Source: a virus. Taken from it: a stretch of 64,000 nucleotides of DNA. A program made the position numbers and the translations under genes. The stretch spans positions 1 to 64,000 of the IMG/VR virus record IMGVR_UViG_3300019776_000212; one strand, 5' to 3'. How positions within the stretch are numbered: position 1 is the stretch's first letter; each line of letters begins with the position of its first letter. This document shows, piece by piece, positions 1 to 64,000 of the stretch. Below the pieces are notes generated by a model. That model had not been told where the DNA came from. It was given only the letters and a program-made list of their open reading frames with translations, and ran no database searches.

Positions 1-138
1 CGGTGGACCTTGCCACTGCCCCACTCCGTTCTCAGAGTGCGAACTATTCCAGCCAGTTACGATGCCTTACCCCTGTGGTTGAGGCCCAACCTCCACATAC
101 CGAGTGGTCCGGGAAGACCTTGGCTGATCTTCTACTAT

Positions 139-225
139 TGGCAGAGAGAGCTAGAATCGAACTAGAACCGTTTCCAGTCAGAGCGCTTAGCAGGCGACTG
201 TAATCACCAGATTACATCACTCTCT
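139..225 (-). tRNA. tRNA-Ser(GCU)
   Basis: The minus strand folds into an 87-nt class II cloverleaf. The anticodon loop is CUGCUAA (anticodon GCU, codons AGC/AGU), the D-stem is GUAAU/AUUAC, the variable arm is long as expected for serine, the T-loop is UUCGAUU, the discriminator is G and CCA is encoded. The base of the acceptor stem and the first T-stem pair are mismatched, so the molecule may be slightly degenerate. It lies 4 nt downstream of tRNA-Lys in the same transcript. Confidence 0.85.
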
Positions 226-229
226 ATGT

Positions 230-306
230 TGGTCGGGCGTCAGGGAATCGAACCCTGCAAAACTGGTTTAAAAGACCAGTACCTAATGCCGATCGGTCTA
301 CGCCCA
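230..306 (-). tRNA. tRNA-Lys(UUU)
   Basis: This is a 77-nt cloverleaf on the minus strand: acceptor UGGGCGU/ACGCCCG (one U-G pair), anticodon stem CUGGU/ACCAG around loop CUUUUAA (anticodon UUU), T-arm CAGGG-UUCGAUU-CCCUG, encoded CCA. Its 5' end overlaps the last 9 nt of the HNH gene at 298-678, so the tRNA must be processed out of an mRNA read from upstream. Confidence 0.93.
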
Positions 307-678
307 ATTGTAAATCTGGCCCCTCGACTGATTATAGTGGACCTCCCTGTGGCAGTTTGAGCAAAGCAATACGCATTTCTCAAGCTCCTTGAGGATAGCC
401 TCGTCAGTCATGCTCCACCTTTTGTTGATCTGGAAGTCCTTCTGAGAAGGGTCCATGTGGTGGAATTCAAGGGCTGCTTGGCATTTGTCATATCCGCAGA
501 GACGACAAGAGCCACCTTTAAGACTTGTAATGAACTTTGCTCTTTCCTCGTAGCGGTCCATCATGCGTCTGTTAAAACAGACTTTGCATTCAGCCTTGAG
601 TCTACCCGAATCCTTACGTCCCTGAGAGTAAAACTCAGATTCGTCTTTGTGCTCGGAACATCCAGTGCATTGTTTCAT
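298..678 (-). CDS. HNH endonuclease-like zinc protein
   Basis: This 126-residue protein carries two zinc-type units. The N-terminal one has Cys4, Cys7, Cys31 and Cys34. The C-terminal half has CRLC (58-61), the pair His73-His74 (EFHH) and C106-x2-C109-H110, the spacing of an HNH/beta-beta-alpha-metal nuclease; such proteins nick or cut DNA. An SD (GGAG) lies 8 nt before the ATG. The gene sits between tRNA-Val and tRNA-Lys and overlaps the latter, which fits a free-standing HNH gene lodged in a tRNA cluster. Whether it is a homing nuclease or serves packaging cannot be told from sequence alone. Confidence 0.75.
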   Translation of the reverse strand: MKQCTGCSEHKDESEFYSQGRKDSGRLKAECKVCFNRRMMDRYEERAKFITSLKGGSCRLCGYDKCQAALEFHHMDPSQKDFQINKRWSMTDEAILKELEKCVLLCSNCHREVHYNQSRGQIYNWA

Positions 679-692
679 TTAGTCTCCATGTT

Positions 693-766
693 TGGTACTC
701 AGTGGTAGAATCGAACTACCGTCTGCTGCTTGTAAGACAGCGGCCTTCCCATTAGACGAACCGAGC
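693..766 (-). tRNA. tRNA-Val(UAC)
   Basis: This 74-nt cloverleaf has acceptor GCUCGGU/ACUGAGU (two G-U pairs), anticodon stem GCUGU/GCAGC with loop CUUACAA (anticodon UAC, codon GUA), a five-pair T-stem GGUAG/CUACC with loop UUCGAUU, and encoded CCA. It sits 1 nt after the stop of the gene at 768-1103 and 14 nt before the HNH gene, so it is co-transcribed with both. Confidence 0.92.
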
Positions 767-767
767 T

Positions 768-1103
768 TTATTTCTTACCGCCGAACAGTGCAAAAACTGG
801 AGCTGGAGTTGAATCCGAATCTGGAAGCTCCCCATCACCACCTTCTGCCCTCTGTTCAGCTAGAATCAAAGCCTTATCAGCCTTGAGCATTTCCATATAT
901 AGTTTTGTTAGGTCCATGGCCATCTTGAATTCTTTCTCAGGTGTCATGTCCGTTGTTGTTTGTTGCAGTTCGATCATACGCTCAACAGCGGGACCGAAAG
1001 CCTTGCGTAGAAGGATCAGGCCCTTGGCAAGATCAGACTTCTTAACGCCTTTAGCAGCTTGCTCAGCTAGGGTAGGTCTTCCACCCTTGTTTGGAGTAGT
1101 CAT
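768..1103 (-). CDS. Possible small terminase or DNA-binding protein
   Basis: This 111-residue protein opens with a basic segment containing NKGGRPTLAEQ. A GRP-type N-terminus of this kind is common in phage small terminase subunits and minor-groove-binding proteins. Predicted helices follow, ending in an acidic and proline-rich tail. The middle is rich in Lys, Leu and Met and has no cysteine. It is the first gene after the minus promoter at 1202-1230. The terminase assignment is inference from the N-terminus only, and no large terminase is in the window to support it. Confidence 0.5.
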   Translation of the reverse strand: MTTPNKGGRPTLAEQAAKGVKKSDLAKGLILLRKAFGPAVERMIELQQTTTDMTPEKEFKMAMDLTKLYMEMLKADKALILAEQRAEGGDGELPDSDSTPAPVFALFGGKK

Positions 1104-1201
1104 TGCTACGCTCCTATATTTGGGTGTCTGGTCAGGTTAAAAAGGAGTAAAAACCCAACCAGACAAAACTTGTTAAGACGGTTTCTTGTCTTGATAAGCC
1201 T

Positions 1202-1230
1202 ATTGTACACCTGAAACCGCATGCTGTCAA
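1202..1230 (-). promoter_or_regulatory. Sigma70-type promoter, minus strand
   Basis: TTGACA (1225-1230) and TACAAT (1202-1207) are separated by 17 bp. This is a near-perfect host sigma70 promoter, reading toward the gene at 768-1103 and the tRNA cluster. The sequence GGTGTACAAT at its -10 recurs in the plus promoter at 1895-1924. Confidence 0.8.
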
Positions 1231-1258
1231 TCACTTTGTGATAACTATTATACACCAG

Positions 1259-1450
1259 TCACTCAGAAGCTTTCATGGCTGTCACGCCCTCCACTGGGTT
1301 GGTTCCACCAACATACTCCCGCTCTGTGTGCGAGTTGTATGCGAGGTAGATGCAAGTGGCACACAAGTCTTCTTCTAGCCCTGTGTGTATATTTCTTCTT
1401 GGTCTATGGTATTGAGTTAGTGGATTATTGCAGCAGATACATCTGGACAT
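1259..1450 (-). CDS. Zinc-binding miniprotein
   Basis: This 63-residue protein starts MSRCICCNN and has a second CATC pair at about residue 31, giving a CxxC...CxxC zinc-ribbon arrangement with an interposed basic RPRRN segment. An AAGGA Shine-Dalgarno precedes the ATG. Function unknown; small zinc ribbons of this type in phages may bind host RNA polymerase or nucleic acid, but nothing here shows which. Confidence 0.65.
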   Translation of the reverse strand: MSRCICCNNPLTQYHRPRRNIHTGLEEDLCATCIYLAYNSHTEREYVGGTNPVEGVTAMKASE

Positions 1451-1531
1451 TTCAAATCCTTATGCGGTAGGTGGGTTTATAAGACACAATAACCTATTCT
1501 TATTTTACAGTTATTGTTTTAGGAGGGTTTT

Positions 1532-1600
1532 ATGGATGTTGTAGTAGATCTCTACACTCCTGCGGATGAGTTTCACATTCGGAAGGTAGAACAACCCTAA
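1532..1600 (+). CDS. 22-residue ORF with a strong RBS
   Basis: AGGAGG at 1521-1526 lies 5 nt before ATG GAT GTT, and the frame closes at TAA 1598-1600, encoding a 22-residue acidic peptide (starts MDVVVDLYT). It is the only ORF in this intergenic stretch with a consensus ribosome-binding site. Its last codons overlap the 5' arm of a 10-bp inverted repeat (1581-1590 with 1643-1652), so translation could influence folding of the RNA behind it, in the manner of a leader peptide. Coding status is moderately likely. Confidence 0.45.
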   Translation: MDVVVDLYTPADEFHIRKVEQP

Positions 1601-1740
1601 GGGATTGCCATACTCAAAATGAGCCTAAGACAAAACCTTGGGTCTACCTTCCCTGTATTCTGCGGATCGAGAACACAATCGGCCAGCATGGGCTGGAGAC
1701 GCTTTCGCGTCAGGCTCCTGTCATTCCCACAACTCTGTGG
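1581..1740 (+). ncRNA. Candidate structured RNA
   Basis: A perfect 10-bp stem (GGAAGGTAGA 1581-1590 with TCTACCTTCC 1643-1652) closes a domain with two small internal hairpins (CCC-TAA-GGG and CTC-AAAAT-GAG). It is followed by three consecutive 5-bp tetraloop-type hairpins: CCAGC/GCTGG at 1683-1696, GACGC/GCGTC at 1698-1711 and CCACA/TGTGG at 1727-1740. No long ORF occupies the stretch. It may be a riboregulator, a processed small RNA or a 3' structure of the 22-residue ORF. The strand is inferred from that ORF. Confidence 0.4.
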
Positions 1741-1894
1741 TCCCTCTACGCTATAACAGGATTCGAACTCAGCTTGGGCGTGTAGAAACTCTTCGTACCC
1801 ATAATCTCAGTGGCCGGTGAGTGTGCCTTTCGGCTGACATATCTCTCCACTGACTTTCCAATAGTAACCCCGAACCTGTCCAGTGTCAAGGCTA

Positions 1895-1924
1895 TTGACA
1901 AGAATTACCACAGTGGTGTACAAT
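1895..1924 (+). promoter_or_regulatory. Promoter of the plus-strand operon
   Basis: TTGACA (1895-1900) and TACAAT (1919-1924) are separated by 18 bp, with GGTG directly before the -10. It fires into the gene at 1951 and is the only strong plus promoter before the long plus-strand operon. Confidence 0.8.
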
Positions 1925-1950
1925 GCGTAAATCAACCACAGGAGATTCAC

Positions 1951-2385
1951 ATGACTTCCCAAGTAAACACTATTCAGGTGGCAGAGGGCAACCCTATTGT
2001 CTTCTTCCAAGAGATCCAGAAGCACATTCAGAACGGGTTCTACGTCACACAAGACATTGCAGGTTATCCTGTGATGGGGTGGCCAAGCTACATTACTCTG
2101 TTTGAAATCGATGAACCAGAGCTTAAGAATAAGCTTGACGACAGCGTCCACACTGTCGTAGTGGAAGGCTGGAACATTCTGACGTTCCTGCTGGATCTGC
2201 AAAACGTTGTACAGCAAGGGTTTGAGATGGACCCAAACAAAGTTCTTTTTGGAGACTTCAAAAGCTTTGTATTCACAAAGCGACAAGCTGTAAAGATTGA
2301 CCTCAACCCAACCCCCAAGACTGAGGAGATTCCAACTGAGGAAGTCAAGCCAGTACGTAAAGCACGAGCTAAGAAAGGAGAGTAA
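1951..2385 (+). CDS. Conserved hypothetical, first gene of the plus operon
   Basis: This 144-residue protein is globular in its first two thirds. It then has a linker rich in Thr, Glu and Pro and a basic end (VRKARAKKG) that could contact nucleic acid. The start is ATG 1951 (AGGAG 7 nt upstream) rather than the longer frame, because the promoter -10 at 1919-1924 lies inside that extension. No family is recognised. It is 2 nt from the next gene. Confidence 0.7.
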   Translation: MTSQVNTIQVAEGNPIVFFQEIQKHIQNGFYVTQDIAGYPVMGWPSYITLFEIDEPELKNKLDDSVHTVVVEGWNILTFLLDLQNVVQQGFEMDPNKVLFGDFKSFVFTKRQAVKIDLNPTPKTEEIPTEEVKPVRKARAKKGE

Positions 2386-2387
2386 AT

Positions 2388-2777
2388 ATGTCTGATGTAA
2401 AAGTTACAAAAGCACAACAAGAGTTTTTCGCAGAGTTTTCCAAGGACAGCGTTAAGCAAATCCTCGGCCCAATCCTTGAGTTTCGTGGATTGGAGGGTGT
2501 AAACGATGAGATGCTGGAAGCTGTAGTAGCTCAGGTAGATCTGAAAGATCTGACTCTTGCTATTGCAAGAGGCTTCCTTGAGCGTGTAGAGTTCACAACA
2601 TTGAAGCGTGTAGACAAGTTCATGCGAGGTGAGGAATTTGCAGCTGTAGCTGAGGCTTCCCGTGAAGTTAATGCCCTTGTACAATCGGCGCTTATTGAGG
2701 TGATCGCTCCACTTATCCCGCTGACGCCAGAGGAGCAAGCGGAGAAGGATAAGCGAGAAGAAACTAAAGCTGAGTAA
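2388..2777 (+). CDS. Hypothetical helical protein
   Basis: This 129-residue protein looks almost entirely alpha-helical, is acidic overall, and ends in a charged tail (EEQAEKDKREETKAE). SD AGGAG lies 7 nt before the ATG, 2 nt after the upstream stop. An intrinsic terminator follows at 2784-2806, so genes 1951 and 2388 form a promoter-proximal pair. Function unknown. Confidence 0.7.
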   Translation: MSDVKVTKAQQEFFAEFSKDSVKQILGPILEFRGLEGVNDEMLEAVVAQVDLKDLTLAIARGFLERVEFTTLKRVDKFMRGEEFAAVAEASREVNALVQSALIEVIAPLIPLTPEEQAEKDKREETKAE

Positions 2778-2783
2778 TGACTA

Positions 2784-2806
2784 GGGGCTTAGGCCCCTTT
2801 TCTTTT
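2784..2806 (+). terminator. Intrinsic terminator
   Basis: GGGGC-TTAG-GCCCC hairpin followed by TTTTCTTTT, directly after the stop at 2777. Confidence 0.85.
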
Positions 2807-2823
2807 GTCTAGAAGGAGGGTGT

Positions 2824-3405
2824 ATGGAACAAGAGGATATGAACATCATGGTGACAACCAAAGTCACCAGCACATACGACATTCGAATCAATCGAGATAT
2901 TGACACGCCAGAACACTTCACAAAAGAGCTTGTGGCAATCGAACAAGCTCAGCAAGAGGATGAAATCAATCTCCACCTCTGTACTGATGGAGGCAGCGTG
3001 CACACAGCTTTGCTGCTCCGTAAAGCTCTGGTTAAGAGTCCGGCAAAGACAAAGGCATTCATCGGACCAAACTGCTGCTCCGCTGGCTCTCTGCTTGCAC
3101 TGTCCTGCGATGAGTGGGAGATTGATGAATGGAGTACAATGATGGTGCACAGTGCTACGTTTGGTGTATTCGGTAAGCATCACGAACTCAAGGGTCAGTT
3201 TGAGTTTAAGGATCGCTACTTGACTCGGATGATCCAGACAGTGTATGCTGGGTTCCTTAGTGAGTCTGAGATTCAGCAGGTGTTGGATGGTAAGGACTTC
3301 TGGTTTGAAGCTGATGAGCTGTCAGAACGTCTCACATACTTTGCTGAGTACCGAAAAGCACTTTATGAAGCTGAAATGCTTGACACAGCAACGCCAGAGG
3401 CGTAA
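2824..3405 (+). CDS. ClpP-like serine protease
   Basis: This 193-residue protein has the ClpP/SppA crotonase-type fold signature: a DGG turn after the first strand-helix unit (TDGGSVHTALLL), a nucleophile motif CCSAGSLLALSCDE in which Ser-Ala-Gly matches the ClpP Ser-Met-Gly site, and MMVHSA supplying the catalytic histidine. It would form a proteolytic chamber that cuts phage or host proteins, perhaps with a host Clp ATPase. Length fits ClpP (about 195). AAGGAGGG precedes the ATG. The gene stands alone between two terminators (2784 and 3425). Substrate unknown; a prohead-protease role is possible but no capsid genes are nearby. Confidence 0.8.
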   Translation: MEQEDMNIMVTTKVTSTYDIRINRDIDTPEHFTKELVAIEQAQQEDEINLHLCTDGGSVHTALLLRKALVKSPAKTKAFIGPNCCSAGSLLALSCDEWEIDEWSTMMVHSATFGVFGKHHELKGQFEFKDRYLTRMIQTVYAGFLSESEIQQVLDGKDFWFEADELSERLTYFAEYRKALYEAEMLDTATPEA

Positions 3406-3424
3406 GCTTCACAAATACAAACAA

Positions 3425-3450
3425 GGCCCTGCTCACGCTGGGCCATTTTT
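3425..3450 (+). terminator. Intrinsic terminator, repeated type
   Basis: GGCCC/GGGCC hairpin with loop TGCTCACGCT, then ATTTTTACG. The same terminator occurs at 7354, 12754 and, inverted, at 60716. Confidence 0.88.
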
Positions 3451-3466
3451 ACGCCCGGAGGATAGT

Positions 3467-3715
3467 ATGCAAGCATACAAGCTTGGTGATCTACACAACC
3501 TGATGATGGGGCAGAAAGTGAAAGCCCCCTACATGCTTGGAAATGGCCACGATTGGAACCGTGGTTATGAGGCTGGGTATTATAAATCTCAGCAAGACAT
3601 GAGCCTTATTGCCATCCGTTATGAAGCCTACACAAAAGAGCTTGAAAAGATGTTGACGGCAGTTGGTGTACATGAGAACATTCTCGCACAAATTCAGAAG
3701 GAGCTTCTGCTGTGA
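3467..3715 (+). CDS. Hypothetical protein, 82 aa
   Basis: The start is ATG 3467, behind CGGAGGA and just after the terminator; the longer frame runs back through the ClpP-like gene and is discarded. The central segment is aromatic and Gly-rich (GNGHDWNRGYEAGYY), followed by a helical C-terminus. Its stop overlaps the next start (GTGA). Confidence 0.65.
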   Translation: MQAYKLGDLHNLMMGQKVKAPYMLGNGHDWNRGYEAGYYKSQQDMSLIAIRYEAYTKELEKMLTAVGVHENILAQIQKELLL

Positions 3716-3930
3716 CACTTCACAACGAGATCATGAATATCACCGTAATGAACGTCAAGATCCCAAGGGGTAAGTTTGGCGAAATGCCTTACAAGCTCGG
3801 CCACCGAGATGCGCGACATGCAGCGGCTGAGTTGTCATTGAAGTATGAACGGTACATCGAGCTTCTGGAGGATCATCTGGAAGACGTTGATGACCTGCTG
3901 TTTGATCTGCGTAAGGAGGCTGGCCTGTGA
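3712..3930 (+). CDS. Hypothetical protein, 72 aa
   Basis: GTG start at 3712 overlapping the upstream TGA, with AAGGAG 8 nt before. The acidic helical C-terminus (ELLEDHLEDVDDLL) resembles that of the preceding gene (KYERYIELL against RYEAYTKELE), so the two may be distant paralogues. Function unknown. Confidence 0.65.
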   Translation: MTLHNEIMNITVMNVKIPRGKFGEMPYKLGHRDARHAAAELSLKYERYIELLEDHLEDVDDLLFDLRKEAGL

Positions 3931-4268
3931 AGAAAGATTTGTTCACTCAGCGTCGTGAGCGTATCGCAGAAATTGGTGATCAACGTGGCGTGTATAACGT
4001 TGACGGGCAGAAGATTACCATCGTAGACTACGAAGAGTTTACTCGACTTGACCATGTACCAGCTGCCACTTGGTTTGTAAAGGATGCCTCGGGTATGTTC
4101 ATCTACATCCATACATCGAAGCGTGACAAGGCTCAAGAGTTTGTTGATGAAGAGTACGGAGTTGGTCGTTACACAGTGAATGCTTCCAAGATTCAGAAGG
4201 GTAAGCCACTGGGTGAGAACAGCAAGCCAGCATTCGGCACAGCAACTCGTCGGGGTCAGAAACGGTGA
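3927..4268 (+). CDS. Hypothetical protein, 113 aa
   Basis: GTG start overlapping the upstream TGA, with AAGGAGG 8 nt before. A mixed alpha/beta middle (WFVKDASGMFIYIHT) is followed by a basic low-complexity tail (ATRRGQKR). No recognised family. It is translationally coupled on both sides. Confidence 0.65.
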   Translation: MKKDLFTQRRERIAEIGDQRGVYNVDGQKITIVDYEEFTRLDHVPAATWFVKDASGMFIYIHTSKRDKAQEFVDEEYGVGRYTVNASKIQKGKPLGENSKPAFGTATRRGQKR

Positions 4269-4375
4269 TATCTTGCATCTCGTGCAAGAAGCCTATGACG
4301 CTGTGGGGCACTTTCTGCTGGAAGTGTCATCACTGTAACAACACAATTTGGATTGGGAGGTTTGGGCCACAATGA
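4265..4375 (+). CDS. 36-residue zinc-ribbon protein
   Basis: GTG 4265 overlaps the upstream TGA and the frame ends at TGA 4373-4375, which overlaps the next ATG. The peptide has CISC at residues 4-7 and a second set at Cys18, Cys21 and Cys24 with two histidines, a compact zinc-ribbon pattern. The coupled junctions and cysteine spacing argue for a real gene. Confidence 0.55.
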   Translation: MISCISCKKPMTLWGTFCWKCHHCNNTIWIGRFGPQ

Positions 4376-4530
4376 AGATAATCCCAAACACACCGGGCGG
4401 CTGGATTGATTTCGTCCAGAAGGTGAAAGAACACATCGGCAGAGACTTGACAGACCTTGAGTACAAGGAGATCATGCAGCTCTACGTTAAAGGAAAGAAA
4501 CCGGAGGATTTTAAGAATGACACTGAATGA
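4372..4530 (+). CDS. Hypothetical protein, 52 aa
   Basis: ATG 4372 overlaps the zinc-ribbon stop (ATGA) with GGGAGG 11 nt upstream. It starts MKIIPNTPGGWIDF and has an acidic-basic helical second half. Function unknown. The next gene starts inside its last codons. Confidence 0.6.
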   Translation: MKIIPNTPGGWIDFVQKVKEHIGRDLTDLEYKEIMQLYVKGKKPEDFKNDTE

Positions 4531-4729
4531 ACTGGCTGTAATCATCGAGCGGGCCATCGGCAACGGACATGGTGAAGCACAGGTTGTGTACGGGGACGTA
4601 AATGGCTACGTCCGAGCTGGCAGTGACAGCGTAGGTATTGGGTTTGTAGAAGACCCTTCCGAGTATATAATGGAACCTTGTGATGAAGATTGCGAAACGG
4701 CCACGAAAGTGTTCGTAATCACCGAATGA
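4517..4729 (+). CDS. Hypothetical protein, 70 aa
   Basis: ATG 4517 lies 14 nt inside the upstream gene, behind GGAGG. The end is acidic and Cys-containing (EPCDEDCET). The ELAVIIERAIGNGHGEAQVVYGD-type opening, cut here for length, suggests a small alpha/beta fold. Function unknown. Its stop overlaps the dCMP deaminase start. Confidence 0.6.
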   Translation: MTLNELAVIIERAIGNGHGEAQVVYGDVNGYVRAGSDSVGIGFVEDPSEYIMEPCDEDCETATKVFVITE

Positions 4730-5142
4730 AGGCTAAGCACATCAGGGCATACATGGAGTGTGCCCATGCCTTTGCTCGTTGCAGCACAGCGACAAGACTT
4801 CAAGTTGGGGCTGTGCTCGTGAAGCAGAACCGCATCATCTCATGTGGCTATAATGCCCTCCCAGAGGCTCTGGATGGCCCCTGTGAAGACGAAAATGGCA
4901 ATACAAGACCTGAGGTACGTCATGCAGAGGAAAACGCTCTTAGGGCGCTTGTACGCTCCCCTGAGAGCGCTGTAGGGGCCACAATGTTCGTTACACACTG
5001 GTGCTGCTTGCAATGTGCAATTGATGTTGTTGACGCAGGTGTCGTAACCGTGTATGTTGACAATCCGTACCGAAGCCCTGATGGGCTGAGATATCTCAGG
5101 GATAACGAAGTGGAGGTGATTCACTATGAAGATCCAGTTTAA
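4726..5142 (+). CDS. dCMP deaminase family enzyme
   Basis: This 138-residue enzyme is of the cytidine/deoxycytidylate deaminase fold. It has the HAE motif (His66, Glu68, with the proton-shuttle Glu) and WCCLQC, in which Cys94 and Cys97 complete the zinc site (usually PCxxC; the proline is a cysteine here). It deaminates dCMP to dUMP, feeding dTMP synthesis by the ThyX encoded at 46305. ATG 4726 overlaps the upstream stop; the longer frame from 4690 lacks an RBS. It is slightly shorter than the T4 enzyme. Confidence 0.88.
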   Translation: MKAKHIRAYMECAHAFARCSTATRLQVGAVLVKQNRIISCGYNALPEALDGPCEDENGNTRPEVRHAEENALRALVRSPESAVGATMFVTHWCCLQCAIDVVDAGVVTVYVDNPYRSPDGLRYLRDNEVEVIHYEDPV

Positions 5143-5449
5143 TGTGGAGTTGGCAGATAAGCTCGGGCTCTCTGAGGAAACTCGGGAAGAGTTGAAGAAT
5201 GTGTACGATCACCTGTCGGATGCACTCACGAACCCAGATAACTACGAGAACGTGCCCGCGCACGTTACAGATCTGGAGTCCACGCTCCAGATGTTGTGGG
5301 GTTTCCCGACAGACAAGAAGTTCCACTATTACAACCTGCACATCAAGGGTTGTCGTTGCCCTGAGCTTGACAACATGGAAATGGTGGGGCACTCCGAGCG
5401 CCGTTTCGTTTCCGTTTCGTGTCCAATTCACAAAGGAGTAGCATGGTGA
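5126..5449 (+). CDS. Hypothetical protein with Cys/His-rich end
   Basis: This 107-residue protein starts 17 nt inside the deaminase gene (GGAGG 8 nt before ATG 5126). The N-terminal half is acidic and helical. The C-terminal half holds CRCP and SCPIHK, which could bind zinc. Function unknown. Confidence 0.65.
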   Translation: MKIQFNVELADKLGLSEETREELKNVYDHLSDALTNPDNYENVPAHVTDLESTLQMLWGFPTDKKFHYYNLHIKGCRCPELDNMEMVGHSERRFVSVSCPIHKGVAW

Positions 5450-5685
5450 GTAAAGACGTATCTGGTAAAGAGTTGAATGTGGGCGATACCGTAGCGTATT
5501 GCCTTGGTGGCAAGGGGACGCAGATGCGGACTGGCAAAGTGTTGCGTATGACTGGCAAGTCTGTGATCATCGCAGCCAAAGACCTTCGGTATCGTTGGGA
5601 TGGTCGTGGTTACACTGAGTTCACTGATGACGTTGAAGTGATTCGTGCATTCGACGCTGTGTCGAAAGTGGAGGTGGTTCAATGA
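5443..5685 (+). CDS. SH3-like small beta protein
   Basis: ATG 5443 follows AAAGGAG and overlaps the upstream stop. The 80 residues contain ELNVGDTVAYCLGGK and GKVLRMTGKSVII, the alternating-strand pattern of a KOW/SH3 barrel seen in many phage accessory proteins. Its stop overlaps the ligase ATG. Confidence 0.6.
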   Translation: MVSKDVSGKELNVGDTVAYCLGGKGTQMRTGKVLRMTGKSVIIAAKDLRYRWDGRGYTEFTDDVEVIRAFDAVSKVEVVQ

Positions 5686-6932
5686 GCGAGGTATTTCGTC
5701 AGAAGCTGTACGGTCTTGAGAAAGGTGGCAAGTACAAGGTGTGGGAGATTTTCGTCCTGAACCACGGTGATGAGTCTGAAATGACAATCTATCACGGTCA
5801 GGAAGGTGGGGCACAGACCCAAAAGACTGACATGTTTGACCTTGGCAATCAAGGTCGTGGGCACTACGAACAAGCTGTGTTCGAAGCTCGTGCACGCATC
5901 AAGAAGCAACTGGACAAGAACTACCGCGCCACCAAAGAAGAACTGACCGATCTGCCAGTGCTGGCGATGCTGTCTAAAGACCACACCAAAGATGGGAAGG
6001 ACGAAACTGTAGAGCAAGGCGTATACACCTCCCGTAAGTTGGATGGTGTGCGTTGCTTGGCCAAGTGCGTGAAAAAGCTGAGTGGTGTTGATATCATCAT
6101 TGAGTCTCGCACTGGACAGCCGTATGATGTTCCACATATTGTGGCAGAGCTTCGTAAGTTTATGAAGCCGGGTGACATTCTGGATGGCGAGCTTTACGTG
6201 CATGGACCAAGCCTGCAAGAAATCACCTCTGCGGTGAAGCGTACTGACGCCCAAGAGAAATACAGCAAGGCTTTCACGAAGCTGGAGAAAGCTATCACTG
6301 CCTTTGAGAAAACTGGCAAACCGTATGCGAACAAGCTGCGGGAAGATGCGGCAGAAGCCTTGCACATCGCCACGATTCGTGACATGCTTGAGTTCCACGT
6401 GTTTGACCTCGTGGAAATGGAGGTGCCGTTCAGCCATCGTGTGTTCCGTCTGAACAAGTATGCTGAGCAGAATTTTGTTGACTTCGTCCACATTGTTGTT
6501 GTACCTTACGACTACGCTGATAGCATTGAAGACCTCAATGATCTTCTGAAACGGTATGTGAACGAAGGCTACGAAGGCTTGATGTACCGCACACAAGATG
6601 GCCTGTACGAAAGCGGTAAGCGTTCGTCTGGTTTGTGGAAGTACAAGCTGTTCTTCGATGAAGAGTTCAAAATCATTGGAGTAGGTGTTGACAAGCAGGG
6701 GTACGCTGTGTTCCAATTGCTCAATAACGTAAACGATGAAGAGTTCAACTGCGTACTGGGCGACTACAACTGGCGTACAGAAGCAGCGAAGCAAAAAGAG
6801 CTTTACATCGGTAAGTGGATGACTGTACAATACCAGTCACGATACAAAGGAACACTGCTTCCGCAGTTTCCGAGTGGAAAAGTGATTCGAGAGGGCGTCG
6901 TCAAGAACGGCATCTTCACACCAACTGAATAA
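5682..6932 (+). CDS. ATP-dependent DNA ligase
   Basis: This 416-residue nucleotidyltransferase ligase seals nicks in replicated phage DNA. The adenylation motif is RKLDGVR with the AMP-accepting Lys at about 119; DILDGELYVHG is motif III; EGLMYR and a downstream KYK supply motifs IV and V; the C-terminal third is the OB domain. The first 80 residues (VWEIFV...YHGQEGG) look like a W-G-R-type DNA-binding module, which would explain why it is longer than the 359-residue T7 ligase. ATG overlaps the upstream TGA. It is followed 11 nt later by a hypothetical gene with its own SD. Confidence 0.9.
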   Translation: MSEVFRQKLYGLEKGGKYKVWEIFVLNHGDESEMTIYHGQEGGAQTQKTDMFDLGNQGRGHYEQAVFEARARIKKQLDKNYRATKEELTDLPVLAMLSKDHTKDGKDETVEQGVYTSRKLDGVRCLAKCVKKLSGVDIIIESRTGQPYDVPHIVAELRKFMKPGDILDGELYVHGPSLQEITSAVKRTDAQEKYSKAFTKLEKAITAFEKTGKPYANKLREDAAEALHIATIRDMLEFHVFDLVEMEVPFSHRVFRLNKYAEQNFVDFVHIVVVPYDYADSIEDLNDLLKRYVNEGYEGLMYRTQDGLYESGKRSSGLWKYKLFFDEEFKIIGVGVDKQGYAVFQLLNNVNDEEFNCVLGDYNWRTEAAKQKELYIGKWMTVQYQSRYKGTLLPQFPSGKVIREGVVKNGIFTPTE

Positions 6933-6943
6933 GGAGAAATAGA

Positions 6944-7345
6944 ATGACCCAATTTGTACTGAAAGACACCGTTCGTGCACAGATCCAATCTGTCATCAAC
7001 TTCATGAACGTTCTGGGCTTCCAGCCTCTGCGTAAAAACCTGAGCTTTGTTAACATTGCCGACGGTAATAGTGCAGCAGCTGTCGTAAGTCTGGCAACAG
7101 CCACCAAGCTGCACAACAGCACCCTGCAAGACTGGAATCTGGTTGACGGAACCGAGATTTGTGTGCACACTGGCACCAACCTGCAAATCGGCTGGAACAT
7201 TCAAACTGTCCTGCTGGCAGATGCATCTCGACTGGTTGAGAAGAGCAAAGTGTCTGTTGACCGACGTGGCAACATCATCATGAATAGCGAAAACGCTCAT
7301 CTTGTGAAAGCTGCAAACCAACGGGTACAGACCCTGCTGGGTTGA
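6944..7345 (+). CDS. Hypothetical protein, 133 aa
   Basis: AAGGAGA precedes ATG 6944. The sequence is evenly mixed, without cysteine clusters or membrane segments, and has regularly alternating hydrophobic strands (AAVVSLATATKLHNS; IQTVLLADASRLVEK). The repeated-type terminator at 7354 closes this transcription unit. Unrecognised. Confidence 0.65.
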   Translation: MTQFVLKDTVRAQIQSVINFMNVLGFQPLRKNLSFVNIADGNSAAAVVSLATATKLHNSTLQDWNLVDGTEICVHTGTNLQIGWNIQTVLLADASRLVEKSKVSVDRRGNIIMNSENAHLVKAANQRVQTLLG

Positions 7346-7353
7346 CACTGAAA

Positions 7354-7379
7354 GGCCCTGCTCACGCGGGGCCATTTTT
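7354..7379 (+). terminator. Intrinsic terminator, repeated type
   Basis: GGCCC/GGGCC hairpin with TGCTCACGCG loop and ATTTTTACG, a near-identical copy of the one at 3425. Confidence 0.88.
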
Positions 7380-7403
7380 ACGCCTGAATTAAAGGAGCAG
7401 TAG

Positions 7404-7895
7404 ATGAACACTCTTGGCATGAAGTATCAGAAACTCCCACTTTACGAGACCGCTTGCCGTATGGCAGTTAAATGGCACTCTGAGCAGACGTATGGAGATA
7501 GTGGTAAGCCTTACATCTACCACCTTGTGTGTGTAGCTCGAATTGTAATGGCTCGTAACTCTCACCTTCCTGACGAACAGCTTGATAAGCTGATGACACT
7601 TGCCATGCTTCATGATATTTTGGAAGACACCGAGTGCGATCTGTTCCACTTCCAAGAGAGTGGCATTCCAATCGAGATCGGCATTGCTGCTGTGGCTATC
7701 ACCAAACAAGAGGGAGAGAAGAAGCGCACCTATCTCAAGCGCTGTGCAAATGATTCGCTTGCACTGGAAGTGAAGATTTGCGATACTCTCACAAACTTGG
7801 AGCACAGTGTAAAGGCCCGGTCCTTTAAGCGTATTGACAAATACGCTGATCAACTCCGTTATCTGAACGAACGTCAACGACAGGAGCAGAAATGA
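7404..7895 (+). CDS. HD-domain hydrolase, MESH1/SpoT-like
   Basis: This 163-residue protein has the metal-binding HD layout of the small alarmone hydrolases: His40 (YIYHLV), His70-Asp71 (MLHDILEDT) and Asp127 (KICDTLTNL), with the ILEDT signature shared by RelA/SpoT hydrolase domains and MESH1. Enzymes of this family remove the 3'-pyrophosphate from (p)ppGpp; some act on NADPH or other nucleotides. Activity here is inferred. AAAGGAG precedes the ATG. It is coupled (ATGA) to a phosphoesterase gene. Length fits the single-domain family (about 170-180). Confidence 0.8.
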   Translation: MNTLGMKYQKLPLYETACRMAVKWHSEQTYGDSGKPYIYHLVCVARIVMARNSHLPDEQLDKLMTLAMLHDILEDTECDLFHFQESGIPIEIGIAAVAITKQEGEKKRTYLKRCANDSLALEVKICDTLTNLEHSVKARSFKRIDKYADQLRYLNERQRQEQK

Positions 7896-8482
7896 GCATC
7901 ACAATCAAAGACGAAAGCACTGTGTTCTTCACCAGTGACCTGCACTTCCACCACAAGAACATCGTGGAATACTCGGGGCGCCCTTGGACAACTGAAACAC
8001 AGACCGAGGAAATCATCAAGCGTTGGAATGGTCGAGTAGGTCCAACTGACCACGTGTTCCACCTTGGGGATTTCAGCTTCTCCAGCTACAAACAGATTGG
8101 TCGTGTAACTGAAATCATCCGCGAGCTTCAAGGTGTACACTACTACATCAGCGGAAACCACTGCGACCATAAGATGTGGCGTGAGATTGGGGCTAAAGAG
8201 TTTCCTTGGGTAGAGTATGTTGGCCCGTATCTGGAAGCCCGCATCGGCGAAAATCGTCAGAAGGTGTGCATGTTCCACTATCCAATGGAGATTTGGAACG
8301 GTATGCACCACGGTGCTTGGCACCTGCACGGCCACTGCCACGGCTCTTTGCCAGCAGTTGGAAAACGTTTGGACGTTGGTCTTGACAACCACCCTGACTT
8401 CCAAGTATTTTCCTTCGAAGAAATTAAAGCACATATGGACAAACAGCCAATTGTGATCAAAGACCGCCACACAGGAGAATGA
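7892..8482 (+). CDS. Calcineurin-like metallophosphoesterase
   Basis: This 196-residue protein has the ordered metallophosphoesterase motifs TSDLHFHH (D-x-H), HLGDFSF (GD), ISGNHC (GNH), HYP and LHGHCHG (GHxH). It would hydrolyse a phosphoester with two metal ions; substrate unknown. Overlap with the MESH1-like gene suggests the two act on related nucleotides. A second, longer phosphoesterase is at 48568. Confidence 0.85.
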   Translation: MSITIKDESTVFFTSDLHFHHKNIVEYSGRPWTTETQTEEIIKRWNGRVGPTDHVFHLGDFSFSSYKQIGRVTEIIRELQGVHYYISGNHCDHKMWREIGAKEFPWVEYVGPYLEARIGENRQKVCMFHYPMEIWNGMHHGAWHLHGHCHGSLPAVGKRLDVGLDNHPDFQVFSFEEIKAHMDKQPIVIKDRHTGE

Positions 8483-8529
8483 TGATGATTAAAGTACGTG
8501 AAGCAGCAAAAATACTGGAGTACTTTTAA
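8479..8529 (+). CDS. 16-residue leader-like ORF
   Basis: ACAGGAG stands 1-8 nt before three consecutive ATG codons (8479-8487), and the frame reads to TAA 8527-8529, which overlaps the next ATG. The peptide is basic (MMMIKVREAAKIL...). It may only couple translation of the gene at 8529. Confidence 0.35.
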   Translation: MMMIKVREAAKILEYF

Positions 8530-8750
8530 TGGCTAAGCTCGTAATTGAAACCGGGATGCAACTCCCACCAGAGCTTGGGCCGGGAGTCCTTATGATCCAC
8601 AATGAACAACCTCCGATGGTCGTGATTGTTGACGAGGTGGTGGACGGAGGTGCTGCGTTCTTTGGGACAGCTCTTGATACTGGCCACCGAATCGAGTATG
8701 ATGCAAGCCAATTCAAACCATTCATCGGTAAACTGACTCTGGAGCAATGA
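8529..8750 (+). CDS. Hypothetical protein, 73 aa
   Basis: ATG 8529 overlaps TAA of the mini-ORF (TAATG), with GGAG 9 nt before. Hydrophobic, Gly-rich strands (GPGVLMIHNEQPPMVVIVD) suggest a small beta-barrel. Function unknown. It precedes the RNA ligase by 1 nt. Confidence 0.6.
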   Translation: MAKLVIETGMQLPPELGPGVLMIHNEQPPMVVIVDEVVDGGAAFFGTALDTGHRIEYDASQFKPFIGKLTLEQ

Positions 8751-8751
8751 C

Positions 8752-9666
8752 ATGAAACTGCATTTGAGCATGTACGCTGACCTGATTAGCCAAGGGCTTG
8801 TGAAGGCAAAGAAGGACGAGTCCACCGGACGAGTAATCATCAAGTATGCACGTAAGGTGTTCTACAACAACCTCTGGTTGCAACACCCTCTGTTGGTAGA
8901 GGCTCGCGGGCATGTCTTCGATGCAGAAACTGGCGAACTGATTGTGGCACCTCCAACCAAGGTGTTCAACCTGCACGAGAACGGAACGACTGTAGACCCA
9001 GCCTATCTTGTTGATGTTGTTCGTAAGGTTAACGGCTTCTTGGCCTGCGTGACGTTCATTGATGGTGAAATGTTGGTATCTACAACTGGCAGCCTTGAGA
9101 GTGACTTTGTACACATGGCACGTAAGCATCTCGATAAGTTGGACTGGGCTGCAATCGGGAAGCCAGAAGGCCAGACTTTCCACTTCGAGATTTGTGATGA
9201 AGGTGACCCACACATCACAGCCGAGATTCCGGGTGCATACCTCATCGGGCAACGTGCACATAGCGATCTGTCCTCTGCAATGGAGTTCCATCTGGACGAC
9301 ACTGCATATCATCTGAAAGCCATGCGACCGGGGTGGTGGTCTTGCTTGTTCGGTAAGGTTCTGGAAACTTTGAAGGATGTGAAGCACGAAGGTTTCATGA
9401 TTCGTCACGGCATCACCAGTGAAACTCTGGTGAAGCTGAAAAGCCCACACTACCTCACTAAGAAATTCCTGATGCGAATGAATAGCCTCAAGGTGGTTCA
9501 GATGTTCACAGACAAAGAGGGATTCCTGAAAACGGTTGATGAAGAGTTTTACAGCGTGGTTCACAAGATTACACGATACCACACCCTTGAGTCGTGGGGT
9601 GCAGCAATGGACGACCAAGAACGTCGTCGTTATATCGAAGATTACTTTGAGGATCGTCAATCATGA
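8752..9666 (+). CDS. RNA ligase, Rnl1-like
   Basis: This 304-residue protein has the covalent nucleotidyltransferase motifs in order: motif I KVNGF with candidate AMP-Lys92, motif III FHFEI (Glu146), motif IV HEGFMI (Glu213) and motif V VKLKS (Lys228/230). An upstream ARGHVFD...PPTKVFN block is typical of phage RNA ligases. It would join a 5'-phosphate to a 3'-OH end, for example in tRNAs cut by host anticodon nucleases. The adjacent overlapping gene is a P-loop kinase, matching the T4 Pnkp-Rnl1 repair logic. It lacks a clear long C-terminal domain, so it is shorter than T4 Rnl1 (374). Confidence 0.8.
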   Translation: MKLHLSMYADLISQGLVKAKKDESTGRVIIKYARKVFYNNLWLQHPLLVEARGHVFDAETGELIVAPPTKVFNLHENGTTVDPAYLVDVVRKVNGFLACVTFIDGEMLVSTTGSLESDFVHMARKHLDKLDWAAIGKPEGQTFHFEICDEGDPHITAEIPGAYLIGQRAHSDLSSAMEFHLDDTAYHLKAMRPGWWSCLFGKVLETLKDVKHEGFMIRHGITSETLVKLKSPHYLTKKFLMRMNSLKVVQMFTDKEGFLKTVDEEFYSVVHKITRYHTLESWGAAMDDQERRRYIEDYFEDRQS

Positions 9667-10058
9667 GCAAAATGTTGTACCTTATCCGTGGCTTGCCCGG
9701 TAGCGGCAAGTCCACCTTCGCAGAAAACTTGGCTGATGCCCTTGGGGCTCACCATTTTGAAGCAGACATGTACCATATTCGTGATGGAGTCTACGATTGG
9801 AAGCCTGAGAACGTAAAAGCTTCACATGAGTGGTGCCAGAGGTGTGTCAGGTCGTCTATGGCTGGTGGTCACAACGTAGTGGTAAGCAACACCTTCACAA
9901 CTCCAAAAGAATTGGAACCCTACCTTGACTTGGCAATCCAGAACAGGTATCTTATCACCTCGTTGATCGTTGAGAACCGGCACGGTGGAGTAAACGTCCA
10001 CGACGTACCACAGGAAACCCTCGACAAGATGCGTAACCGATTCACTATTAAGCTTTAA
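9663..10058 (+). CDS. P-loop polynucleotide-kinase-like protein
   Basis: This 131-residue single-domain P-loop protein has Walker A GLPGSGKST (residues 10-18), then DMYHIRDG and VVSNTFTTPKELEPY, the layout of 5'-hydroxyl nucleic-acid kinases of the PNK/N4BP2-like group. There is no C-terminal phosphatase domain as in T4 Pnkp (301 residues). Its ATG overlaps the RNA ligase stop (ATGA), so the pair probably repairs broken RNA together; a separate enzyme would have to remove 2',3'-cyclic phosphate. Confidence 0.75.
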   Translation: MSKMLYLIRGLPGSGKSTFAENLADALGAHHFEADMYHIRDGVYDWKPENVKASHEWCQRCVRSSMAGGHNVVVSNTFTTPKELEPYLDLAIQNRYLITSLIVENRHGGVNVHDVPQETLDKMRNRFTIKL

Positions 10059-10069
10059 AGGAGAGTAGG

Positions 10070-10909
10070 ATGATCTTTTACGAAATCAAAGATGTTAAAA
10101 CTCACGTAGACGTGGAAGTGCGTAAAGATGGCAGCGTCAACGTGAATATCAACGTTGGTAGCATGGAGCCACAATCTCACTGCTACAAGCACTCGATCTA
10201 CGTGACCGCACACCTGAATAGCGTCATCATGCAGGTGGCCCTGCCTCACGTGTTTGAAGCTCTTCGTCACTACTACCCTTATGCTGAGTTTTGCCTTGAA
10301 CTGCCATACCTTCCGTATGCCCGTCAGGATCGTCGTTGCAATGCGGGTGAAGCAGCAGGTGCCAAAGTGTTTGCACAGCAAATTAACGCGCTTGGTTGTC
10401 AATCAGTTGTAATCACTGACCCGCATTCGGAAGTGATCTCACAGTTGATCAATGGTGCGCAGGTGTGTCAACAGCATGAAGTATTCGGTCACATCAACTT
10501 TGCTGACTACATCATCGTAGCCCCTGACCTTGGAGCCTTGAAGAAGGCTGAGAAGTTTGCCTCGTATGTTGGTGCACGTGGTGTTGTTGGGTTCCACAAA
10601 ACCCGTGACATGGCCACTGGTGAAATCACCAACCATGTCCTGATCAACCACAATGGCGTGATCATCGGTCAAGGCGACAAGTTCTTGGTGTTGGACGATA
10701 TCTGTGATGGTGGCCGCACCTTCGTAGGTGTTGCCCACGAGCTTCGCAATTTCAGCCCTGAACGTCTGGAGTTGGCTATCACACACGGCATCTTCTCCTA
10801 CGGGGTTGAGGTGGTGACTGACGTGTATGACAAGGTGTACACCACAAACTCGTTCATCACTGGCCTCACCAACCGCAACAATCTGAAAGTTATTAAATCT
10901 TTCGAATAA
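10070..10909 (+). CDS. prs: Ribose-phosphate pyrophosphokinase family enzyme
   Basis: This 279-residue PRPP synthetase homologue has LPYLPYARQDR (ATP-binding loop), ITDPHSE (metal/ribose-phosphate region) and VLDDICDGGRT (PRPP-binding loop). Canonical Prs makes PRPP from ribose 5-phosphate and ATP. The homologue paired with a NAMPT-like gene in some phages has been reported instead to pyrophosphorylate ADP-ribose in an NAD reconstitution pathway. At 279 residues it is shorter than host Prs (about 315), and the first 60 residues diverge. It is followed after a promoter/dyad by nadV. Confidence 0.88.
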   Translation: MIFYEIKDVKTHVDVEVRKDGSVNVNINVGSMEPQSHCYKHSIYVTAHLNSVIMQVALPHVFEALRHYYPYAEFCLELPYLPYARQDRRCNAGEAAGAKVFAQQINALGCQSVVITDPHSEVISQLINGAQVCQQHEVFGHINFADYIIVAPDLGALKKAEKFASYVGARGVVGFHKTRDMATGEITNHVLINHNGVIIGQGDKFLVLDDICDGGRTFVGVAHELRNFSPERLELAITHGIFSYGVEVVTDVYDKVYTTNSFITGLTNRNNLKVIKSFE

Positions 10910-10912
10910 CTG

Positions 10913-10947
10913 TTGACAGCTGTAGGGCCAGTCTGTAAGATGGCCCT
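10913..10947 (+). promoter_or_regulatory. Promoter with inverted repeat around the -10
   Basis: TTGACA (10913-10918), 17 bp, TAAGAT (10936-10941), directly after the prs stop. AGGGCCA (10924-10930) and TGGCCCT (10941-10947) form a 7-bp dyad whose loop holds most of the -10. The minus promoter at 53233-53261 has the same dyad. It may act as an operator or as a 3'-end hairpin of prs; no U-run follows. Confidence 0.65.
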
Positions 10948-10973
10948 CATCAAGACAAACAAAGGAGAGTGAT

Positions 10974-12737
10974 ATGTTTTTCGAAATGATGTTCGGTACT
11001 GATGGTTACAAACTTGGTCATGGTGGCATGAAGCGTAAAGGCACTACCCACAGCGTGGCCAACCTGACCCCACGCACTGACAAGATCTATCGCCGCACCT
11101 GCACTTCGTTCTACGACGGTAAGCTGGTTTGGGTTGGTGGTGAAGCTGCCGTTGCCGAGATTCACGAAAATTGGGAGATCTCGTTCTTTAACTTGCCTAA
11201 AAGTTTGGTAATTGATGAGTATGAGATCTTCATCAAGGGTTACCTCGGTATGGACCTGCCAACCAGCCAACAAATGGCAGACCTGCATGACCTTGGCTAC
11301 CTGCCACTGGAATTCCGTGGGCTGCCAGAAGGCTCTCTGGTCCCAATGGGTGTACCAGTGCTTACCATCGAAAACACTCACCCTGATTTCGAATGGCTGG
11401 TGAATTATCACGAAACCCCGGTGTCTTGTATGACTTGGAAGACTGCAACCAACGCCACCATTGCGCGTGAGTACAAGCTGATCTGTGAGCACTACCTTAA
11501 ACTTACTGGCAGTTATGATGCATTCACCCTGTCTGTGATGTGCCATGACTTCTCCATGCGTGGTATGTCTGGTCTGGAAGACGCTGCTCGCTCTGGTGTT
11601 GGTCACCTCACCAGCTTCATTGGCACTGACAGCCTGCTGTCCGACCGTTACGCAAAACGTTACTACGGCTGTGAAGGTGTTGTGTCGATTTCGGTTCCAG
11701 CAACTGAGCATGCAGTGACCAGTCAGAACATCATCAGCATCGAGCAAGAGTTGAAAGATAGCAGCTACGTCTTTGTTAATGAAGAACAAATGGCTATCTA
11801 CGGCGAAATGCTGGCAAACATGGAAGATAGCCGACTGATCGCTGAGGTGATGTTCGTCTATGTCCTGATCACCGTACTGGTTCCTAACGGTATTGTGTCG
11901 AACGTGTCTGACACCTACGACTTCTGGGGCATGACGGCACGAGGTTACCCATATCTGGTAGACGTGATCCGTGCACGTGGTCCGAATGGTTTGGCTCCGG
12001 GTAAAGTGGTTGTACGCCCAGATTCTGGTGATCCCGTCACTGTGATTTGTGGCATGAAGCCTGTATTGGACGACGAAGGCACTGGCAAAGCTTTTGACTT
12101 CCCTACCAAGGAAGACTTCAAGGCAACTCTCGAAGTGTTCGGTTGGGGTGCGATCCGTGACAAAGATTGTGTGAAAATTGATGGCAAGTTCTACTCTCTG
12201 GACGCCTCTGGTGCGTTCTTGAAGATTGGTACTGAGGAAATTCCATACGAAGTCGTAGCTGGTGCGGTTCGTACTCTGTGGAAAACCTTCGGTGGCACCA
12301 TCACTGAAACCGGGCACAAACTGCTTGACCCTTGCATCCGTTTGATCTATGGTGATAGCATCACCACCAAACGTGCAGAAGAGATCCTGCGTCGTCTGGC
12401 TGAGAACGGCTTTGCTGCTGCAAACGTTGTGTTTGGTGTCGGCTCGTACACCTATCAGTGCAATACCCGTGACACCTTTGGCTTTGCTGTGAAGGCAACC
12501 AATAGCACCATCAACGGCGTTGACGTAGCGATCTTCAAAGAGCCGAAAACCGACTCCAAGAAGAAGAGTGCGAAAGGTCGTCTGGTTGTGTACCAAGGTG
12601 AAAATACTTTCCGGCTTATCGACCAAGCACCAAAAGCGCTTGTACTGGACAAAGACAACATGTTGCAAGTGTTCCGTCGTGATGGTGAGGTGAAGCGTAA
12701 AACTTCGCTTGACACCATCCGCCAACGACTGGCATAA
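10974..12737 (+). CDS. nadV: Nicotinamide phosphoribosyltransferase family enzyme
   Basis: This 587-residue NAMPT/NadV-type enzyme has MMFGTDGYKLGH at the N-terminus, ARSGVGHLTSFIGTDSL, VPATEHAVTSQN (a central active-site region) and VVVRPDSGDPV near the phosphoribosyl site. Canonical NAMPT makes NMN from nicotinamide and PRPP. It is some 100 residues longer than human NAMPT (491), with an extra stretch around residues 260-310, which would suit a larger co-substrate such as ADP-ribose pyrophosphate. AAAGGAG precedes the ATG. It has its own promoter and is followed by a terminator at 12754. No NMN adenylyltransferase is recognisable in the window. Confidence 0.9.
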   Translation: MFFEMMFGTDGYKLGHGGMKRKGTTHSVANLTPRTDKIYRRTCTSFYDGKLVWVGGEAAVAEIHENWEISFFNLPKSLVIDEYEIFIKGYLGMDLPTSQQMADLHDLGYLPLEFRGLPEGSLVPMGVPVLTIENTHPDFEWLVNYHETPVSCMTWKTATNATIAREYKLICEHYLKLTGSYDAFTLSVMCHDFSMRGMSGLEDAARSGVGHLTSFIGTDSLLSDRYAKRYYGCEGVVSISVPATEHAVTSQNIISIEQELKDSSYVFVNEEQMAIYGEMLANMEDSRLIAEVMFVYVLITVLVPNGIVSNVSDTYDFWGMTARGYPYLVDVIRARGPNGLAPGKVVVRPDSGDPVTVICGMKPVLDDEGTGKAFDFPTKEDFKATLEVFGWGAIRDKDCVKIDGKFYSLDASGAFLKIGTEEIPYEVVAGAVRTLWKTFGGTITETGHKLLDPCIRLIYGDSITTKRAEEILRRLAENGFAAANVVFGVGSYTYQCNTRDTFGFAVKATNSTINGVDVAIFKEPKTDSKKKSAKGRLVVYQGENTFRLIDQAPKALVLDKDNMLQVFRRDGEVKRKTSLDTIRQRLA

Positions 12738-12753
12738 TCTTCGCACATTGAAC

Positions 12754-12779
12754 GGCCCTGCTCACGCGGGGCCATTTTT
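12754..12779 (+). terminator. Intrinsic terminator, repeated type
   Basis: Third plus-strand copy of the GGCCCTGCTCACGC-type hairpin with ATTTTTACG, after nadV. Confidence 0.88.
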
Positions 12780-12798
12780 ACGACTAAAGGAGATAAGA

Positions 12799-13062
12799 GT
12801 GTCCAAATTCAATCTGATCGAAAAGCTGCGTAAACTCTTTGAGAAAGAGAAGCTGCCGACCCCAGAAAACAAGCACCGCATTAAAATGGTGCACAAGCAC
12901 CATGAAGTGAAGGCTCAGGTGTTCGAGAATGGTGACTGGCAAACCATAAAAACCATTAATCTCAACATCATGAGTGTCGAAATGGCAGTGGAACGTGCTA
13001 AATCTGCCTTGGAGTCTTACAAGGCCCTTGATATCCCAGAAGACGGAGTGATTAACCTGTGA
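12799..13062 (+). CDS. Hypothetical protein, 87 aa
   Basis: GTG 12799 follows AAAGGAG; the longer frame would run through the terminator. Basic N-terminus, HxxH-type stretch (VHKHHEVKA), then a helix likely to pair with a partner. Unrecognised. Coupled to the next gene by GTGA. Confidence 0.6.
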   Translation: MSKFNLIEKLRKLFEKEKLPTPENKHRIKMVHKHHEVKAQVFENGDWQTIKTINLNIMSVEMAVERAKSALESYKALDIPEDGVINL

Positions 13063-13223
13063 TCTTCAAAAAGAACTACATCATGGAGTGGCACCTTGAT
13101 GGAGATAAACGGACCAGACAGCAGATTATTAGCATTTGGTTCTGGCAAAATCCGTCAATCATCATTGAATACTGGAAGAAGCTTCATGGCGAATTCCGTC
13201 TCGCAAATCTTCGGAGGTTGTAA
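13059..13223 (+). CDS. Hypothetical basic protein, 54 aa
   Basis: GTG 13059 overlaps the upstream TGA behind GGAG; the frame ends at TAA 13221-13223, which overlaps the next ATG. Rich in Trp, Ile, Arg and Lys (IISIWFWQNPS), ending FRLANLRRL. Coupled junctions on both sides support coding. Confidence 0.5.
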   Translation: MIFKKNYIMEWHLDGDKRTRQQIISIWFWQNPSIIIEYWKKLHGEFRLANLRRL

Positions 13224-13312
13224 TGCTTTGGAGTTTCTTTATATTGATCCTTGTAGTTTTTATAGTGACGTCAATCGTGATTGGGGGTGTTTCAAATGAC
13301 TGCAAACCTTAG
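13223..13312 (+). CDS. 29-residue membrane peptide
   Basis: ATG 13223 (TAATG overlap, CGGAGG 7 nt before) encodes a single hydrophobic helix (SFFILILVVFIVTSIVIGG) with a short polar tail. It overlaps the macro-domain start by 17 nt. One of several single-span micro-proteins in this operon. Confidence 0.5.
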   Translation: MLWSFFILILVVFIVTSIVIGGVSNDCKP

Positions 13313-13817
13313 CATCAAGCAGGGTTGTCTGGTAAAGGCGTTCAGAACCCACGAAGTGCAGGCCATCGCGCACCAAGCAAACTGCCAGAACACAATGGGC
13401 AGTGGCGTAGCCAAAGCAATTCGGGCAGCCTACCCAGAGGTGTACGAGGCTGACTGCGAAACAATCAAAGGTGCAACTGATAAGCTGGGCACGTTGAGTT
13501 GGGTGATCGCACCGCGAGATCGTCGTAAAAGCTTTGCAAAATGTATTGACATGGATGCGTATGCAGGCCCAATCTTCAACCTCTATGGACAGTTCAACTA
13601 CGGTCGTGATCCAGAGGTGGTGTACACTGACATTAATGCACTCCGATCAGCGATCAAGCAAATGAAACTTTTCCTTGACTCGATGGACATTAAAAGTGTA
13701 GGATTACCTAAGTTAGGGTGTGGATTGGGTGGCGAGAAGTGGGAGAATGTCTCCAAAGTTATCCAAGAAGAACTCGTTGACTGTGGCATCAAAGTAACCA
13801 TCTACGTAAAGGAGTAG
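13296..13817 (+). CDS. Macro domain protein (ADP-ribose binding)
   Basis: This 173-residue macro domain has IAHQANCQNTMGSGVAKAI (the N and loop-1 region that contacts distal ribose) and LPKLGCGLGG (loop 2 around the diphosphate). Macro domains bind or hydrolyse ADP-ribose derivatives: Appr-1''-P from tRNA splicing, O-acetyl-ADP-ribose, or ADP-ribosyl groups on protein or nucleic acid. ATG 13296 is preferred to the upstream ATG 13281 because of spacing to GGGGGTG. Lying 560 bp after nadV, it adds to an NAD/ADP-ribose theme. Confidence 0.85.
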   Translation: MTANLSIKQGCLVKAFRTHEVQAIAHQANCQNTMGSGVAKAIRAAYPEVYEADCETIKGATDKLGTLSWVIAPRDRRKSFAKCIDMDAYAGPIFNLYGQFNYGRDPEVVYTDINALRSAIKQMKLFLDSMDIKSVGLPKLGCGLGGEKWENVSKVIQEELVDCGIKVTIYVKE

Positions 13818-13819
13818 AG

Positions 13820-14446
13820 ATGAAATTCACTAAATTAGCTCTGGCAACTGCTGTAAGCTTCTCCATGATCTCGATTGCAGGTTGTAATGAGGTAGAAGAT
13901 CCAGACCTGCAAGTAAAGGCTCCAGCAACTGCTGCTGAGATTGATTCTGCAACCCGTACAGCCATCGCAAACGATGAACGAGAGCTGAAAGAAGAGCTTG
14001 CAAAGCTTCAAGCAAAAGACCCTGCTGTAAAAGACATGTACTACAAGATGGACGAACAGGGTCAGAAGGAGGTTGTGATTGTCCGTGAGGTGGTTGATAA
14101 AACCACTGGCCAAAGCTCCATGATGGAGAGTGTCTTCCCGATGATGGCCGGTATGATGCTTGGTCAAATGATGGCATCCAGCATGATGATGTCTGCAATG
14201 GCAATGGCCCAGATGGGCAACTACAACAGTGGTTATGGTCGTCACCAGTCGTACAACTCTCAGCAGTATCGTGCACGTAAGAACATGGCAACCTCTAGCT
14301 ATGCAGGTGGTATGCGAAGTAATACTCAGAAGAGCATGAACACTATCAAGCCAATGTCCCGTGCATCAAGCGTATCAAGCCGTAGCTCGGGTGCATTCTC
14401 TTCGTCGTCTTCGGCACGTAGCTCCGGCTACTCGGCTGGTGGCTGA
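13820..14446 (+). CDS. Exported lipoprotein with Met-rich and Ser-rich tail
   Basis: This 208-residue protein has a signal peptide with lipobox SIAGC (lipidated Cys22), so it should be anchored to the periplasmic face of a membrane. After a helical stretch come a Met-rich block (about 108-135, MMAGMMLGQMMASSMMM) and a low-complexity Ser/Gly/Arg tail. Candidate roles are superinfection exclusion or envelope modification; neither is shown by sequence. Reads that collapse low-complexity repeats could affect its length. Confidence 0.75.
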   Translation: MKFTKLALATAVSFSMISIAGCNEVEDPDLQVKAPATAAEIDSATRTAIANDERELKEELAKLQAKDPAVKDMYYKMDEQGQKEVVIVREVVDKTTGQSSMMESVFPMMAGMMLGQMMASSMMMSAMAMAQMGNYNSGYGRHQSYNSQQYRARKNMATSSYAGGMRSNTQKSMNTIKPMSRASSVSSRSSGAFSSSSSARSSGYSAGG

Positions 14447-14447
14447 C

Positions 14448-14534
14448 ATGCTGATGTTCTTTAGCGGCCTGATGTGTGGAATCCTGCTGGTTGTGCTTCC
14501 AGTGGTCTATTTCTTAAACAAGATTAAGCTTTAA
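14448..14534 (+). CDS. 28-residue membrane peptide
   Basis: ATG 14448, one nt after the lipoprotein stop; a single transmembrane helix (GILLVVLPVVYFL) and a basic end (NKIKL). RBS weak (GGTGG). It may act with the lipoprotein upstream or the two-span protein downstream. Confidence 0.4.
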   Translation: MLMFFSGLMCGILLVVLPVVYFLNKIKL

Positions 14535-14544
14535 AGGAGGTGAT

Positions 14545-14745
14545 ATGAGAGCTTTGAAAATCGCGGCAATGTACACCTTGATTGCTGCCGTAGCTGTGGT
14601 CCTGATCTTCGGATCTCTTGTAGGCACGTTTCACGTGTTTAGTATGTTCGTCGTAATGACAGAGGGTTGGCAATTGATCGCCTCCGTTGTATGGTTTCTT
14701 GAGCTTGTGTTCATGCTGGTCTTCTGTCTTGAGCGGCTTGGTTAG
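14545..14745 (+). CDS. Small membrane protein, two spans
   Basis: This 66-residue protein follows a perfect AAAGGAGGTGAT RBS. Two hydrophobic helices (about 8-30 and 46-62) are joined by a short polar loop. No family recognised. It ends just before the promoter/hairpin at 14749. Confidence 0.6.
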   Translation: MRALKIAAMYTLIAAVAVVLIFGSLVGTFHVFSMFVVMTEGWQLIASVVWFLELVFMLVFCLERLG

Positions 14746-14748
14746 TGC

Positions 14749-14778
14749 TTGACATACCCCGCTTCGGCGGGGTATCCT
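14749..14778 (+). promoter_or_regulatory. Promoter with a UUCG hairpin in the spacer
   Basis: TTGACA (14749-14754) and TATCCT (14773-14778), 18-bp spacer. The spacer is a perfect 9-bp inverted repeat (ATACCCCGC/GCGGGGTAT, 14754-14775) with TTCG loop, a super-stable C(UUCG)G hairpin in RNA. It may end the upstream transcript and start the next one; no U-run follows the stem. Confidence 0.6.
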
Positions 14779-14810
14779 TTGCCCCATCATATACAAACAA
14801 GGATATAACC

Positions 14811-16088
14811 ATGAAAGTAGTGAACAAGCCGATCTCGTTCGATCTTGAAGAAGTTACCGCACAAGAGGTGCCATACCTGAATGCTTTCTACCGTGATGGA
14901 GAGGTGCTTAATAAGGATGTGCAAGACCTGTTGGCATTCCCACTGAAACACCAAGCAGCTATGCCGTTCTACACCATCAAGGACAGCACAACGTACAAAC
15001 TCAACCAACAGTTTGAGGCTTACTACGCAATGATGAAGGATGCCTTGAAGATTGCAATGGAAGACCGAGATCTTATGGATAAGTTCTTCGACTGCTCATT
15101 CTGGCGTGAACATGGTGATCGATTCCTTCCATACGCCAAGTACACGTTCCAGAAGAATCACCCTGCTTTGTATGGCCGTTATGACGCCTGTTTCGACCCT
15201 GAGACGGAAGAGCTTATTGGCGTATATGAATTCAACGGCGATACTCCGGTGATGCTGTTTGAGTCGGTAAACCTGCAAGCCCGTTACTCGGTAGAACTGG
15301 GCACTGACCAGTACAACAACTATCTTGACATTTTCAAGGAGCAGATGGGTAAACAGAGCTACAATGAAGTGGCTGTGGTCGTAGGCACAACCTACGTTGA
15401 AGACATGGCAACCGCTGACACTCTGTGCCAGATGTTCCGTCAAGCTATCCCGAAAGCTACTGTTCAATTCGGAGATATCAAGGAACTGGACTTCGACCAT
15501 GCTAATATCAACAAGCCCTTCATTCTGGCTGGTGACACTGAGCACTTGGACGCTGTGTTTATCCTGAGCCCTTGGGAAGAGATGGTGGATAATTTCCCGA
15601 AAATGCTTGACCACTGGGAACGTTGGGCTGATAATGTCCACCTGTACGAGCCTGCGTGGCGTTGGTTCTTTGCCCACAAGGGCATGACTGCCCTGTGCAG
15701 CTATTTGGCAGACATTGATAGTGACTTCTACCTGAGGCACTATGAAGCCACTCGAATCCTGCTGCCGACCTATCTGGAGAAGGATGCCTTGGCTCTGAAC
15801 CTGAAAGGGCAGTGGGTTGAGAAACCTGTAGTTGGTCGCTTGTCGAACAACATCAAAGTGTGGCACAATGGTTTCAAAGTGAGTGACACTGGAGGCTTCT
15901 ACACTGGGGAAAATACTGTATTCCAGCTGTACACAGATCCAAAGCAAGTGGAGGGGCGTAACAACTTCATCATGGGTATGTGGGTATGTGGTGATCATGC
16001 TGCCACCCTGTGCATGCGCGAGTTTGACAGTGAGGTGTTGAGCATCAGCAACGAACGCTACATTCCACATATTGTTCTGGAGGGCTGA
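14811..16088 (+). CDS. Glutathionylspermidine synthase family protein
   Basis: This 425-residue ATP-grasp protein has the family hallmark YEFNGDTPVMLFES (metal and ATP site) and matches the length of GspS C-terminal domains. In Escherichia coli GspS joins glutathione to spermidine; many family members have unknown amine or peptide substrates. ATG 14811 (AAGGATAT) is chosen because the longer frame spans the promoter hairpin. It has its own promoter and is coupled to a membrane micro-protein. A phage role might be polyamine chemistry on packaged DNA or host redox control; this is inference. Confidence 0.8.
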   Translation: MKVVNKPISFDLEEVTAQEVPYLNAFYRDGEVLNKDVQDLLAFPLKHQAAMPFYTIKDSTTYKLNQQFEAYYAMMKDALKIAMEDRDLMDKFFDCSFWREHGDRFLPYAKYTFQKNHPALYGRYDACFDPETEELIGVYEFNGDTPVMLFESVNLQARYSVELGTDQYNNYLDIFKEQMGKQSYNEVAVVVGTTYVEDMATADTLCQMFRQAIPKATVQFGDIKELDFDHANINKPFILAGDTEHLDAVFILSPWEEMVDNFPKMLDHWERWADNVHLYEPAWRWFFAHKGMTALCSYLADIDSDFYLRHYEATRILLPTYLEKDALALNLKGQWVEKPVVGRLSNNIKVWHNGFKVSDTGGFYTGENTVFQLYTDPKQVEGRNNFIMGMWVCGDHAATLCMREFDSEVLSISNERYIPHIVLEG

Positions 16089-16089
16089 A

Positions 16090-16233
16090 ATGGAATGGAA
16101 CACGATTAACAGCAACACCCTTGTGATTTTATTCCTCAACACACTGTTGTGGGTAGGGTCTGGGTTGTACTGCATGCACAACAACATTGACGCTTGCGGG
16201 GTGTTCCATGGACATATTGAAGCTCGCAGCTGA
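16090..16233 (+). CDS. 47-residue membrane protein
   Basis: ATG 16090 is 1 nt after the upstream stop, with GGAGGG 8 nt before. One hydrophobic helix (TLVILFLNTLLWVGSGLY), then a Cys/His-containing tail. It overlaps the next gene by 26 nt. Confidence 0.5.
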   Translation: MEWNTINSNTLVILFLNTLLWVGSGLYCMHNNIDACGVFHGHIEARS

Positions 16234-16390
16234 TTTGGCAACACGTGGAGAAGGAGAAGCTGCTTGCGAAATGAGGCGGCTGTATGATAGAATCAACACA
16301 CTGGAGCGGGAGTTAAGGGATGTGAAGCGAGAGCGCCATCAACTCCAGCAACAGGTTGACTTCATGTACAGAGAAGCGAGAAACTGGTAA
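16208..16390 (+). CDS. Coiled-coil protein, 60 aa
   Basis: ATG 16208 follows GGGGTG within the upstream gene. The second half is a charged coiled coil (RLYDRINTLERELRDVK). Resembles small phage scaffold- or Rz-like helices in composition only; no signal peptide. Function unknown. Confidence 0.55.
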   Translation: MDILKLAADLATRGEGEAACEMRRLYDRINTLERELRDVKRERHQLQQQVDFMYREARNW

Positions 16391-16407
16391 TCAACTAGGA
16401 GGTACAT

Positions 16408-17181
16408 ATGGGTCGTAGCGTAGTGAAGGTGGATAGTGATGGGCGTGTCAATAAACCTCGCCCACGTAAAGGGAAGCGCCCTGCCCCTCTTGAACAAGAG
16501 CAGACATTCCAGAAAGTGTTGCCACCAATTCAAGCAAAGACCAAGAAACAACGAGAGTATCTTAAACACCTCTCTGACCCAGAAATCCAAGTGGTAATCG
16601 CACTGGGGTTCCATGGTACAGGTAAAACCTATTGTCCTTCTGCTGTTGCAGCTGACATGTTCAGGGACAAGGTGATCGAAAGTATCGTAGTGAGCCGTGC
16701 TTACGTTCAAACTGGTAAGACCTCTGGCTTCAAACCGGGGACGTCGATGGAAAAGCTGTATCCATACGTGCGTAACGTGCTTGACACGATCAAGCAACGT
16801 ATCGGGGACTCTGCATACGCTGGTGCCATCAAAGATGGCCAACATGGTGCAATTCAAGTACAAGAGGTGGAGTCTATCCGTGGTCGTAGCTTCGATGAAA
16901 AAGGCTTCCTGATCATTGATGAAGCCCAACAAACTACACCAGATGAAATGAAGAGTATTGTGACTCGCGTTTCTGACAACTGCAAACTTGTACTGTGTGG
17001 TGATATCAGGCAGTGTGATATTCAGGGTCAAAGTGGTTTGGAGTGGTTCATGAAGTTTGCTGAACGACATAATCTGAAAGGCGTGGCTATTGTCAACTTC
17101 GACAGCCCTGACGACATTGTTCGTGGTGGTCTGGTAAAAGACATTGCCATTGGCCTGATGAAGGATGAAAGGTCAAAATGA
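16408..17181 (+). CDS. phoH: PhoH-like ATPase
   Basis: This 257-residue PhoH-family P-loop ATPase has Walker A GFHGTGKT (67-74) and Walker B FLIIDEAQ (167-174), a basic N-terminal extension (NKPRPRKGKR), and an SF1-helicase-like core. PhoH proteins bind and probably unwind RNA and are common auxiliary genes in phages. TAGGAGG precedes the ATG. Its stop overlaps the next ATG. Confidence 0.88.
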   Translation: MGRSVVKVDSDGRVNKPRPRKGKRPAPLEQEQTFQKVLPPIQAKTKKQREYLKHLSDPEIQVVIALGFHGTGKTYCPSAVAADMFRDKVIESIVVSRAYVQTGKTSGFKPGTSMEKLYPYVRNVLDTIKQRIGDSAYAGAIKDGQHGAIQVQEVESIRGRSFDEKGFLIIDEAQQTTPDEMKSIVTRVSDNCKLVLCGDIRQCDIQGQSGLEWFMKFAERHNLKGVAIVNFDSPDDIVRGGLVKDIAIGLMKDERSK

Positions 17182-17300
17182 AAGGTGTAATCTATCGTGG
17201 AATTCGGCTCATGCCGGGGAGTGTGAGCTTCGAACTCTACCAAGACAAGCACCTTAAAGAGCTTAACCGTAAATGGAACGAATATTTGGAGGCACACTGA
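17178..17300 (+). CDS. Hypothetical protein, 40 aa
   Basis: ATG 17178 overlaps the phoH stop and the frame ends at 17300, overlapping the next ATG (TGATGG). Basic, helical second half (HLKELNRKWNEYLEAH). Supported by coupled junctions only. Confidence 0.45.
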   Translation: MKGVIYRGIRLMPGSVSFELYQDKHLKELNRKWNEYLEAH

Positions 17301-17374
17301 TGGAAATGGTATTTCTGTTCATCATCGTCTGGTGGATGTGGATGATCATGCTGCAATCTGCTTACCGCTACTAA
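17300..17374 (+). CDS. 24-residue membrane peptide
   Basis: ATG 17300 with GGAGG 8 nt before; the whole peptide is one hydrophobic, Trp- and Met-rich helix (FLFIIVWWMWMIMLQ). Followed by AAAGGAGG of the next gene. Confidence 0.45.
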   Translation: MEMVFLFIIVWWMWMIMLQSAYRY

Positions 17375-17384
17375 AGGAGGTTTT

Positions 17385-17621
17385 ATGACTATTGAATTGA
17401 TTTTTGGCATCTACTGGCTGATTTGTTTCGCATTCCTGTTCATTTACGCACTTGTTGAGGAACGAATCCGACATGGCAAGGTAGATAAAGACGACTTTGC
17501 AGAAGCTTGCATGATGTTCTTCCCTGCTCCACTGCTTGCACCAATCGTTCTGGTTGGTGAGTTGTTCTGCCTGCTTCGTTGGGCTATCCTTTCATTGTTC
17601 AACATTGGTGCAAAGAAATGA
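17385..17621 (+). CDS. Small membrane protein, two spans
   Basis: This 78-residue protein follows AAAGGAGG. Hydrophobic segments at about 3-23 and 45-70 flank a charged loop (EERIRHGKVDKDD). No family recognised. Its stop overlaps the SLOG-like start. Confidence 0.6.
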   Translation: MTIELIFGIYWLICFAFLFIYALVEERIRHGKVDKDDFAEACMMFFPAPLLAPIVLVGELFCLLRWAILSLFNIGAKK

Positions 17622-18229
17622 GCAAGTTTTACACTGGTGTAGGCTCACGCGAATCACCCTCAGTAGTTCTCGACCTTATGCGAGCAATGGCCTGCAAGTT
17701 TGCAGAAAAGGGGCTGATTCTCCGTTCTGGTGCTGCGGATGGGGCTGACCAAGCTTTCGAGCTTGGCTGGCTCGACTGGTATGTAAAGCAGACCCCTTGG
17801 CCGGGACCGGGTGATCAACGTGCAGAGCTTTACCTCCCTTGGAGTGGCTTCAACAAACATGATGACTTCGGGTGCTTTGGGGCTAATATGTCGCTGGGCA
17901 TCCTCCGTCAAGTTGAGAAAGCAACCGAGATTGCAAAATCCCTTCACCCAGCTTGGGATGCTGTAAAGAAGGATGGAACTCCTGTGCTGAGTCAAGCAGC
18001 TAAAAAGCTGCACACACGAAATGTGTACCAAGTGTTGGGCCAAGACCTTGACACTCCGAGTAGGTTCTTGGTAGGATACGCAAAGCTGGATAAAGCAGGC
18101 CAACCAAAAGGCGGCACTGCCACAGCAATGAAGCTTGCCGAAAGGTATGGCGTTACAGTGTACAACCTGTATAAGGATGAACACTTCATGAAGTTTGACA
18201 GCTGGGTGAACCAGCAGGAGGATAATTAA
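17618..18229 (+). CDS. SLOG/DprA-like Rossmann protein
   Basis: This 203-residue protein has TGVGSRESP at the N-terminus, LRSGAADGADQAFE (the SG-A-GADxA loop of DprA/LOG folds) and GGTATAMKLAERYG near the C-terminus. SLOG proteins bind nucleotides, ssDNA or ADP-ribose-type ligands, and phage members are often annotated as DprA-like. ATG 17618 overlaps the upstream stop. Ligand unknown; proximity to NAD/ADP-ribose genes makes a nucleotide ligand plausible. Confidence 0.7.
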   Translation: MSKFYTGVGSRESPSVVLDLMRAMACKFAEKGLILRSGAADGADQAFELGWLDWYVKQTPWPGPGDQRAELYLPWSGFNKHDDFGCFGANMSLGILRQVEKATEIAKSLHPAWDAVKKDGTPVLSQAAKKLHTRNVYQVLGQDLDTPSRFLVGYAKLDKAGQPKGGTATAMKLAERYGVTVYNLYKDEHFMKFDSWVNQQEDN

Positions 18230-18609
18230 TGTGTACACAAACGGGTCTTAACCCGAATAGACGCACAATCACAGCGGCCTTCGCTTGGGTTGTTGAGATG
18301 TACAATGGACAGAAAGTTCGAAGCCTCTGGGTTGATATGTCAGAATGTGGTCTTGAATACCTTGATGCCTTCCGGGCAGATCTTCTGGCTAATGCAAAGG
18401 TTGGTACCACTTTCCCTGTCAGCCAATATCACATCTACTTCCAAGATGGTGGTCATGCTCGCCCACGATCTCTGTACGACATTACTCAAGCAGAGAGCCT
18501 GTATAACCACTATTACCCAGAGCTTGGTGCTAAGATCCTTACACCAACTCCAGAGTATTGGGTTCAGGAAGGTATCACCGAAAACCCGTACTACACAGAG
18601 CCAGTGTAG
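18229..18609 (+). CDS. Hypothetical protein, 126 aa
   Basis: ATG 18229 overlaps TAA of the upstream gene, AGGAGG 7 nt before. Mixed alpha/beta, aromatic C-terminus (PTPEYWVQEGITENPYYT). No recognised family. Confidence 0.65.
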   Translation: MCTQTGLNPNRRTITAAFAWVVEMYNGQKVRSLWVDMSECGLEYLDAFRADLLANAKVGTTFPVSQYHIYFQDGGHARPRSLYDITQAESLYNHYYPELGAKILTPTPEYWVQEGITENPYYTEPV

Positions 18610-19109
18610 TGCTCAGCCCTGATGAGCTCCGTGCACTTGATGCACGCATCAGGGCGAACGCGGATCGTGCGATTAAGGCAGCCACAAGCGACCTTTACAC
18701 GTACAAAGGAGGGGCGGGACCAAAGCCCGCCTCTTTCTCTAACTGTGTTCAGCCTGAGATGACGGAAGTGCTGTACAACGATGAAGAAAAGTGGCCGTTG
18801 TGGGTTGACGACATTGTAAGTGGTGTGGCAAGATTGGATTGGTATGGTGAGCGGGAGCAACAGGTGCCGCTCAGCAAGAAGAAGATTGTGCAATGTTTCG
18901 CTTTACTTGATACAGTGAGTGCGAGTACAATCAGCCACCTGCTTAAGACTGGGAAGCGGATGGCACAGCGTTACTACAAGGCATGTGAACTTCTGCACCA
19001 AAAATTGATTGACGGTTACTGCAACAACGCTGTATACTCGCTGCACTACCCGGAGGTATTCATCTACCCACGGGAGCCAGCACAAACAGACATAAAGGAG
19101 AATTACTGA
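18609..19109 (+). CDS. Hypothetical protein with HTH-like segment
   Basis: 166 residues from GTG 18609, which overlaps the upstream TAG; the RBS is poor, so translation is probably coupled. The segment VSASTISHLLKTGKRMAQRYY resembles a helix-turn-helix followed by a basic helix (shown here at its 20-residue core TISHLLKTGKRMAQ). Possible DNA-binding protein. Confidence 0.55.
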   Translation: MLSPDELRALDARIRANADRAIKAATSDLYTYKGGAGPKPASFSNCVQPEMTEVLYNDEEKWPLWVDDIVSGVARLDWYGEREQQVPLSKKKIVQCFALLDTVSASTISHLLKTGKRMAQRYYKACELLHQKLIDGYCNNAVYSLHYPEVFIYPREPAQTDIKENY

Positions 19110-19627
19110 TGTTCGGTTGCAAATTTGAATTGGGGCAGGAGGTTCGTCTGGTTGAGATGTATCAAGGCGTGCCACGTGGCGCCATCGGTCTGATCACCAA
19201 GATCACGGAATGTGCTCACTGGGATGGCGAGGGCAACAAATACCTCATCCGTATGGAGCTCAGAGATCCAGTAGCTGGACGGATACGGAATTACATTGAG
19301 GTCTTCAACAAGCGTGTTGAGTTGATTACTCAAGAGAAGACTGACGTTCTGTCCGAAGTGGCCCGAATCTCTAACCTGTTCGGCAAACGCCGCTCCCTTC
19401 CAGCTGTAATGCTGCAAATGCAGGAAGAGCTGGGTGAGCTGTCCACCGAAGTGGCAATCGCAACTGGCACCAAACGCCGTGAACCATCTCCTGATGGTGT
19501 TCTGGGTGAAGCGGTTGACGTAGCAATCGTTGCACTGGACATGGCCATGCTGGAAGCTGATGGTGATGTGGAAAAGGTGGTGGAAACCTTCAAGCGTAAG
19601 CTGGCGAAGTGGGAGTCCTACAAATGA
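19109..19627 (+). CDS. MazG-like pyrophosphohydrolase with SH3-like N-terminus
   Basis: This 172-residue protein has two parts. Residues 1-72 (LGQEVRLVEMYQG...GAIGLITKI) look like a KOW/SH3 barrel. Residues 80-172 carry the all-alpha NTP-pyrophosphatase signature EELGELSTE and GEAVDVAIVALD, with the E-E-x-x-E and E-x-x-D metal ligands of MazG. It would hydrolyse a (d)NTP to the monophosphate and pyrophosphate. A second MazG-like gene without the SH3 part is at 62895. Confidence 0.7.
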   Translation: MFGCKFELGQEVRLVEMYQGVPRGAIGLITKITECAHWDGEGNKYLIRMELRDPVAGRIRNYIEVFNKRVELITQEKTDVLSEVARISNLFGKRRSLPAVMLQMQEELGELSTEVAIATGTKRREPSPDGVLGEAVDVAIVALDMAMLEADGDVEKVVETFKRKLAKWESYK

Positions 19628-20088
19628 GAGAAGCAGTGGCAATCTTCTTCTTTGGTATTTTACTGTTTGTCATTGGCATTGCGTTCCAGAGTGCAGCAAA
19701 ACCTTACACTGAAATGCGGACACGGACGATCACCCTGATCGACGCGTATGAGTCGTACAATGAGTATGGTGAGCGATCTCTGAAAGGTACAGCCCTTGAT
19801 AACAAGCTCAACCACGAGTTTGTTGTGAGTTTGTCAACTCAACACTACCAACAGTTTATGTCCAATCGACAGCCCATCAAAGGGTTAGAAGTGAAAACTA
19901 GCCTGCAACGGATGGAATATCCGGGTACACCAGATGGTAAAATCTTCTTTGGCATGTTCTTTGCTACTGTTGGTGTGATTTTGGCAATTATTGGTGTGAT
20001 TGTGTTCTTCTATAAACTCTCTGAGTATCGCAGAGAAAAAGCACACCGAGTAAAGCAAAAAGAGTATGAAAAACGCTTCGGATGGTGA
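19624..20088 (+). CDS. Membrane protein with large extracytoplasmic loop
   Basis: 154 residues from ATG 19624 (overlaps upstream TGA). Hydrophobic helices at about 4-24 and 109-131 enclose a polar domain; the end is basic (HRVKQKEYEKRFGW). Topology resembles inner-membrane proteins of the DUF3592 kind. Terminated by the hairpin at 20098. Confidence 0.65.
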   Translation: MREAVAIFFFGILLFVIGIAFQSAAKPYTEMRTRTITLIDAYESYNEYGERSLKGTALDNKLNHEFVVSLSTQHYQQFMSNRQPIKGLEVKTSLQRMEYPGTPDGKIFFGMFFATVGVILAIIGVIVFFYKLSEYRREKAHRVKQKEYEKRFGW

Positions 20089-20097
20089 TACAATACA

Positions 20098-20121
20098 GGG
20101 CGCCCAAGTGGCGCCCTTTTC
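20098..20121 (+). terminator. Intrinsic terminator
   Basis: Seven-bp stem GGGCGCC/GGCGCCC with loop CAAGT, then TTTTC. Confidence 0.85.
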
Positions 20122-20138
20122 ATTTACAGGAGAAACAT

Positions 20139-20450
20139 ATGACTTACGCCTCACCTTACGTAGACGTCTACGGACGCACAATCACAATGTATGTGGGAAA
20201 TATGCCGCTTAACGGTGATGAAACAGCCGCATATCAAGCCCTGCTCCAGAAGCTCCCTCCAGACCCAACTTGTGGGATTCAAATCAAAAAGTGGTTTGAC
20301 TACTATCCAACAGTACAGTTCTTTGGTATTATGATTGGACTCAGGGACATGACAGTAGCTCAAAGCACTGAGGTGCTTGTCCCTTACGCTGATTTCGACA
20401 TGAGGGCGGTGCCATGGGACAAACTGAACAGAATCAAGGAGTGTGTGTAA
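20139..20450 (+). CDS. Hypothetical protein, 103 aa
   Basis: ATG 20139 follows AGGAG after the terminator; the longer frame crosses it. Mixed alpha/beta, no cysteine cluster or membrane span. Unrecognised. Confidence 0.65.
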   Translation: MTYASPYVDVYGRTITMYVGNMPLNGDETAAYQALLQKLPPDPTCGIQIKKWFDYYPTVQFFGIMIGLRDMTVAQSTEVLVPYADFDMRAVPWDKLNRIKECV

Positions 20451-20656
20451 TCTGTGGTAATGTGGAGCCACCGTTTTGGTGGCTTTCCTATGAAATCAAC
20501 CCTACTATTCCTTGTGCACCAGATATGAAGCCAAGGGTATTTTACCCAAGCTTTGAAGCTGCATTGGATGTGTGGGGACAATTGGAGGGATGTACGAATG
20601 ATGTGGACGCTGATTTTGACGACCGTACTGCACAGCCCGTATTATCGGCAAAGTAG
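20414..20656 (+). CDS. Hypothetical protein with CxxC
   Basis: 80 residues beginning 37 nt inside the upstream gene (GAGGGCGG before ATG 20414). CVICG gives one zinc knuckle half; the rest is Trp- and Pro-rich. The start is uncertain because an internal GTG behind AAGGAG is also possible. Confidence 0.5.
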   Translation: MGQTEQNQGVCVICGNVEPPFWWLSYEINPTIPCAPDMKPRVFYPSFEAALDVWGQLEGCTNDVDADFDDRTAQPVLSAK

Positions 20657-20804
20657 TGCAATCGAAACTGAGATGTTGCCGGGATTTTCCAGTGAACTTG
20701 CATGTAAAAACGCTGGCTACGCCTCTCCAACACCTAGTGGCGGGACTGAGAAGTACGTAGTGGAGAAGAAGTGGGCGTGCGTACCAATGGGTGAACTCCC
20801 ATGA
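20598..20804 (+). CDS. Small exported or membrane protein
   Basis: 68 residues from ATG 20598 (GGAGGGA upstream). A short hydrophobic N-terminus (MWTLILTTVLHS) is followed by a domain with two cysteines around Gly-rich strands. It resembles the proteins at 21237 and 21439 in layout: hydrophobic anchor, Cys, Gly-Gly region, Cys. Confidence 0.5.
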   Translation: MMWTLILTTVLHSPYYRQSSAIETEMLPGFSSELACKNAGYASPTPSGGTEKYVVEKKWACVPMGELP

Positions 20805-21247
20805 TGTACAAACCGGAGGATGATGGTAGGACACACATCAACATTTTCAGCAAAGGCAACACAGAGCTTGGGCGTTGGATGTCCAACTTCGCAAAGCAGA
20901 CGATGACGTGCCCAGAGCATGGAACGTTCGACTCGATGGAAGGATTCTGGTACTGGCTCAAGACTGGTAAGCAGCATGACGACCTTCGTTACTTGCATGG
21001 TGCTTTAGCCAAGCAGCTGGGGCGAACATTTGAACCTGTCTATTTTGACCCAGATGAATTCAACCGGCAGATTCTCCTGATGATCAACAAGAAAATCAGA
21101 GGCAATCCTAAAATGCGCATGCAACTTGCAAACTCCACCTTGCCATTCACCCATTACTACGTGTACAATGGCACCATCAAACAAGCTGGGTATGAGTGGA
21201 TTACTGAGCACTGGGAACGTATTAGGGGGAAGCTGCGTGGAGAGTAA
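20801..21247 (+). CDS. NADAR-like protein
   Basis: This 148-residue protein contains INIFSKGNTELGRWMSNF, FDSMEGFWYWLKTG and ALAKQLGR. The SNF...S-x-E-x(2)-[WY] layout matches the NADAR/YbiA fold (LSNFY...SxEqyyqa.K). NADAR enzymes cleave N-glycosidic bonds in riboflavin intermediates or remove ADP-ribose from guanine. If correct, it would add another ADP-ribose function to this operon. The assignment rests on motif reading only. Confidence 0.55.
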   Translation: MMYKPEDDGRTHINIFSKGNTELGRWMSNFAKQTMTCPEHGTFDSMEGFWYWLKTGKQHDDLRYLHGALAKQLGRTFEPVYFDPDEFNRQILLMINKKIRGNPKMRMQLANSTLPFTHYYVYNGTIKQAGYEWITEHWERIRGKLRGE

Positions 21248-21446
21248 GTATTCTGTGAGGTCTGGCTGGGAAACTTTTAGGGACTTGATGGTGGCCTTTT
21301 GCATCATCGGGTTGGTGGCTTGGGTTGTGCTTACACCAAAGCACAAAGAAACGCCTGAACAGGCTTGCAAGAAGATTGGTGGTGTGGTAGCCTACACCGC
21401 TCTTAAAAACGAGAAAATCTGTATTAAAGGAGGTGTTCATGGGTAA
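21237..21446 (+). CDS. Small membrane-anchored protein
   Basis: 69 residues from GTG 21237 (AGGGGGA 6 nt before), overlapping the NADAR-like gene. One hydrophobic helix (LMVAFCIIGLVAWVVL), then CKKIGGVVAY...KICI. The Cys-GGV-Cys module recurs in the next gene, so the two look like tandem paralogues. Confidence 0.5.
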   Translation: MESKYSVRSGWETFRDLMVAFCIIGLVAWVVLTPKHKETPEQACKKIGGVVAYTALKNEKICIKGGVHG

Positions 21447-21636
21447 GTTTGAAGCTGTTGTTTGTACTCTGTGTGCAGTCTGGCTGGTTGGGCTCATTGC
21501 CATGGGTGTTAATGGGGCTCGGGATCAGGCTGTATTCAAAGCAGTTTGCAAGGATCGTGGTGGTGTCGTAATGACCTACGAAGGTGACAGCATCTGCATG
21601 CCAGAAGCTGTTCTGGAAGTCCAGAGCAAGATCTAA
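21439..21636 (+). CDS. Small membrane-anchored protein, paralogue
   Basis: 65 residues from ATG 21439 (AAAGGAGG). N-terminal span (VVCTLCAVWLVGLIAMGV), then CKDRGGVVMTYEGDSICM, matching the upstream paralogue; two conserved cysteines could form a periplasmic disulphide. Followed by a terminator at 21643. Confidence 0.6.
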   Translation: MGKFEAVVCTLCAVWLVGLIAMGVNGARDQAVFKAVCKDRGGVVMTYEGDSICMPEAVLEVQSKI

Positions 21637-21642
21637 ACTAAG

Positions 21643-21664
21643 GCCGGGCGTGTCCCGGCTTTTT
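21643..21664 (+). terminator. Intrinsic terminator
   Basis: GCCGGG/CCCGGC stem with loop CGTGT, then TTTTT. Confidence 0.87.
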
Positions 21665-21700
21665 CACGCCAAAATTTTATCGCCCTAAGTAGGGCTAAGG

Positions 21701-22132
21701 ATGAATGTGCGGCCAACATATGAAAGACAGTATGATTTAGACAATGAAGCCCAAGTTGTGGCTAGAATTGAAAAGTGGGCTACCTGCAAGCTCACAAAGA
21801 CTGGCAAGTTTGCACACTGGGACTTTGAAGCCTACCGTGGGGTTGCCCAAGTGGCTGTGATAGAGTTCAAATGTCGCACAAACCCAAGGCTCAAGTATCC
21901 TACATACATGATCAGTGCACGGAAATGGGAGCACCTGCATACGTTCTCAAGACGGACCAAGAAACCTGCCATACTTGTAGTGCAATGGACCGACTACCTT
22001 GGTTACATTGTTGTGGGCAACCCACCAGTGCAAATTTCTACAGGTGGAAGGGTTGACAGAGGTGATGCGCAAGATATAGAATCTGTCGTACTGATTGACA
22101 TCAAACACTTTAAGGAGATACCTGATGGATAA
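21701..22132 (+). CDS. PD-(D/E)XK nuclease-like protein
   Basis: This 143-residue protein has HWDFEAYR followed 12 residues later by AVIEFKCR, the D-x(n)-E-x-K active-site pattern of PD-(D/E)XK nucleases, and ISARKWEHLHTFSRR with a typical downstream basic helix. Short single-domain members resolve junctions or trim DNA ends. TAAGG lies upstream of ATG 21701. Substrate not known. Confidence 0.65.
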   Translation: MNVRPTYERQYDLDNEAQVVARIEKWATCKLTKTGKFAHWDFEAYRGVAQVAVIEFKCRTNPRLKYPTYMISARKWEHLHTFSRRTKKPAILVVQWTDYLGYIVVGNPPVQISTGGRVDRGDAQDIESVVLIDIKHFKEIPDG

Positions 22133-22502
22133 AGTAGCTGAACTGCTGAGCCTTCCAAGCGTAGACGCTAAGGAAGTGGTGCACGATCTTCTTGTTGAGA
22201 TTGCGAGACTGCGGGGCAACAATGAGCAAATCTTGGAGCTGGTCAAGCGACAACGAGAGCAGAGCGAGGCTCTGGTTAAAGACATGAACCGTGTGCACCA
22301 AGAGGAAATTCAAAAGCACATGGCAAAACATGCAGAGCACCTTACACATCTGGAACAGATCAACGAAATCTGTGCAGGAACTACTATCATGGTGGATTGC
22401 CGCAAGTGCGGGTGTAAATATGAGCTGCCCTGTGACGTGTCTGAGTATGATCCAGAAATGTCTTACTGCGGTAAAGGAGGTCCAAGCCCATGTCTGCCTT
22501 GA
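22125..22502 (+). CDS. Coiled-coil protein with C-terminal zinc ribbon
   Basis: 125 residues. Residues 15-90 are a charged coiled coil (QREQSEALVKDMNRVHQEE); the end has CRKCGCKYELPC and a last Cys pair, a zinc-ribbon pattern. ATG 22125 (AAGGAG) is preferred over the longer frame. Could bridge proteins to nucleic acid; function unknown. Confidence 0.6.
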   Translation: MDKVAELLSLPSVDAKEVVHDLLVEIARLRGNNEQILELVKRQREQSEALVKDMNRVHQEEIQKHMAKHAEHLTHLEQINEICAGTTIMVDCRKCGCKYELPCDVSEYDPEMSYCGKGGPSPCLP

Positions 22503-22597
22503 TCGGACTCCTCCTTGCTGCACTCTTTGGTGGGGTGGTCGCGGCCTTTGTCCCGTTCATCATGATTGCAATTGCATTTGGAGGTTGGTATGAGTGA
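22490..22597 (+). CDS. 35-residue membrane peptide
   Basis: ATG 22490 with AAAGGAGG about 8 nt before, overlapping the gene upstream and the one downstream. Nearly the whole peptide is hydrophobic and Ala/Gly-rich (LLLAALFGGVVAAFVPF). Reads like a helical hairpin or single span. Confidence 0.5.
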   Translation: MSALIGLLLAALFGGVVAAFVPFIMIAIAFGGWYE

Positions 22598-22718
22598 CTG
22601 GCCAGAACTTGAGGATGTAGACCGTCCTTGCGGACCCGGTAACGGATACTGTGGATGGTGCGGCAACTGTGCACAACATGCCGAAGACTTGAGAGAGCAG
22701 GAGGACGAATATGAGTAA
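22590..22718 (+). CDS. 42-residue Cys-rich acidic protein
   Basis: ATG 22590 follows GGAGG; the centre is CGPGNGYCGWCGNC, four cysteines in a tight metal-binding pattern, with acidic ends. The stop overlaps the next ATG. Possible zinc or iron-sulphur miniprotein. Confidence 0.5.
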   Translation: MSDWPELEDVDRPCGPGNGYCGWCGNCAQHAEDLREQEDEYE

Positions 22719-23166
22719 AATCTTTGTGCACATGGATGAAGGCTGGCCCGGTGCTGTACGCACAAAGCGTGGAGGTGAGAATGGAGACTCAATCTGGCAT
22801 ATCCGTGCAGACCATCAGAGCGACGAGACAGCTGCTTATGCGTATGGCCTGTGTGGTGTGGAAGCACAGCTTGTAGCTTTCGAAGTACGCCCTGATGTTC
22901 GGTCTATCATGTACATGTTCTCAAGGCTCCGTCGTACACCGGGTTACGACGTAGAGGGTGCACCAATCTGTATCTGGTGGGAGCTTGACTACAAAGAACG
23001 TGCAGTGTCTTACATCCGTATCGGGTACCGCACACTGCAAGCCCCGTATTTCAGCCTGCCTATTGAGCGGCAAGAGTTTATCGAAAGAATTGAGGAAGAG
23101 CTTGACAAGGTGTTCCCACCAGAGTTATTCTCCCTCCCATACAACAACTGGAGAGACACTCTGTGA
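22711..23166 (+). CDS. Hypothetical protein, 151 aa
   Basis: GGAGG lies before ATG 22711. Mixed alpha/beta with many aromatic residues, no motif recognised. Coupled by GTGA to the following gene. Confidence 0.65.
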   Translation: MSKIFVHMDEGWPGAVRTKRGGENGDSIWHIRADHQSDETAAYAYGLCGVEAQLVAFEVRPDVRSIMYMFSRLRRTPGYDVEGAPICIWWELDYKERAVSYIRIGYRTLQAPYFSLPIERQEFIERIEEELDKVFPPELFSLPYNNWRDTL

Positions 23167-23477
23167 ACAAAGGAACAACAAATCGAGGCTTTGACATCTT
23201 CACCTTCACAGATCGTTATGGTGAGGGGTGTTCACTCCAGAAGAGCAGTCTCGTATCTGAGGACGCTATCTGGCTGGGCATTGATGACCCAAGCCCTAAG
23301 ATCATGGCATCGGAGGCTTCTTTGCACGGTGTAGATACAGATGCAACTGTTGGTTGGGTGGAGTACCCAATCCCCAAAGAAGTGCTTGTGAGTACGCGGA
23401 TGCACCTTACCCGTGAACAAGTGGCAGAGCTTCTGCCTGTGCTCCAACACTTCGCAGATACGGGTGAGCTTCCATGA
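23163..23477 (+). CDS. Conserved phage protein, 104 aa
   Basis: GTG 23163 overlaps the upstream TGA. The block DRYGEGCSLQKSSLV with AIWLGIDD recurs in small proteins of many unrelated phages, with no known function. Ends in a helix resembling a dimer interface. Confidence 0.65.
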   Translation: MNKGTTNRGFDIFTFTDRYGEGCSLQKSSLVSEDAIWLGIDDPSPKIMASEASLHGVDTDATVGWVEYPIPKEVLVSTRMHLTREQVAELLPVLQHFADTGELP

Positions 23478-23575
23478 CAAAGATCGAAGCTCTTGAATAT
23501 GCACTCCAACGTGTGCGAAACTACAACGACAGGGTGTACCTTCAATTCCTGATAGCCGTGGAGAAACGTAAATGA
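23474..23575 (+). CDS. Hypothetical basic peptide, 33 aa
   Basis: ATG 23474 overlaps the upstream TGA and its own TGA overlaps the next ATG. Helical, basic end (AVEKRK). Supported by its coupled position only. Confidence 0.4.
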   Translation: MTKIEALEYALQRVRNYNDRVYLQFLIAVEKRK

Positions 23576-23757
23576 AACGGGAATTTGAATTCCGTGATGC
23601 AAAAGGCTTTTGCCGCTTGTGCGGATACACCAGTCATGATAAGATGGTTGTCATTCCAGCCAAGATGGCAGGAAAACATCTCAGCATTATCCTGTGCCAA
23701 GGATGCATCGTCTATCTGAAAGCCTATGTAGAAACGTCCAATACGGAGAACCCATAA
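23572..23757 (+). CDS. Zinc-finger protein, 61 aa
   Basis: CRLCG (about 14-18) and CQGC (about 42-45) give a four-cysteine zinc site separated by 23 residues. ATG 23572 overlaps the upstream stop with GGAG 12 nt before. Function unknown. Confidence 0.6.
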   Translation: MKREFEFRDAKGFCRLCGYTSHDKMVVIPAKMAGKHLSIILCQGCIVYLKAYVETSNTENP

Positions 23758-24008
23758 TGATTGAAGTTGGTACTAAGGTAAGAGTAAAAGAAGGTGCACA
23801 CATTAAAGACCTGTATGGCTTGAAAGTGGGTGACGTCATCACCACCTGTGATGCACCAGAAGGCTTGGAGAAGTTTGATATATGGATGAATCGTTTCGAA
23901 AACCTGCACGTGGCTTACGAGGGGGATTGGGACTTCTGTGAAACCTTCTGCATCGCCACCGACCAAGAGCAGTTTCACAGAGACTTTGAAATCTTGGAGG
24001 ACAAATAA
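23757..24008 (+). CDS. SH3-like protein, 83 aa
   Basis: ATG 23757 overlaps TAA of the upstream gene. Opens IEVGTKVRVKEGAHI and continues KVGDVITT, a KOW/SH3-type beta pattern common in small phage proteins. Acidic C-terminus. Confidence 0.6.
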   Translation: MIEVGTKVRVKEGAHIKDLYGLKVGDVITTCDAPEGLEKFDIWMNRFENLHVAYEGDWDFCETFCIATDQEQFHRDFEILEDK

Positions 24009-24436
24009 TGCGTACACTGGTTGCAATCTTCACCCTCATCATTCTGATTATGGCCATCAAATCCACAAGCGACAATGCTTGGACGCAGAAGCGTTCTGTA
24101 AACGCTCTCATCACTGAGAAGTGGGAGGACTGGAGTGGTGAAGCCCGAAACCCCTACAAAGTACTGTTCGCAGTAACTATTGAGGATAACCGGTCCATCA
24201 CTGGCTCTGTAACAACCACATACTACGAGAAGGGTTACCTTGGTGCACTGGAGTACAGTAAAGCTGTGGCCGGAGAGACAACCCGAGTGTACACCACAAG
24301 CTTCAAAGACCTTGGTGTAACCCCTACATATGAACAAAAGGAAAAAGACTTCTGGAATAAGTTTTGGGTATTCTGGATGCTCATTTGGCCATTTTTCTGC
24401 CTCCTGATGCTCATGCACTGGTATGAAAACCGCTAA
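24008..24436 (+). CDS. Membrane protein, last gene of the plus operon
   Basis: 142 residues: N-terminal hydrophobic helix (VAIFTLIILIMAI), polar beta-rich domain, C-terminal aromatic span (FWVFWMLIWPFFCLLMLM). Topology resembles the gene at 19624, so both may be distantly related envelope proteins. It ends at the bidirectional terminator 24449-24482. Confidence 0.65.
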   Translation: MRTLVAIFTLIILIMAIKSTSDNAWTQKRSVNALITEKWEDWSGEARNPYKVLFAVTIEDNRSITGSVTTTYYEKGYLGALEYSKAVAGETTRVYTTSFKDLGVTPTYEQKEKDFWNKFWVFWMLIWPFFCLLMLMHWYENR

Positions 24437-24448
24437 CAGACAAGAGAA

Positions 24449-24482
24449 AGCCCCGGCACTCTAACGAGTCCGGGGCTCTTTT
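24449..24482. terminator. Bidirectional intrinsic terminator
   Basis: AGCCCCGG/CCGGGGCT with inner ACTC/GAGT, followed by CTTTT on the plus side and CTTTCTC on the minus side. It separates convergent genes ending at 24436 and 24510. Confidence 0.87.
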
Positions 24483-24509
24483 ACATCTACTGATGTACAC
24501 CTTAAGGTA

Positions 24510-25145
24510 TTATTGGTACAACGACAAATCATCTTTAGAAGCGTAATTGATTTCAAAGCGGATCATGCTGAATCCAGCTGGAGTGGTTCCACCATCTCCT
24601 TGCCACTCTTCTGCACCACCAACACCAGCCTTCACCTTAAGCCACACTTGTTCTGGCATGATGAAGTAGTGTTGCCCAACTCCATCAATACTCCATTCCA
24701 AATACTGTGTGCACGCTTCATCAAGATAAAGGGCGACGGAGCTGTTCCCTGTTGGGCTTTCCTCTGAGCTAGTCCAGTTGCCTCCACTCAAATACGAGTA
24801 CCCAGCATGTGCACCAGCCATATACTCAGGTGCGTGCCACTTCAACACAAACTCTGTACCTTCTGGCGAGTCTTTTGGCAAGTGGTATGTGTTACGCCAG
24901 TATGTGTGCATGTAAGTGTTGCTTGGCGTCACCGACACAGGGAGACCTGTATCACCATCAAACACAACCATGTCATCCTCAGATCCACCACCCATGTAAT
25001 TCTGCATATGCACAATGGCCTGCCTTACATAAGGGTTTGGGATGGCTGATTCACCTGAACCGTCTAGGGCAAAATACCCTTCCTTAACAGCACCCAATAC
25101 ACCAAGCTTGGCTACTGATTCATACTGTGATAGTCTGTTAGACAT
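24510..25145 (-). CDS. Isolated gene of unknown function, 211 aa
   Basis: A Gly-, Ser- and aromatic-rich, mostly beta-looking protein (YLSGGNWTSSEESPTGNSS; GGTTPAGFSMIRFEI) with low Lys content, unlike the small genes around it. Composition is reminiscent of virion surface proteins, but no structural gene is adjacent. GGAGAG precedes the ATG, and its own promoter is at 25194-25223. Function not assigned. Confidence 0.65.
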   Translation of the reverse strand: MSNRLSQYESVAKLGVLGAVKEGYFALDGSGESAIPNPYVRQAIVHMQNYMGGGSEDDMVVFDGDTGLPVSVTPSNTYMHTYWRNTYHLPKDSPEGTEFVLKWHAPEYMAGAHAGYSYLSGGNWTSSEESPTGNSSVALYLDEACTQYLEWSIDGVGQHYFIMPEQVWLKVKAGVGGAEEWQGDGGTTPAGFSMIRFEINYASKDDLSLYQ

Positions 25146-25193
25146 TCTTTCTCTCCATAGAAAATAGGTTTACTTCATGTAAACCCTTTACCA

Positions 25194-25223
25194 AGTATAC
25201 CACATCCCGCCCCAGAGAGGCAA
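25194..25223 (-). promoter_or_regulatory. Promoter for the gene at 24510-25145
   Basis: TTGCCT (25218-25223), 18 bp, TATACT (25194-25199). A GGTTTAC/GTAAACC hairpin lies in the leader (about 25167-25185). Confidence 0.55.
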
Positions 25224-25610
25224 CACCTCTTTTGCACGGAAATCCCAATCCCCGCCAGAAAAATAATCACTTCGTTCACCTTACCTCTGGCCCGCCCTCG
25301 GAAAGTAATCTTGTGAGAAGTGTGCGGCTTCTGTGTGAGGGTCAGAAAGTAATTCACTGCGTTCTTACTTTCTTGTGGTTCAAATTGGTGAGAATCTTGC
25401 GCGTCCCCCGAGGTGCTTAACCCATCACCCACACCCCACTTCGATCCCGTAGCAATCTGAAAATAATTAGCAAGCTCAGCAACTGATGGAATTAATGTGT
25501 TCTCCATCTGGGCACGGATTGTGCATTCCATTCACACCCGGCCTGTCAAACCTTCCACACTGTTAGCTTGCTAATCAACAATCAGAAGCTGCACACAACA
25601 GGGCTTATTA

Positions 25611-25680
25611 TTGTGAGGACGTTCCACCACTGTGAGGGTGTTCCACTAGCGGAAAGTGTTGTTCCACGTGGAACACTGTG
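25611..25680. repeat. GTTCCAC iterons and palindrome
   Basis: GTTCCAC at 25621-25627, 25640-25646 and 25661-25667, spaced 19 and 21 bp (about two helical turns). The first two sit in a repeated GTGAGG-N2-GTTCCAC unit, and the third forms the palindrome TGTTCCAC.GTGGAACA. Two inverse copies 21 bp apart recur at 36275 and 36296. Confidence 0.65.
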
Positions 25681-26006
25681 CACCCAGCAAACCCTATCAA
25701 CACTACCCCAAAACTCTATACTTATTTTTGTATAGGATTGTGTATATAGAATTATGTATTAGCGACGCATAATATATAGAGGAACGTAGGTCTGTAATGT
25801 GAGGGTGTTTGTAACACTGTGAGAGGGTGTATTGACTGGTAGGGCGCATACTCTCAACCTTGGCACACCTTATGCAGGGTACTATGTGTGCTGCCGCACA
25901 ATTATAGGCGCTAGAAAGGGGCTTCGCTTAGCACCCACGCTAGTCGCTCTCCGGGGCGTAGGGAGAAACAACCCATATAGCACGTTTTCGTAGTGTTTCA
26001 GCCCTT

Positions 26007-26304
26007 CTAACCGTAGGTTAGGCTAGTACCCTCAAAGCCACAAACTACGTGGCTTACAGCCTGTTTTAGAGCCTTTCAAAGCGTATGCTTTGGGTAGTAC
26101 ATTCCTTATGCCTTTGGCATAGAATTTTGAGGTTTATTTAGGGTTTTTGTTATATTTGTTTATATCAATTGTAAGCATACAATGAGGGCAAACAATGGCC
26201 TATCGGCCAGCCCGAACATACCCCTATCGCTTCGCTTTCCGTGTACAACCCTTTAGAGCCAGATGGCTCTAGATATTGTGTCTCACTCAAAGCTTACGCT
26301 TTGA
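26007..26304. repeat. Array of short stem-loops
   Basis: Eight stem-loops in 300 bp: CTAACC/GGTTAG (26007-26021), AAGCCAC/GTGGCTT (26035-26055), CAAAGC/GCTTTG (26077-26092), TATGCC/GGCATA (26107-26121), ATTGTA/TACAAT (26168-26183), TGGCC/GGCCA (26196-26209), TAGAGCC/GGCTCTA (26254-26271) and TCAAAGC/GCTTTGA (26287-26304). Most have 3- or 4-nt loops. The third and last share the same CAAAGC stem with different loops. GTAC follows or precedes several of them. Strand and function unknown. Confidence 0.6.
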
Positions 26305-26310
26305 TCGTGT

Positions 26311-26343
26311 ACAAAGAAAAGCCCCACCTTGTTAGGGGTGGGG
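26311..26343 (-). terminator. Terminator of the first early unit
   Basis: On the minus strand, CCCCACC/GGTGGGG stem followed by CTTTTCTTTG, just after the gene at 26350. Confidence 0.82.
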
Positions 26344-26349
26344 TAGTGG

Positions 26350-26619
26350 TCATGGAATCATGTCCTCTTGGAAATGTTTGGTTTGGAATTCGATGCTCTC
26401 AATCACTTGAGGGCTTGCACCGATGTTGTAACGCTTGATCCAATCTAACAGTTGTTGCTCATCACCCCAAAGGGCGTAGAACTCTTGATCTTTGGCTTGA
26501 GTGTTCTTGTCAGCTTCCACTTGAGTGTAGGCATGATCGATTACGTAGTCGCTGCACTCCGTCTTATCAGTGGCGAAGCTGTAGGCACACACTAGGGCGA
26601 TGGTTGCAAAGATGGACAT
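26350..26619 (-). CDS. Small exported protein, 89 aa
   Basis: ATG 26619 follows TTGGAG; the longer frame from 26742 overlaps the upstream gene and lacks an RBS. The N-terminus (SIFATIALVCAYSFAT) reads as a signal peptide or anchor, followed by an acidic helical domain. Early-block gene of unknown function. Confidence 0.6.
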   Translation of the reverse strand: MSIFATIALVCAYSFATDKTECSDYVIDHAYTQVEADKNTQAKDQEFYALWGDEQQLLDWIKRYNIGASPQVIESIEFQTKHFQEDMIP

Positions 26620-26687
26620 TTCGAAACTCCAATGTTTTCTACTGCCAAAGCCCCAGTTAAGGGGCTTGTGGGTGGCGGGGTTTGCAA

Positions 26688-26891
26688 TCAGCTCACGTAA
26701 ACCTTGTCTCCCGCATAGGTGGTCGCGTTGCTCGCGAGGCAATCCAAGGTGCTGACAAGCATAACGCCAGACACGATGCTTACCGTGCCGTCATTGTTGA
26801 CGCAAAAGATCGTGGAGTAGGAGACTTCGCCAGCAGGGATTGAGCATGTAGTGACTACGGCGCCTTCATGGTTCATGGTTGCTGCTTTCAT
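26688..26891 (-). CDS. Hypothetical early protein, 67 aa
   Basis: ATG 26891 follows GGAGGG. The upstream ATG at 26933 cannot be used because it lies in the promoter -10. Beta-rich, with three Cys (TTCSIP, IFCVNND, LDCLAS). First gene after the promoter at 26932. Confidence 0.6.
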   Translation of the reverse strand: MKAATMNHEGAVVTTCSIPAGEVSYSTIFCVNNDGTVSIVSGVMLVSTLDCLASNATTYAGDKVYVS

Positions 26892-26931
26892 CGTCTTGCC
26901 CTCCGGGGCTTTGATCGTTTCGATAGGTGCC

Positions 26932-26959
26932 ATTCTACAGTGTTGGAATGAGCTGTCAA
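26932..26959 (-). promoter_or_regulatory. Early promoter 1
   Basis: TTGACA, 16 bp, TAGAAT, with TG directly before the -10. A/T-rich sequence lies upstream of the -35. Confidence 0.75.
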
Positions 26960-26962
26960 CAC

Positions 26963-27151
26963 CTAAATTCCACTTTTATTACGCCCTCTTCGTGCGTAAT
27001 CTTGACCAACGAAGCTATGGCGCTCCCATCGTGCTTGGCGTTGCTTTGGTGACCAATAGCCGTCAAGATACATGACAATCACAACAACTACAGACATCAG
27101 AAGCATAAAGCAGATTAGTACCATCAGGAATGGCTGCCAACTTGTACACAT
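26963..27151 (-). CDS. Small membrane protein, 62 aa
   Basis: ATG 27151 overlaps the stop of the gene upstream (TAATG) with AAGGAA before it. One long hydrophobic helix (FLMVLICFMLLMSVVVVIVM), then an arginine-rich tail (RQARWERH; YARRGRNK), so probably N-out/C-in. Confidence 0.6.
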   Translation of the reverse strand: MCTSWQPFLMVLICFMLLMSVVVVIVMYLDGYWSPKQRQARWERHSFVGQDYARRGRNKSGI

Positions 27152-27261
27152 TATTTAGCTTCCTTAGCTTGCTTCCAAGCTTTGTCTAGGGCTTTGGTGT
27201 TACGTTGCATGACGATGGTTTCTTTGGTGTACAGGTCACGAAAGATGCGTTTGATGGTCAT
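27151..27261 (-). CDS. 36-residue basic peptide
   Basis: First ORF after promoter 27291-27319: ATG 27261 to TAA 27151, overlapping the next ATG. Lys- and Arg-rich, helical (LDKAWKQAKEAK). RBS is weak (AGAGAC). Could be a host-interaction peptide or a leader for the membrane gene. Confidence 0.5.
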   Translation of the reverse strand: MTIKRIFRDLYTKETIVMQRNTKALDKAWKQAKEAK

Positions 27262-27290
27262 GGCGTTTGTCTCTGTGTTGGTGTGAGGGC

Positions 27291-27319
27291 ATTCTATCAA
27301 GTGTGAATGCCCTGTGCAA
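27291..27319 (-). promoter_or_regulatory. Early promoter 2
   Basis: TTGCAC, 17 bp, TAGAAT, preceded by TTGA as in promoter 3. Confidence 0.65.
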
Positions 27320-27326
27320 CCTTTGT

Positions 27327-27767
27327 TTATGCCTTTTTCAGGCTTTCGAGCAGTTGTTTTTGTTGCTCTACTTCGTACTTGAGCTGGCTGTATTTGCCAA
27401 CCACTTCACCCTTTTCACCCAAACCGTTTTGAACGCGGCTTGCGTAGTATTCAGCGTCTTCAAGGTGCATGTAGATTGGTGCGTTGAGAACGTTGGTAGA
27501 GTAACCCAGTTCGGCGTTACTGCAAATACGACCTTCACCAATCACGATGATGAAACCTTGTACTTGCTCATTGTCGAGCAATGCAGCTTCAAGCTTGGCA
27601 ATATAACTTTCGGTGTCGGTGATGATTTTAGCGAATGGGCTTTGCATGGCTTTGTACTCTTTGTGGAAGTGTTTCAGGCAGTGTTTAAAGATAGTGGCGT
27701 AGACACCACCCTCAGCGTTTGCCATTACGGTGCGGGTTAGTTCGTGTGCTTTGGCCATTACGTTCAT
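27327..27767 (-). CDS. Hypothetical early protein, 146 aa
   Basis: TAGGAAG lies 6 nt before ATG 27767. Alpha/beta core (GFIIVIGEGRICSNAE) and a C-terminal coiled coil (YEVEQQKQLLESLKKA). Possibly an oligomeric host-takeover factor; no family recognised. Single-gene unit behind promoter 27815. Confidence 0.65.
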   Translation of the reverse strand: MNVMAKAHELTRTVMANAEGGVYATIFKHCLKHFHKEYKAMQSPFAKIITDTESYIAKLEAALLDNEQVQGFIIVIGEGRICSNAELGYSTNVLNAPIYMHLEDAEYYASRVQNGLGEKGEVVGKYSQLKYEVEQQKQLLESLKKA

Positions 27768-27814
27768 TGCTTTACTTCCTAGTTGTGAAAGGCTTTGTGC
27801 CTTTCGATGGGGTT

Positions 27815-27842
27815 ATTCTATCAAACTGAACAACCCCGTCAA
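27815..27842 (-). promoter_or_regulatory. Early promoter 3
   Basis: TTGACG, 16 bp, TAGAAT. TATTTTCAA-type A/T-rich sequence upstream of the -35 could act as an UP element. Confidence 0.75.
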
Positions 27843-27867
27843 CACATTTATGCATCTATTTTCAAAT

Positions 27868-28257
27868 TTATTCCACTACCAATGACCATGTTGCACGGTC
27901 ATTACCCTGTACAGTGTAGCCACCTTCACGCTCTACCCAATGCACAGGCATAGCGCTATCAGCTTCACGGGTAAGGCATACAGAGTCAAACACGGCAACG
28001 CCTTTAACATCATGCGGGCACTCGTACACACGCTTAGCTTTGAGCCACAACAGGCAACCATAATGACGGATTACATCACCCTCTTTGAGCTCATGAGTAT
28101 TGCGGTTTACAGTACCAGCTTTAGCCAGCTTGGCTAGGCGCTTGCCATGGGAGTGGCACAGGCTTAGAGCTGCACAGAACGCTACCTTGTAAGGCATCGG
28201 ACGCTTAGAGATCAGTTTGCGGGCTTGTTTGTGGGCTTCTTTCATGACGTTGTACAT
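27868..28257 (-). CDS. Hypothetical early protein, 129 aa
   Basis: ATG 28257 follows AGGA with 8-nt spacing; an upstream in-frame ATG (28347) lacks an RBS and gives an atypical Pro/Arg-rich extension. Very basic N-terminal half (HKQARKLISKRPMPYK; HGKRLAKLAK), then a beta-rich end with a WVEREGGYTV motif. Likely nucleic-acid or RNA-polymerase binder, by composition. Confidence 0.6.
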   Translation of the reverse strand: MYNVMKEAHKQARKLISKRPMPYKVAFCAALSLCHSHGKRLAKLAKAGTVNRNTHELKEGDVIRHYGCLLWLKAKRVYECPHDVKGVAVFDSVCLTREADSAMPVHWVEREGGYTVQGNDRATWSLVVE

Positions 28258-28385
28258 TGTGTGCATCCTGTTTGGTTTAGTGTGTCTTGCTATCCCCAAT
28301 CCGTGTATGCCCGGAAGCCTATTCCTTGGGGGAGAACTCGAAGTCATTTAAGCGTTTTAGTCTTCGATGCCGCTTTATGGTGTCC

Positions 28386-28413
28386 ATTCTACAGGGATGG
28401 ATAGTGGAGTCAA
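28386..28413 (-). promoter_or_regulatory. Early promoter 4
   Basis: TTGACT, 16 bp, TAGAAT with CTG before it. AAGTATTTTCAATT is repeated upstream (about 28413 and 28464), and AGCTAGCTAA lies between the copies at 28457-28466. Confidence 0.75.
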
Positions 28414-28483
28414 CAAGTATTTTCAATTATTTTCGTTAGGGTGCTAATGGGTGATTAGCTAGCTAAGTATTTTCAATTGGGAT

Positions 28484-28507
28484 GAAAAAGCCCGCTCAAG
28501 GCGGGCT
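28484..28507 (-). terminator. Intrinsic terminator
   Basis: Minus strand AGCCCGC-CTTGA-GCGGGCT stem then TTTTTC, after the gene at 28515. Confidence 0.87.
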
Positions 28508-28514
28508 ATTGTGA

Positions 28515-28883
28515 TTACAGCGGTTTGAGCTTGTCGTCGGGCCCCCACGTACCACTCTCAAAGAACTTATCAGACTGGTTATCTGCGTACTCCCAACCTA
28601 AGTAGAAGCACTGCCACTTACCTTGCCACTTGGCGTACAGGTTGTTATCTGCTTTGTGTGTTGGTTCAAGCTGTTGCCAGCTAAGCTCTTCAAACACTTT
28701 AGGAACGACGTTGTAACCCTCTGATACTTGAGGGCAGCAGGTGCCGGAGCGCGTATATTCGGCGTCCACGCTGATCACCTTGCCGCTCTCACAATGGAAG
28801 TGTGTGACGTTGATTGAACTGGTGTCCACGCCAACAACAGTTTCACCAATGAAAGCCTCAAAACCACGCTCAATCTTTTGCAT
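28515..28883 (-). CDS. Hypothetical early protein, 122 aa
   Basis: ATG 28883 directly follows the TAA of the membrane peptide upstream; GGGGG 8 nt before. Beta-rich N-terminus, Cys-containing centre (TRSGTCCPQV), Trp-rich end. No family recognised. Confidence 0.65.
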   Translation of the reverse strand: MQKIERGFEAFIGETVVGVDTSSINVTHFHCESGKVISVDAEYTRSGTCCPQVSEGYNVVPKVFEELSWQQLEPTHKADNNLYAKWQGKWQCFYLGWEYADNQSDKFFESGTWGPDDKLKPL

Positions 28884-29018
28884 TTAGAAACCCCCATACG
28901 AAAGCATATTGAAGAACCAAACAATGGCACCAGAGCACCACACACCAGAGCCAAAACCTTTACTGACCATGCAGGTGACACCAGAGACAACAAACATTAC
29001 ACAAGACAAGAGAAGCAT
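28884..29018 (-). CDS. 44-residue membrane peptide
   Basis: ATG 29018 with a strong GAGGTGAT RBS, ending TAA 28884-28886 flush against the next ATG. Hydrophobic with three Cys (SCVMFVVSGVTC). A longer frame in another phase (28775-28993) overlaps it and lacks an RBS. Confidence 0.55.
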   Translation of the reverse strand: MLLLSCVMFVVSGVTCMVSKGFGSGVWCSGAIVWFFNMLSYGGF

Positions 29019-29021
29019 ATA

Positions 29022-29249
29022 TCACCTCACTAAATTAGATGTTTTGACCATATAGGCCGGGACGTTATCGCTTGGCTCATATGGCCAGCCTTGCTTTGCC
29101 CATGCCTCAAAGCGTTCTTTGATTTGTTTTGCATGGGCTTTGTCTAATGGTGTGGCCCTCACGAAGGGCGGATTACCGGTCTTTGCCACTGTCAGCCTCA
29201 GGTTGTGCTTTGCACGGCTATCATGGTGCAACCTGATTTCAAGCTTCAC
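29022..29249 (-). CDS. Hypothetical early protein, 75 aa
   Basis: GTG 29249 overlaps the upstream TGA behind AAGGTG; the longer frame from 29321 runs inside the preceding gene. Very basic N-terminal half (HHDSRAKHNLRL), Trp-containing C-terminus. Confidence 0.55.
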   Translation of the reverse strand: MKLEIRLHHDSRAKHNLRLTVAKTGNPPFVRATPLDKAHAKQIKERFEAWAKQGWPYEPSDNVPAYMVKTSNLVR

Positions 29250-29416
29250 GGCTTCACCTTGAGCAACAGGCGGCAGCCGTAGGCGTAAACGTCCCCACCA
29301 ATCTCGCCACGGTCGTAACAATCCACAAGATCACGTATGGATTGGCGCCACACTTCGATGAATACGGGCTGACCTTTCATTGCTTCAAATTGCTGGATTA
29401 GGTGATGATCGTACAT
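29246..29416 (-). CDS. Hypothetical early protein, 56 aa
   Basis: ATG 29416 overlaps TAA of the gene upstream and its TGA overlaps the next GTG. Helical (HLIQQFEAMKGQPVFIEVW) with two Cys. Too short to classify; coupling on both sides supports it. Confidence 0.5.
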   Translation of the reverse strand: MYDHHLIQQFEAMKGQPVFIEVWRQSIRDLVDCYDRGEIGGDVYAYGCRLLLKVKP

Positions 29417-29520
29417 TAGTTAAGCTCCACGTGCCATTTGCCATTGTGTTTGAAGAGTTTGCAACGTTGACCAGCTTGGGCATGCGCCCCGGCCACTAGC
29501 CATGCTTCTTTGTAATCCAT
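29416..29520 (-). CDS. 34-residue early peptide
   Basis: ATG 29520 with GGAG 8 nt before; first ORF of the unit behind promoter 29549. Alpha/beta mini-fold (LVAGAHAQAGQRCKLFKHNG). The longer frame crosses the promoter and is excluded. Confidence 0.5.
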   Translation of the reverse strand: MDYKEAWLVAGAHAQAGQRCKLFKHNGKWHVELN

Positions 29521-29548
29521 TCCTGCCGCTCCGTTTGTGTATGGCCCC

Positions 29549-29576
29549 ATTTTACAGGGGCCAGCTTGAGAGTCAA
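29549..29576 (-). promoter_or_regulatory. Early promoter 5, -10 inside a dyad
   Basis: TTGACT, 16 bp, TAAAAT. TGGCCCC and GGGGCCA flank the -10. The -35 overlaps the stop of the gene at 29573. Confidence 0.7.
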
Positions 29577-30175
29577 GCGTTTTCGTGAATGAATTCTTCC
29601 ATATCCACTGTGCGAAGCTCGAAGTCATACAGCGATTCAATCAAGGCGTAGTTACTGCCAGCTTCGTGCATAATATCAACAGTGGTGGCCAAACCTTGCG
29701 GGATCTCTTCCTTATTGAACAGTGTATTATCCCAGACGCAAAGCAGGGCTGGGATACAGTCCCATTGATCAAAGGTTTCAGTGCGGATCTCTACAATCCA
29801 AGATGGATCAAAGCTTTCACATGCAATAGAACGTGCGTTAGGCATACGGTCGCTGTCACCATGGCAACTATAATCAAGATCTAGTTTGTCGTCTGGAATG
29901 TCACACACCAAAACAACAACCAAACCACCTTGACCTTTTGCAGCGTATTGCAGTCGGGCAGCTTCGAATGACTGGTTTGCAGCAGCCGTGCGGCAATCGT
30001 CAGCCTCGTCCTCTGGGCAGTACCCGTGATCACCGCCTGTAGAGTTGGCGTCGTAAAAGTACATGATGCCGTCGTTATCGCTGACAGTCCAAGGGGCGTG
30101 GACTAGGCTCTTGCCTTCTTTGGACATGATAGCTTTGAAGCCTGCCAGTGTAGTGCCGTGGGTGACGATTGCCAT
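29573..30175 (-). CDS. Possible ADP-ribosyltransferase-like early protein
   Basis: This 200-residue protein starts at ATG 30175 (GGCAGAG); the longer frame crosses the promoter at 30225. THGTTLAGFKAIM with a later DGIMYFYDA recalls the H-G-T...Y-F pattern of ADP-ribosyltransferase folds; the C-terminal part is acidic and includes VDMEEFIHE, where an E-x-E-like catalytic element could lie. Phages such as T4 inject or express ARTs early to modify RNA polymerase. This is motif-level inference, so the ART call is tentative. Confidence 0.45.
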   Translation of the reverse strand: MAIVTHGTTLAGFKAIMSKEGKSLVHAPWTVSDNDGIMYFYDANSTGGDHGYCPEDEADDCRTAAANQSFEAARLQYAAKGQGGLVVVLVCDIPDDKLDLDYSCHGDSDRMPNARSIACESFDPSWIVEIRTETFDQWDCIPALLCVWDNTLFNKEEIPQGLATTVDIMHEAGSNYALIESLYDFELRTVDMEEFIHENA

Positions 30176-30224
30176 GATACTCTGCCTTTTGGTGTAGGGA
30201 GCTTTGTGCTCCCTTGTGGCTGCC

Positions 30225-30252
30225 ATTCTACGCTATCGGGGTGGCAAGTCAA
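30225..30252 (-). promoter_or_regulatory. Early promoter 6
   Basis: TTGACT, 16 bp, TAGAAT. It overlaps the stop codon of the gene at 30233. Confidence 0.75.
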
Positions 30253-30544
30253 TAGGTCTATACAAAGAATCTGCATGTTTTGCTGCACAAGCTTTGATGG
30301 CCATATTCCACTCATAGCCCAGAAGGTTTTTAGTGCTTCTGACGCAGGCAAGGTAGATGCGCTTTGCCCTTTCGTGATCGGCGACTGGAACGTCTGGAGG
30401 GTTGGCCGGATTGAGTATTGAAAGCACAGCTTGCAAAGCAATCATGGCACCGCACAGTGCAAGGAATTCGGCCACACGTTTGCAATAGTGGCCCACAATG
30501 AACTCCAGTTCGCTAACATCGGTAGGTTTCTTGCTCATATCCAT
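30233..30544 (-). CDS. Hypothetical early protein, 103 aa
   Basis: ATG 30544 overlaps TAA of the HicA-like gene (TAATG); GGGG lies 11 nt before. One Ala/Leu-rich hydrophobic stretch (FLALCGAMIALQAVLSIL) suggests a membrane helix or buried core. No HicB-type antitoxin motif is visible. Confidence 0.6.
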   Translation of the reverse strand: MDMSKKPTDVSELEFIVGHYCKRVAEFLALCGAMIALQAVLSILNPANPPDVPVADHERAKRIYLACVRSTKNLLGYEWNMAIKACAAKHADSLYRPIDLPPR

Positions 30545-30735
30545 TAGCTGATCCCCATAAGAGCGTGCTTGCAATGACACTGCAGATTTTTGATTGTCCG
30601 ATGATCACTCGGGCTTCGACTTGCAAACACTGGCTTGGCCGCGTTTGGGTGTGTGAGTTTCAAATGCTTTCGATTGCTTTCGTCCACGGTCCAACCCGGT
30701 AGAGTTGCTTTGATTTCTTTAACCCACTTACTCAT
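30544..30735 (-). CDS. HicA-like small protein
   Basis: This 63-residue protein has the layout GWTVDESNRKHLKLTHP, then PVFASRSPSDHRTIKN and a helical end. This matches the dsRBD-like HicA toxin fold, with the K/R-x-x-H strand carrying the usual catalytic-type His. HicA proteins are mRNA interferases. No partner antitoxin is obvious next door, so it may instead be a solo phage domain that interferes with host RNA. AAGGAG precedes the ATG. Confidence 0.5.
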   Translation of the reverse strand: MSKWVKEIKATLPGWTVDESNRKHLKLTHPNAAKPVFASRSPSDHRTIKNLQCHCKHALMGIS

Positions 30736-31076
30736 ACTTTCTCCTTATAACAGGCTGCACCTGCCTTAGTTTGATATTGTGAGGGATACCAACTTACACC
30801 CCACATGGTTAACATTGCTTGTAGTTGCCTTGTATATCCCTTTCCACGCATCGCGGGGCAAGTTTCTTTATAGTAGATTTCTCCGTCTGGCATTACAATT
30901 ATACCAGAGAATCCTACACTGTGCGCAACTGATTTAAAACCTACAACTCTATGCCAGCCCTTGTGATCCTTGAAAAGCCTGATAACACTGGCGTCTGGCA
31001 TGGTGGCTTGCTTTACCAGACGCTCAAGCCCAGTGGTGCTGCACTGGTTAAGCGCAGCATATACACTTTTGTTCAT
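30732..31076 (-). CDS. Possible GNAT-like early protein
   Basis: 114 residues. The segment CPAMRGKGYTRQLQAML resembles GNAT motif A (R-x-x-G-x-G then helix), followed by strands ending CYKEKV. It may be an acyltransferase remnant or a small complete domain. ATG 31076 overlaps the upstream stop (ATGA). Confidence 0.45.
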   Translation of the reverse strand: MNKSVYAALNQCSTTGLERLVKQATMPDASVIRLFKDHKGWHRVVGFKSVAHSVGFSGIIVMPDGEIYYKETCPAMRGKGYTRQLQAMLTMWGVSWYPSQYQTKAGAACYKEKV

Positions 31077-31288
31077 ACAACCTTATCCACCAAATCATCA
31101 TCAAACCACCACTTACGAGTTATGTGGCCCTCCACACTTTCAAGTGTAAGTTCGTTACTGTGAGCGTACCCGTAATCTTTACGTTCGATTTCAATGATAC
31201 GTAATTTAAACTTACATGGTCTGCTATCCCACAGCATTTGCACGTTAACTTCCTCACCAACTTTAAGATTTTGAACTTTAACTTTCAT
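31073..31288 (-). CDS. SH3-like early protein, 71 aa
   Basis: AAGGGG precedes ATG 31288. VQNLKVGEEVNVQML and later strands suggest a small beta-barrel; the C-terminus is Trp- and Asp-rich (KWWFDDDL). Function unknown. Confidence 0.6.
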   Translation of the reverse strand: MKVKVQNLKVGEEVNVQMLWDSRPCKFKLRIIEIERKDYGYAHSNELTLESVEGHITRKWWFDDDLVDKVV

Positions 31289-31291
31289 AAC

Positions 31292-32005
31292 TTACCCCTT
31301 GGCAATCAAAGATACATGTTTCTTGCTTACACCATGGGCTGTAAAGCCGATGATATAATACCTTTGGGACACTTGGCAAAGCCCGCAAGTTGCACAGCTT
31401 ACTTTGTCGTTGTATTCAGCCGGGCAACGTACAACTTTGTTGCCAGCTGGGGTGTAGCGTACCTTTGGATTATCCTCAGCCAATGGCATGATAACGACAA
31501 CCGGGGCGATATTCAAAGCTTTCAATTCGTCGGCATGTTGCATGTTGTTGCCGGAAAGGTTGACAGTGAAACCTTCGATGTTTGCGGACTTGATAACCTC
31601 TCGGTTCAAGTTGGCTACAGTGTCACCGTGGCCGCCAATCACATTGTAATGCGTGTAAGTGAAACCCTTGCGGCCTTTGTTCGCCCTTACCAGCTCGCCA
31701 ACCTTAGAGGCGTCGAGAGTGTCAACACCGTTGAATGTTTTGAAGCCCGGCAAGTCACCAGCCTGATTATGGCGCCACAGGCTACCCTTGCGAATGGCAC
31801 GCACTGCCAGTAGGAAGTGTCCCCAGTCGGTGCCACGTTTGCCCTCAGTCACTGCCTTCCAGTGGATGTTAGACGGACCGCCCGAGGCGTAGCAACCCTT
31901 TGCCTTTAGAGGGCAAGCATCTGGGCAAGTGTCTTTGTGAGAAGTGGACACTGGAATTGGACCGGTCTTAACGTTGCTGGAAACTGGAGTCAGATGGTAG
32001 TTCAT
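31292..32005 (-). CDS. GP88-like Cys-cluster protein
   Basis: This 237-residue protein has an N-terminal CPDACPLKAKGCYA cluster and a C-terminal CATCGLC cluster, matching a phage family typified by mycobacteriophage gene 88 (function unknown). Clustered cysteines at both ends and a TIM-like middle (GGHGDTVANLN; VVVIMPLAED) have led to speculation about metal-cluster enzymes, but none is shown. ATG 32005 follows GAAAGGAA. It is the largest early gene behind promoter 32055. Confidence 0.6.
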   Translation of the reverse strand: MNYHLTPVSSNVKTGPIPVSTSHKDTCPDACPLKAKGCYASGGPSNIHWKAVTEGKRGTDWGHFLLAVRAIRKGSLWRHNQAGDLPGFKTFNGVDTLDASKVGELVRANKGRKGFTYTHYNVIGGHGDTVANLNREVIKSANIEGFTVNLSGNNMQHADELKALNIAPVVVIMPLAEDNPKVRYTPAGNKVVRCPAEYNDKVSCATCGLCQVSQRYYIIGFTAHGVSKKHVSLIAKG

Positions 32006-32054
32006 TGCGTCGTTCCTTTCAGTGGCTTGGGGCTTACCCCCTTTCTTGACGCCC

Positions 32055-32082
32055 ATTCTACAGGATTGGTTTAGGACGTCAA
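32055..32082 (-). promoter_or_regulatory. Early promoter 7
   Basis: TTGACG, 16 bp, TAGAAT with CTG before the -10. Confidence 0.75.
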
Positions 32083-32100
32083 GCACCTGTGCGAATTATT

Positions 32101-32481
32101 TTAGATATTTTTCTGTATAAACCAAAGCACAACCACACACCCCAGAGCCCACTTGAACTGGCTTGGGGTAAGCCTTGGCATCGCCATCCGTACACGGGCA
32201 GACCATGGCACCTTGTGCGTGCAATCAATCTGCACAGGCTCAGGCCCTTTGAGCTTGGCGATACGCTTAGCTAACGCCTGCTGCCTACCCTCTAAGATTG
32301 CCCTAAGGTCAAAGTAGTCATCCGCATCCATCTGGCCAGACTGAGACTCAAGCTCTGACAACAGCTTGTCTAAGTGGTCTGCCTGTTCTGCCGTTGGGTC
32401 TATCCGATAGCGTAGGGGCTTTGGTGGCTTGGGCTCTTTTGCATTCTCAACCCAACTGGGCAAGCGTTGACGTCTGGCCAT
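32101..32481 (-). CDS. Tail-anchored early protein, 126 aa
   Basis: Basic Pro/Lys-rich N-terminus (NAKEPKPPKPLRYR), acidic helical middle, and a final hydrophobic helix (ALGCVVVLWFIQ), suggesting a tail-anchored membrane protein. GAGGAC precedes the ATG. Confidence 0.6.
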   Translation of the reverse strand: MARRQRLPSWVENAKEPKPPKPLRYRIDPTAEQADHLDKLLSELESQSGQMDADDYFDLRAILEGRQQALAKRIAKLKGPEPVQIDCTHKVPWSARVRMAMPRLTPSQFKWALGCVVVLWFIQKNI

Positions 32482-32497
32482 ACATAGTCCTCAGGTG

Positions 32498-32524
32498 TAA
32501 AAATGCCCCGGTGTTAACCGGGGC
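32498..32524 (-). terminator. Intrinsic terminator
   Basis: Minus strand GCCCCGGT/ACCGGGGC stem, TAAC loop, then ATTTTTA, after the gene at 32532. Confidence 0.88.
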
Positions 32525-32531
32525 TTGGGCA

Positions 32532-32831
32532 TTATCGAGAGTTCAGCAGGTAGTTGATATGTTCGGCGGTTACCCAACCGGCCTCCACCTTTGGTGAGAC
32601 TTTAAAACCGTCCGTTGCATTGCACACGCTGGCATTGCTGACCCCCAAGGCTTCGACAAGGGACATGTAAATGTCCCCTTTCACAGGGTGAACCGAGCAT
32701 CCTGTCAGAATGACAAGCAGGGCCATCTGTTCAGCCGTAAGGCCCAGAATGTCGAAAGTTTCTGGCTTGGCTTCTGAGATAACCACCAACTCGGTTACCG
32801 CAGCACGGGCTTTGTTCTTGACTACTTCCAC
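32532..32831 (-). CDS. Early protein, paralogue A
   Basis: 99 residues from GTG 32831 (AAGGAGA). It shares AVTE-V-x-EAKP-TFD-GL with the neighbour at 32846: an N-terminal strand, then a helix that starts at LTAEQMALLVIL, and a C-terminal domain ending WVTAEHINYLL. Clear tandem duplication; function unknown. Confidence 0.65.
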   Translation of the reverse strand: MEVVKNKARAAVTELVVISEAKPETFDILGLTAEQMALLVILTGCSVHPVKGDIYMSLVEALGVSNASVCNATDGFKVSPKVEAGWVTAEHINYLLNSR

Positions 32832-32845
32832 ATTCTTTCTCCTTG

Positions 32846-33157
32846 TTAAAACTCTTTGCCGAATTCCGCCACGCAGTTATCCACGTGGGTTTTAGTGATT
32901 TCAAGATTCTGGCCTCCGTTACTGGGACTCTTGTTCAGGTCGAAAAAGAAGTTATTGGGAAGTCCCGCCAACTTCCTCATACCCTCATAAAGGGCATAGC
33001 TCTGCTTGTTGTCACCGCAAGTGCGTGCAACGGACATGATCAACACGGCCAACTGCGCTTCACTCAAACCTGTGAGGTCAAAGGTAGCGGGCTTGGCTTC
33101 TGTTACAGTTACAATTTCAGTTACTGCTGGAGTTGCTTGATGTTTGGTCAGTTGCAT
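32846..33157 (-). CDS. Early protein, paralogue B
   Basis: 103 residues behind GGGGAG. AVTEIVTVTEAKPATFDL and GLSEAQLAVLIM align with paralogue A without gaps over the first 45 residues, while the C-terminal halves diverge. Function unknown. Confidence 0.65.
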   Translation of the reverse strand: MQLTKHQATPAVTEIVTVTEAKPATFDLTGLSEAQLAVLIMSVARTCGDNKQSYALYEGMRKLAGLPNNFFFDLNKSPSNGGQNLEITKTHVDNCVAEFGKEF

Positions 33158-33159
33158 AA

Positions 33160-33291
33160 TTACTCCCCTTGTTCAGTTTGGCGGCGAATGTCACGGCCAG
33201 CACGTTTCGACTTGTCAGCTTTACGCAGTTCTTTCTGTGCTGCGCGGTATTCACGGTCGCTTGCGAAGTCCGAGGCTTTGAGTTGACGCAT
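33160..33291 (-). CDS. 43-residue highly basic peptide
   Basis: ATG 33291 follows AAAGGAAG; the longer frame lacks an RBS. Almost entirely charged (YRAAQKELRKADKSKRAGRD), likely an extended nucleic-acid-binding helix. Confidence 0.55.
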   Translation of the reverse strand: MRQLKASDFASDREYRAAQKELRKADKSKRAGRDIRRQTEQGE

Positions 33292-33324
33292 TTTGTTTCT
33301 TCCTTTGTGTGTGTAGAGGTGTGT

Positions 33325-33353
33325 AGTATGTCTGCTATAAGGACTGCTGTCAA
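33325..33353 (-). promoter_or_regulatory. Early promoter 8, weaker
   Basis: TTGACA, 17 bp, CATACT: consensus -35 but a poor -10. Confidence 0.45.
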
Positions 33354-33374
33354 GCAATCCCTATAACAAATTTT

Positions 33375-33626
33375 CTACTTACGTGGTGCCAGTGTGAGGA
33401 CACCAGCATACTGCCCGGTATTGGCAAGTTGCACCTGCCAGCCCAAGCTTTTACGGCACACCCCAGCAGCGCGGAGGGCTTCATAGATGGCACTCATGCC
33501 GCCACCGTAGTTGAACTGACCCACCACATTAAGCAGCAATTCAGCTTCATGTGCGGACAGATTGAGTGTTACGCTGCCAGCTTCCACAACTACTGTACGA
33601 TCAGGGTTTTTGATTGCAGTTGCCAT
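33375..33626 (-). CDS. Early protein, possible paralogue C
   Basis: 83 residues behind GAGGG. TVVVEAGSVTLNLSAHEAELLLNVVG repeats the strand-loop-helix layout of paralogues A and B (quoted only to show order: strand VTLNLS, helix AHEAELLL), so it may be a third, more diverged copy. Function unknown. Confidence 0.6.
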   Translation of the reverse strand: MATAIKNPDRTVVVEAGSVTLNLSAHEAELLLNVVGQFNYGGGMSAIYEALRAAGVCRKSLGWQVQLANTGQYAGVLTLAPRK

Positions 33627-33629
33627 GTC

Positions 33630-33941
33630 TCAACCCTCTTTAGTTTGTTTGTCGAATCGATACTCAATACCGGCTACCTTTGCATAGGTGAGGGTGTCGA
33701 GATTGATAGTACGGAATGCGTCAGCCGCACCAACATCCGCTACAGTGTAAAGCTCTGGCTTGTGTGCAGTAGTGGACTTTTCACGCTTGTTCTTGTCACC
33801 GCTTGCGAGCATACGCTCTACAAACTTCTTGCACTGCATCTTACGGATGCTGCCGTCTTTCTTCACGAATTCAACAGCAAACATCTGACCTTTTGCAGAG
33901 TCGAGAATTGCGCGCTTACGTTCGATAGTTACGACTGCCAT
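33630..33941 (-). CDS. SH3-like phage protein, 103 aa
   Basis: VEFVKKDGSIRKMQCKK is the signature of a small beta-barrel family widespread in phages (F-x-K-K-D-G-x-x-R). Start ATG 33941 abuts a run of ten A residues, and GGAG is 16 nt away, further than usual, so translation may be inefficient or the homopolymer length wrong. Confidence 0.6.
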   Translation of the reverse strand: MAVVTIERKRAILDSAKGQMFAVEFVKKDGSIRKMQCKKFVERMLASGDKNKREKSTTAHKPELYTVADVGAADAFRTINLDTLTYAKVAGIEYRFDKQTKEG

Positions 33942-33980
33942 TTTTTTTTTGTGTTACTCCGTTGCTTTCTGATGTTTGTC

Positions 33981-34008
33981 ATTCTACAGCGTTGTGGCTA
34001 GGTGTCAA
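33981..34008 (-). promoter_or_regulatory. Early promoter 9
   Basis: TTGACA, 16 bp, TAGAAT with CTG before the -10. Confidence 0.77.
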
Positions 34009-34023
34009 GCTTTTATTTGTGCC

Positions 34024-34383
34024 TTATTGCCCTCGGTTGTACAGTTGTTTGATCAGGACTTCGAACCACTGCACTTTGTAGGCATGGCATTTTGGGCAGG
34101 TAAGGCCACCTTCTGCCCTCATCTGTTTGAACTCTGGGTCAGTGCGAGCCAGAAGGCCACTAATGGAGATTGAGGTGTTCACCCCGCCCACTTTGTGTTC
34201 ATAGTGGGCGCCCATTTCATTTGAGATTTCACGCTTGGCGTTTTCACGCTCAGCGTTCGACAACTTACCTTCTGCAAACATACCGTCAAGTACGTGGCAC
34301 AGGTAGCTGCCCGGTCTGTAGGCTGGGCTTGAAAGGGCGGCACGCAGTACCTTGGAAGTGCGGCGAACTTTTGGGAGCGCCAT
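34024..34383 (-). CDS. Early protein with CxxC, 119 aa
   Basis: ATG 34383 overlaps TAA of the gene upstream. Basic N-terminus (PKVRRTSKVLRAALS), helical middle, and LTCPKCHAYKVQW near the end, half of a zinc knuckle with a His. Possible RNA- or transcription-related protein. Confidence 0.6.
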   Translation of the reverse strand: MALPKVRRTSKVLRAALSSPAYRPGSYLCHVLDGMFAEGKLSNAERENAKREISNEMGAHYEHKVGGVNTSISISGLLARTDPEFKQMRAEGGLTCPKCHAYKVQWFEVLIKQLYNRGQ

Positions 34384-34571
34384 TACTTAGCCCCCTTGCG
34401 GATCACCAGAACGGGTGAGCCACTGATATTGTGCACGGTGCTCATCACTTCTTTACGTTGGCGGCTGCTGGCGTGAACGTCTACACCCCAGCGACGTACG
34501 GCCATCGCACCGTTATCTACAGCTTTGCCGAACGCACGGGCAGCAGAACGGGATTTGAATTGAATTTGCAT
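34383..34571 (-). CDS. Hypothetical basic early protein, 62 aa
   Basis: ACGGAGAG precedes ATG 34571. Arg/Lys-rich alpha/beta fold (KSRSAARAFGKAV; RRWGVDV), ends VIRKGAK. First gene of the unit behind promoter 34613. Confidence 0.6.
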   Translation of the reverse strand: MQIQFKSRSAARAFGKAVDNGAMAVRRWGVDVHASSRQRKEVMSTVHNISGSPVLVIRKGAK

Positions 34572-34612
34572 GATACTCTCCGTTGTAGGCTTGATTGCCT
34601 TGTGTGGTAAAG

Positions 34613-34641
34613 ATTCTAATCAATGCTGCTAACCTTGTCAA
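34613..34641 (-). promoter_or_regulatory. Early promoter 10
   Basis: TTGACA, 17 bp, TAGAAT. Confidence 0.75.
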
Positions 34642-34659
34642 CAGCATTTGTTAAAAGCT

Positions 34660-34872
34660 TTACTCAACCGTACACCAATTGTCTGTTCCGTAGTACTGGT
34701 GCACGAACCATTCGCAATCGTCGAGGAAATCGGCCACTCCGTGCTCTTCCCAGTGAATCACGATCTTACCATCTTCACCACGTTTGATCGTATATACGAT
34801 CTCATGGTCGTCACCTTGTGCAGTGAAGCGGTAACCGTCTGGTACATGGCTATTGTCAATGTTTCGTGTCAT
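34660..34872 (-). CDS. Hypothetical acidic early protein, 70 aa
   Basis: AAGGAG precedes ATG 34872. Strand-rich, acidic, Trp-containing (HWEEHGVADFLDDCEWF). Acidic small early proteins often mimic DNA or bind host factors, but nothing specific is seen. Confidence 0.6.
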   Translation of the reverse strand: MTRNIDNSHVPDGYRFTAQGDDHEIVYTIKRGEDGKIVIHWEEHGVADFLDDCEWFVHQYYGTDNWCTVE

Positions 34873-34894
34873 GTTGTCAACTCCTTACTCAGAT

Positions 34895-35377
34895 TCATTT
34901 GTTTTCTACCCAGAAAAGGCGGTCAAGTGTTTCGTCCTTTGGACGGCTCAGCAGGTAACGGCCTGCCATATTGGTGCGGCGGTTCGTTGTCTTGCTAAGC
35001 AGCTCTACTGTACCATCTGGATTTTTGATTGCCAAGCGGTATTTGTTAGGCTTTACAACAAGGCCAACGTCTGGCCCCTTCCAACGTGCAACAGGGTGTG
35101 CACCAGTTTTAAGGCACCACTGTTTCCACACTGGCCCGTGACCGTGACCCGGCCCTGCCAGAGCGTGTGCCACTTCATGCTTGATCGTATCCACTACCAG
35201 CTCTTCGCTGTTGTTCTCAACGTAGAAGGTGCCAAGCTCGATTTGCTTCTTAGTGTAGCAGCACTGGCCCAGACGGCGAGTGGTGCGATTATTGAATACA
35301 CCTTTCCAACCTTGAGCCCGTAGTCCCCACTTTTCCAGCTCTTGGATGAGGATGCGAGCCGCGTCTGCCTTATTCAT
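34895..35377 (-). CDS. SprT-like metalloprotease-type protein
   Basis: This 160-residue protein starts at ATG 35377 (ACGGAG); the long upstream extension is antisense to another gene. KHEVAHALAGPGHGHG contains the zincin HExxH site (His67, Glu68, His71) and a following His as third ligand, then VWKQW, as in SprT/Spartan. The C-terminal part is basic with strands (VVKPNKYRLAI). SprT-like proteins cleave DNA-bound proteins; phage members may clear the genome or host nucleoid. Confidence 0.75.
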   Translation of the reverse strand: MNKADAARILIQELEKWGLRAQGWKGVFNNRTTRRLGQCCYTKKQIELGTFYVENNSEELVVDTIKHEVAHALAGPGHGHGPVWKQWCLKTGAHPVARWKGPDVGLVVKPNKYRLAIKNPDGTVELLSKTTNRRTNMAGRYLLSRPKDETLDRLFWVENK

Positions 35378-35405
35378 TTGCATCTCCGTTGTCTTGATGA
35401 GGTAT

Positions 35406-35433
35406 ATTCTACAGGGTTCTGATAAGCTGTCAA
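35406..35433 (-). promoter_or_regulatory. Early promoter 11
   Basis: TTGACA, 16 bp, TAGAAT with CTG before the -10. The -35 lies at the stop codon of the gene at 35430. Confidence 0.77.
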
Positions 35434-35789
35434 CCGATATCAAAGAAGATTTCGTCATTCTCTGCATAGATGGAACGTGGCCCCATCGCCTTTGCAATCT
35501 CGTGAAGCTTGTCGCCAACGTCACCCCAACCACGATCCCAAAAACCCGTCCCGTGCCCGTTACGGGAAAGCCAGAGGTTGTGACCGATATCCGACCAATC
35601 AAGGTCAAGACGTTCAAGGATTTCAGCAGCATCGGAAACAAACTTTGCAGCAACTTCCTTTGCCTCTTCGATTGCTGCGAGTGACCAGCTTGCACAAGTG
35701 TAGTCACCTTCACACCCGTCAGCCCATTCAGCAGTTTCACGATACTGAACAGCGATTGCGATGATTGCGGTGTCGTTGTAATGCTTCAT
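35430..35789 (-). CDS. Conserved phage early protein, 119 aa
   Basis: The block GHNLWLSRNGHGTGFWDRGW belongs to a small family found in many phages, of unknown function; it is preceded by a helical, acidic N-terminus. First gene of the early block, 34 nt from its promoter. RBS CGGAAT is moderate. Confidence 0.65.
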   Translation of the reverse strand: MKHYNDTAIIAIAVQYRETAEWADGCEGDYTCASWSLAAIEEAKEVAAKFVSDAAEILERLDLDWSDIGHNLWLSRNGHGTGFWDRGWGDVGDKLHEIAKAMGPRSIYAENDEIFFDIG

Positions 35790-35822
35790 GTGATTTATTC
35801 CGTGTTCGTTTCTGATGTGGTC

Positions 35823-35850
35823 ATTCTACACCGTCTAGAGAACACGTCAA
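35823..35850 (-). promoter_or_regulatory. Early promoter 12
   Basis: TTGACG, 16 bp, TAGAAT; TATTTTCAA upstream of the -35. It is the right-most promoter of the early block. Confidence 0.77.
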
Positions 35851-35942
35851 CAACTATTTTCAAAAAGATTTAGAGAATCTACCTATAAAGGAACGCGCAC
35901 ACGCGTAGCAAATACAATGCCAACATTTGTTTGCACAAAGGC

Positions 35943-35971
35943 TTGTTTTCGCTGTTTGTGCCTAGTATAAT
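35943..35971 (+). promoter_or_regulatory. Possible promoter into the non-coding region
   Basis: TTGTTT, 17 bp, TATAAT (perfect -10, weak -35), reading rightwards. Confidence 0.5.
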
Positions 35972-36094
35972 GGCCACAGCGGGCAACGGAGTACGGAGTA
36001 CGGAGTACGACCACCGGAGACAAACAGGGAGGGTGCCCGAGATTTAGTGTGGCACGGACTTTGCTAGGTCATAAAAATGAATGTGATTTGGTAG

Positions 36095-36122
36095 TTGACA
36101 GGGTATTCCGTTGGTGTAAACT
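36095..36122 (+). promoter_or_regulatory. Promoter into the non-coding region
   Basis: TTGACA, 16 bp, TAAACT, plus strand. Only non-coding sequence lies between it and the hairpin at 36484-36504, and the genes beyond are on the other strand. Confidence 0.6.
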
Positions 36123-36274
36123 GGCAGCACGTTTCAAAGCTGGCCCTCGACGGGGTCGGTGCCCATTCGCCTAAGCGCAGCCAATGCGAGGCTTGTTTGT
36201 GCCTGCCGTCTTTATGTTGGCACGAGACTTGCTAGCTCCAAAGTGTGACTCGATCCTAGTTTCTGGTCGAAAAC

Positions 36275-36302
36275 GTGGAACACTCAGGAATCTCCGTGGA
36301 AC
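36275..36302. repeat. Inverted GTTCCAC iterons
   Basis: GTGGAAC at 36275-36281 and 36296-36302, 21 bp apart: the same motif and spacing as at 25621-25667 but on the other strand, so the two sets face each other across the early block. Confidence 0.55.
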
Positions 36303-36473
36303 AATGCTTAGCTCGCTAACTAAAATAGTTAGCCTCCTATCGAAATTGAGTAGCTCGCTAACTATCTCAACCCTCCCAGAAATATCTCCGCTCCCCCTGT
36401 GAAAAACTGTCCAGTTCCCAAATTTTAAAATCGCCCCAGTTCTAAAAATCTGTCGAGTTCCTAATTTTCCACA

Positions 36474-36504
36474 GACAAAGAAAAGCCCCACACTTGGCGG
36501 GGCT
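36474..36504 (-). terminator. Intrinsic terminator
   Basis: AGCCCC/GGGGCT stem; on the minus strand it is followed by TTTCTTTG and ends the transcript of 36540. On the plus strand the weaker CCTTCTTTC could stop the candidate ncRNA. Confidence 0.75.
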
Positions 36505-36539
36505 CCTTCTTTCAATGCAGTTGTTCACGAGGTTCCTGA

Positions 36540-36746
36540 CTACCTCTTGCTGGCTTTCTTTACACTGTTGTCTACAGCACCTGCGGATGCTGGTATACCG
36601 ATGAACAGCCAGCACACCACGAAGAACAGGCGGCCTCCTGAACTCCAGAGCGTCAAGTCCCAGCTGAAAGGGATAAAGCCTACAACACCCCACAGGAACA
36701 GGAATACACCAAACAGCACTGAAACAAAGATAGCAAACTCACGCAT
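36540..36746 (-). CDS. Small membrane protein, two spans
   Basis: 68 residues from ATG 36746 (AAGGAG; a GTG 3 nt earlier is too close). Hydrophobic segments FAIFVSVLFGVFLFLWGVV and FFVVCWLFIGI with a Lys-rich tail. Unrecognised. Confidence 0.6.
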   Translation of the reverse strand: MREFAIFVSVLFGVFLFLWGVVGFIPFSWDLTLWSSGGRLFFVVCWLFIGIPASAGAVDNSVKKASKR

Positions 36747-36778
36747 CACAACTCTCCTTTTAAAATCAAGCTTATAGG

Positions 36779-36850
36779 GCCACCCCTAGAATCGCACGGA
36801 AAATAATCGCAGCGAATAAATAAGGGTGGCACCAATAATCGCACGGAAAT
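36779..36850. repeat. Direct repeats and long stem
   Basis: AATCGCACGGAAA occurs at 36790-36802 and 36837-36849 (period 47), each flanked by AATAAT. GCCACCC (36779-36785) pairs with GGGTGGC (36824-36830). Located between the genes at 36540 and 36871; could be a terminator variant or a protein-binding site. Confidence 0.5.
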
Positions 36851-36870
36851 AATTACAGTGCAACCAATAA

Positions 36871-37950
36871 TTAAGCTTTCTTGTACACCTTGCAGGAGTA
36901 AGTTGATTGAGTAAGTCCTTTGCGAGGCCCTTCGTAGCTGTTACGAATGCAGTCTTGTTTCTCGTACAGCTTCTTCACCCGCTCAGGGCAGTCACCTCGT
37001 CCATCATTGTAGTAGATGTGCTTGGACAGTGCAACATCCAAGTTTGCATACTCAGGGCCAACCACACCTTCACGGCGTTCAGTGATCTTGACGCTGTTGT
37101 TTTCGATCACAATACCCGGCTCTTTAGGCCCGTATTCATACTTAGGTTGGCCACCGGGGTACTCCCCAACTTTGATTTGGGTTGTCACGATGTCACTTGC
37201 AAACAAGCCAACCCACTGGCTGTCTTTCAGAGTCTCGGTGCCGTCATCACGGATGTTAACTTGTTGGGTATAACGGCCACCGTAGTAGCGGCTTTGGTTT
37301 CGTTGGTACTCAGTGTCATACAACTGTCGATGCTGAGTCCACTCAAGCTTCACCATGCCCAAGAACTGGACTTCCTTACTCTCACGGCCAAAGGTGTGTA
37401 ACTTCACCCAATCGCCCGGCATCAAATCTTTGATCTTCAAGGCTTCTTGCACTTTCTCGATCTTGACCACTGCCTTACGGTACTCTTCGGTGTGCACAGG
37501 AAGCAGTACATGCTTGTTGTCTGTACCCCATACGCACTCTTCCTGAATCACACCATTGATGATGGTGCAGTACTGCATCAGAGTGGTGAGGTTGCCCACT
37601 TCCACCTGCACCTTGAATCCACGCGGATCTTCAATTTCAATGTATGTGGCCTCAGTAGTCCAACGGCCCGCCTGCCCAACAACCTTAAAACCTTTCACTG
37701 GGATGTTGTCATAGAAGGTTTCAATACCTTCGTTTGCAGGGATTTTCGGGCCATCATACACCCACTTACCGTCCTCATACTTGGTCGGCTGGTGAGCACC
37801 GTTTCTTGCCCACTTACGCCCTGTCTCCATCTTCTTAGATGTGGCAGCATCAGGGCTGCCATCTTTCTTTGTAGTCACTTGGGTCATATACGCCAATGGC
37901 GTACGGTTCTGGTCAACTACACTCCAGATTTGGGATTCGATCTTGATCAT
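36871..37950 (-). CDS. Hypothetical protein, 359 aa
   Basis: Largest unassigned gene in this part. A basic N-terminal third, a middle with KDLMPGDWVKLHTFGR (SH3-like), then a Tyr/Gly-rich segment (YGGRYTQQVN) and Cys-containing end (GDCPERVKKLYEK; STYSCKVYKK). GGAGG precedes the ATG. No enzyme motif recognised. Confidence 0.65.
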   Translation of the reverse strand: MIKIESQIWSVVDQNRTPLAYMTQVTTKKDGSPDAATSKKMETGRKWARNGAHQPTKYEDGKWVYDGPKIPANEGIETFYDNIPVKGFKVVGQAGRWTTEATYIEIEDPRGFKVQVEVGNLTTLMQYCTIINGVIQEECVWGTDNKHVLLPVHTEEYRKAVVKIEKVQEALKIKDLMPGDWVKLHTFGRESKEVQFLGMVKLEWTQHRQLYDTEYQRNQSRYYGGRYTQQVNIRDDGTETLKDSQWVGLFASDIVTTQIKVGEYPGGQPKYEYGPKEPGIVIENNSVKITERREGVVGPEYANLDVALSKHIYYNDGRGDCPERVKKLYEKQDCIRNSYEGPRKGLTQSTYSCKVYKKA

Positions 37951-38357
37951 TTTGCGGCCTCCATTACAATGCGTTTGAATTCACGAAGTTTCTCCACTTC
38001 CTCACGAAGCTCTTGGAGTTCGGAATCCATTCGGATAATGCCTTTGGCGTAATCCACCATCTGACGATTTGATGGTGGCACAATTTCTGTCCGAGTAACG
38101 CCCCCAGAGGAGATGAGTACGAAGTTTGAGAGATGTGGGCCGTCCCCGTAAGGCTCCAAGCCAAGAATCAAAGTATCACCATCCTCGTGCCGTGTGAAGC
38201 CAACTACCTTGAATACCTCACCATCTTTGCATTGGTGGGACACCCCGCCGTCTGCCCAAGCTGCTGAAAACCCCATCCTTAAGGCTGCTCCCTTGTAAGT
38301 GGAGTAGCAGCGTCCCGAGTCAGTGACGGTAACGATATCGCCCTTTTGGTATTCCAT
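37947..38357 (-). CDS. SH3-like plus coiled-coil protein, 136 aa
   Basis: Opens YQKGDIVTVTDSGR, followed by strands (EVFKVVGFTRHEDGDTLIL), and ends in a coiled coil (LQELREEVEKLREFKR). AAAGGAG precedes ATG 38357. The same SH3-plus-coil layout occurs at 39561 and 41963, so they may be related. Confidence 0.65.
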   Translation of the reverse strand: MEYQKGDIVTVTDSGRCYSTYKGAALRMGFSAAWADGGVSHQCKDGEVFKVVGFTRHEDGDTLILGLEPYGDGPHLSNFVLISSGGVTRTEIVPPSNRQMVDYAKGIIRMDSELQELREEVEKLREFKRIVMEAAK

Positions 38358-38371
38358 AAAATTCTCCTTTA

Positions 38372-38893
38372 TTAGCTCCAGAATTTAGGTGAGATGCCCC
38401 ACCAGCTTTTGTTTTGAAGGGTGATCATACCACCAGCTTCCACCACTTGGCAAGGGATTGTTTTTCGGTGAGGTGCCTTTGTGATTTCACCCATCTTGTG
38501 CACCGGGTTGTGAAATTCTCCGACACGCTCTCGCATCATCTGATCGTGCAATGCGAAAGCCATAACCTCATGCGGATCTTTCTTAACCTTTACACCCTCA
38601 CGGCGCTTTCTGTCCCAGTGACGGCCACGTTGGTTGCCAGTAAACTGGCGTTCAGGGTACAGACCCGGTGCAATATCCCACTGCACTTCATCATGGTGGC
38701 TCATGCAGCGAAGTTCAAGATTGGAGAAGTCTGGGCTCTCAAGGCTGATGTAACCAATTCCGGTGCTCTTGGCCATAGCCATGCTTGCAGCACTTGCTGC
38801 AAGCTCTTCGATGTAAGCTTGCATAAAACTGCTCTTACCATTCATGCCGTAGTGAAGTCCGTACATGATGGTCTTCTGTGCTTGGCGGTCCAT
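38372..38893 (-). CDS. Hypothetical protein, 173 aa
   Basis: ATG 38893 overlaps TAA of the gene upstream with GAGGG about 10 nt before; the ATG at 38899 would be too close to that RBS. Contains MSHHDEVQWDI and a basic stretch (NQRGRHWDRKRREG). No recognised family. Confidence 0.6.
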   Translation of the reverse strand: MDRQAQKTIMYGLHYGMNGKSSFMQAYIEELAASAASMAMAKSTGIGYISLESPDFSNLELRCMSHHDEVQWDIAPGLYPERQFTGNQRGRHWDRKRREGVKVKKDPHEVMAFALHDQMMRERVGEFHNPVHKMGEITKAPHRKTIPCQVVEAGGMITLQNKSWWGISPKFWS

Positions 38894-39174
38894 TACCATT
38901 TACCCTCGTAGAAGAACTTGTGAACTGGAGTTGATTCTGCGCCCTCTATACGTGGTGCTGCAAACAGTGTAACCTCTCCAGTCTCGTAGTTGGTGATCTT
39001 AACAGAGATTCTCTTGTCCTGTCTACTGTCTTCGATCAGAAACTTACCGCGTTGTGTGTAAGTTTTTACATCATAACAGATGCGGCCGCGCTTACCATTC
39101 GAGTAGAGGCCTCCTACACTCTCGCACCAACTACGTGCTTCCCACTCTACTGACTGAAATGCTGCTGCGTCCAT
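38893..39174 (-). CDS. Hypothetical protein, 93 aa
   Basis: ACGGAG precedes ATG 39174. Strand-rich middle (KRISVKITNYETGEVTLFA) and two Cys. First gene of the unit behind promoter 39230. Confidence 0.6.
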   Translation of the reverse strand: MDAAAFQSVEWEARSWCESVGGLYSNGKRGRICYDVKTYTQRGKFLIEDSRQDKRISVKITNYETGEVTLFAAPRIEGAESTPVHKFFYEGKW

Positions 39175-39229
39175 TTGTGTAACTCCGTTGTTTGATTGAT
39201 GTACTCAGTTATCGCTTCGTTGTGTGGGT

Positions 39230-39257
39230 AGTATACAGGGTGCAGATATGTTGTCAA
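39230..39257 (-). promoter_or_regulatory. Promoter, early-like
   Basis: TTGACA, 16 bp, TATACT with CTG before the -10, nearly the same architecture as the early promoters. Confidence 0.75.
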
Positions 39258-39280
39258 CCACTAAATCACTTTTCTACAGG

Positions 39281-39307
39281 CAAAAGAAAGCCCGCACATG
39301 GCGGGCT
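39281..39307 (-). terminator. Intrinsic terminator
   Basis: Minus strand AGCCCGC-CATGT-GCGGGCT then TTCTTTTG, overlapping the stop of the gene at 39306. Confidence 0.85.
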
Positions 39308-39482
39308 AGGGGTTGGAACGTTCAGCTAGAAGAACCTCAATAAAAGCCATTCTGTCAGCAATCCATTGCCTACGTGGAGCCTTGTAAGTGACATCCATCT
39401 CAGCTTTAAGAGCCGAATATTCGGCCTTCAAATCCCTTGAACTTGTGTCCTCTAGGTGAGAGCGTTCTCTCTCATTGAGCAT
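39306..39482 (-). CDS. Hypothetical helical protein, 58 aa
   Basis: AGGAGG lies 8 nt before ATG 39482, and the stop TAG is at 39306-39308 inside the terminator stem. Charged, helical (MLNERERSHLEDTSSRDLK). It forms a complete single-gene unit with promoter 39531 and terminator 39281. Confidence 0.6.
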   Translation of the reverse strand: MLNERERSHLEDTSSRDLKAEYSALKAEMDVTYKAPRRQWIADRMAFIEVLLAERSNP

Positions 39483-39530
39483 TAGTCATGCCTCCTATTG
39501 TTGTAAAGAGTAATCCTTTACTCTCACCAT

Positions 39531-39560
39531 ATAGTAGCACAGTCTAACGCTCAGTGTCAA
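39531..39560 (-). promoter_or_regulatory. Promoter of the gene at 39306
   Basis: TTGACA, 18 bp, TACTAT, placed just upstream of the 58-residue gene and overlapping the end of the gene at 39561. Confidence 0.6.
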
Positions 39561-40454
39561 TCACTTAATCACTCGCTTACCCACCAGATCAACCCACACC
39601 AATTCGTAATCATCGCCATCCCGATAACGAGGATCATCTGCGTTATCACGGAAATGGATCATATTGCTGTCGTCGGCATCGTCTGTGAGTGTGAACACGT
39701 CACCGATCTCGATATCAGTCTCGGAATCGTTTACACTCTTCACCTTCATACCGACCTTCCATTGACTTGGATCTTTGCTGATCTGGTAGATCTGCTCCAG
39801 AGTGTAATACTCGACCACCTCCGCAGGGGCAGTGGCAATCACCGCTTTCGCCTCAGCAATCTGTTGCTTAAGGGTTTCTTGCTCTTTCTGCAAGCCATCG
39901 AAGGCTTTATTCACCTCAGCCAGTCGCTTCTCTGCACGACCTTTCTTACTGCCAGTGCGAGTAAGACGTTTCTGTACCTTGTCCAGTACGCTCTGGAGAT
40001 TGCTCAACACCTTCTCTACTGATGTTGGGATAGGTTCCTGAGTTTCGGGGTATGCATTGATGTAAGGGCCAACCCACTCAAGTCCACGATCTTGGGTAAG
40101 GAATTTCTCCCGGTAGAAGTACCAGTTACCCTCTGCATCAAGCTTGTGCCAGCGATTAGTGTGACCAGCATAGCCGCTGTAATGGGTTGCACCATGTGGT
40201 GCATCGGACCATTTTACGTCCCGATTTGACTTAGGACCAACACTTTCATCAACCTTGGTTACACAGTCAAGGCGAACAAACCACTCATTCTTGCCGTCAG
40301 TGAACAATGGGGCGAAAGAGCCATCATCTCGTTTAAGGGTCACTACCTGACCAATTTTAAACTTGTGTACTGCAATGAGGTCTGCTGGCTTATGTTGGGC
40401 CGTGATCAGCACTTTAACGCCTTTTACGATACCCAGTTCAGATGCTTGAGACAT
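39561..40454 (-). CDS. SH3-like plus coiled-coil protein, 297 aa
   Basis: Residues 25-75 (KFKIGQVVTLKRDDGS) and 225-297 (WKVGMKVKSVNDSETD; DIEIGDVFTL) are two SH3/KOW-like units; between them is a coiled coil (AEKRLAEVNKAFDGLQKEQ). AAGGAG precedes the ATG. Possibly an adaptor that clamps nucleic acid; function unknown. Confidence 0.6.
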   Translation of the reverse strand: MSQASELGIVKGVKVLITAQHKPADLIAVHKFKIGQVVTLKRDDGSFAPLFTDGKNEWFVRLDCVTKVDESVGPKSNRDVKWSDAPHGATHYSGYAGHTNRWHKLDAEGNWYFYREKFLTQDRGLEWVGPYINAYPETQEPIPTSVEKVLSNLQSVLDKVQKRLTRTGSKKGRAEKRLAEVNKAFDGLQKEQETLKQQIAEAKAVIATAPAEVVEYYTLEQIYQISKDPSQWKVGMKVKSVNDSETDIEIGDVFTLTDDADDSNMIHFRDNADDPRYRDGDDYELVWVDLVGKRVIK

Positions 40455-40463
40455 AACTACTCC

Positions 40464-40676
40464 TTATTCTATGTTAAGTGTTACAACGAAACCCAGCTCT
40501 TTGGTGTACATAAGAAGAGCATCAAGGCTGATGCCTTTGAGCTTGAGGTTTACGATCAGGTTTACCCGAGGCTGTGTGGTGTTAAGAAACACAGCCACCT
40601 CAGCCTGAGTCATATTGTTGTCTTTTGCCCACTGTGCAATGTTCTTTGCCAGTTGCACTTTCAGTGCGTCAATCAC
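40464..40676 (-). CDS. HTH transcriptional regulator, XRE type
   Basis: 70 residues: NNMTQAEVAVFLNTTQPRVN is a canonical helix-turn-helix with the recognition helix at TTQPRVN, close to the HigA/HTH_37 type antitoxins. GTG 40676 overlaps the glutaredoxin stop. It could regulate one of the dyad-bearing promoters; no adjacent toxin is visible. Confidence 0.75.
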   Translation of the reverse strand: MIDALKVQLAKNIAQWAKDNNMTQAEVAVFLNTTQPRVNLIVNLKLKGISLDALLMYTKELGFVVTLNIE

Positions 40677-40930
40677 TTCAACTCAATCCGCAAAGCTTCA
40701 AGAGTCAGTGCGTAGTCACCTTCACCCTCAGGGAGGCCGAGGGCCCGTACGATGAACGGGAAGCTGCGTGGAGGGACGCACTCCAAAGTCTCGCACACAT
40801 CCATCAGATGCTCCATGTCGTAATCTTCGTCCAGCTTCATCACGTTGTGCTTCACACCTTTCTGCTCCATAAGACGTTGAGCTTGGTCGCAGGCGGCACA
40901 ATCCTTCTTACCGTAGATAATGTAAATCAC
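40673..40930 (-). CDS. Glutaredoxin
   Basis: 85 residues: KKDCAACDQA gives the redox CxxC (CAAC), and RSFPFIV the cis-Pro loop that binds glutathione or thioredoxin-like partners. It would reduce the disulphide formed by the phage ribonucleotide reductase encoded at 43134-45946. GTG start overlapping the upstream TGA; length fits classical glutaredoxins. Confidence 0.85.
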   Translation of the reverse strand: MIYIIYGKKDCAACDQAQRLMEQKGVKHNVMKLDEDYDMEHLMDVCETLECVPPRSFPFIVRALGLPEGEGDYALTLEALRIELK

Positions 40931-41250
40931 AGCGATGCCTCCAATTCTTCGAGTTCTTCTTTCAGCTGTTGGATACGACGAAGCTTTTCAGTATTCTTGT
41001 TGTCGTAATGGTAGGCGAGCATATCACCCAGTGTATCGAAGTGCAACTCTTCTTTGGTGCTACCACGGAAGATATCGTCAAGGTCGAAAGTTACGAGGCC
41101 ACCCTCCATATCCTCTACCGAATCCTCTGCAAAGCTATAGAAGACAGTATAGCCGAGGTTGCGAAGGCACTCACGTGCGGCCATTGTCTCGCCACGGTTG
41201 CGGCAGGACACCGTGAACCGCTGGTGCAGTTGGAATTCAAACTTACTCAT
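40927..41250 (-). CDS. Hypothetical protein, 107 aa
   Basis: AAGGAG precedes ATG 41250. Alpha/beta N-terminal part and acidic coiled-coil end (LRRIQQLKEELEELEA). Co-transcribed and coupled with the glutaredoxin gene. Unrecognised. Confidence 0.6.
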   Translation of the reverse strand: MSKFEFQLHQRFTVSCRNRGETMAARECLRNLGYTVFYSFAEDSVEDMEGGLVTFDLDDIFRGSTKEELHFDTLGDMLAYHYDNKNTEKLRRIQQLKEELEELEASL

Positions 41251-41732
41251 TTCATTTCTCCTTGTTTGTTCAGTTGTTGCTGGGCATTATCCAGAGCTTT
41301 GTTTGCGTTGTCAAGTGCTTTCGTTGCACCTTCCACCGCAACACCGGCCTTCTCTTTCAACTTGGCAGCATCAGTTTCATTGATGTTCTCACGTGCCTTC
41401 TTGATCAGGTCACGGAACATGTCGTAGGTTTCACCAGCAATCTGCTTGGTTGCATCAGCGGTGGCCACTTTCTCAGCAGCGTAGGCACCGATCATATACC
41501 AAGTCACTTCCTTGTTCGGGGTCAATGCACCGATGATGACCAGAGCTACGCAAAGCTTCAACCAGCCGCTCTTGAACCAGAGCTTGATGTATTTGAGCTC
41601 ACCCTCACTGAACAACCAGAGCAACCCGAGAATAGCGGTGACAATCGCCGTCACGAAGAGTGCAGCACCGCCAAGCGAAATGATGAAGGGCATGACAACC
41701 ATAGTGAGGTAAACGATCAGGGCCAAGAACAT
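41247..41732 (-). CDS. Membrane protein with C-terminal coiled coil
   Basis: 161 residues: three hydrophobic segments in the first 75 residues (MVVMPFIISLGGAALFV; IVTAILGLLWLF; LCVALVIIGAL), then an Ala-rich coiled coil (TKALDNANKALDNAQQQ). AAGGAG precedes the ATG. Could be an inner-membrane superinfection or lysis accessory; not assigned. Confidence 0.65.
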   Translation of the reverse strand: MFLALIVYLTMVVMPFIISLGGAALFVTAIVTAILGLLWLFSEGELKYIKLWFKSGWLKLCVALVIIGALTPNKEVTWYMIGAYAAEKVATADATKQIAGETYDMFRDLIKKARENINETDAAKLKEKAGVAVEGATKALDNANKALDNAQQQLNKQGEMK

Positions 41733-41742
41733 GAAACTCTCC

Positions 41743-41928
41743 TTATTTGATTACAATTTGACCCATAAGGGCGGTGAATGGGATAACTTTAGTCCCGAGG
41801 TGATCACTATTACGATCCTTGAGAATGTCGATTACAACGTGTCCGTCCTCTGTAAGCTTTACGATTCGGTAAACCATCCCAGCCCGCTTGGCATGATTGA
41901 ACTGATTACAATTCATTTGTTCACGCAT
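41743..41928 (-). CDS. Hypothetical protein, 61 aa
   Basis: AGGGGA lies before ATG 41928. Basic N-terminus, strand-rich (VYRIVKLTEDGHVVIDIL). Possible small barrel; function unknown. Confidence 0.55.
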   Translation of the reverse strand: MREQMNCNQFNHAKRAGMVYRIVKLTEDGHVVIDILKDRNSDHLGTKVIPFTALMGQIVIK

Positions 41929-41962
41929 CTGAATCCCCTGTCTGTGTTTGATGTTGTGTATC

Positions 41963-42268
41963 TTACTTTGCTGCTTTCACTGCGTCAAGCGCTTTTTGGA
42001 ATTTATCTCGTGCTTCGTGCAATTCAATAGCAGCTTGCACAAGCTCTTGTTCCAAGCTTGACAGGAAGCCCACTGGGACAGATTTTACGGGCTCGATCAA
42101 CTCAAGAGATGTTGCCAGCCATCGGGTAAAGTCTCCATCGCCAAGCTGCACCCGAACCATCTGCACACCTCCAGCCCCAATGGTGTTCTCGGCAACGACG
42201 CCAACTTTCCCGAAGAAAGTTGAAGGATAGATAATTTTCACTTTGTCGCCTACAGTAAATTTGTTCAT
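41963..42268 (-). CDS. SH3-like protein with helical tail, 101 aa
   Basis: FTVGDKVKIIYPSTFFGK and VGVVAEN form a KOW/SH3 pattern, followed by a helix (ARDKFQKALDAVKAAK). AAAGGAG precedes the ATG. Confidence 0.6.
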   Translation of the reverse strand: MNKFTVGDKVKIIYPSTFFGKVGVVAENTIGAGGVQMVRVQLGDGDFTRWLATSLELIEPVKSVPVGFLSSLEQELVQAAIELHEARDKFQKALDAVKAAK

Positions 42269-42280
42269 TCCTTTTCTCCT

Positions 42281-42457
42281 TTATGCCCATGCCTTGAAGT
42301 AGTCTGTAGTGTATGTGGTGCCACCTCCGTCTGTCAAGCTCTTTAACACTTGGACAACACCCTTAAGTGTTACGTTGTTTCCGTCAACAAACAGTGCATC
42401 ACCCTCACGAGGTGCACAAAGTGTTATGTATTTGATGTTCTTGTCAGGCCAGAACAT
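42281..42457 (-). CDS. Hypothetical protein, 58 aa
   Basis: ATG 42457 lies 14 nt inside the upstream gene with GGCAGG about 10 nt before; the longer frame would need a TTG start and overlaps by 68 nt. Strand-rich with Gly-rich loops (LTDGGGTTYTTDYF). Confidence 0.5.
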   Translation of the reverse strand: MFWPDKNIKYITLCAPREGDALFVDGNNVTLKGVVQVLKSLTDGGGTTYTTDYFKAWA

Positions 42458-42668
42458 CAGTTGGAAGCCTGCCCGTTGGGTGACATTCAGGGTGAGGCTT
42501 GGCCTTACCAAGCACTGTCAACTCTACGAGTATGTTCCACTCCACCTTCCAAACAGGCGATCCATCTTCAATGTCACGCCAAGCTTTTACACATTTACCG
42601 GATGCAAGGAGGTGTGAGACACGCTCCGATGCGGCACTGAACATATAGTATTTCTCGAATACACCCAT
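42444..42668 (-). CDS. Hypothetical protein, 74 aa
   Basis: ATG 42668 follows GGAGG at 8-nt spacing; this RBS is inside the 3' arm of a long hairpin (42674-42717), so its translation may be conditional. Aromatic N-terminus (MGVFEKYYMF), Trp-containing middle, His/Cys near the end. Confidence 0.55.
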   Translation of the reverse strand: MGVFEKYYMFSAASERVSHLLASGKCVKAWRDIEDGSPVWKVEWNILVELTVLGKAKPHPECHPTGRLPTDVLA

Positions 42669-42717
42669 AAAAATAGCCTCCATTGTGGAAGACGTTGTGT
42701 CTTCGTAATGGAGGCTA
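42669..42717 (-). terminator. Terminator-like hairpin over an RBS
   Basis: Minus strand TAGCCTCCATT/AATGGAGGCTA (11 bp) plus inner GAAGAC/GTCTTC (6 bp), followed by TTTTT. It ends the transcript of 42729, but its 3' arm contains the GGAGG of the next gene and its foot overlaps the -10 at 42717. Confidence 0.7.
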
Positions 42718-42745
42718 GTCTACTCAGCTTACGGGTGGCCGTCAA
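42717..42745 (-). promoter_or_regulatory. Promoter overlapping a terminator
   Basis: TTGACG, 17 bp, TAGACT. The predicted start near 42710 would leave a shortened CTCCATT/AATGGAG hairpin in the leader of the gene at 42444. Confidence 0.6.
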
Positions 42746-43082
42746 GACCTTTTACGTAAGATTCGAAAGCAAGTTTTGTTGTCGTTTGCACGTAGTCGAA
42801 ATTGGCATCCTTGACAAGTGCTTGGCTGTTCCAAGCCAGAAGCTCTGCACCCATCTCAGTTTCGAAGTAGGCTTGGTTTGTACGCTTCGTTTCAAGGTCA
42901 CGGGCGTTTTCTCCTGTGTACATGCCGTTGGCGATTACACGGCTCTGTACAGGAGTCACATCGAAGTTGAAGTCAGGGATGGAAGCGTCCCCAAGCATCT
43001 TGAAGTTGGTGCCAGTGTCGCTTGTAGTGACTGTAAATAGGCCACTGGTTGGTAGGGTTGTTACTGTGATTACTGGAGTCAT
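42729..43082 (-). CDS. Hypothetical protein, 117 aa
   Basis: AAGGAA lies before ATG 43082. Thr- and Val-rich beta-like N-terminal half (VITVTTLPTSGLFTVTT) and mixed C-terminal half. The composition suggests a beta-sandwich; no family recognised. Own promoter at 43123. Confidence 0.6.
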   Translation of the reverse strand: MTPVITVTTLPTSGLFTVTTSDTGTNFKMLGDASIPDFNFDVTPVQSRVIANGMYTGENARDLETKRTNQAYFETEMGAELLAWNSQALVKDANFDYVQTTTKLAFESYVKGLDGHP

Positions 43083-43101
43083 TGTCTGTTCCTTGTGTGA
43101 A

Positions 43102-43121
43102 GGGGCAGTATTGCCTGCCCC
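43102..43121 (-). terminator. Possible terminator after nrdA
   Basis: GGGGCAG-GCAATA-CTGCCCC stem on the minus strand, 13 nt after the nrdA stop, without a good U-run. Confidence 0.55.
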
Positions 43122-43122
43122 A

Positions 43123-43152
43123 ATTATACCACGTTACATACACATCTCGCAA
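43123..43152 (-). promoter_or_regulatory. Promoter of the gene at 42729
   Basis: TTGCGA, 18 bp, TATAAT (perfect -10), inside the last codons of nrdA. Confidence 0.6.
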
Positions 43153-44870
43153 GATTCAACACGAGAAATATCACCAGCCCCACGCTTGGAGTAGATGTAA
43201 TACAGGGAAAGAATTCCCTCATCTTCCATTGCCATCTTGTGAATGCGGCTGATGTATTCTTCACTGTCGTTTGAAGTGAAGTAGAGGTTGATACTTTGTG
43301 CTTGGTCGATGTATTTCTGACGTTGAGAGCACAGACGCAAGTGATCTTCCATTGGAATCTCAAACGCTGTACGGAACACAGCCTTCTCTTCATCGTCCAG
43401 CCAATCCACCTTCTGAACAGAGCCACCCGCATCAATGATTTGCTTGACGCATACGTCGAAATCAAGGCCACGCTCTTTGATGATCTCCAGCAACACCTTG
43501 TTCACACGGAAGAATTCGCCACCAGCAGATTGCTTGGTAAATGCCATGGCAACATCCAACCCAATGCCCTCAGAAGCCCCTGCCATCAGCTCTGCCGTCG
43601 ATTTGGTCGGAGGCATCATCATTGTAGTGGCATTACGTTGCCCCAGCCCTTTGCAGCCCTCAGGCTCTCCCAGCACCACTGCCAACCACTCTGTGGCTTC
43701 GTAGGCTTGCTTCTTCATGCCTTTGAAGATTTGGGTGTTCAAGAACATAGCCTCCATGCTCGACACACTCATACGCTCACGTTGGAGCAGTGTGTGGAAG
43801 CCAAGCACACCAGACCCAAGTGCACGGAATTCTTTAGTGAATTTCATGATCTTGGCCATTGCACGGCGGTCTTGCTCGGACAGAGTCTCTTCCATGGTTT
43901 CGATGTATTCACTGATGTTGCAGTCAGACATCACTTGACCAATGAACACCAAACGCTTAGGCCATGTACGGTACAGCTCAAGGTTGTAGTTGAGGATTAC
44001 GCAAGAGAACGTGTACAAGTCCGAAGACGGCAAGCAGGTTTCTTGGCAGAGGTTGCTTGCTTCGACGCGCAAGCCCATACGCTTAAACGCTTTCGCCAAG
44101 TGACGGTTCATCTTATCAATGAAGGTGAAATAGCCCTTACCCCTCACCATCTTGATCCAGAGGATTCGGTTCCAGAACTTCAACACTTTCGGGTTCTTGG
44201 CTTTCATCTCTTCTTGCCACTTATCGCACAGCAACCAACCTACGTTGTTACTCTCTGTACGGTTGTACAGGTGATCAGCCACTTTCTCAGCATCGCCATG
44301 GAATGGGCTGATAGAGTATGCACAGGAACCAGCACGCGGGCCTTGAGCCACGTCCTCCATCACATCAATAGTGTCGTGGACGATTGGCATTACACCTTTC
44401 GAATAGCCACCACGGATCTTCTGGCCTTCGTGTGGCCATGCGTTCAACGAGAATGACGTACCGTGAGAGTGCTTTGTAAGGATTGCAATCTCAGTCATCA
44501 TGTGGTAGCGGTCATACAGGTTGTTGTTGATTACACCACCAGCACAGCTCACTGTAGTGCCTTGATGACGCAAGCCAGCGTTCGCCAGCATTGGCGTAGA
44601 CGGGCTGATAAAGCCATCCCACAGGGTGTTAAAGAACACCTGCTCCCAACTCAAACCCTTGGTGTAAGGATCTTCATTCCACCATGTTGGTGTAATTGTT
44701 GGTGCGTGTTTTGCCATAGTCCTTGCAAGGGTTTGGAACCGGCTTCTCACCGATTCCCCCTTGTGGCTATAGCGTTTCATGAACAACTGGAATCCACCAG
44801 TGGTGTACCAGCTTGGGCACTCACCGTCAATGATTGCCTGTTTACGTTGTGCACTATAGTCTACTGTCAT
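43134..44870 (-). CDS. nrdA: Class I ribonucleotide reductase, alpha subunit
   Basis: This 578-residue large subunit reduces ribonucleoside diphosphates to deoxy forms. SPSTPMLANAG, SCAGGVINN (first catalytic-pair Cys), ASNLCQETCLP (N-x-C-x-E active site with the thiyl Cys), SCVILNYN (second pair Cys) and a C-terminal CEMC that relays electrons from the glutaredoxin. It is short for NrdA (E. coli 761) and lacks an N-terminal ATP-cone, so overall activity control by dATP is probably absent. ATG 44870 overlaps the nrdB stop (TAATG) behind GAGG. Confidence 0.93.
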   Translation of the reverse strand: MTVDYSAQRKQAIIDGECPSWYTTGGFQLFMKRYSHKGESVRSRFQTLARTMAKHAPTITPTWWNEDPYTKGLSWEQVFFNTLWDGFISPSTPMLANAGLRHQGTTVSCAGGVINNNLYDRYHMMTEIAILTKHSHGTSFSLNAWPHEGQKIRGGYSKGVMPIVHDTIDVMEDVAQGPRAGSCAYSISPFHGDAEKVADHLYNRTESNNVGWLLCDKWQEEMKAKNPKVLKFWNRILWIKMVRGKGYFTFIDKMNRHLAKAFKRMGLRVEASNLCQETCLPSSDLYTFSCVILNYNLELYRTWPKRLVFIGQVMSDCNISEYIETMEETLSEQDRRAMAKIMKFTKEFRALGSGVLGFHTLLQRERMSVSSMEAMFLNTQIFKGMKKQAYEATEWLAVVLGEPEGCKGLGQRNATTMMMPPTKSTAELMAGASEGIGLDVAMAFTKQSAGGEFFRVNKVLLEIIKERGLDFDVCVKQIIDAGGSVQKVDWLDDEEKAVFRTAFEIPMEDHLRLCSQRQKYIDQAQSINLYFTSNDSEEYISRIHKMAMEDEGILSLYYIYSKRGAGDISRVESCEMCM

Positions 44871-45946
44871 TACTGTTCCTCTGTCCAAGCAGCCGAGAAG
44901 CATTCTTCCTTCCAGCCCATTTCGTATTCCATTCCCATGCCACTTGAGAAGAAGTCAACCATCTTATAGGCGTAGGTGTTCATTTCAAACCAATCTTTGA
45001 TTGGGGTTTCATCGTCCTCAAACGCAGGATCAAGTCCGATTCGAGTAAGGAAGATATTCAGACGATAGCGAACGAAGGCTTTGAAGTCTTCTTTTGTCAT
45101 GCCGTTCAGCTTATCAGTGAGGAACGCCATATCGATGATTCGGCATTCATGCTCGTAAGCATAATTCACAGCCTCGTAAATCTTGACCACACGTTCTGTA
45201 TCTTCTTTAAGTGGCCTTCCAAGCTCTCTGTACCGTTGGTTGATAATCTCAGCCGACATGACGCCGTGCAAGTCTTCGTCAACAGCACTCTGGTTTGCAC
45301 CACGAGCAATCACAGAGATTTCATTGTGACCATTTGACTGGAACGACTTAAGAATGGCGAACGAGGAGAACAACAGAGCTGTCTCTGTCATGCTGAACAC
45401 GATAGTGGACAACACTTTGTCTTCACCAGACAACACCTTATCAAGCCATTCTACACGTGCAGCAAGAACTGGATCGTCAGCGAACGCCAGATAATCCTCA
45501 TCCTTGTCCATTCCCAACACTTGGTTGATCTGGTTGTAGAATTCAGCGTGCACAGCAAGTTCCATCATGCCGAGGATGGAAGCAGCAAGCTTAACCTCTG
45601 GCCGTGGGAACTCACGAATTACCATACCGTTCCAGAACTCTTCACCAACAATCAACTCATAACGCAGGAAGAGCTGCAACACGGTCTTAACAGCGTGGAG
45701 TTGTTCAGGGCTAAGTTCGTACAGCAGCTGCATCTTATCACGCTCTACGATCATCTCGCTAGAGAACCACAGCTTTTCTTCAAGCTGTTGGTTTGCAAGC
45801 TTCACAATCTCAGGGTAGTGACGTGTGTAAGAGAGGGTTGGGGTTTGAATCTGTGTCTTGCGGTTCCAGTCAAACACTCCTGTGCTGTCGAGCACTGGTG
45901 TCTGAACAAGAGGGGCCTGTACGGCCCCAGTTGTTGCTTCTGTCAT
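44870..45946 (-). CDS. nrdB: Class I ribonucleotide reductase, beta subunit
   Basis: This 358-residue ferritin-fold subunit supplies the tyrosyl or metal radical. MELAVHAEFYNQI carries a Glu, His and Tyr, with the Tyr four residues after the His as in E. coli Tyr122; the Glu-His spacing is E-x3-H rather than E-x2-H. SMTETALLF and VDEDLHGVM (E-x2-H) are the second-helix-pair ligands. The C-terminal tail (CFSAAWTEEQ) would dock on NrdA. It precedes nrdA in the operon and overlaps the gene at 45943. Confidence 0.93.
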   Translation of the reverse strand: MTEATTGAVQAPLVQTPVLDSTGVFDWNRKTQIQTPTLSYTRHYPEIVKLANQQLEEKLWFSSEMIVERDKMQLLYELSPEQLHAVKTVLQLFLRYELIVGEEFWNGMVIREFPRPEVKLAASILGMMELAVHAEFYNQINQVLGMDKDEDYLAFADDPVLAARVEWLDKVLSGEDKVLSTIVFSMTETALLFSSFAILKSFQSNGHNEISVIARGANQSAVDEDLHGVMSAEIINQRYRELGRPLKEDTERVVKIYEAVNYAYEHECRIIDMAFLTDKLNGMTKEDFKAFVRYRLNIFLTRIGLDPAFEDDETPIKDWFEMNTYAYKMVDFFSSGMGMEYEMGWKEECFSAAWTEEQ

Positions 45947-46302
45947 TCGTAGCGCTCCGATGTTCCTTGGTAACTCATTACACGAAGATCTTTGCGGAGG
46001 TGCTTGTCACCTACAGCAGCGATACGTGCGTCCATACTTGCACAGCCAGTGGCCAGCCAAGCTTTATCAGTACGCTCAAAGCCCTGAACACGAATACCGG
46101 TAAACTCAATCCGGTTGATTGTTCTATGTGTGCAGCGGTGAAGTTCATACCCCTTAGTGAGGTCAAATCCGTTTGTATGAAGTGTGGCTTCTACAAACTT
46201 GGTGTTGCCGTTTTCGTAAGCTTCTTTGAATCCTGTAATCAAATACAGATCATGAAAACTCAGGGCATACTCTGGGCTATTATGTTGTTTATTGTCAGCC
46301 AT
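45943..46302 (-). CDS. Hypothetical protein, 119 aa
   Basis: AGGAGAT precedes ATG 46302; its stop overlaps the nrdB ATG (ATGA). Mixed alpha/beta with a basic middle (HRCTHRTINRIEFTGI). Placed between thyX and nrdB, so possibly a nucleotide-metabolism accessory. No family recognised. Confidence 0.6.
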   Translation of the reverse strand: MADNKQHNSPEYALSFHDLYLITGFKEAYENGNTKFVEATLHTNGFDLTKGYELHRCTHRTINRIEFTGIRVQGFERTDKAWLATGCASMDARIAAVGDKHLRKDLRVMSYQGTSERYE

Positions 46303-46304
46303 AA

Positions 46305-47252
46305 TTACATCTCCTGCTTGACGTTATTCGGAATCAATTGACGATGTTGCACGAAGCCAAGCAAGTTACCAGACCAGAAACGCCCTTGTCGATCAAGGTG
46401 TGTTACACCAGCTGGCCAGTCAGCGTCTCCTGAACTTTGGCAGTCGAAGCAGAAGAACTCAAGGTCAATCGGAGTTGCTTGGTGTTCGAACGGGCTGGCA
46501 TGCACAGGTTCACTCTCAACCAGACGTTTGTAAATGTCCTTGGCTTTCTGCAAGTCATCATTCAATGCACGGAAACTTACCTGAGCACAACACGAAGCAC
46601 TCACCATCAAGGCGTCTTCAAGAGTGTACTCTGTCATCAGACCCAGTGGCTTGTCGAAGTAGCGGATACGCCCTTCAAGGTCACGCACGGTGTAGATGTA
46701 CGGAAGGTGCCAGTCACCCGGTTCAAGGTCGAATGGTTCAGCAGAATCCAGAGCTTCGATTGCAACACGGGCCAGCTCTTTGATCTCGGGTTGTGCATCC
46801 TTGTGGAAGCGAAGCCAGTTCCAGTTTTCCCAGCATGTCGATGTAACAACAGTCTTCATAATCTGGAAGGGTTCCAGAACACGATTCACCACCTGCTTGT
46901 GCAAACCGATACGATCCATACCCTCAGCAGCCCCAGCGGCAAGCTGGGCTGCGTTCTTCCACAGGTAGATGGCTACCTTACGGAGGATTGGGTTAAGCTC
47001 TTCCTGAGCTTGCATACCAGCCTGATTACGCCCCCAATGAATCGGGAATGCAGGGTTTGTCTTCACCTGTTCAATCATTTTCTTGATTGGAATGGCACGA
47101 GAGCTTGCAGCGTTACGGGAGAACAGACGATGAGTCATCAGTTCACCGTGAATGAAACGGGGGTAGTAGAACTCGAAGGTTGCGATCTTACGGCCTGTGC
47201 GTTTGCAGCGGCTGTAGGCAATTACTTTTGCTGTGATTTGTACCGGGGTCAT
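46305..47252 (-). CDS. thyX: Flavin-dependent thymidylate synthase
   Basis: This 315-residue ThyX makes dTMP from dUMP with methylene-tetrahydrofolate, FAD and NADPH. THRLFSRNAASSRA at about 40-53 is the ThyX signature (RHRxxSxNxxSxR, first Arg replaced by Thr), and CWENWNWLRFHK is near the conserved C-terminal substrate region. It is longer than bacterial ThyX (about 220-250), with extra C-terminal sequence. ATG 47252 follows TTGGAG; the longer frame overlaps the mini-gene upstream. It works with the dCMP deaminase at 4726. Confidence 0.9.
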   Translation of the reverse strand: MTPVQITAKVIAYSRCKRTGRKIATFEFYYPRFIHGELMTHRLFSRNAASSRAIPIKKMIEQVKTNPAFPIHWGRNQAGMQAQEELNPILRKVAIYLWKNAAQLAAGAAEGMDRIGLHKQVVNRVLEPFQIMKTVVTSTCWENWNWLRFHKDAQPEIKELARVAIEALDSAEPFDLEPGDWHLPYIYTVRDLEGRIRYFDKPLGLMTEYTLEDALMVSASCCAQVSFRALNDDLQKAKDIYKRLVESEPVHASPFEHQATPIDLEFFCFDCQSSGDADWPAGVTHLDRQGRFWSGNLLGFVQHRQLIPNNVKQEM

Positions 47253-47362
47253 GCCCAAACTCCAACATGGGAAAGAGCGATGGCCATGAAGCAATACAGC
47301 TCCATGATCTGAGTCATCAGAAATGGACCAATGGCACACTCGGTTTTAAATTCTTGCCACAT
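47249..47362 (-). CDS. 37-residue hydrophobic protein
   Basis: AAGGAG lies 7 nt before ATG 47362; stop overlaps the thyX ATG (ATGA). Moderately hydrophobic second half (IMELYCFMAIALSHVGVW), perhaps a short membrane span. First ORF behind promoter 47393. Confidence 0.5.
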   Translation of the reverse strand: MWQEFKTECAIGPFLMTQIMELYCFMAIALSHVGVWA

Positions 47363-47392
47363 GATTATCTCCTTGTGTTGTTGAGGGAGAAG

Positions 47393-47422
47393 ATTGTACT
47401 CCAATCCTCCCCTATATGTCAA
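47393..47422 (-). promoter_or_regulatory. Promoter of the thyX-nrd operon
   Basis: TTGACA, 18 bp, TACAAT. GATTG/CAATC immediately surrounds and includes part of the -10, within a wider GGGGA/TCTCCC repeat. Starts 8 nt after the stop of the gene at 47430. Confidence 0.72.
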
Positions 47423-47429
47423 CTACTTG

Positions 47430-48038
47430 TTAACGCTCCTCTGCAAACTCACCACGGAGCAGCAGTTCCAGCTGGGCCAGCACTCCGAATGCCTCGTGAG
47501 CCTTGTGCACGATCTTGCTTTCATGATCCACACAATCAGTTGGTGCAAGGCTGTCAACGATACGTTGCTTGATGTAGTCTGTACGGTGACGGCTTGCAGC
47601 GGCAGCAAGAGCCACCTCAGCGTTCGGAAGGTTCTGCCAGTCGTGGTCTTTGTAACCTTTGGCAGTTTGTGCCCAAGTCATCACTTTGGCCACTTCCCGA
47701 AGTGCCAGAGGGAATCCATCGTCTACAAGCTCCACCCTCACCTTACCAACTTTTCGGGTGGTCAGGTCAGGTCGATACACACCTTCTACATCAGCTGGTG
47801 TAATCGTATCTGGACAGTTGACAGTGTTGTCCACTTTTTGTGGGGATTCAATGATGGCCCATTCGCCATCATCAACAAAGCGAGTGACCTGATCAACTGT
47901 CCAGTCAATCTTATCGGTGGTTGTATGGCCCTCTGACTTATACCAACTTACAATGTACCCACCATCAAGAAGCTCTGCATGGTAAACTTCGTTGTCCCCA
48001 TAAAGGAACGAGAACGATTTTGGAAGATTATTACTCAT
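47430..48038 (-). CDS. dNTP-pyrophosphohydrolase-like protein (DUF5664-type)
   Basis: This 202-residue protein has a strand-rich N-terminal 85 residues and a C-terminal all-alpha domain with FPLALREVAKVMTWAQTAKG and KDHDWQNL, the signature of phage dATP/dGTP diphosphohydrolases related to MazG (L-x-E-x-A-K-V...KY-x-x-x-NW). It would hydrolyse specific dNTPs to shape the pool. GGAGGTG precedes the ATG, which overlaps the upstream stop. Confidence 0.6.
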   Translation of the reverse strand: MSNNLPKSFSFLYGDNEVYHAELLDGGYIVSWYKSEGHTTTDKIDWTVDQVTRFVDDGEWAIIESPQKVDNTVNCPDTITPADVEGVYRPDLTTRKVGKVRVELVDDGFPLALREVAKVMTWAQTAKGYKDHDWQNLPNAEVALAAAASRHRTDYIKQRIVDSLAPTDCVDHESKIVHKAHEAFGVLAQLELLLRGEFAEER

Positions 48039-48243
48039 CTTTCACCTCCACTTCCACAGGTTTAATTCCAAGAGTCTCAAGCTCTTTTTCGATTGTCTGT
48101 GCTGCAACTTTGAGGCTCAGGTAGATGGACAAGGCTGCCTCATCATCTCCATCAAAGCGATCAAACAGTTCTGCAACTGTAGTGAGTACAGCTTGATATA
48201 CGTCAGGGCGGATAAGCCCGTCTCCATTTGCTTGGGTCATCAT
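48031..48243 (-). CDS. Hypothetical acidic protein, 70 aa
   Basis: AAGGAG precedes tandem ATGs at 48243 and 48240. Helical and acidic (LFDRFDGDDEAALSIYL; EVEVKDE). Coupled to the DUF5664-like gene. Confidence 0.6.
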   Translation of the reverse strand: MMTQANGDGLIRPDVYQAVLTTVAELFDRFDGDDEAALSIYLSLKVAAQTIEKELETLGIKPVEVEVKDE

Positions 48244-48249
48244 TTCTCC

Positions 48250-48525
48250 TTAACAAATTGCTGGTGGAATTCCAGTGTGAGTGTGACCAATTTTAGTCCA
48301 GTCAATTACCCTTGGTGGCATCCATCCGGGTGTAACCTCATCTTGCACAATTTTTGGCCATTTGAGATCCACTGGTTGTTGGACTCCATTATCTCGATTA
48401 GGGGTCTGCTTGTCAAACACTTTTGCAAGGTGATCTTTGATGATGAGCCACTGTACATCGTTCGGAGTTTGTCCATTAATCTCTACATAACCTTGGAGCC
48501 AGTATGCAAAATTAAGTGCTTCCAT
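48250..48525 (-). CDS. Conserved phage protein, 91 aa
   Basis: Starts MEALNFAYWLQGYVEIN, a block shared by many small phage proteins of unknown function, with a helix (WLIIKDHLAKVF) after it. TAGGAG precedes the ATG. Confidence 0.65.
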   Translation of the reverse strand: MEALNFAYWLQGYVEINGQTPNDVQWLIIKDHLAKVFDKQTPNRDNGVQQPVDLKWPKIVQDEVTPGWMPPRVIDWTKIGHTHTGIPPAIC

Positions 48526-48540
48526 TTATATCTCCTATAA

Positions 48541-48563
48541 AGAAAGGGCGCTTAAGCGCCCTA
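48541..48563 (-). terminator. Intrinsic terminator
   Basis: Perfect 16-bp palindrome GGGCGCTTAAGCGCCC followed on the minus strand by TTTCTTT. Confidence 0.83.
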
Positions 48564-48567
48564 TTGG

Positions 48568-49359
48568 TTAGGCGTACTTCGCCTTGAGGTAGTTAAGGGA
48601 CACAGGCATTGGAAGGCCAAAGCCATCTTTCACTTCATGGATCAACGTGATGCCACGGAAATGGTCATTGCCCTGATGGCCTTTGTACTCTTCGTCATGA
48701 TCATAGCATGCACCGTTGATCAAGCCGAGCTTCATCTTACCACACAGTTGGTTGTCAAGGATAGCAATATCCAGAGTTTGACGATGACCCATCACGAAGC
48801 TGTCACCAACTTGCTTGAGGATGTTAAGAGCCTTGCCTCCCATAGCCTTGCCGTTCATTGGGTGTTGGATGTAATGTACATAGTGGATGCCGTCCACCTT
48901 TACAGGCTTCAAGAACTCGCCCACTTTCCAACCCATTTCTGAAAGTGGGAGGGTATCTACACCAACAAATCCATCAAGCTCTGGGTTGTCATTTGCGTAA
49001 CGGTTGAAGCGCTCTTCATGGTTGCCCGGAATGAAGATGAGTTCGGGATCATATACTTTCTTTCTGTTTGCACGCTGTCGTTCTTGAAGTGCACGAAGTG
49101 GAGCAAGCAGAAGTCGCATACCCTCGTTACCCGCTTCAATGTCGTCCTTCAAACGACGGCCTTCCATCACTCGCTTACCCTTATCGTAGCTCGACAGGCT
49201 TGGGAAGTCATAGTGATCACCGATGTGAATCCAGACGTCAGGACGCTTCTCAACAAGGTACTCACCAACCCAACGCATATAGTCAAGACTTACTCCGGGT
49301 TTTGCCTGTGTATCTGCAATTACAGCGTGTGTACGCCCAATCTTAACTTTCTTTGCCAC
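48568..49359 (-). CDS. Metallophosphoesterase, calcineurin-like
   Basis: 263 residues: IADTQ (D), IHIGDHYDF (GD-x-x-D), FIPGNHEER (GNHE), VHYIQHP and VMGHRQT (H/GH) follow the metallophosphoesterase order. Related in motif to phage SbcD/Mre11-like or bis-nucleotide phosphatases; substrate unknown. GTG 49359 overlaps the upstream TAG behind AGGAG. Second such enzyme in the window (see 7892). Confidence 0.82.
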   Translation of the reverse strand: MAKKVKIGRTHAVIADTQAKPGVSLDYMRWVGEYLVEKRPDVWIHIGDHYDFPSLSSYDKGKRVMEGRRLKDDIEAGNEGMRLLLAPLRALQERQRANRKKVYDPELIFIPGNHEERFNRYANDNPELDGFVGVDTLPLSEMGWKVGEFLKPVKVDGIHYVHYIQHPMNGKAMGGKALNILKQVGDSFVMGHRQTLDIAILDNQLCGKMKLGLINGACYDHDEEYKGHQGNDHFRGITLIHEVKDGFGLPMPVSLNYLKAKYA

Positions 49360-49742
49360 TATTGGTTCTCCTTTCTAAAACGGTTGGCCTCTGCAATGAG
49401 GTCAGGGTACTGAGACTCAATGTCTGTGTGGAACAAGGCGTCTTGGAGGTCGAAGATAAGCTCCAGAGCTTTCTTAAGCGAGCCCGGCTTCTCCAGTTTG
49501 TACTCCATCACCTCAACAATGTCAGACACTTTGTCAAATGGAATGCTGTTTCGATAGCTTTGGCGCCGCTCTTTAAGGTATGGGTGATCAGGGAAAACTT
49601 CAAGAAGTTCACGCATGCTGGAGTAGGACAGACCAGAGGTGGTCATGGAAGCCTTGGCGTGACCAGCAGCATTCCAGATATACTTACCACTGTTCATGTG
49701 CAGAAATTTGTCTGTACCTTTGATTCTGAGTTTGACTGGCAT
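49359..49742 (-). CDS. Hypothetical protein, 127 aa
   Basis: AAAGGAGG precedes ATG 49742. First 60 residues basic and Ser-rich, then helical and acidic (KKALELIFDLQDALF). No motif recognised. Coupled to the phosphoesterase gene. Confidence 0.6.
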   Translation of the reverse strand: MPVKLRIKGTDKFLHMNSGKYIWNAAGHAKASMTTSGLSYSSMRELLEVFPDHPYLKERRQSYRNSIPFDKVSDIVEVMEYKLEKPGSLKKALELIFDLQDALFHTDIESQYPDLIAEANRFRKENQ

Positions 49743-49767
49743 TACTTACCTCCTTTAGGATGAAGCC

Positions 49768-50310
49768 CTATTTCAGGGCTTCTACAATTTGCTTTCGGCG
49801 TTCAGCAACAGTTCGTGCTGGCTCTATGCCGCGTTGAAGAAGCCACGACTTTACCACAGCAGCAGGCTGTTTGCAAATGGCAATTGCTTCTTTTTCACGT
49901 GCAGCGTCTTCCTTACTCATCCCTTGACGTTCTGAGTAGGTTTTGATCTTGTGGCATGATTTGCAGAGGATTGCAAGGTCTTCCTTCCTGACGAACACAA
50001 TGCCCTCCACAAACGCCTGAATGTCAGATGACTTTCTGAGGCTGTGTTCACCTGTCTTGTGATCCACTTCAATCTCTTTCTGTGTTACAAGCTTATTACA
50101 CTCTTCGCACTGTGCACCCCATACCTGAGCCTTAGCGCCTTTACGTGTAGAGGGGTTTGGGATCATCACGCGACGGTCTTTCATAAACTCCAACTTCACT
50201 GGGTTCTTAGACCAGAGATACCTCCTAATCCCACCCCTGATCCAAGATAACCAAGCCGACTCTGTTTTCCAGATTTCAGGGTAAATTTCCCAAGGACGAT
50301 ACTCAGCCAT
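49768..50310 (-). CDS. HNH endonuclease-like protein, 180 aa
   Basis: WGAQCEECNKLVTQKEIEVDH and LCKSCHKIKT form an HNH site: zinc Cys pairs CEEC-type and CKSC, with VDH and C-x-x-C-H (quoted in pieces). ATG 50310 follows AAGGGG; the longer frame overlaps the homing gene. Such proteins cut DNA in packaging or exclusion. The C-terminal helical part (KSWLLQRGIEPART) is phage-specific. Confidence 0.7.
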   Translation of the reverse strand: MAEYRPWEIYPEIWKTESAWLSWIRGGIRRYLWSKNPVKLEFMKDRRVMIPNPSTRKGAKAQVWGAQCEECNKLVTQKEIEVDHKTGEHSLRKSSDIQAFVEGIVFVRKEDLAILCKSCHKIKTYSERQGMSKEDAAREKEAIAICKQPAAVVKSWLLQRGIEPARTVAERRKQIVEALK

Positions 50311-50809
50311 GATTAAAATACCCCTTATGAGCCTTCTCACGGTAAGCTACCATAGCTTCACGTGCCTCTTCGATACTTGAAAAGAGTCCGATCTGTTTGT
50401 GCCTACCATTCTCAGAGATAGTGGCTCGCCATTTTGAAGTGGCCTTGTGCCAGCTGACACCTTTGACGCCAGATGTGTTCCTTTTTGTGAGCTTCATATT
50501 GTACATGTTCTGCCTGTTTGTTGCCAGCCTCAGATTATCAATCCTATTGTCCTCCCCATTACCGTTGATATGGTCAATGAGTCTTGGCGCTGGTTCGCCG
50601 TAATACAGGAGCCAGCAAACCCTGTGTACATAGTATTGGACTTTATTGTAGTGCAACCTGAGGTGCCCCTTACCGTTCGAATTTCCGGCGACAGAGCCTG
50701 CAAGACACTTACCTGCACGAACCTTTCTGATAAGGTTTCCAGTTGTGCTGTCGTAAGAGAAGAGTTTATCAGCCTCTTCAAAGCTCAAGTCATTAACCCC
50801 ATTCGGCAT
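50303..50809 (-). CDS. Homing endonuclease, HNH/AP2 type
   Basis: 168 residues: HRVCWLLYYGEP, then LIDHINGNGEDNRIDNLR (HNH core with D-H-x-N) and LRLATNRQNMYN, followed by an AP2-like DNA-binding segment GVSWHKATSKWRATI. This is the classical free-standing HNH homing endonuclease of phages. It overlaps the upstream gene by 17 nt and the downstream gene by 8 nt, within the exonuclease-helicase module, which suggests insertion next to conserved targets. GAGGAGG precedes the ATG. Confidence 0.88.
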   Translation of the reverse strand: MPNGVNDLSFEEADKLFSYDSTTGNLIRKVRAGKCLAGSVAGNSNGKGHLRLHYNKVQYYVHRVCWLLYYGEPAPRLIDHINGNGEDNRIDNLRLATNRQNMYNMKLTKRNTSGVKGVSWHKATSKWRATISENGRHKQIGLFSSIEEAREAMVAYREKAHKGYFNHG

Positions 50810-50951
50810 GATATGCCTCCTCCGGTGTCATCCCACATTCATGATAGTCTTCATACATGAATGGTGAGTTTACAATAAGGTCGGTAATGCCACAGGTGCC
50901 AGATTGACTGGAATAATCCACAAGTGCAAAGAACCACTCTTCAAAGCTCAC
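50793..50951 (-). CDS. Conserved small phage protein, 52 aa
   Basis: GTG 50949-50951 overlaps the upstream stop behind AAGGAG; stop TAA 50793-50795. Begins SFEEWFFALVDYSSQ and ends GMTPEEAYHAEW, a pattern seen in small acidic proteins of many phages. It runs 17 nt into the homing gene. Confidence 0.55.
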   Translation of the reverse strand: MSFEEWFFALVDYSSQSGTCGITDLIVNSPFMYEDYHECGMTPEEAYHAEWG

Positions 50952-51186
50952 TCGTGGTACTCCTTACATAGGCTTTGGATGCCTCATACAAACACGCAAT
51001 CAAATCAATTTTCATTGGGTCACCAGCCTTCACAAGTTGGTGAGGGTTGTTGGTGTAGAGGATGGCCCAATTAATCCACTCAAATGGTATATGTTGAATT
51101 GCGTACTCGCCTGTTGCCAACCTGAACATAACATCACTGTTTGGCTTGGAAACCCAAGTGTCTTCCCCTACTATACGTTTAGACAT
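50941..51186 (-). CDS. Hypothetical protein, 81 aa
   Basis: ATG 51186 directly at the exonuclease stop, with GGGGG 7 nt before (a GTG 3 nt upstream is also possible). Trp- and Ile-rich centre (FEWINWAILYTNNPHQL). Unrecognised. Confidence 0.6.
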   Translation of the reverse strand: MSKRIVGEDTWVSKPNSDVMFRLATGEYAIQHIPFEWINWAILYTNNPHQLVKAGDPMKIDLIACLYEASKAYVRSTTSEL

Positions 51187-52241
51187 CACAACACCCCCAT
51201 CTTGGCCAACATCTCTTGTACATTAATCCGATCACCACTCCAACGTCTCATATGTGCACAGTCAAAATACACTTGCATGATTTCAATGTAATCTTTGAGT
51301 TGTGTTTGTCCGAAGCAGTCTTTGTACAGTACCGGTTCTGGATACCACTCTTCAAACTGTGCGGCAAGAGTTCTGAGGGCTTCACGGTCATTTGTGCAAT
51401 CCTTGAGGAGGTTGTAAGCAGCAACTTCCCCAAACTGTGCCTTCCTTCCTTGCCTATCCTCTTCAATCTTCCAGAGGTCTGCGGCGTGGTAACAGTCAAC
51501 GTCGTCACCGTACAGCACTTGGAAGTAGAGCCAGAGACGCCCTGTACCCTTAACATCAGCTTCTTTACCCTTCTTAATTTCACGGTGAAGCTCACCGAAC
51601 CCTTGGATAAACCGTGGGGCTTTGTCTTTGTCAGGGTTGAACAGCCAGCCAGAGCATTGCAGGGCATCTTTGTCAGAGGTCACTTGGACAATCTTCCCTT
51701 CGCCCTTAAAGCCGCTGTAAGCGCGAATAGAGGACATATCATCCACCTCCTGCCCATGTACAGGCTTAGCACCCAACTCACGCTGCATGAAGTCTCTGAG
51801 CTCTTTGAGCTGTACAGGTCGAATGTTGCCCTCTCGCTTGCCTTTGTATGCACCAGCCCAAACAGGGTCAGTGCCCTTCTTCTTATTCACTTCGCTAGGC
51901 TTGTAAGCCTCTGGAAGTGGGATCAGGTCACGGAAGTTGTCATCACCGCTGATGTAGATCTCCCTACGGGAGATGCCTGTACGCATGCTGTAGCCCTTGA
52001 GCATATCACGGATAAGGTTTTCACCATAACTCAAGTGCTTTGGCTCTTGGATATCCTCAATGGTGTACATGTCTTCTGTGTGGTTTGTTGTGGACAGATA
52101 CTGTCGGAATGCTGTGCGATGGTCCCATGTTTCAGGGATGCCAGTGTCTTGGTGCACAGTTCGGATACGACGTCGTTCGTTTGCAGCGGCTGCCTTGTAT
52201 GCAATGCTATCTGCGTCACAAATCAGAGCATCATTATTCAC
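51186..52241 (-). CDS. 5'-3' exonuclease (FEN/T7 gp6-like)
   Basis: 351 residues: ICDADSIAY (first Asp pair), EVDDMSSI (E-x-D-D acidic cluster), TSDKDALQ (S-D-K-D metal site) and YGDDVDCYHA (H2TH-type region) are in the order of PIN/FEN exonucleases. It would remove RNA primers or degrade host DNA, with the polymerase at 55578. GTG 52241 follows GGAGG and overlaps the upstream gene. Confidence 0.83.
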   Translation of the reverse strand: MNNDALICDADSIAYKAAAANERRRIRTVHQDTGIPETWDHRTAFRQYLSTTNHTEDMYTIEDIQEPKHLSYGENLIRDMLKGYSMRTGISRREIYISGDDNFRDLIPLPEAYKPSEVNKKKGTDPVWAGAYKGKREGNIRPVQLKELRDFMQRELGAKPVHGQEVDDMSSIRAYSGFKGEGKIVQVTSDKDALQCSGWLFNPDKDKAPRFIQGFGELHREIKKGKEADVKGTGRLWLYFQVLYGDDVDCYHAADLWKIEEDRQGRKAQFGEVAAYNLLKDCTNDREALRTLAAQFEEWYPEPVLYKDCFGQTQLKDYIEIMQVYFDCAHMRRWSGDRINVQEMLAKMGVL

Positions 52242-52422
52242 CCATCACCTCCAGTTTGGTGAAACCGATCAAACCCTCTTCGTAAACCTCTTCGTAGGTC
52301 ATTTCACACTCAACCTCAAGCCAGTTGTTGAATTGTTCTCTTGCCCACGCAACAGCAGACTCTCGGGTGACCCACACGCGGTCTTGCTGACCAATCTCCC
52401 ATTCACACCAGATTGAATACAT
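52234..52422 (-). CDS. Hypothetical acidic protein, 62 aa
   Basis: TGGAGG precedes ATG 52422. Trp-rich start (MYSIWCEWEI), highly acidic helical end (YEEVYEEGLIGF). Coupled to the exonuclease. Confidence 0.6.
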   Translation of the reverse strand: MYSIWCEWEIGQQDRVWVTRESAVAWAREQFNNWLEVECEMTYEEVYEEGLIGFTKLEVMGE

Positions 52423-52439
52423 TTCATTACCTCCAGATG

Positions 52440-52464
52440 CAAGAAGGGGCGCACGAAGCGCCCC
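52440..52464 (-). terminator. Intrinsic terminator
   Basis: Minus strand GGGGCGC-TTCGT-GCGCCCC then TTCTTG, after the gene at 52472. Confidence 0.78.
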
Positions 52465-52471
52465 TTGTTAA

Positions 52472-52738
52472 TCACTTATTGTAGCCGGTCAGTCGTTCGT
52501 ATGTGTTCTGGATATCACCAGTACGTTCTGCATACTCTTCATACTGAGCGTCAGCTTCGATCTTTGCACAAGTGGCAACGATACTCACTCGGGCTGCGGG
52601 AAGGCCCTCGGGGTTGTCTTTCTTGTGATATTTTGCTGCATCTTTAGCGCCTTTGACAGCGTCATTGGCTGCCATTTGAGCAGTGATCAGCGGGACCAGT
52701 GCATCAAACAGTGCCTGCTCTTGTTCGTTAAATTGCAT
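52472..52738 (-). CDS. Hypothetical helical protein, 88 aa
   Basis: AAGGAG precedes ATG 52738. Ala-rich, all-helical (MAANDAVKGAKDAAKYHKK). Function unknown; between a membrane gene and the exonuclease unit. Confidence 0.6.
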   Translation of the reverse strand: MQFNEQEQALFDALVPLITAQMAANDAVKGAKDAAKYHKKDNPEGLPAARVSIVATCAKIEADAQYEEYAERTGDIQNTYERLTGYNK

Positions 52739-52747
52739 TTTTACTCC

Positions 52748-52933
52748 TTACCGGCGACGACGGTGAATTTTACTATCTGCCACAGCTACGAAAGCTGCAC
52801 CCAGACAAATGAAAACGATCCAGATGATTGGGATAATCCAGAATGGGGCCAACACCCAAACCCAGCTAAGGGCAATCAACCCACAAAGCTTCAAGATCAC
52901 CAGCACAACTCCAATTACACCAAGCAGGCTCAT
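52748..52933 (-). CDS. Membrane protein, two spans
   Basis: 61 residues; ATG 52933 overlaps the upstream TGA (ATG 52942 is an alternative). Two long hydrophobic stretches (LLGVIGVVLVILKLCGLIAL; IIPIIWIVFICLGAAFVAV) and an arginine end (HRRRR) setting topology. Confidence 0.6.
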   Translation of the reverse strand: MSLLGVIGVVLVILKLCGLIALSWVWVLAPFWIIPIIWIVFICLGAAFVAVADSKIHRRRR

Positions 52934-53181
52934 TTCAGCCATCCCAGCTCTTTGGCTTTCTGGAGAGCTTTGATCAAGTTGTCTGCGTGTTCAGCAGAGC
53001 TGATAACAACATAATCACCACCATCAGAGATGGCTACACTATTCTCGCCTTTACTTCGTTGCTTCCAACGCTCGATTGAAAATCCTTGGATGTAGTTAGG
53101 GCCTTCGCCTCGGTTGAAATCTCGTTCTGCGAATTGAATTGTGTGAATCTCAGCCTCTGGCTTACGTACGTCGAAATTCAT
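52930..53181 (-). CDS. Hypothetical protein, 83 aa
   Basis: AAGGAG precedes ATG 53181. Beta-rich core (YVVISSAEHADNLIKAL) after an acidic-basic start. First gene of the unit behind promoter 53233. Confidence 0.6.
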   Translation of the reverse strand: MNFDVRKPEAEIHTIQFAERDFNRGEGPNYIQGFSIERWKQRSKGENSVAISDGGDYVVISSAEHADNLIKALQKAKELGWLK

Positions 53182-53227
53182 TCTAGTCTCCTTGTTTGTT
53201 TAGATGGGGCCAATGCCCGAGGAACGA

Positions 53228-53261
53228 GGGCCACTTTACCAGCTGGCCCTTCCTGAGTCAA
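53228..53261 (-). promoter_or_regulatory. Promoter with inverted repeat around the -10
   Basis: TTGACT (53256-53261), 17 bp, TAAAGT (53233-53238), just after the SSB-like gene. AGGGCCA and TGGCCCT enclose the -10, the same dyad as in the nadV promoter at 10913-10947. Confidence 0.65.
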
Positions 53262-53267
53262 GCCCTA

Positions 53268-54293
53268 TTAAAAGGGAATATCCTCATCAAACTCGTCTTC
53301 CTTCTGAGGAATCGGAGTCACCTCTGGCTTCGGAACAGCTTGTTCAGCTGGCTTGTCGCCTTGTGGCTTGTAACCTTCACCGATTACTGCTTTCAGAGGG
53401 CTGTCAGTGACGACGCCTTGTTCTTCACGGGTGAAGTTCAGAGCTTTACGCTGGTGGTTCTTGATCGAAGCACGGGCTTCAAGAGCCGCGTTCTTGTCAA
53501 GATTGGTGTCCCACATTTGCACCAGAGCCAGAGTTACATCAGCTGGCAGCTCAGGAATCGGCAAGCCTTCTGGCACCATACCAGCGAGGTTGATTCGCTC
53601 GGTGTAGAAGCCTTTGGCGTTGTTGAACACCTGAATCTGGAACTGTACAGTTTTGCCAAGCAGCTCGTCAATACGCTCCGCCTTGAACAGACCATCAGCA
53701 TCCAGCAGACCAGCAGCTTCTGCCAACTTGTGGATACCGTTGTTCTTGGCCAGTGCCCACTTTGCAGCACCCGGTTTGCCTTGGTTGTGGTTCATCGAAC
53801 GCAGGTTGTAGGGGCGTTGCACCAGACGATTGAACTCACCGTTCAGAATCAGGCGAAGTGGCATTGGCTTGGATTCACCAGTGATGAACGAGCCTTTGTC
53901 AACCATGATCTGAGGGAAGTCAGCAGCAATAGCGATTTGCTGAACAGGTTTTTGCTTGTAGCGGAAGCACATATTACCTTCGAACATCTCGAAGCGAGCA
54001 TCTTCACGCTTGCTTTCAGAGATGATTCTCTGGGCATCAGCCCCAGCCACATCACCGTCGAATGGGCCAACACGTTTCAGCCACTCAGCATCAGTGATCT
54101 GGATTGCTGCATCTGCAAGCTCTTGCAGACCCAAGTCGTAAATGCCGGTGATTGTGCCGGGCAGAGAACGTGGTTTGCTCTGAGTATTGGCAGCGTCGAT
54201 GACGTGCTGATTCATTGCCTTGTAATCAACTTGACGGCGTGGAGCCTGCTCGCTGCCGGAAGTTTGTGCGTTACCTGCTGTCATGAAAGCCAT
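53268..54293 (-). CDS. Single-stranded DNA-binding-like protein
   Basis: This 341-residue protein ends EDEFDEDIPF, the acidic tip that bacterial SSBs use to recruit partners (consensus DDDIPF), after a Pro/Gln-rich linker (QAVPKPEVTPIPQKED). The 260-residue body has strands typical of an OB-like domain but is larger than SSB and not recognisably homologous. Position between exonuclease and polymerase supports an SSB or annealing role. AGGAG precedes ATG 54293. Confidence 0.7.
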   Translation of the reverse strand: MAFMTAGNAQTSGSEQAPRRQVDYKAMNQHVIDAANTQSKPRSLPGTITGIYDLGLQELADAAIQITDAEWLKRVGPFDGDVAGADAQRIISESKREDARFEMFEGNMCFRYKQKPVQQIAIAADFPQIMVDKGSFITGESKPMPLRLILNGEFNRLVQRPYNLRSMNHNQGKPGAAKWALAKNNGIHKLAEAAGLLDADGLFKAERIDELLGKTVQFQIQVFNNAKGFYTERINLAGMVPEGLPIPELPADVTLALVQMWDTNLDKNAALEARASIKNHQRKALNFTREEQGVVTDSPLKAVIGEGYKPQGDKPAEQAVPKPEVTPIPQKEDEFDEDIPF

Positions 54294-54333
54294 TTGCTTC
54301 TCCTATCTAAATTGCCCACTTACTGGGGCTGAA

Positions 54334-54360
54334 ATGAAAAGGGAACCTTTTCGGGTTCCC
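54334..54360 (-). terminator. Intrinsic terminator
   Basis: Minus strand GGGAACC-CGAAAA-GGTTCCC then TTTTCATTT. It separates the gene at 54378 from the SSB-like gene. Confidence 0.85.
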
Positions 54361-54377
54361 TTATTTATTGGAAGCTC

Positions 54378-55088
54378 TTACCGAACTTCTTTGTGTGCGT
54401 TGTACTGGATGATGACAACGCCTTTCTCTTTACCGCCGAGGGTGGCCTTGATAGCCCGAGCCCGCTTACGGTTCTTTGTGAGCAGAATGGATGTGCCATC
54501 GCTCAGCTGCACTTCGTAAACAACCTTGGTGCGTGGCTTCACTTCCTCTGCCTTATGTTTGACAGTGTACTGCGGTTTCTGTTCTGTGTCAACAGCCTTC
54601 TCAAGCTTTTTCACACGGAAGAAAGTGGCTACTTTGAGATGCCGCTGCACAAACCACAAACCATTATCGAAGGTTTCACCAAACTGGAGGTGATAGTGTT
54701 CAGAGCCATTGTCGATGGCGAGCACAGTGAATACCCCACCAGCCACAACACCATACTGACTGTTCTCAGATCCATCTTCTGCAATGTTACTTGGGAGATA
54801 GTTTTTGGTGTAGGCTACATCACCTACCCCCAGCTTGTCAAGGCTGACGATCTCCATCTCAACAACGTCACAGGCGTGGAGACATTGTGAGTAGTTGTCG
54901 GACTTAGCCCACTTAGACTCCGAGCACGCCGGACGTCCGAAGACCAGCTCGGCTGTGGTGGCGCCGCTGAGGTATACGTTTCTACTGTCGGCGTAGCCAG
55001 TCAGAATCTGGCCAGCTTTGTAACCGTGCATGATTCGTGGGCGTTGTTCGGATTGGTAGTCACGAAGTACCATGAAATACTGAGTCAT
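54378..55088 (-). CDS. Hypothetical protein, 236 aa
   Basis: ATG 55088 overlaps TAA of the gene upstream behind AAGGAG. Mixed fold with VGDVAYTKNYLPSNI (SH3-like) and a basic C-terminal quarter (SILLTKNRKRARAIKATL). Possibly a nucleic-acid-binding accessory of replication. Unrecognised. Confidence 0.6.
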   Translation of the reverse strand: MTQYFMVLRDYQSEQRPRIMHGYKAGQILTGYADSRNVYLSGATTAELVFGRPACSESKWAKSDNYSQCLHACDVVEMEIVSLDKLGVGDVAYTKNYLPSNIAEDGSENSQYGVVAGGVFTVLAIDNGSEHYHLQFGETFDNGLWFVQRHLKVATFFRVKKLEKAVDTEQKPQYTVKHKAEEVKPRTKVVYEVQLSDGTSILLTKNRKRARAIKATLGGKEKGVVIIQYNAHKEVR

Positions 55089-55261
55089 TATTTACTCTCC
55101 TTTTTGAGATGATCTTTCTTCACGTAGCTTTGAATACCACGTGCATTCTGGCAAAGATAACCCTCGAAGATGAAATTGTAATTGGCGATGGCTGTTACAA
55201 CCTCACCATGCTGGAACAGGTGGTCAAACTTATTTCCACCCACTACAACGTATTTATCCAT
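55088..55261 (-). CDS. Hypothetical basic protein, 57 aa
   Basis: ATG 55261 overlaps the upstream TGA (TGATG) with AAGG before it; stop overlaps the next ATG. Strands then a Lys-rich tail (YVKKDHLKKESK). Coupled on both sides. Confidence 0.55.
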   Translation of the reverse strand: MDKYVVVGGNKFDHLFQHGEVVTAIANYNFIFEGYLCQNARGIQSYVKKDHLKKESK

Positions 55262-55494
55262 CAGCCTTCGCCTCGATCAATTGCTTCCTGAGCTTTAGCG
55301 GCTTCCTCAAATTTCTTCAAGGCTTTGCGAAGCTTCTTCGACCCTTCTACGTCGAGGATGACGTTATCGCCGGTGAGGTTGATGGCGAATGATGCATACT
55401 GCTTACCTTTGAAGCCTCCCTTAATGACGTCCAAATCGACACCAAGGGTATCTCCGTAGATATCTGTGAATTCGAGACGATGTTCTTGTTCCAT
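55261..55494 (-). CDS. Hypothetical protein, 77 aa
   Basis: AAGGAG precedes ATG 55494. Strand-rich first half, then helical Lys/Glu/Ala (KKLRKALKKFEEAAKAQE). First gene behind promoter 55532. Confidence 0.6.
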   Translation of the reverse strand: MEQEHRLEFTDIYGDTLGVDLDVIKGGFKGKQYASFAINLTGDNVILDVEGSKKLRKALKKFEEAAKAQEAIDRGEG

Positions 55495-55525
55495 ATTACT
55501 CTCCTTTGTTTGTTGTGCTTCGATG

Positions 55526-55560
55526 AGGTGAATAATACATACTTCACCTCACCTTGTCAA
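55526..55560 (-). promoter_or_regulatory. Promoter with 9-bp inverted repeat around the -10
   Basis: TTGACA (55555-55560), 17 bp, TATTAT (55532-55537). A perfect TGAGGTGAA/TTCACCTCA repeat encloses the -10. It lies 18 nt after the DNA polymerase stop. Confidence 0.68.
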
Positions 55561-55577
55561 CACCTAAAATACCTAAA

Positions 55578-57845
55578 TTAGTGAATGTCGCTGTATCTTG
55601 GGCCGAATTGAGTTTCGCAGTCAAGCTTACGACGCAGACCATAGTCCTCATTCACCTTGTGTACAGCATCCTTGATCATCTTTGCGATGATCAGGCGGTT
55701 TGCCTCAGTGTCACCCATGCAGATGATGCATTCGTCGTGGAACGAGCCCGACAGCCGCTTCACACCCCATTTAGCTTTCATTGCAGTCAGGATGTTATCC
55801 ACCCACATATCGAAGAAGAACGAGCCAGTGCCTTGGGCCAGTGTAGAGAATCGGTCACTCTCCTTACGAAGAGAGTAGCAGAAGCCGTTGATTGGGTTTA
55901 CCAACCACTTCGCACCACGTGCATCCCGAATCACCACCTGCTCTTCTGCAATAGCCTTAACGCTCCAGTTCAGCTCCCAGTAAGCTTTGTGCAGAATGAT
56001 GCCCTCAGCCTCAGGAACACCTGCTGCTTGAGCAATCTTAGCAGCGCCAGCGTTGTACACGGAAGCGTAGTTTGTAGTCTTACCCTTCTTACGTGCTGCT
56101 ACAGCGTTCTTACTCTTCTTACCAGCCTTGAAGTCGTCAAACTCTTGCTGGGTCACCATCTTGGCGATAAGCGCCATCAGGATGTGTGGATCGAAGTCAT
56201 CAGCCTGCATCGTCTCAACATACTCTGGGTCATGCGGGAGCATGAAGTGGTGCTTCACACGGTCTTCAAGAGACGACATGTCAGAGCCTACCAGAATCTT
56301 CTTCAAGCCTGCAATCAACCCGCCACGAATGTCATAGCCATAAGCCTTGTCCACGCCCGGCAGGTTTACCAGCTCACGGTGCTTAACACGCAGGGTGTTA
56401 GTGAATCCACCAATGCGCGCCTTCAACCATTCTCCATCCTCCAGAGCTTCAAGGAAGCCCTCAAGAACACCCAGACGGTTTTTGGCCACAGTGTAGTCAG
56501 CATACACCTTAATCTGTGGAACCTCTTCTGCCAAGTCTTCCAGAGAAGGGCAAAGCTCCTTGCCGTCATCACCAGCTCGGGTTACTTGTGGAATCTCACG
56601 TTCTTTCGGACGGTTCTCCTTCCACTCTGCCCAAGCTCTTTGGTTCTTTGCATTCTTGCCTTTTGGCTTGCTGGCCACCCATTTGTTGAAAGCCTCTTCG
56701 TCTTTCTCGTATTTGAAGGTTTGAGGAATCCAACCCATCGCAAACAAGAAGTCTTTCACCTGTGCAGGGGAGCCACAGTTTGGTTCTTCGTTCTTGTTCC
56801 ACACACGATAATACTGCTCACCACGCTCATCCACTCCATCTTCTGGGTTGATGTAGACAAGCACCTTACCCGTTTCTGGGTCTGTTGCTTGATCTGCGTA
56901 GTCAGCCATTACACCGTCCCACTTAATCCAGTGGGATGCCCTGTCGCCGTTCTTTTTGAACGGGTCGATCTTCGGTGAACTCTTCTTGACATACTTTGGC
57001 ACCTTTGGCATTACGCTTTCCAGCTCTGCCTTGGCAGCCTCTACGATCTTTGCGAGCTTGTCACGGCTAGCGATCACAGTGGGAACATCCACCTGCCAGC
57101 GAGTCTTCTCCTGCAACCGTGCACAATCCATTTTGAACATCAGGAATGTGAGGATACTGTCAACTGCACTGTCAACCGAACGTCCAACCATATCGTCAAT
57201 TGGAATCCACTCATCAGCATGCTGACGTCGGCCACCGACGTTCAACCAGTTGCCCGTCTTTTGATCTTCAACACCATTGTCAATAGCATCTTGAGCAATC
57301 GTGTAGATGTTCTCAAGTCGAGCCATGTGGTCGTCCCACAGTGCCCAGTTGATCTTAACGTCCTCTTGGCATCGGTGAGTCATAGAGTCCAAGAACTCTT
57401 CAAGGGTTTCACCCTCTTGTTGCTCCCAGTGCTCGATAGCTGGCTTGGCAATGCCGTAGTCGGCAAAGAACGAATCCAAGCCGTGCATGTTACGGTCTGG
57501 GCTCAAGTACCAGCTAGTTGCCAGAGTGTCGATCACCATCAAATTGGTGAGATCAATTCCAAACAGCTTTTCCAAAGCTGGTGCGTCGTAGCCGATACCG
57601 TTGTGCATTACAATTGGAATGCCATTCTTGATGTGGTAGTCAAGGAAGGCAACCACTTGGGCCTTATAGTCACGGCCCTTTGCATCCAGACGATCACGAC
57701 GAATGGTTTTTTCGATGAATGCACCTTCCAGACCGGGGCTGTGCATCTTGTAAGACAACACGTGCATCTCAGTTACTGCGTACAACAGGCCATTGGCCTC
57801 GACGTCAGCTACAGTGGCCTTACGCCAGTTTGTCACCTGTTTCAT
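55578..57845 (-). CDS. DNA polymerase, family A (T7-like)
   Basis: 755 residues. The 3'-5' exonuclease domain has ADVEANGLL (Asp14, Glu16), HNGIGYDAPAL and a third acidic site near CQEDVKINW. The polymerase domain has motif A GSDMSSLEDR, motif B KGKTTNYASVYNAG (Lys...Tyr of the O-helix) and motif C SFHDECI (HDE). It is slightly longer than T7 polymerase (704). It replicates the phage genome with the primase-helicase upstream; no thioredoxin gene is visible, so processivity may use a host or other factor. CGAAAATG start behind AAGGAGG. Confidence 0.95.
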   Translation of the reverse strand: MKQVTNWRKATVADVEANGLLYAVTEMHVLSYKMHSPGLEGAFIEKTIRRDRLDAKGRDYKAQVVAFLDYHIKNGIPIVMHNGIGYDAPALEKLFGIDLTNLMVIDTLATSWYLSPDRNMHGLDSFFADYGIAKPAIEHWEQQEGETLEEFLDSMTHRCQEDVKINWALWDDHMARLENIYTIAQDAIDNGVEDQKTGNWLNVGGRRQHADEWIPIDDMVGRSVDSAVDSILTFLMFKMDCARLQEKTRWQVDVPTVIASRDKLAKIVEAAKAELESVMPKVPKYVKKSSPKIDPFKKNGDRASHWIKWDGVMADYADQATDPETGKVLVYINPEDGVDERGEQYYRVWNKNEEPNCGSPAQVKDFLFAMGWIPQTFKYEKDEEAFNKWVASKPKGKNAKNQRAWAEWKENRPKEREIPQVTRAGDDGKELCPSLEDLAEEVPQIKVYADYTVAKNRLGVLEGFLEALEDGEWLKARIGGFTNTLRVKHRELVNLPGVDKAYGYDIRGGLIAGLKKILVGSDMSSLEDRVKHHFMLPHDPEYVETMQADDFDPHILMALIAKMVTQQEFDDFKAGKKSKNAVAARKKGKTTNYASVYNAGAAKIAQAAGVPEAEGIILHKAYWELNWSVKAIAEEQVVIRDARGAKWLVNPINGFCYSLRKESDRFSTLAQGTGSFFFDMWVDNILTAMKAKWGVKRLSGSFHDECIICMGDTEANRLIIAKMIKDAVHKVNEDYGLRRKLDCETQFGPRYSDIH

Positions 57846-57873
57846 TTTCGCCTCCTTTAAAATGACGAAAGGG

Positions 57874-57903
57874 AGAGTACCCTAAGGCACCCTCCCATGT
57901 CAA
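57874..57903 (-). promoter_or_regulatory. Promoter of the DNA polymerase gene
   Basis: TTGACA, 18 bp, TACTCT, starting 5 nt after the primase-helicase stop, with GGGAG/CTCCC bracketing the -10 region. Confidence 0.55.
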
Positions 57904-57907
57904 CTAC

Positions 57908-59791
57908 TCAGTCCTCGCTACCTTCGGCAGCAAGCTTGTTTGCTTCCCACTCTTGCCTCACCTTCGGATGACGGTCCATATAATCCTCAAGATCATGGAT
58001 GGTGTGGGTTTCGTTATCGTAATAATACTCGCCCGCCTTGGGGCTCGTATTGCCAGTCCAACGGCACTTGGTCATCTTCATGCGAGTGATGTTACGCTCG
58101 ATTGGGCACTCAGCCTCTTTGTTACGGGTGAACAGCAGGTTGCATGCACCAGACTTGAAGATTGCAGAAGACCCTTGGAAGTCCTCTTCGCTCAGGTCTG
58201 CACCTTGCGAGTTCTGCTTGCCGCCACCAGCACTCTTACGGACGTGGTTGATGTTGATGAACGTCACCTTGTGGGATTTGTTCATACCCTTCTGCCAACG
58301 CATGAATACAGCTTGCTCTTCGTTCGACATTCCGTCAAGGATATCTTGCAGAGGGTCAAGGATGATCACCTTGCAATCACAGGCAACAATCAGCTCCATG
58401 ATCTTCGCTTTCAGGTCATCCAATCCACCATCACGCTCATCCATCAGGTAGTAGCGGTGGCTGCCATCTGGGAGGAATTCGATATCAGTTTGTTGAGCTT
58501 CAACCTCTGGACGGCACAGATACTCATACTTGTCCTGAGGCGATTCGATAAGGTCAATCTTCAACCCCATCTTACGAGACAGCAGTTTGATGCCGTATTC
58601 GTCAACGTCCGACTCCAGAGACACAACACCAATCTTGTGCGGAGACTCATAAATCCAGAACAACACACATTCGTCAACGATGGTTGATTTACCAGTACCA
58701 GATGCAGAACCCAAGTTGATGATACGCCCAAGTGGGAAACCACCAGCAGTCATCTTTTGCAGCTTCTTCATGAACGGAGGCAGTGGAATCTTTGGAACCA
58801 GAACACTCTGCTTCATACGGTCCATCATGCCACCACTACCAACAATACCGTTTGGTGTATGTGGAAGTGCACGGAAGACACGGTTTACGAAGTCTTCATG
58901 CTTACCCTTCACAAGGTATTCGTTAGGATCTTTCAGGTCCATAGACATGATGTGGCACTTGCCCTTCGGCATTGCCTTCACCAGCTTCTCAGCGGCATCT
59001 TTGCCAGCTTCGTCACTGTCCATGCAGATGATGATCTTCTCGAAACGGTCAAACCACTGGTAGTGCTTGACAGCTTGTTTGTGTGCACCAGCCTCACCGA
59101 TGGTGGACGATACAACAGGAATCGGATCATACTGAGTGCCGTTACGGGCGTTAGCTTTGTCTTGGTAGTCTTTCAGCATCTGGAATGCTGACAGTTGATC
59201 CACCTCACCGCCGACAACGATTACTCGGCTGCCCTTGCCACCCATATGGTTTTTGAAACGGAAGTAGCCAAACAGGTCGGCGTCCTTACCAGTTTCACCC
59301 AATGGAGGTTGACTGAAATCCTTGGGGATACGACGGATTTTGTAGCCGGTCAATGCACCGTCAGTCGTGCAAGGATAGTATTGTTTTGCGACTTCACCAG
59401 TCTTTGTGTCGATCTCATGTCGTACACCAAAGAACGTGGTAATTTCAGCACGGATGCCACGGAAGCCTTTGCTATCAGTTGTTGTGATAGCTTTCAGGTC
59501 TTCGTGGATCTGCGGATTGAATGCTGTACCCACTACATCAAACTCCTCTTCATGTGGCTCTTCGCCACGTGCTTCAATCTCTTCTTCGCTCAGGAGGGTG
59601 TATCCACAACGGCCACCCCAACAGAACGCTCCTTTGTGCTTACCAGTGGAGTGATCAGTGCCATACACCATAAGGTTGTCGCCACTACTGTCTCCACCTT
59701 TCTGTGCACACTTCGGACACTGCACTTTACCCTCTTGGTAAAGATCAATGCCGTACAACCTCAACACTTTTTCGTGAAGCTTTTCTTTCAT
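57908..59791 (-). CDS. DNA primase-helicase (T7 gp4-like)
   Basis: 627 residues with an N-terminal zinc-binding primase domain (Cys25, Cys28, Cys57, Cys62), a TOPRIM region (VVGGEVDQLSAF; ICMDSDEAGKDAAEK), and a C-terminal RecA-like DnaB-type helicase with Walker A GSASGTGKST and Walker B KVIILDPLQDI. This bifunctional enzyme primes lagging-strand synthesis and unwinds the fork. Its ATG overlaps the gene upstream. Confidence 0.93.
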   Translation of the reverse strand: MKEKLHEKVLRLYGIDLYQEGKVQCPKCAQKGGDSSGDNLMVYGTDHSTGKHKGAFCWGGRCGYTLLSEEEIEARGEEPHEEEFDVVGTAFNPQIHEDLKAITTTDSKGFRGIRAEITTFFGVRHEIDTKTGEVAKQYYPCTTDGALTGYKIRRIPKDFSQPPLGETGKDADLFGYFRFKNHMGGKGSRVIVVGGEVDQLSAFQMLKDYQDKANARNGTQYDPIPVVSSTIGEAGAHKQAVKHYQWFDRFEKIIICMDSDEAGKDAAEKLVKAMPKGKCHIMSMDLKDPNEYLVKGKHEDFVNRVFRALPHTPNGIVGSGGMMDRMKQSVLVPKIPLPPFMKKLQKMTAGGFPLGRIINLGSASGTGKSTIVDECVLFWIYESPHKIGVVSLESDVDEYGIKLLSRKMGLKIDLIESPQDKYEYLCRPEVEAQQTDIEFLPDGSHRYYLMDERDGGLDDLKAKIMELIVACDCKVIILDPLQDILDGMSNEEQAVFMRWQKGMNKSHKVTFININHVRKSAGGGKQNSQGADLSEEDFQGSSAIFKSGACNLLFTRNKEAECPIERNITRMKMTKCRWTGNTSPKAGEYYYDNETHTIHDLEDYMDRHPKVRQEWEANKLAAEGSED

Positions 59792-59997
59792 ACCAACTCC
59801 AGTTCAGACGCATTGAACCACAATGCGGTTGCGTCCACTTCATTGTACTCAGAGTCTTCTATTACTCCGAGATTCACTTCGTACTCTGGACAGTCAGGAT
59901 CATCCCAAGTTTCCTTAGCATACACCTTAGTGATGGTGCCGATCATACCATAGAACGGCCCACTGTCAAGCACCCTTACCTGATTTCCACGCTTCAC
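59788..59997 (-). CDS. SH3-like small protein, 69 aa
   Basis: GTG 59997 follows GGAGGTG and overlaps the upstream TGA. GNQVRVLDSGPFYGMIGTI is a KOW-like opening; the rest is acidic. Coupled to the primase-helicase gene. Confidence 0.6.
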   Translation of the reverse strand: MKRGNQVRVLDSGPFYGMIGTITKVYAKETWDDPDCPEYEVNLGVIEDSEYNEVDATALWFNASELELV

Positions 59998-60203
59998 TTC
60001 AACACCTCCACATAACCTTTTTCTGCCCAGATGTGATCCACTCCGTATCCAAGCTCATCGTGGTATGTGCACATACCCATGAACTCTACGTAAGCCGGGT
60101 CGTTGTCAGTAATGGTTTTGACAGTGAACTGATAACCACTCTTAAGCCCAGTATTGTCGCTATCGACCACAACAAGCTTAGTTCCAATCTTAAGGATATC
60201 CAT
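59994..60203 (-). CDS. SH3-like small protein, 69 aa
   Basis: ATG 60203 overlaps the upstream TGA (GTG 60206 is an alternative). LKIGTKLVVVDSDNTGLK and YQFTVKTI suggest a beta-barrel like its neighbour at 59788, so the two may be tandem paralogues. Confidence 0.55.
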   Translation of the reverse strand: MDILKIGTKLVVVDSDNTGLKSGYQFTVKTITDNDPAYVEFMGMCTYHDELGYGVDHIWAEKGYVEVLK

Positions 60204-60376
60204 CACATTTTCACCAGAGTAATCTGGAGCTTGTCGTCACGGGAAGCGGCATGTTCGATGGCCAGCTTGGCTCGGTCACGTTCAGGTACGGAGGCAAACT
60301 CCACAACGGAGGTGGACCCGCCTTCAAGCTCCCAGCCATTTTTCATGAATTTTATGATGATGAGCAGTTTGTACAT
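60203..60376 (-). CDS. Hypothetical protein, 57 aa
   Basis: AAGGAG precedes ATG 60376, which overlaps the upstream TAA; stop overlaps the next start. Compact alpha/beta peptide (MYKLLIIIKFMKNG; ERDRAKLAIEHAA). Confidence 0.55.
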   Translation of the reverse strand: MYKLLIIIKFMKNGWELEGGSTSVVEFASVPERDRAKLAIEHAASRDDKLQITLVKM

Positions 60377-60507
60377 TATTCATCTCCTTTGTGTTTGTGC
60401 TTTGGTTTTCTACGGTACACACCCTTCTTAGGTGTTTCCACCTTGTGCTTGTTAACTCTCCGATTTGGAGCTGCAAGTGGGTTTCTGTTCAAATCTGTCT
60501 CACCCAT
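60376..60507 (-). CDS. 43-residue very basic protein
   Basis: ATG 60507 to TAA 60376-60378, overlapping the next ATG. Lys/Arg/His-rich throughout (YRRKPKHKHKGDE; NRRVNKHKVETPKK), likely nucleic-acid binding. RBS weak, so probably coupled. Confidence 0.5.
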   Translation of the reverse strand: MGETDLNRNPLAAPNRRVNKHKVETPKKGVYRRKPKHKHKGDE

Positions 60508-60629
60508 GTCCACTGAGATTCAATAGGGTTGCTGTGGTTTACCCAGTATTTGTCTTCACGGCCTTTGGCATCAAAAACCACGACAACAGACTCACAATTT
60601 AAGGATGGATAGATTTTTACGTCATACAC
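60489..60629 (-). CDS. Hypothetical protein, 46 aa
   Basis: GTG 60627-60629 close behind GAGG, ending TGA 60489-60491; it overlaps both neighbours. Strand-rich with two Trp near the end (ESQWTWVRQI). Start codon uncertain. Confidence 0.45.
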   Translation of the reverse strand: MYDVKIYPSLNCESVVVVFDAKGREDKYWVNHSNPIESQWTWVRQI

Positions 60630-60694
60630 ACACCCTCGTGGTCATCATACAGCTTCTTCGCAAACTCCACAAGCCTTTCAGTGACCTTATCCAT
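60617..60694 (-). CDS. 25-residue helical peptide
   Basis: TTGGAGG lies 4-5 nt before ATG 60694; stop TAA 60617-60619. Amphipathic helix (VTERLVEFAKKLYDD). Good RBS, very short; next to the repeated-type terminator. Confidence 0.4.
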   Translation of the reverse strand: MDKVTERLVEFAKKLYDDHEGVCMT

Positions 60695-60715
60695 GCTTCC
60701 TCCAAATTCAGGCGT

Positions 60716-60741
60716 AAAAATGGCCCCGCGTGAGCAGGGCC
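60716..60741 (-). terminator. Intrinsic terminator, repeated type
   Basis: Minus-strand copy of the GGCCCTGCTCACGCGGGGCC hairpin followed by ATTTTTACG, after the gene at 60749. Confidence 0.88.
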
Positions 60742-60748
60742 GATAAGC

Positions 60749-60991
60749 TTAGAAGCGTTTGATGCTCAGGGTAAACTCACCGTGCTCGACAATACGGCCA
60801 TACTCCAGCACTTCGTAATGACCAGTGTCGTAAGCAAGGAGCAGGGAGCACCCGTCGAAGCGGTCAAGGCCGCTCAGCAGCTTGAAGTCACAGCTGTGGA
60901 AGACTACACCAGCATCACCGATGTTTTCCCAGCCATCATAACTTTTCAGGAAAGCTTTTTCAACACCCATTTCACGTTCAAAAATACGCAT
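60749..60991 (-). CDS. Hypothetical protein, 80 aa
   Basis: GGGGAG precedes ATG 60991. Beta-rich (CSLLLAYDTGHYEVLEYGRI) with two Cys. Last gene before the terminator at 60716. Confidence 0.6.
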   Translation of the reverse strand: MRIFEREMGVEKAFLKSYDGWENIGDAGVVFHSCDFKLLSGLDRFDGCSLLLAYDTGHYEVLEYGRIVEHGEFTLSIKRF

Positions 60992-61001
60992 TCATCTCCC
61001 C

Positions 61002-61325
61002 TTATTTAAAATATTCGTCGATATAAACCAGAGCCTCAGCCTTAGTCATTGGCTTGCCCTCAACTTCGATGCAAGAGCGTTTGATCTCAGAGACAGCTAC
61101 CACAAATTTTGGAACACCCTCTTCATGGGGCTGTTCCCTCCAGTAACTGAGGGTGTCACCTACCGTGATGCTGCCATTGCGCTCTGTGTAGAAATAGAGA
61201 CGGTCAAGATTGCGCATGCCATCACCCCCGCTAGCCCAAGTGTAACCAAGGCTGAACAGGTGGCGAAGAAGAGCTTCCGCCTCATCGCGAGTGCTCACTT
61301 TGAATTTCAGGCGTTTAAAGTTCAT
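61002..61325 (-). CDS. Conserved phage protein, 107 aa
   Basis: AAAGGAG precedes ATG 61325. KFKVSTRDEAEALLRHLFSLG then YTWASGG resembles small phage domains in which a sequence element indexes lines of a page-like fold (quoted in part: FKVSTRDEAEALLRHLF). Function unknown. Confidence 0.6.
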   Translation of the reverse strand: MNFKRLKFKVSTRDEAEALLRHLFSLGYTWASGGDGMRNLDRLYFYTERNGSITVGDTLSYWREQPHEEGVPKFVVAVSEIKRSCIEVEGKPMTKAEALVYIDEYFK

Positions 61326-61336
61326 AAACTGCTCCT

Positions 61337-61744
61337 TTAATGTTTGCTTGCTCGTTTGCCAGCCGTGAATATACAGCCCTGTTCCTTGTTGGGTGCATCG
61401 TTGTCAACAGCCCAAGGGTTGTCGTCAATCCAAATTGCCACTTCAATGCCTTGGGACTTCATGTATTCACGTTTGGCTTGCAGTGAAGTATAGAACACAA
61501 CGAATCCCGCGTCAACAAGAAATTGGAGGTCTTCTGGATACACATCTGGTGCCCGCCAAGTGCAAATCACCACGTGGTAGCCAATACGCTCCAAATTGCG
61601 GAGGATCTGGAGCCAGCCAGATTCATTATCGCTGATTGTTTCGTCGAAGTCCACAGCAACAACCTTCGGCTCTTGCATCATGAAATCAGTACGAGCCCAC
61701 GGATCAATATTCCGTGGTGGTTTAAATCCAGCCAGTGTTTCCAT
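61337..61744 (-). CDS. HAD-family phosphatase-like protein
   Basis: 135 residues from ATG 61744 (AAAGGAG); the longer frame is antisense-like and overlaps the next gene. VVAVDFDETISDNES is HAD motif I (D-x-D), ICTWRAPDV motif II (T), and IWIDDNPWAVDND motif IV (DD). No cap domain, so it likely acts on a large or nucleic-acid substrate, as polynucleotide phosphatases do; it could supply the 3'-phosphatase missing from the kinase at 9663. Confidence 0.72.
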   Translation of the reverse strand: METLAGFKPPRNIDPWARTDFMMQEPKVVAVDFDETISDNESGWLQILRNLERIGYHVVICTWRAPDVYPEDLQFLVDAGFVVFYTSLQAKREYMKSQGIEVAIWIDDNPWAVDNDAPNKEQGCIFTAGKRASKH

Positions 61745-61946
61745 CAGTTGCTCCTTTAGCGAACCTGTAAATGTAGTTTTTAACAACCTCACAACCCCAT
61801 CCATCGACAACGGCCAACCCTTTAATGTGGGACGGGATGGCATAGTAGGCCATGTCAATCACGAAGTCTTTTGGGCTATCGTTACCGGCAGCAACGAACG
61901 CATCATAGATGGTGTCGTAAGCTGCCTTTGGTGCTTGTAAAGCCAT
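61722..61946 (-). CDS. Hypothetical protein, 74 aa
   Basis: GGGAGG precedes ATG 61946. Helical N-terminus (AAYDTIYDAFVAAGN), then strands (GLAVVDGWGCEVVKNYIY). Overlaps the HAD gene by 23 nt. Unrecognised. Confidence 0.6.
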   Translation of the reverse strand: MALQAPKAAYDTIYDAFVAAGNDSPKDFVIDMAYYAIPSHIKGLAVVDGWGCEVVKNYIYRFAKGATDGNTGWI

Positions 61947-61947
61947 A

Positions 61948-62223
61948 TTACCTCCCGTAGTACTGCCACATGACAGCGTTACAATAAGCGTGGACTGCAC
62001 CCTCTGTCAGCCCGGTTTTGTGGTCGTGTTGCAGATGTACAGGATATTTAAGGAAGTTCGGTGGAAGCCGCTTCCAATTGATATCCAGCAATGCTACAGC
62101 TCTTGGCACTGGTTTGTCAAGTGGTGATGAGCAAAAGAGGCAGATGCCCTTCTGGTACTTTACATACTCTTCCCGCTTAAGACGTCTCTCATAAGGTGTG
62201 AGGTTATCGTAGATTACGTGCAT
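61948..62223 (-). CDS. Endonuclease VII/HNH-like protein, 91 aa
   Basis: ICLFCSSPL, HLQHDHKTGLTEGAVHAYCN and MWQYYG give the His-Asp-His metal site and Cys ligands of the recombination endonuclease VII family (LDHDH-x-T-G...C-x-x-CN; the last pair is reduced to one Cys here). It may cut branched DNA before packaging. AAAGGAG precedes the ATG. Shorter than T4 endonuclease VII (157). Confidence 0.65.
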   Translation of the reverse strand: MHVIYDNLTPYERRLKREEYVKYQKGICLFCSSPLDKPVPRAVALLDINWKRLPPNFLKYPVHLQHDHKTGLTEGAVHAYCNAVMWQYYGR

Positions 62224-62234
62224 ATTTCTCTCCT

Positions 62235-62435
62235 TTATTGCTTGCTTTTGATCTTGCTCTTAAATCCACAATGGGTTTCGCAGCAGAAGGCACATCTATC
62301 CCAAGGAACGCCATACACAGTGAAGTGCCTAAGACGTACCTTTGGATGTACCTCATGTCATCGTTCCACAATTGGGATCGCTGGCAGCCTACATGTGTAG
62401 GAATTGGCTGAGAGCCTTCCCTCGTCAGAGGTCAT
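62235..62435 (-). pseudogene. Zinc-type gene interrupted by an in-frame TGA
   Basis: One frame reads ATG 62435 to TAA 62235-62237 with a single internal stop, TGA 62358-62360, after residue 25. Before it: SYTCRLPAIPIVER; after it: HEVHPKVRLRHFTVYGVPWD and then CAFCC-ETHC, a cysteine-histidine zinc-type end. The two halves look like one 66-residue protein with TGG (Trp) changed to TGA. The stop is followed by C, the leakiest context. Either a broken gene, a sequencing error, or a readthrough site; the RBS of the ATG is weak. Confidence 0.45.
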
Positions 62436-62535
62436 CACTACGCTGTTCTCTCATAAACATCTCAGCTTGGCCAGTAGCCCACTCTTCATAGCCATACACT
62501 GTCAGGTCGGTGAGGGATGGCTTACGCCGCGACAT
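62425..62535 (-). CDS. 36-residue hypothetical protein
   Basis: GGGGAGAT precedes ATG 62535; stop TGA 62425-62427 overlaps the interrupted gene. Charged, helical (YEEWATGQAEMFMREQ). First ORF behind minus promoter 62557. Confidence 0.5.
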   Translation of the reverse strand: MSRRKPSLTDLTVYGYEEWATGQAEMFMREQRSDDL

Positions 62536-62556
62536 ATCTCCCCTGACACATGAGCG

Positions 62557-62584
62557 ATATTACCATAGAAAATTCTTTCGTCAA
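62557..62584 (-). promoter_or_regulatory. Divergent promoter, minus side
   Basis: TTGACG, 16 bp, TAATAT, five bp from the -35 of the plus promoter. Confidence 0.6.
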
Positions 62585-62589
62585 GGGGG

Positions 62590-62617
62590 TTGACTGGTTT
62601 GTTCGATGGTGTATGAT
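62590..62617 (+). promoter_or_regulatory. Divergent promoter, plus side
   Basis: TTGACT, 16 bp, TATGAT. Drives the genes at 62647-63720. Confidence 0.65.
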
Positions 62618-62646
62618 GGCCTCACATTCAACAGTAAGGAGTAACT

Positions 62647-62895
62647 ATGAAATACGAATTCCACATCCCAACAGACAAGAACACCGACTTCTTCAACGGG
62701 CCTGTAATCTTCCGTGAAGACGGTAGCTTCATGGCATTCTGCAACATGCATGGTCGTGGCCAAGCTTGTGTGGACGAAGTGTCTACTGCTATTAGCTGGG
62801 GCGACGGCTGGCTGCCAGCCGAAGAAGACAAAGACGTCCGTAAGCAAGTGGCCGTTGAGGGTATGTTTGAGATTTTCGTTTTGGAGGTGAAGTGA
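62647..62895 (+). CDS. Hypothetical protein, 82 aa
   Basis: AAGGAG precedes ATG 62647. Beta-rich with two Cys and an acidic middle (WLPAEEDKDVRKQ). Unrecognised; first gene of a three-gene operon with a MazG-like enzyme. Confidence 0.6.
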   Translation: MKYEFHIPTDKNTDFFNGPVIFREDGSFMAFCNMHGRGQACVDEVSTAISWGDGWLPAEEDKDVRKQVAVEGMFEIFVLEVK

Positions 62896-63290
62896 TGACT
62901 GTTATGACCAACACCCAAGTGCGGGAAGGCCAGCTGCTGCAAGCTGCCATTTACGAAGGTAATGTGAAAGCAGGCTGGTGGACAAACCTGCTCACTGGTG
63001 AGCCAAAACCACGTGGTGATGTTGAGCAGATTCTCTCCAAGCTTGCACTGGTGCACAGCGAAGTTAGTGAGGCGTTGGAGGGTGCTCGTAAAGGTCTGAT
63101 GGATGACAAGCTCCCGCATCGTAAGATGATTGAGGTTGAACTGGCAGACGCCGTCATTCGTATCCTTGATCTCGCACATCATGAATGTCTCGATGTGTTT
63201 GGTGCAATGCAGGAGAAGCTGGCGTATAATGCTGTACGTGCAGACCACAAAATCGAAAACCGTCTCGCTGATGGCGGCAAGAAGGCATAA
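62895..63290 (+). CDS. MazG-like NTP pyrophosphohydrolase
   Basis: 131 residues from ATG 62895 (GGAGG; a GTG at 62892 overlaps it). ALVHSEVSEALEGARKG and VELADAVIRILDLA carry the E-x-x-E and E-x-x-D metal ligands of the all-alpha NTP-pyrophosphatase fold. It removes pyrophosphate from (d)NTPs or alarmones and complements the MazG-like gene at 19109. Confidence 0.82.
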   Translation: MTVMTNTQVREGQLLQAAIYEGNVKAGWWTNLLTGEPKPRGDVEQILSKLALVHSEVSEALEGARKGLMDDKLPHRKMIEVELADAVIRILDLAHHECLDVFGAMQEKLAYNAVRADHKIENRLADGGKKA

Positions 63291-63300
63291 GGAGAAAGAA

Positions 63301-63720
63301 ATGGTACACAGTATTATCAAGTATAAAATTCAGGAAATCCGTGAAACCCGTGAGATGTCAATCCTCACGGATAACCGTGATCAACTTGTAGAGCTTAAAC
63401 GTATGTTCTCAGAGGCTGGAATTCCTGCAACCTCTGGAAGTTCGGAGCTTCGCTTACACTTCCGTTACGCCAACTGTCTCGGTTATTACTGGACTTCCGA
63501 CTTCCGTGGTGGCGGCGGCACTTTGGTGATTAGCTTCACAGACTTTATCCGCCGATACTGTGAGCTTCCGGCAGAAGAGCCACCAAAACTGCCTAAGCTG
63601 CATGACAAGCAGGTACTCCAACTGGCCGCCTTGATCGGAGTTCAAGACTCTCTTGTCGAGCAGCTGAAAGCCAACGGTAATGCAATCAAGGCCCTTAAGG
63701 CCGAGATGGGTATTGCCTAA
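63301..63720 (+). CDS. Hypothetical protein, 139 aa
   Basis: AAGGAGA precedes ATG 63301; the longer frame overlaps the MazG-like gene. Helical start and end flank a Gly-rich strand region (TSDFRGGGGTLVISFTDF). Followed by the terminator at 63736. Confidence 0.65.
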   Translation: MVHSIIKYKIQEIRETREMSILTDNRDQLVELKRMFSEAGIPATSGSSELRLHFRYANCLGYYWTSDFRGGGGTLVISFTDFIRRYCELPAEEPPKLPKLHDKQVLQLAALIGVQDSLVEQLKANGNAIKALKAEMGIA

Positions 63721-63735
63721 CGAGTGGATACAAAG

Positions 63736-63765
63736 AAGCCCCGTACCAATTAGGTCGGGGCTTTT
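63736..63765. terminator. Bidirectional intrinsic terminator
   Basis: AAGCCCCG/CGGGGCTT stem, then TTTT on the plus strand; minus-strand tail CTTTG. The stop of the gene at 63750 lies in its loop. Confidence 0.85.
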
Positions 63766-64000
63766 AGTCTTGCTCGCAAATCATCAATTTCACGTTTCAA
63801 TCCTTTGATATCGTCATCCGTAGCCTCAGTGCGTTTACGGTGCACAAACTCAAGAGAGTTGATTTGTTCTTGTAGTCTATTAATGGCATCAGTGTATCTC
63901 CTGTCCTGATCAGCCATATCTCTCTTGTGTTGTTGCTGGGCAACTTCTATCTGCATTTGTATATTCTTGTTTTTATTGTCAGGAGCAGCCAGTAGCATCA
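63750..64000 (-). CDS. Coiled-coil protein, end of gene, 5' side not seen
   Basis: The frame is open from TAA 63750-63752 to the window edge; an ATG at 63996-63998 may be internal. Predominantly coiled coil (RLQEQINSLEFVHRKR; IKGLKREIDDLRARLK), as in spanin-like or scaffolding proteins, but no membrane anchor is visible in this part. Confidence 0.55.
   Translation of the reverse strand, partial: MLLAAPDNKNKNIQMQIEVAQQQHKRDMADQDRRYTDAINRLQEQINSLEFVHRKRTEATDDDIKGLKREIDDLRARLKAPT

Follow-up and report, generated by a model that had tools for sequence, protein, structure and literature searches.

The array of small hairpins in non-coding DNA described here is real, a widely conserved element of DNA structure that several phage genera share at the junction of their terminal repeat (DTR), and we infer its function from where it lies and how it is kept. 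The window, the 64-kb stretch of DNA that was analysed, is part of a 96,211-bp virus record, a relative of the Pseudomonas phages XD2, vB_PpuM-* and Otagovirus. There is about an even chance, in our judgement, that the array acts in cis, as DNA, at the concatemer junction of a DTR-type phage, serving packaging initiation or DTR copying.

Hairpin array and genome end in the window

All eight inverted repeats that the original prediction placed within 26007–26304 are present in the window sequence. H1 (26007–26021, CTAACC-GTA-GGTTAG) varies in its stem letters while pairing is retained in relatives, and H2 (26035–26055, AAGCCAC and GTGGCTT around 7 nt) overlaps an alternative hairpin, GGCT-TAC-AGCC. 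They are followed by H3 (26077–26092, CAAAGC-GTAT-GCTTTG), H4 (26107–26121, TATGCC-TTT-GGCATA), H5 (26168–26183, ATTGTA-AGCA-TACAAT), H6 (26196–26209, TGGCC-TATC-GGCCA), H7 (26254–26271, TAGAGCC-AGAT-GGCTCTA) and H8 (26287–26304, TCAAAGC-TTAC-GCTTTGA). The CAAAGC/GCTTTG stem said to recur with the loops GTAT and TTAC is that of H3 and H8. The GTAC tetramers lie at 26026, 26097, 26243 and 26309, near the hairpins because the linkers between them carry recurring GTRCA..CCTT-like letters.

The centres of adjacent hairpins are mostly 27–33 bp apart, giving a period of ~30 bp. This spacing is interrupted between H4 and H5 by a T/G-rich, C-poor tract (26122–26172, + strand) that is conserved in place and composition, with 0–1 C per 45 nt in the window and in most relatives; the step across it measures 71–73 bp for Otagovirus, and other lineages have different values. 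The most conserved sequence block, GGCTTACAGCCTGTTT (26051–26066, + strand), reads GGCYTACAGSC in relatives and is followed by a T-run.

Seven perfect stems (at least 5 bp, loop of 3–5 nt) were counted in the 298 bp of the array; across 2000 dinucleotide shuffles the mean was 0.87, and no shuffle had more than 5. This is the densest cluster of such hairpins in the window (7 per 300 bp versus a mean of 1.36), and 200-nt folds across 26101–26400 reached z values of about −4 on both strands. The claim that no ORF explains the array also held: the longest open frame over it has 58 codons from stop to stop, and the coding reading was dropped. Two stretches at other loci (L096:600-1150 and L089:7352-7900) exceed the array in density, with 11–12 perfect small hairpins in 300 bp; they were set aside as coding-like and may be structured mRNA or a repeat-rich gene.

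The array sits in a 1.2-kb gap with a small − strand gene (24510–25145) on one side and a row of − strand genes from 26350 on the other, and the + and − strand gene blocks converge close to it. Its neighbour in the row is an 89-aa gene of unknown function (26350–26619, − strand, phrog_4025), found in 51 Pseudomonas phage records. An intrinsic terminator of the − strand genes (26322–26343, − strand) precedes the array in gene direction and is found at the same place in relatives. Another strong fold (24401–24600, z about −4 on both strands), located where the + and − strand gene blocks converge, is likely a terminator region.

The motif GYTTARC is common to the mapped DTR edges of phiPsa315, phiPsa374, phiPsa347, Ab02, Adele and PseuGes_254, where the cut falls in or beside the TT. 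The window has copies at 25415–25421 (GCTTAAC) and 25926–25932 (GCTTAGC); because the motif stands at both edges, as it does at the edges of the mapped relatives, we infer by homology a DTR of 511 bp at 25418–25928, present in a single copy in the assembly. Its boundary on the array side would be the putative cut site GCT/TAGC (25926–25932, + strand, the slash marking the cut), and the same motif lies at the array-side DTR edge of phiPsa315, phiPsa374, phiPsa347, Ab02 and Adele. H1 starts 79 bp to the right of this predicted edge, and the distance from the cut to the first hairpin is mostly 60–90 bp across arrays. The functional unit appears to begin further left than H1, at the conserved cut motif (25928/25929).

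Other repeated motifs were seen in the terminal regions. A perfect parS-like palindrome, TGTTYCACGTGRAACA, the ParB site of bacteria, has a single copy in the window (25660–25675), within the predicted DTR. Most array phages also have it in their terminal region or close by, at shifting positions and with two copies in XD2, and sites in other loci are L002:2896 and 3508, L003-L007 at ~1716, L010:124, L104:123, L105:124 and L025:15753. None would be expected by chance in 64 kb. The 16-mer is frequent among IMG/VR contigs. A search of the phage genome gave no ParB_N domain, so host ParB could bind the palindrome. A motif like TTTCGGTCGCACAATATATAGAGC is present in ~3 copies inside the DTR of phiPsa315 (L010:1-529) and of UNO-G1W1 (L011:1-551); these repeats could be promoters or protein sites.

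Arrays beside terminal repeats in related phages

By BLASTN, the array region matched XD2 and five vB_PpuM phages at 71–75% identity, mostly in regions without coding annotation, and Otagovirus over ~100 bp. In phiPsa315, the match adjoins the annotated 529-bp DTR, which is exact at both record ends, and phiPsa374 and phiPsa347 show the same layout of array and DTR; the termini of these three Otagovirus phages were determined with PhageTerm (PMC9796965). The Pakpunavirus array was picked out by a hairpin-density scan of loci carrying a neighbouring gene, and 122 GenBank phage records match its region. In Ab02 and Adele, a 1165-bp DTR starts where the array stops, the termini being based on PhageTerm for Adele and on read peaks or relatives for Ab02. 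Arrays stand beside a mapped DTR in both Otagovirus and Pakpunavirus. Flaumdravirus KIL4 has the same layout with the cut motif GCTTAGCACC; there and in the lineage of the window, XD2 and vB_PpuM, homology or the matching cut motif suggests that the array lies beside a DTR. Arrays were also observed in Bobbio and in one 97.8-kb IMG/VR contig.

The array is not found in every related DTR phage. vB_PseuGesM_254 has a mapped 628-bp DTR and no array, and the right end of T7 contains no small-hairpin array, demonstrating that DTR formation does not require one. The end of the PAK_P3 record also has no array, and the DTR position there is not established. IMG/VR relatives of the neighbouring 89-aa protein yielded no further arrays. 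An exact scan of IMG/VR with the 18-mer core returned two contigs with unrelated context, which is about the chance level, and the matches in phiK7A1, Bitten and Psxphi15 cover the terminator only, with no clear array nearby; all were rejected.

Compensatory changes and loop class

Compensatory stem changes in relatives, a check named beforehand, were found: the letters of the stems vary and pairing is kept. Pairs were counted for H1–H4 in a 12-phage alignment (A1) that leaves out KIL4, the addition of which shifted H1 and H3 in the aligner. Standard pairs filled 84.8% of the cells, versus 24–47% when the partners were slid by 1–3 columns, a control that retains the relatedness of the phages. 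Both sides had changed in 27 cells, compared with a shuffled mean of 13.6 and no equally high value in 500 shuffles; these shuffle values are not probabilities, since kinship inflates the counts. Ten pairs contain double changes, and these doubly changed, still paired positions support the proposal that selection acts on the stem rather than on the sequence. For H1, the stem variants CTAACC, ATTCC, AATGC, GAAAGC, GATAGC and GATAAC were seen, and the 67% pairing scored for this hairpin reflects register slips of the aligner. Apparent T-G wobbles in the mismatch tally were traced to linker letters beside the stems and were discarded. Hairpins were in excess in 16 of the 16 arrays tested, several of which come from close relatives, so that the counts are not independent.

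The loops also belong to a particular class. A C-G closing pair is present in 75–80% of distinct array hairpins, and 54–61% of them have a loop whose first letter is G and whose last is A on one of the strands. The two features combined were found in 49% of array hairpins versus 4% of other window hairpins (Fisher p 1e-16); this enrichment is a statement on the family, as the window's own array has G..A loops in only three of its eight hairpins. Such C-(G..A)-G loops are of a type known from very stable DNA mini-hairpins. They form a sheared G:A pair, which accounts for the stability of the N4 promoter hairpin, and physiological supercoiling is enough for N4 hairpins to extrude (PMC4496689).

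Possible roles at the genome end

Of the four roles originally proposed for the array, packaging gained ground because, in phages whose termini are mapped, the array adjoins the DTR edge. As a junction element, it would occupy the unique DNA just outside the terminase cut that forms one DTR edge (the right end on the usual map). The hairpins may be extruded by supercoiling or arise upon displacement of one strand, and a phage packaging or replication protein could recognise them by shape. Nicking or cutting of the junction would follow, and copying of the terminal repeat would leave each of the two neighbouring genomes with a DTR. The layout beside mapped ends, the kept pairing, the hairpin excess, the loop class, the lack of any surplus of stems with G-T and the spacing of 27–33 bp speak for such an element; the lack of an array in vB_PseuGesM_254 and T7, the motif-based placement of the DTR in the window and the modest share of G..A loops there speak against it. 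The junction of T7/T3 concatemers is comparable in that these phages have DTRs, and a cis region beside the repeat is required for its cutting and copying. The right end of T7 differs in having no row of small hairpins, and we know of no description for T7 of many hairpins whose structure is preserved by covariation. PMC4281155 cites a T7 hairpin intermediate that contains the repeat.

The main rival, which we regard as rather unlikely, is replication initiation, in which the T/G-rich tract would melt and the hairpins would load primase, helicase or an initiator. The conserved tract and the iteron-like hairpin period are consistent with this, and regular repeats at about three helical turns next to a low-complexity tract are likewise seen in iteron origins. 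The genome encodes a primase/helicase, a family A polymerase and a T4-type large terminase, which makes a replication role at the junction possible, and the authors of the PaP1 (PMC3652863) and K8 (PMC4773840) studies suggested, on the basis of GC skew, that an origin lies at the genome ends. However, the array keeps pairing and not the letters, as iterons would, and no DnaA box (TTWTNCACA) was found at it. The cumulative GC skew peaks near the array, which is a terminus-type rather than an origin-type turn and is confounded by gene direction, and the authors of the PseuGes_254 study predicted the origin elsewhere. The origin and junction roles may be the same event, if synthesis begun at the array copies the DTR.

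That the hairpins are a passive end-buffer or transcription insulator, stopping read-through or nucleases at outward-facing genome ends, seems improbable to us. The gene blocks on either side do point toward the DTR, but the conserved core block, the regular period and the constant distance from the cut are signs of specific recognition, and T-runs are missing from most of the hairpins.

If the array region gave rise to a structured non-coding RNA, or to a leader made up of small RNA hairpins, this would account for the covariation in the stems and be compatible with the fold energies on both strands; we consider this reading slightly less probable still, and a DNA function is favoured. G-U pairing is not favoured in the stems: those with one G-T pair are not in excess, whereas perfect stems number 61 against 18 expected. 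The strand bearing the G..A loop switches between orthologous hairpins, and the − strand terminator precedes the array in gene direction. In PAK_P4, RNA-Seq underlies the ncRNA annotation, which has no entry over the array (66986–67392), and a nearby antisense RNA ends at 67500, inside the DTR; being an absence from annotation, this is weak evidence. Rfam searches at gathering and relaxed thresholds returned only tRNAs and a sub-threshold osmY match, with no family for the array.

It is very improbable that the hairpins are N4-type promoters for a virion RNA polymerase, because no candidate polymerase ORF was found and the adjacent genes point toward the array. N4 early promoters are likewise near a genome end. 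The stem lengths, 3–4-nt loops and G..A loops fit N4 vRNAP promoters. Those are DNA mini-hairpins that have small loops, sheared G:A pairs and stems of 5–7 bp, and physiological supercoiling suffices to extrude them (PMC4496689). Unlike those promoters, the array has eight hairpins in a row with variable letters and both loop polarities, and the adjacent genes face it rather than lying downstream of it. No ORF exceeds 862 aa, and the largest outside replication encode the tape measure and tail proteins. A PF00940 profile search of the phage gave no match, but its positive controls gave no signal either. The "putative RNA polymerase" phiPsa374_064 of PMC9796965 (gp64, L106:14370-14837), has ~155 aa and is located among structural genes; for both reasons the name looks wrong.

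Among the open-licence papers searched, none was found to describe the hairpin array. The Pakpunavirus PaP1 has its terminal redundancy, 1190 bp by run-off sequencing, at the same genome end, but an adjoining hairpin array was not reported; its authors stated that complicated secondary structures and long inverted repeats were absent, and named the pac site recognised by terminase as still to be identified (PMC3652863). Beside the cut, the changing letters and retained pairing of the hairpins point to an unreported DNA-structure signal for handling viral genome ends.

For the question of how DTRs are recognised, cut and copied in phages outside the T7 group, the array offers a short, defined and conserved stretch of DNA next to the cut, and the phages have good laboratory hosts. 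The junction reading predicts that the shape of the hairpins counts, not their letters. Tentatively, and with more doubt than for a junction role as such, we propose that a protein reads the array of supercoil-extruded mini-hairpins by shape while the stem letters drift, which would make it a new class of packaging or replication signal at the DTR junction across much of this phage family, including the therapeutic Pakpunaviruses. If true, selection at a genome end would here act on hairpins of DNA and not of RNA, which is unusual.
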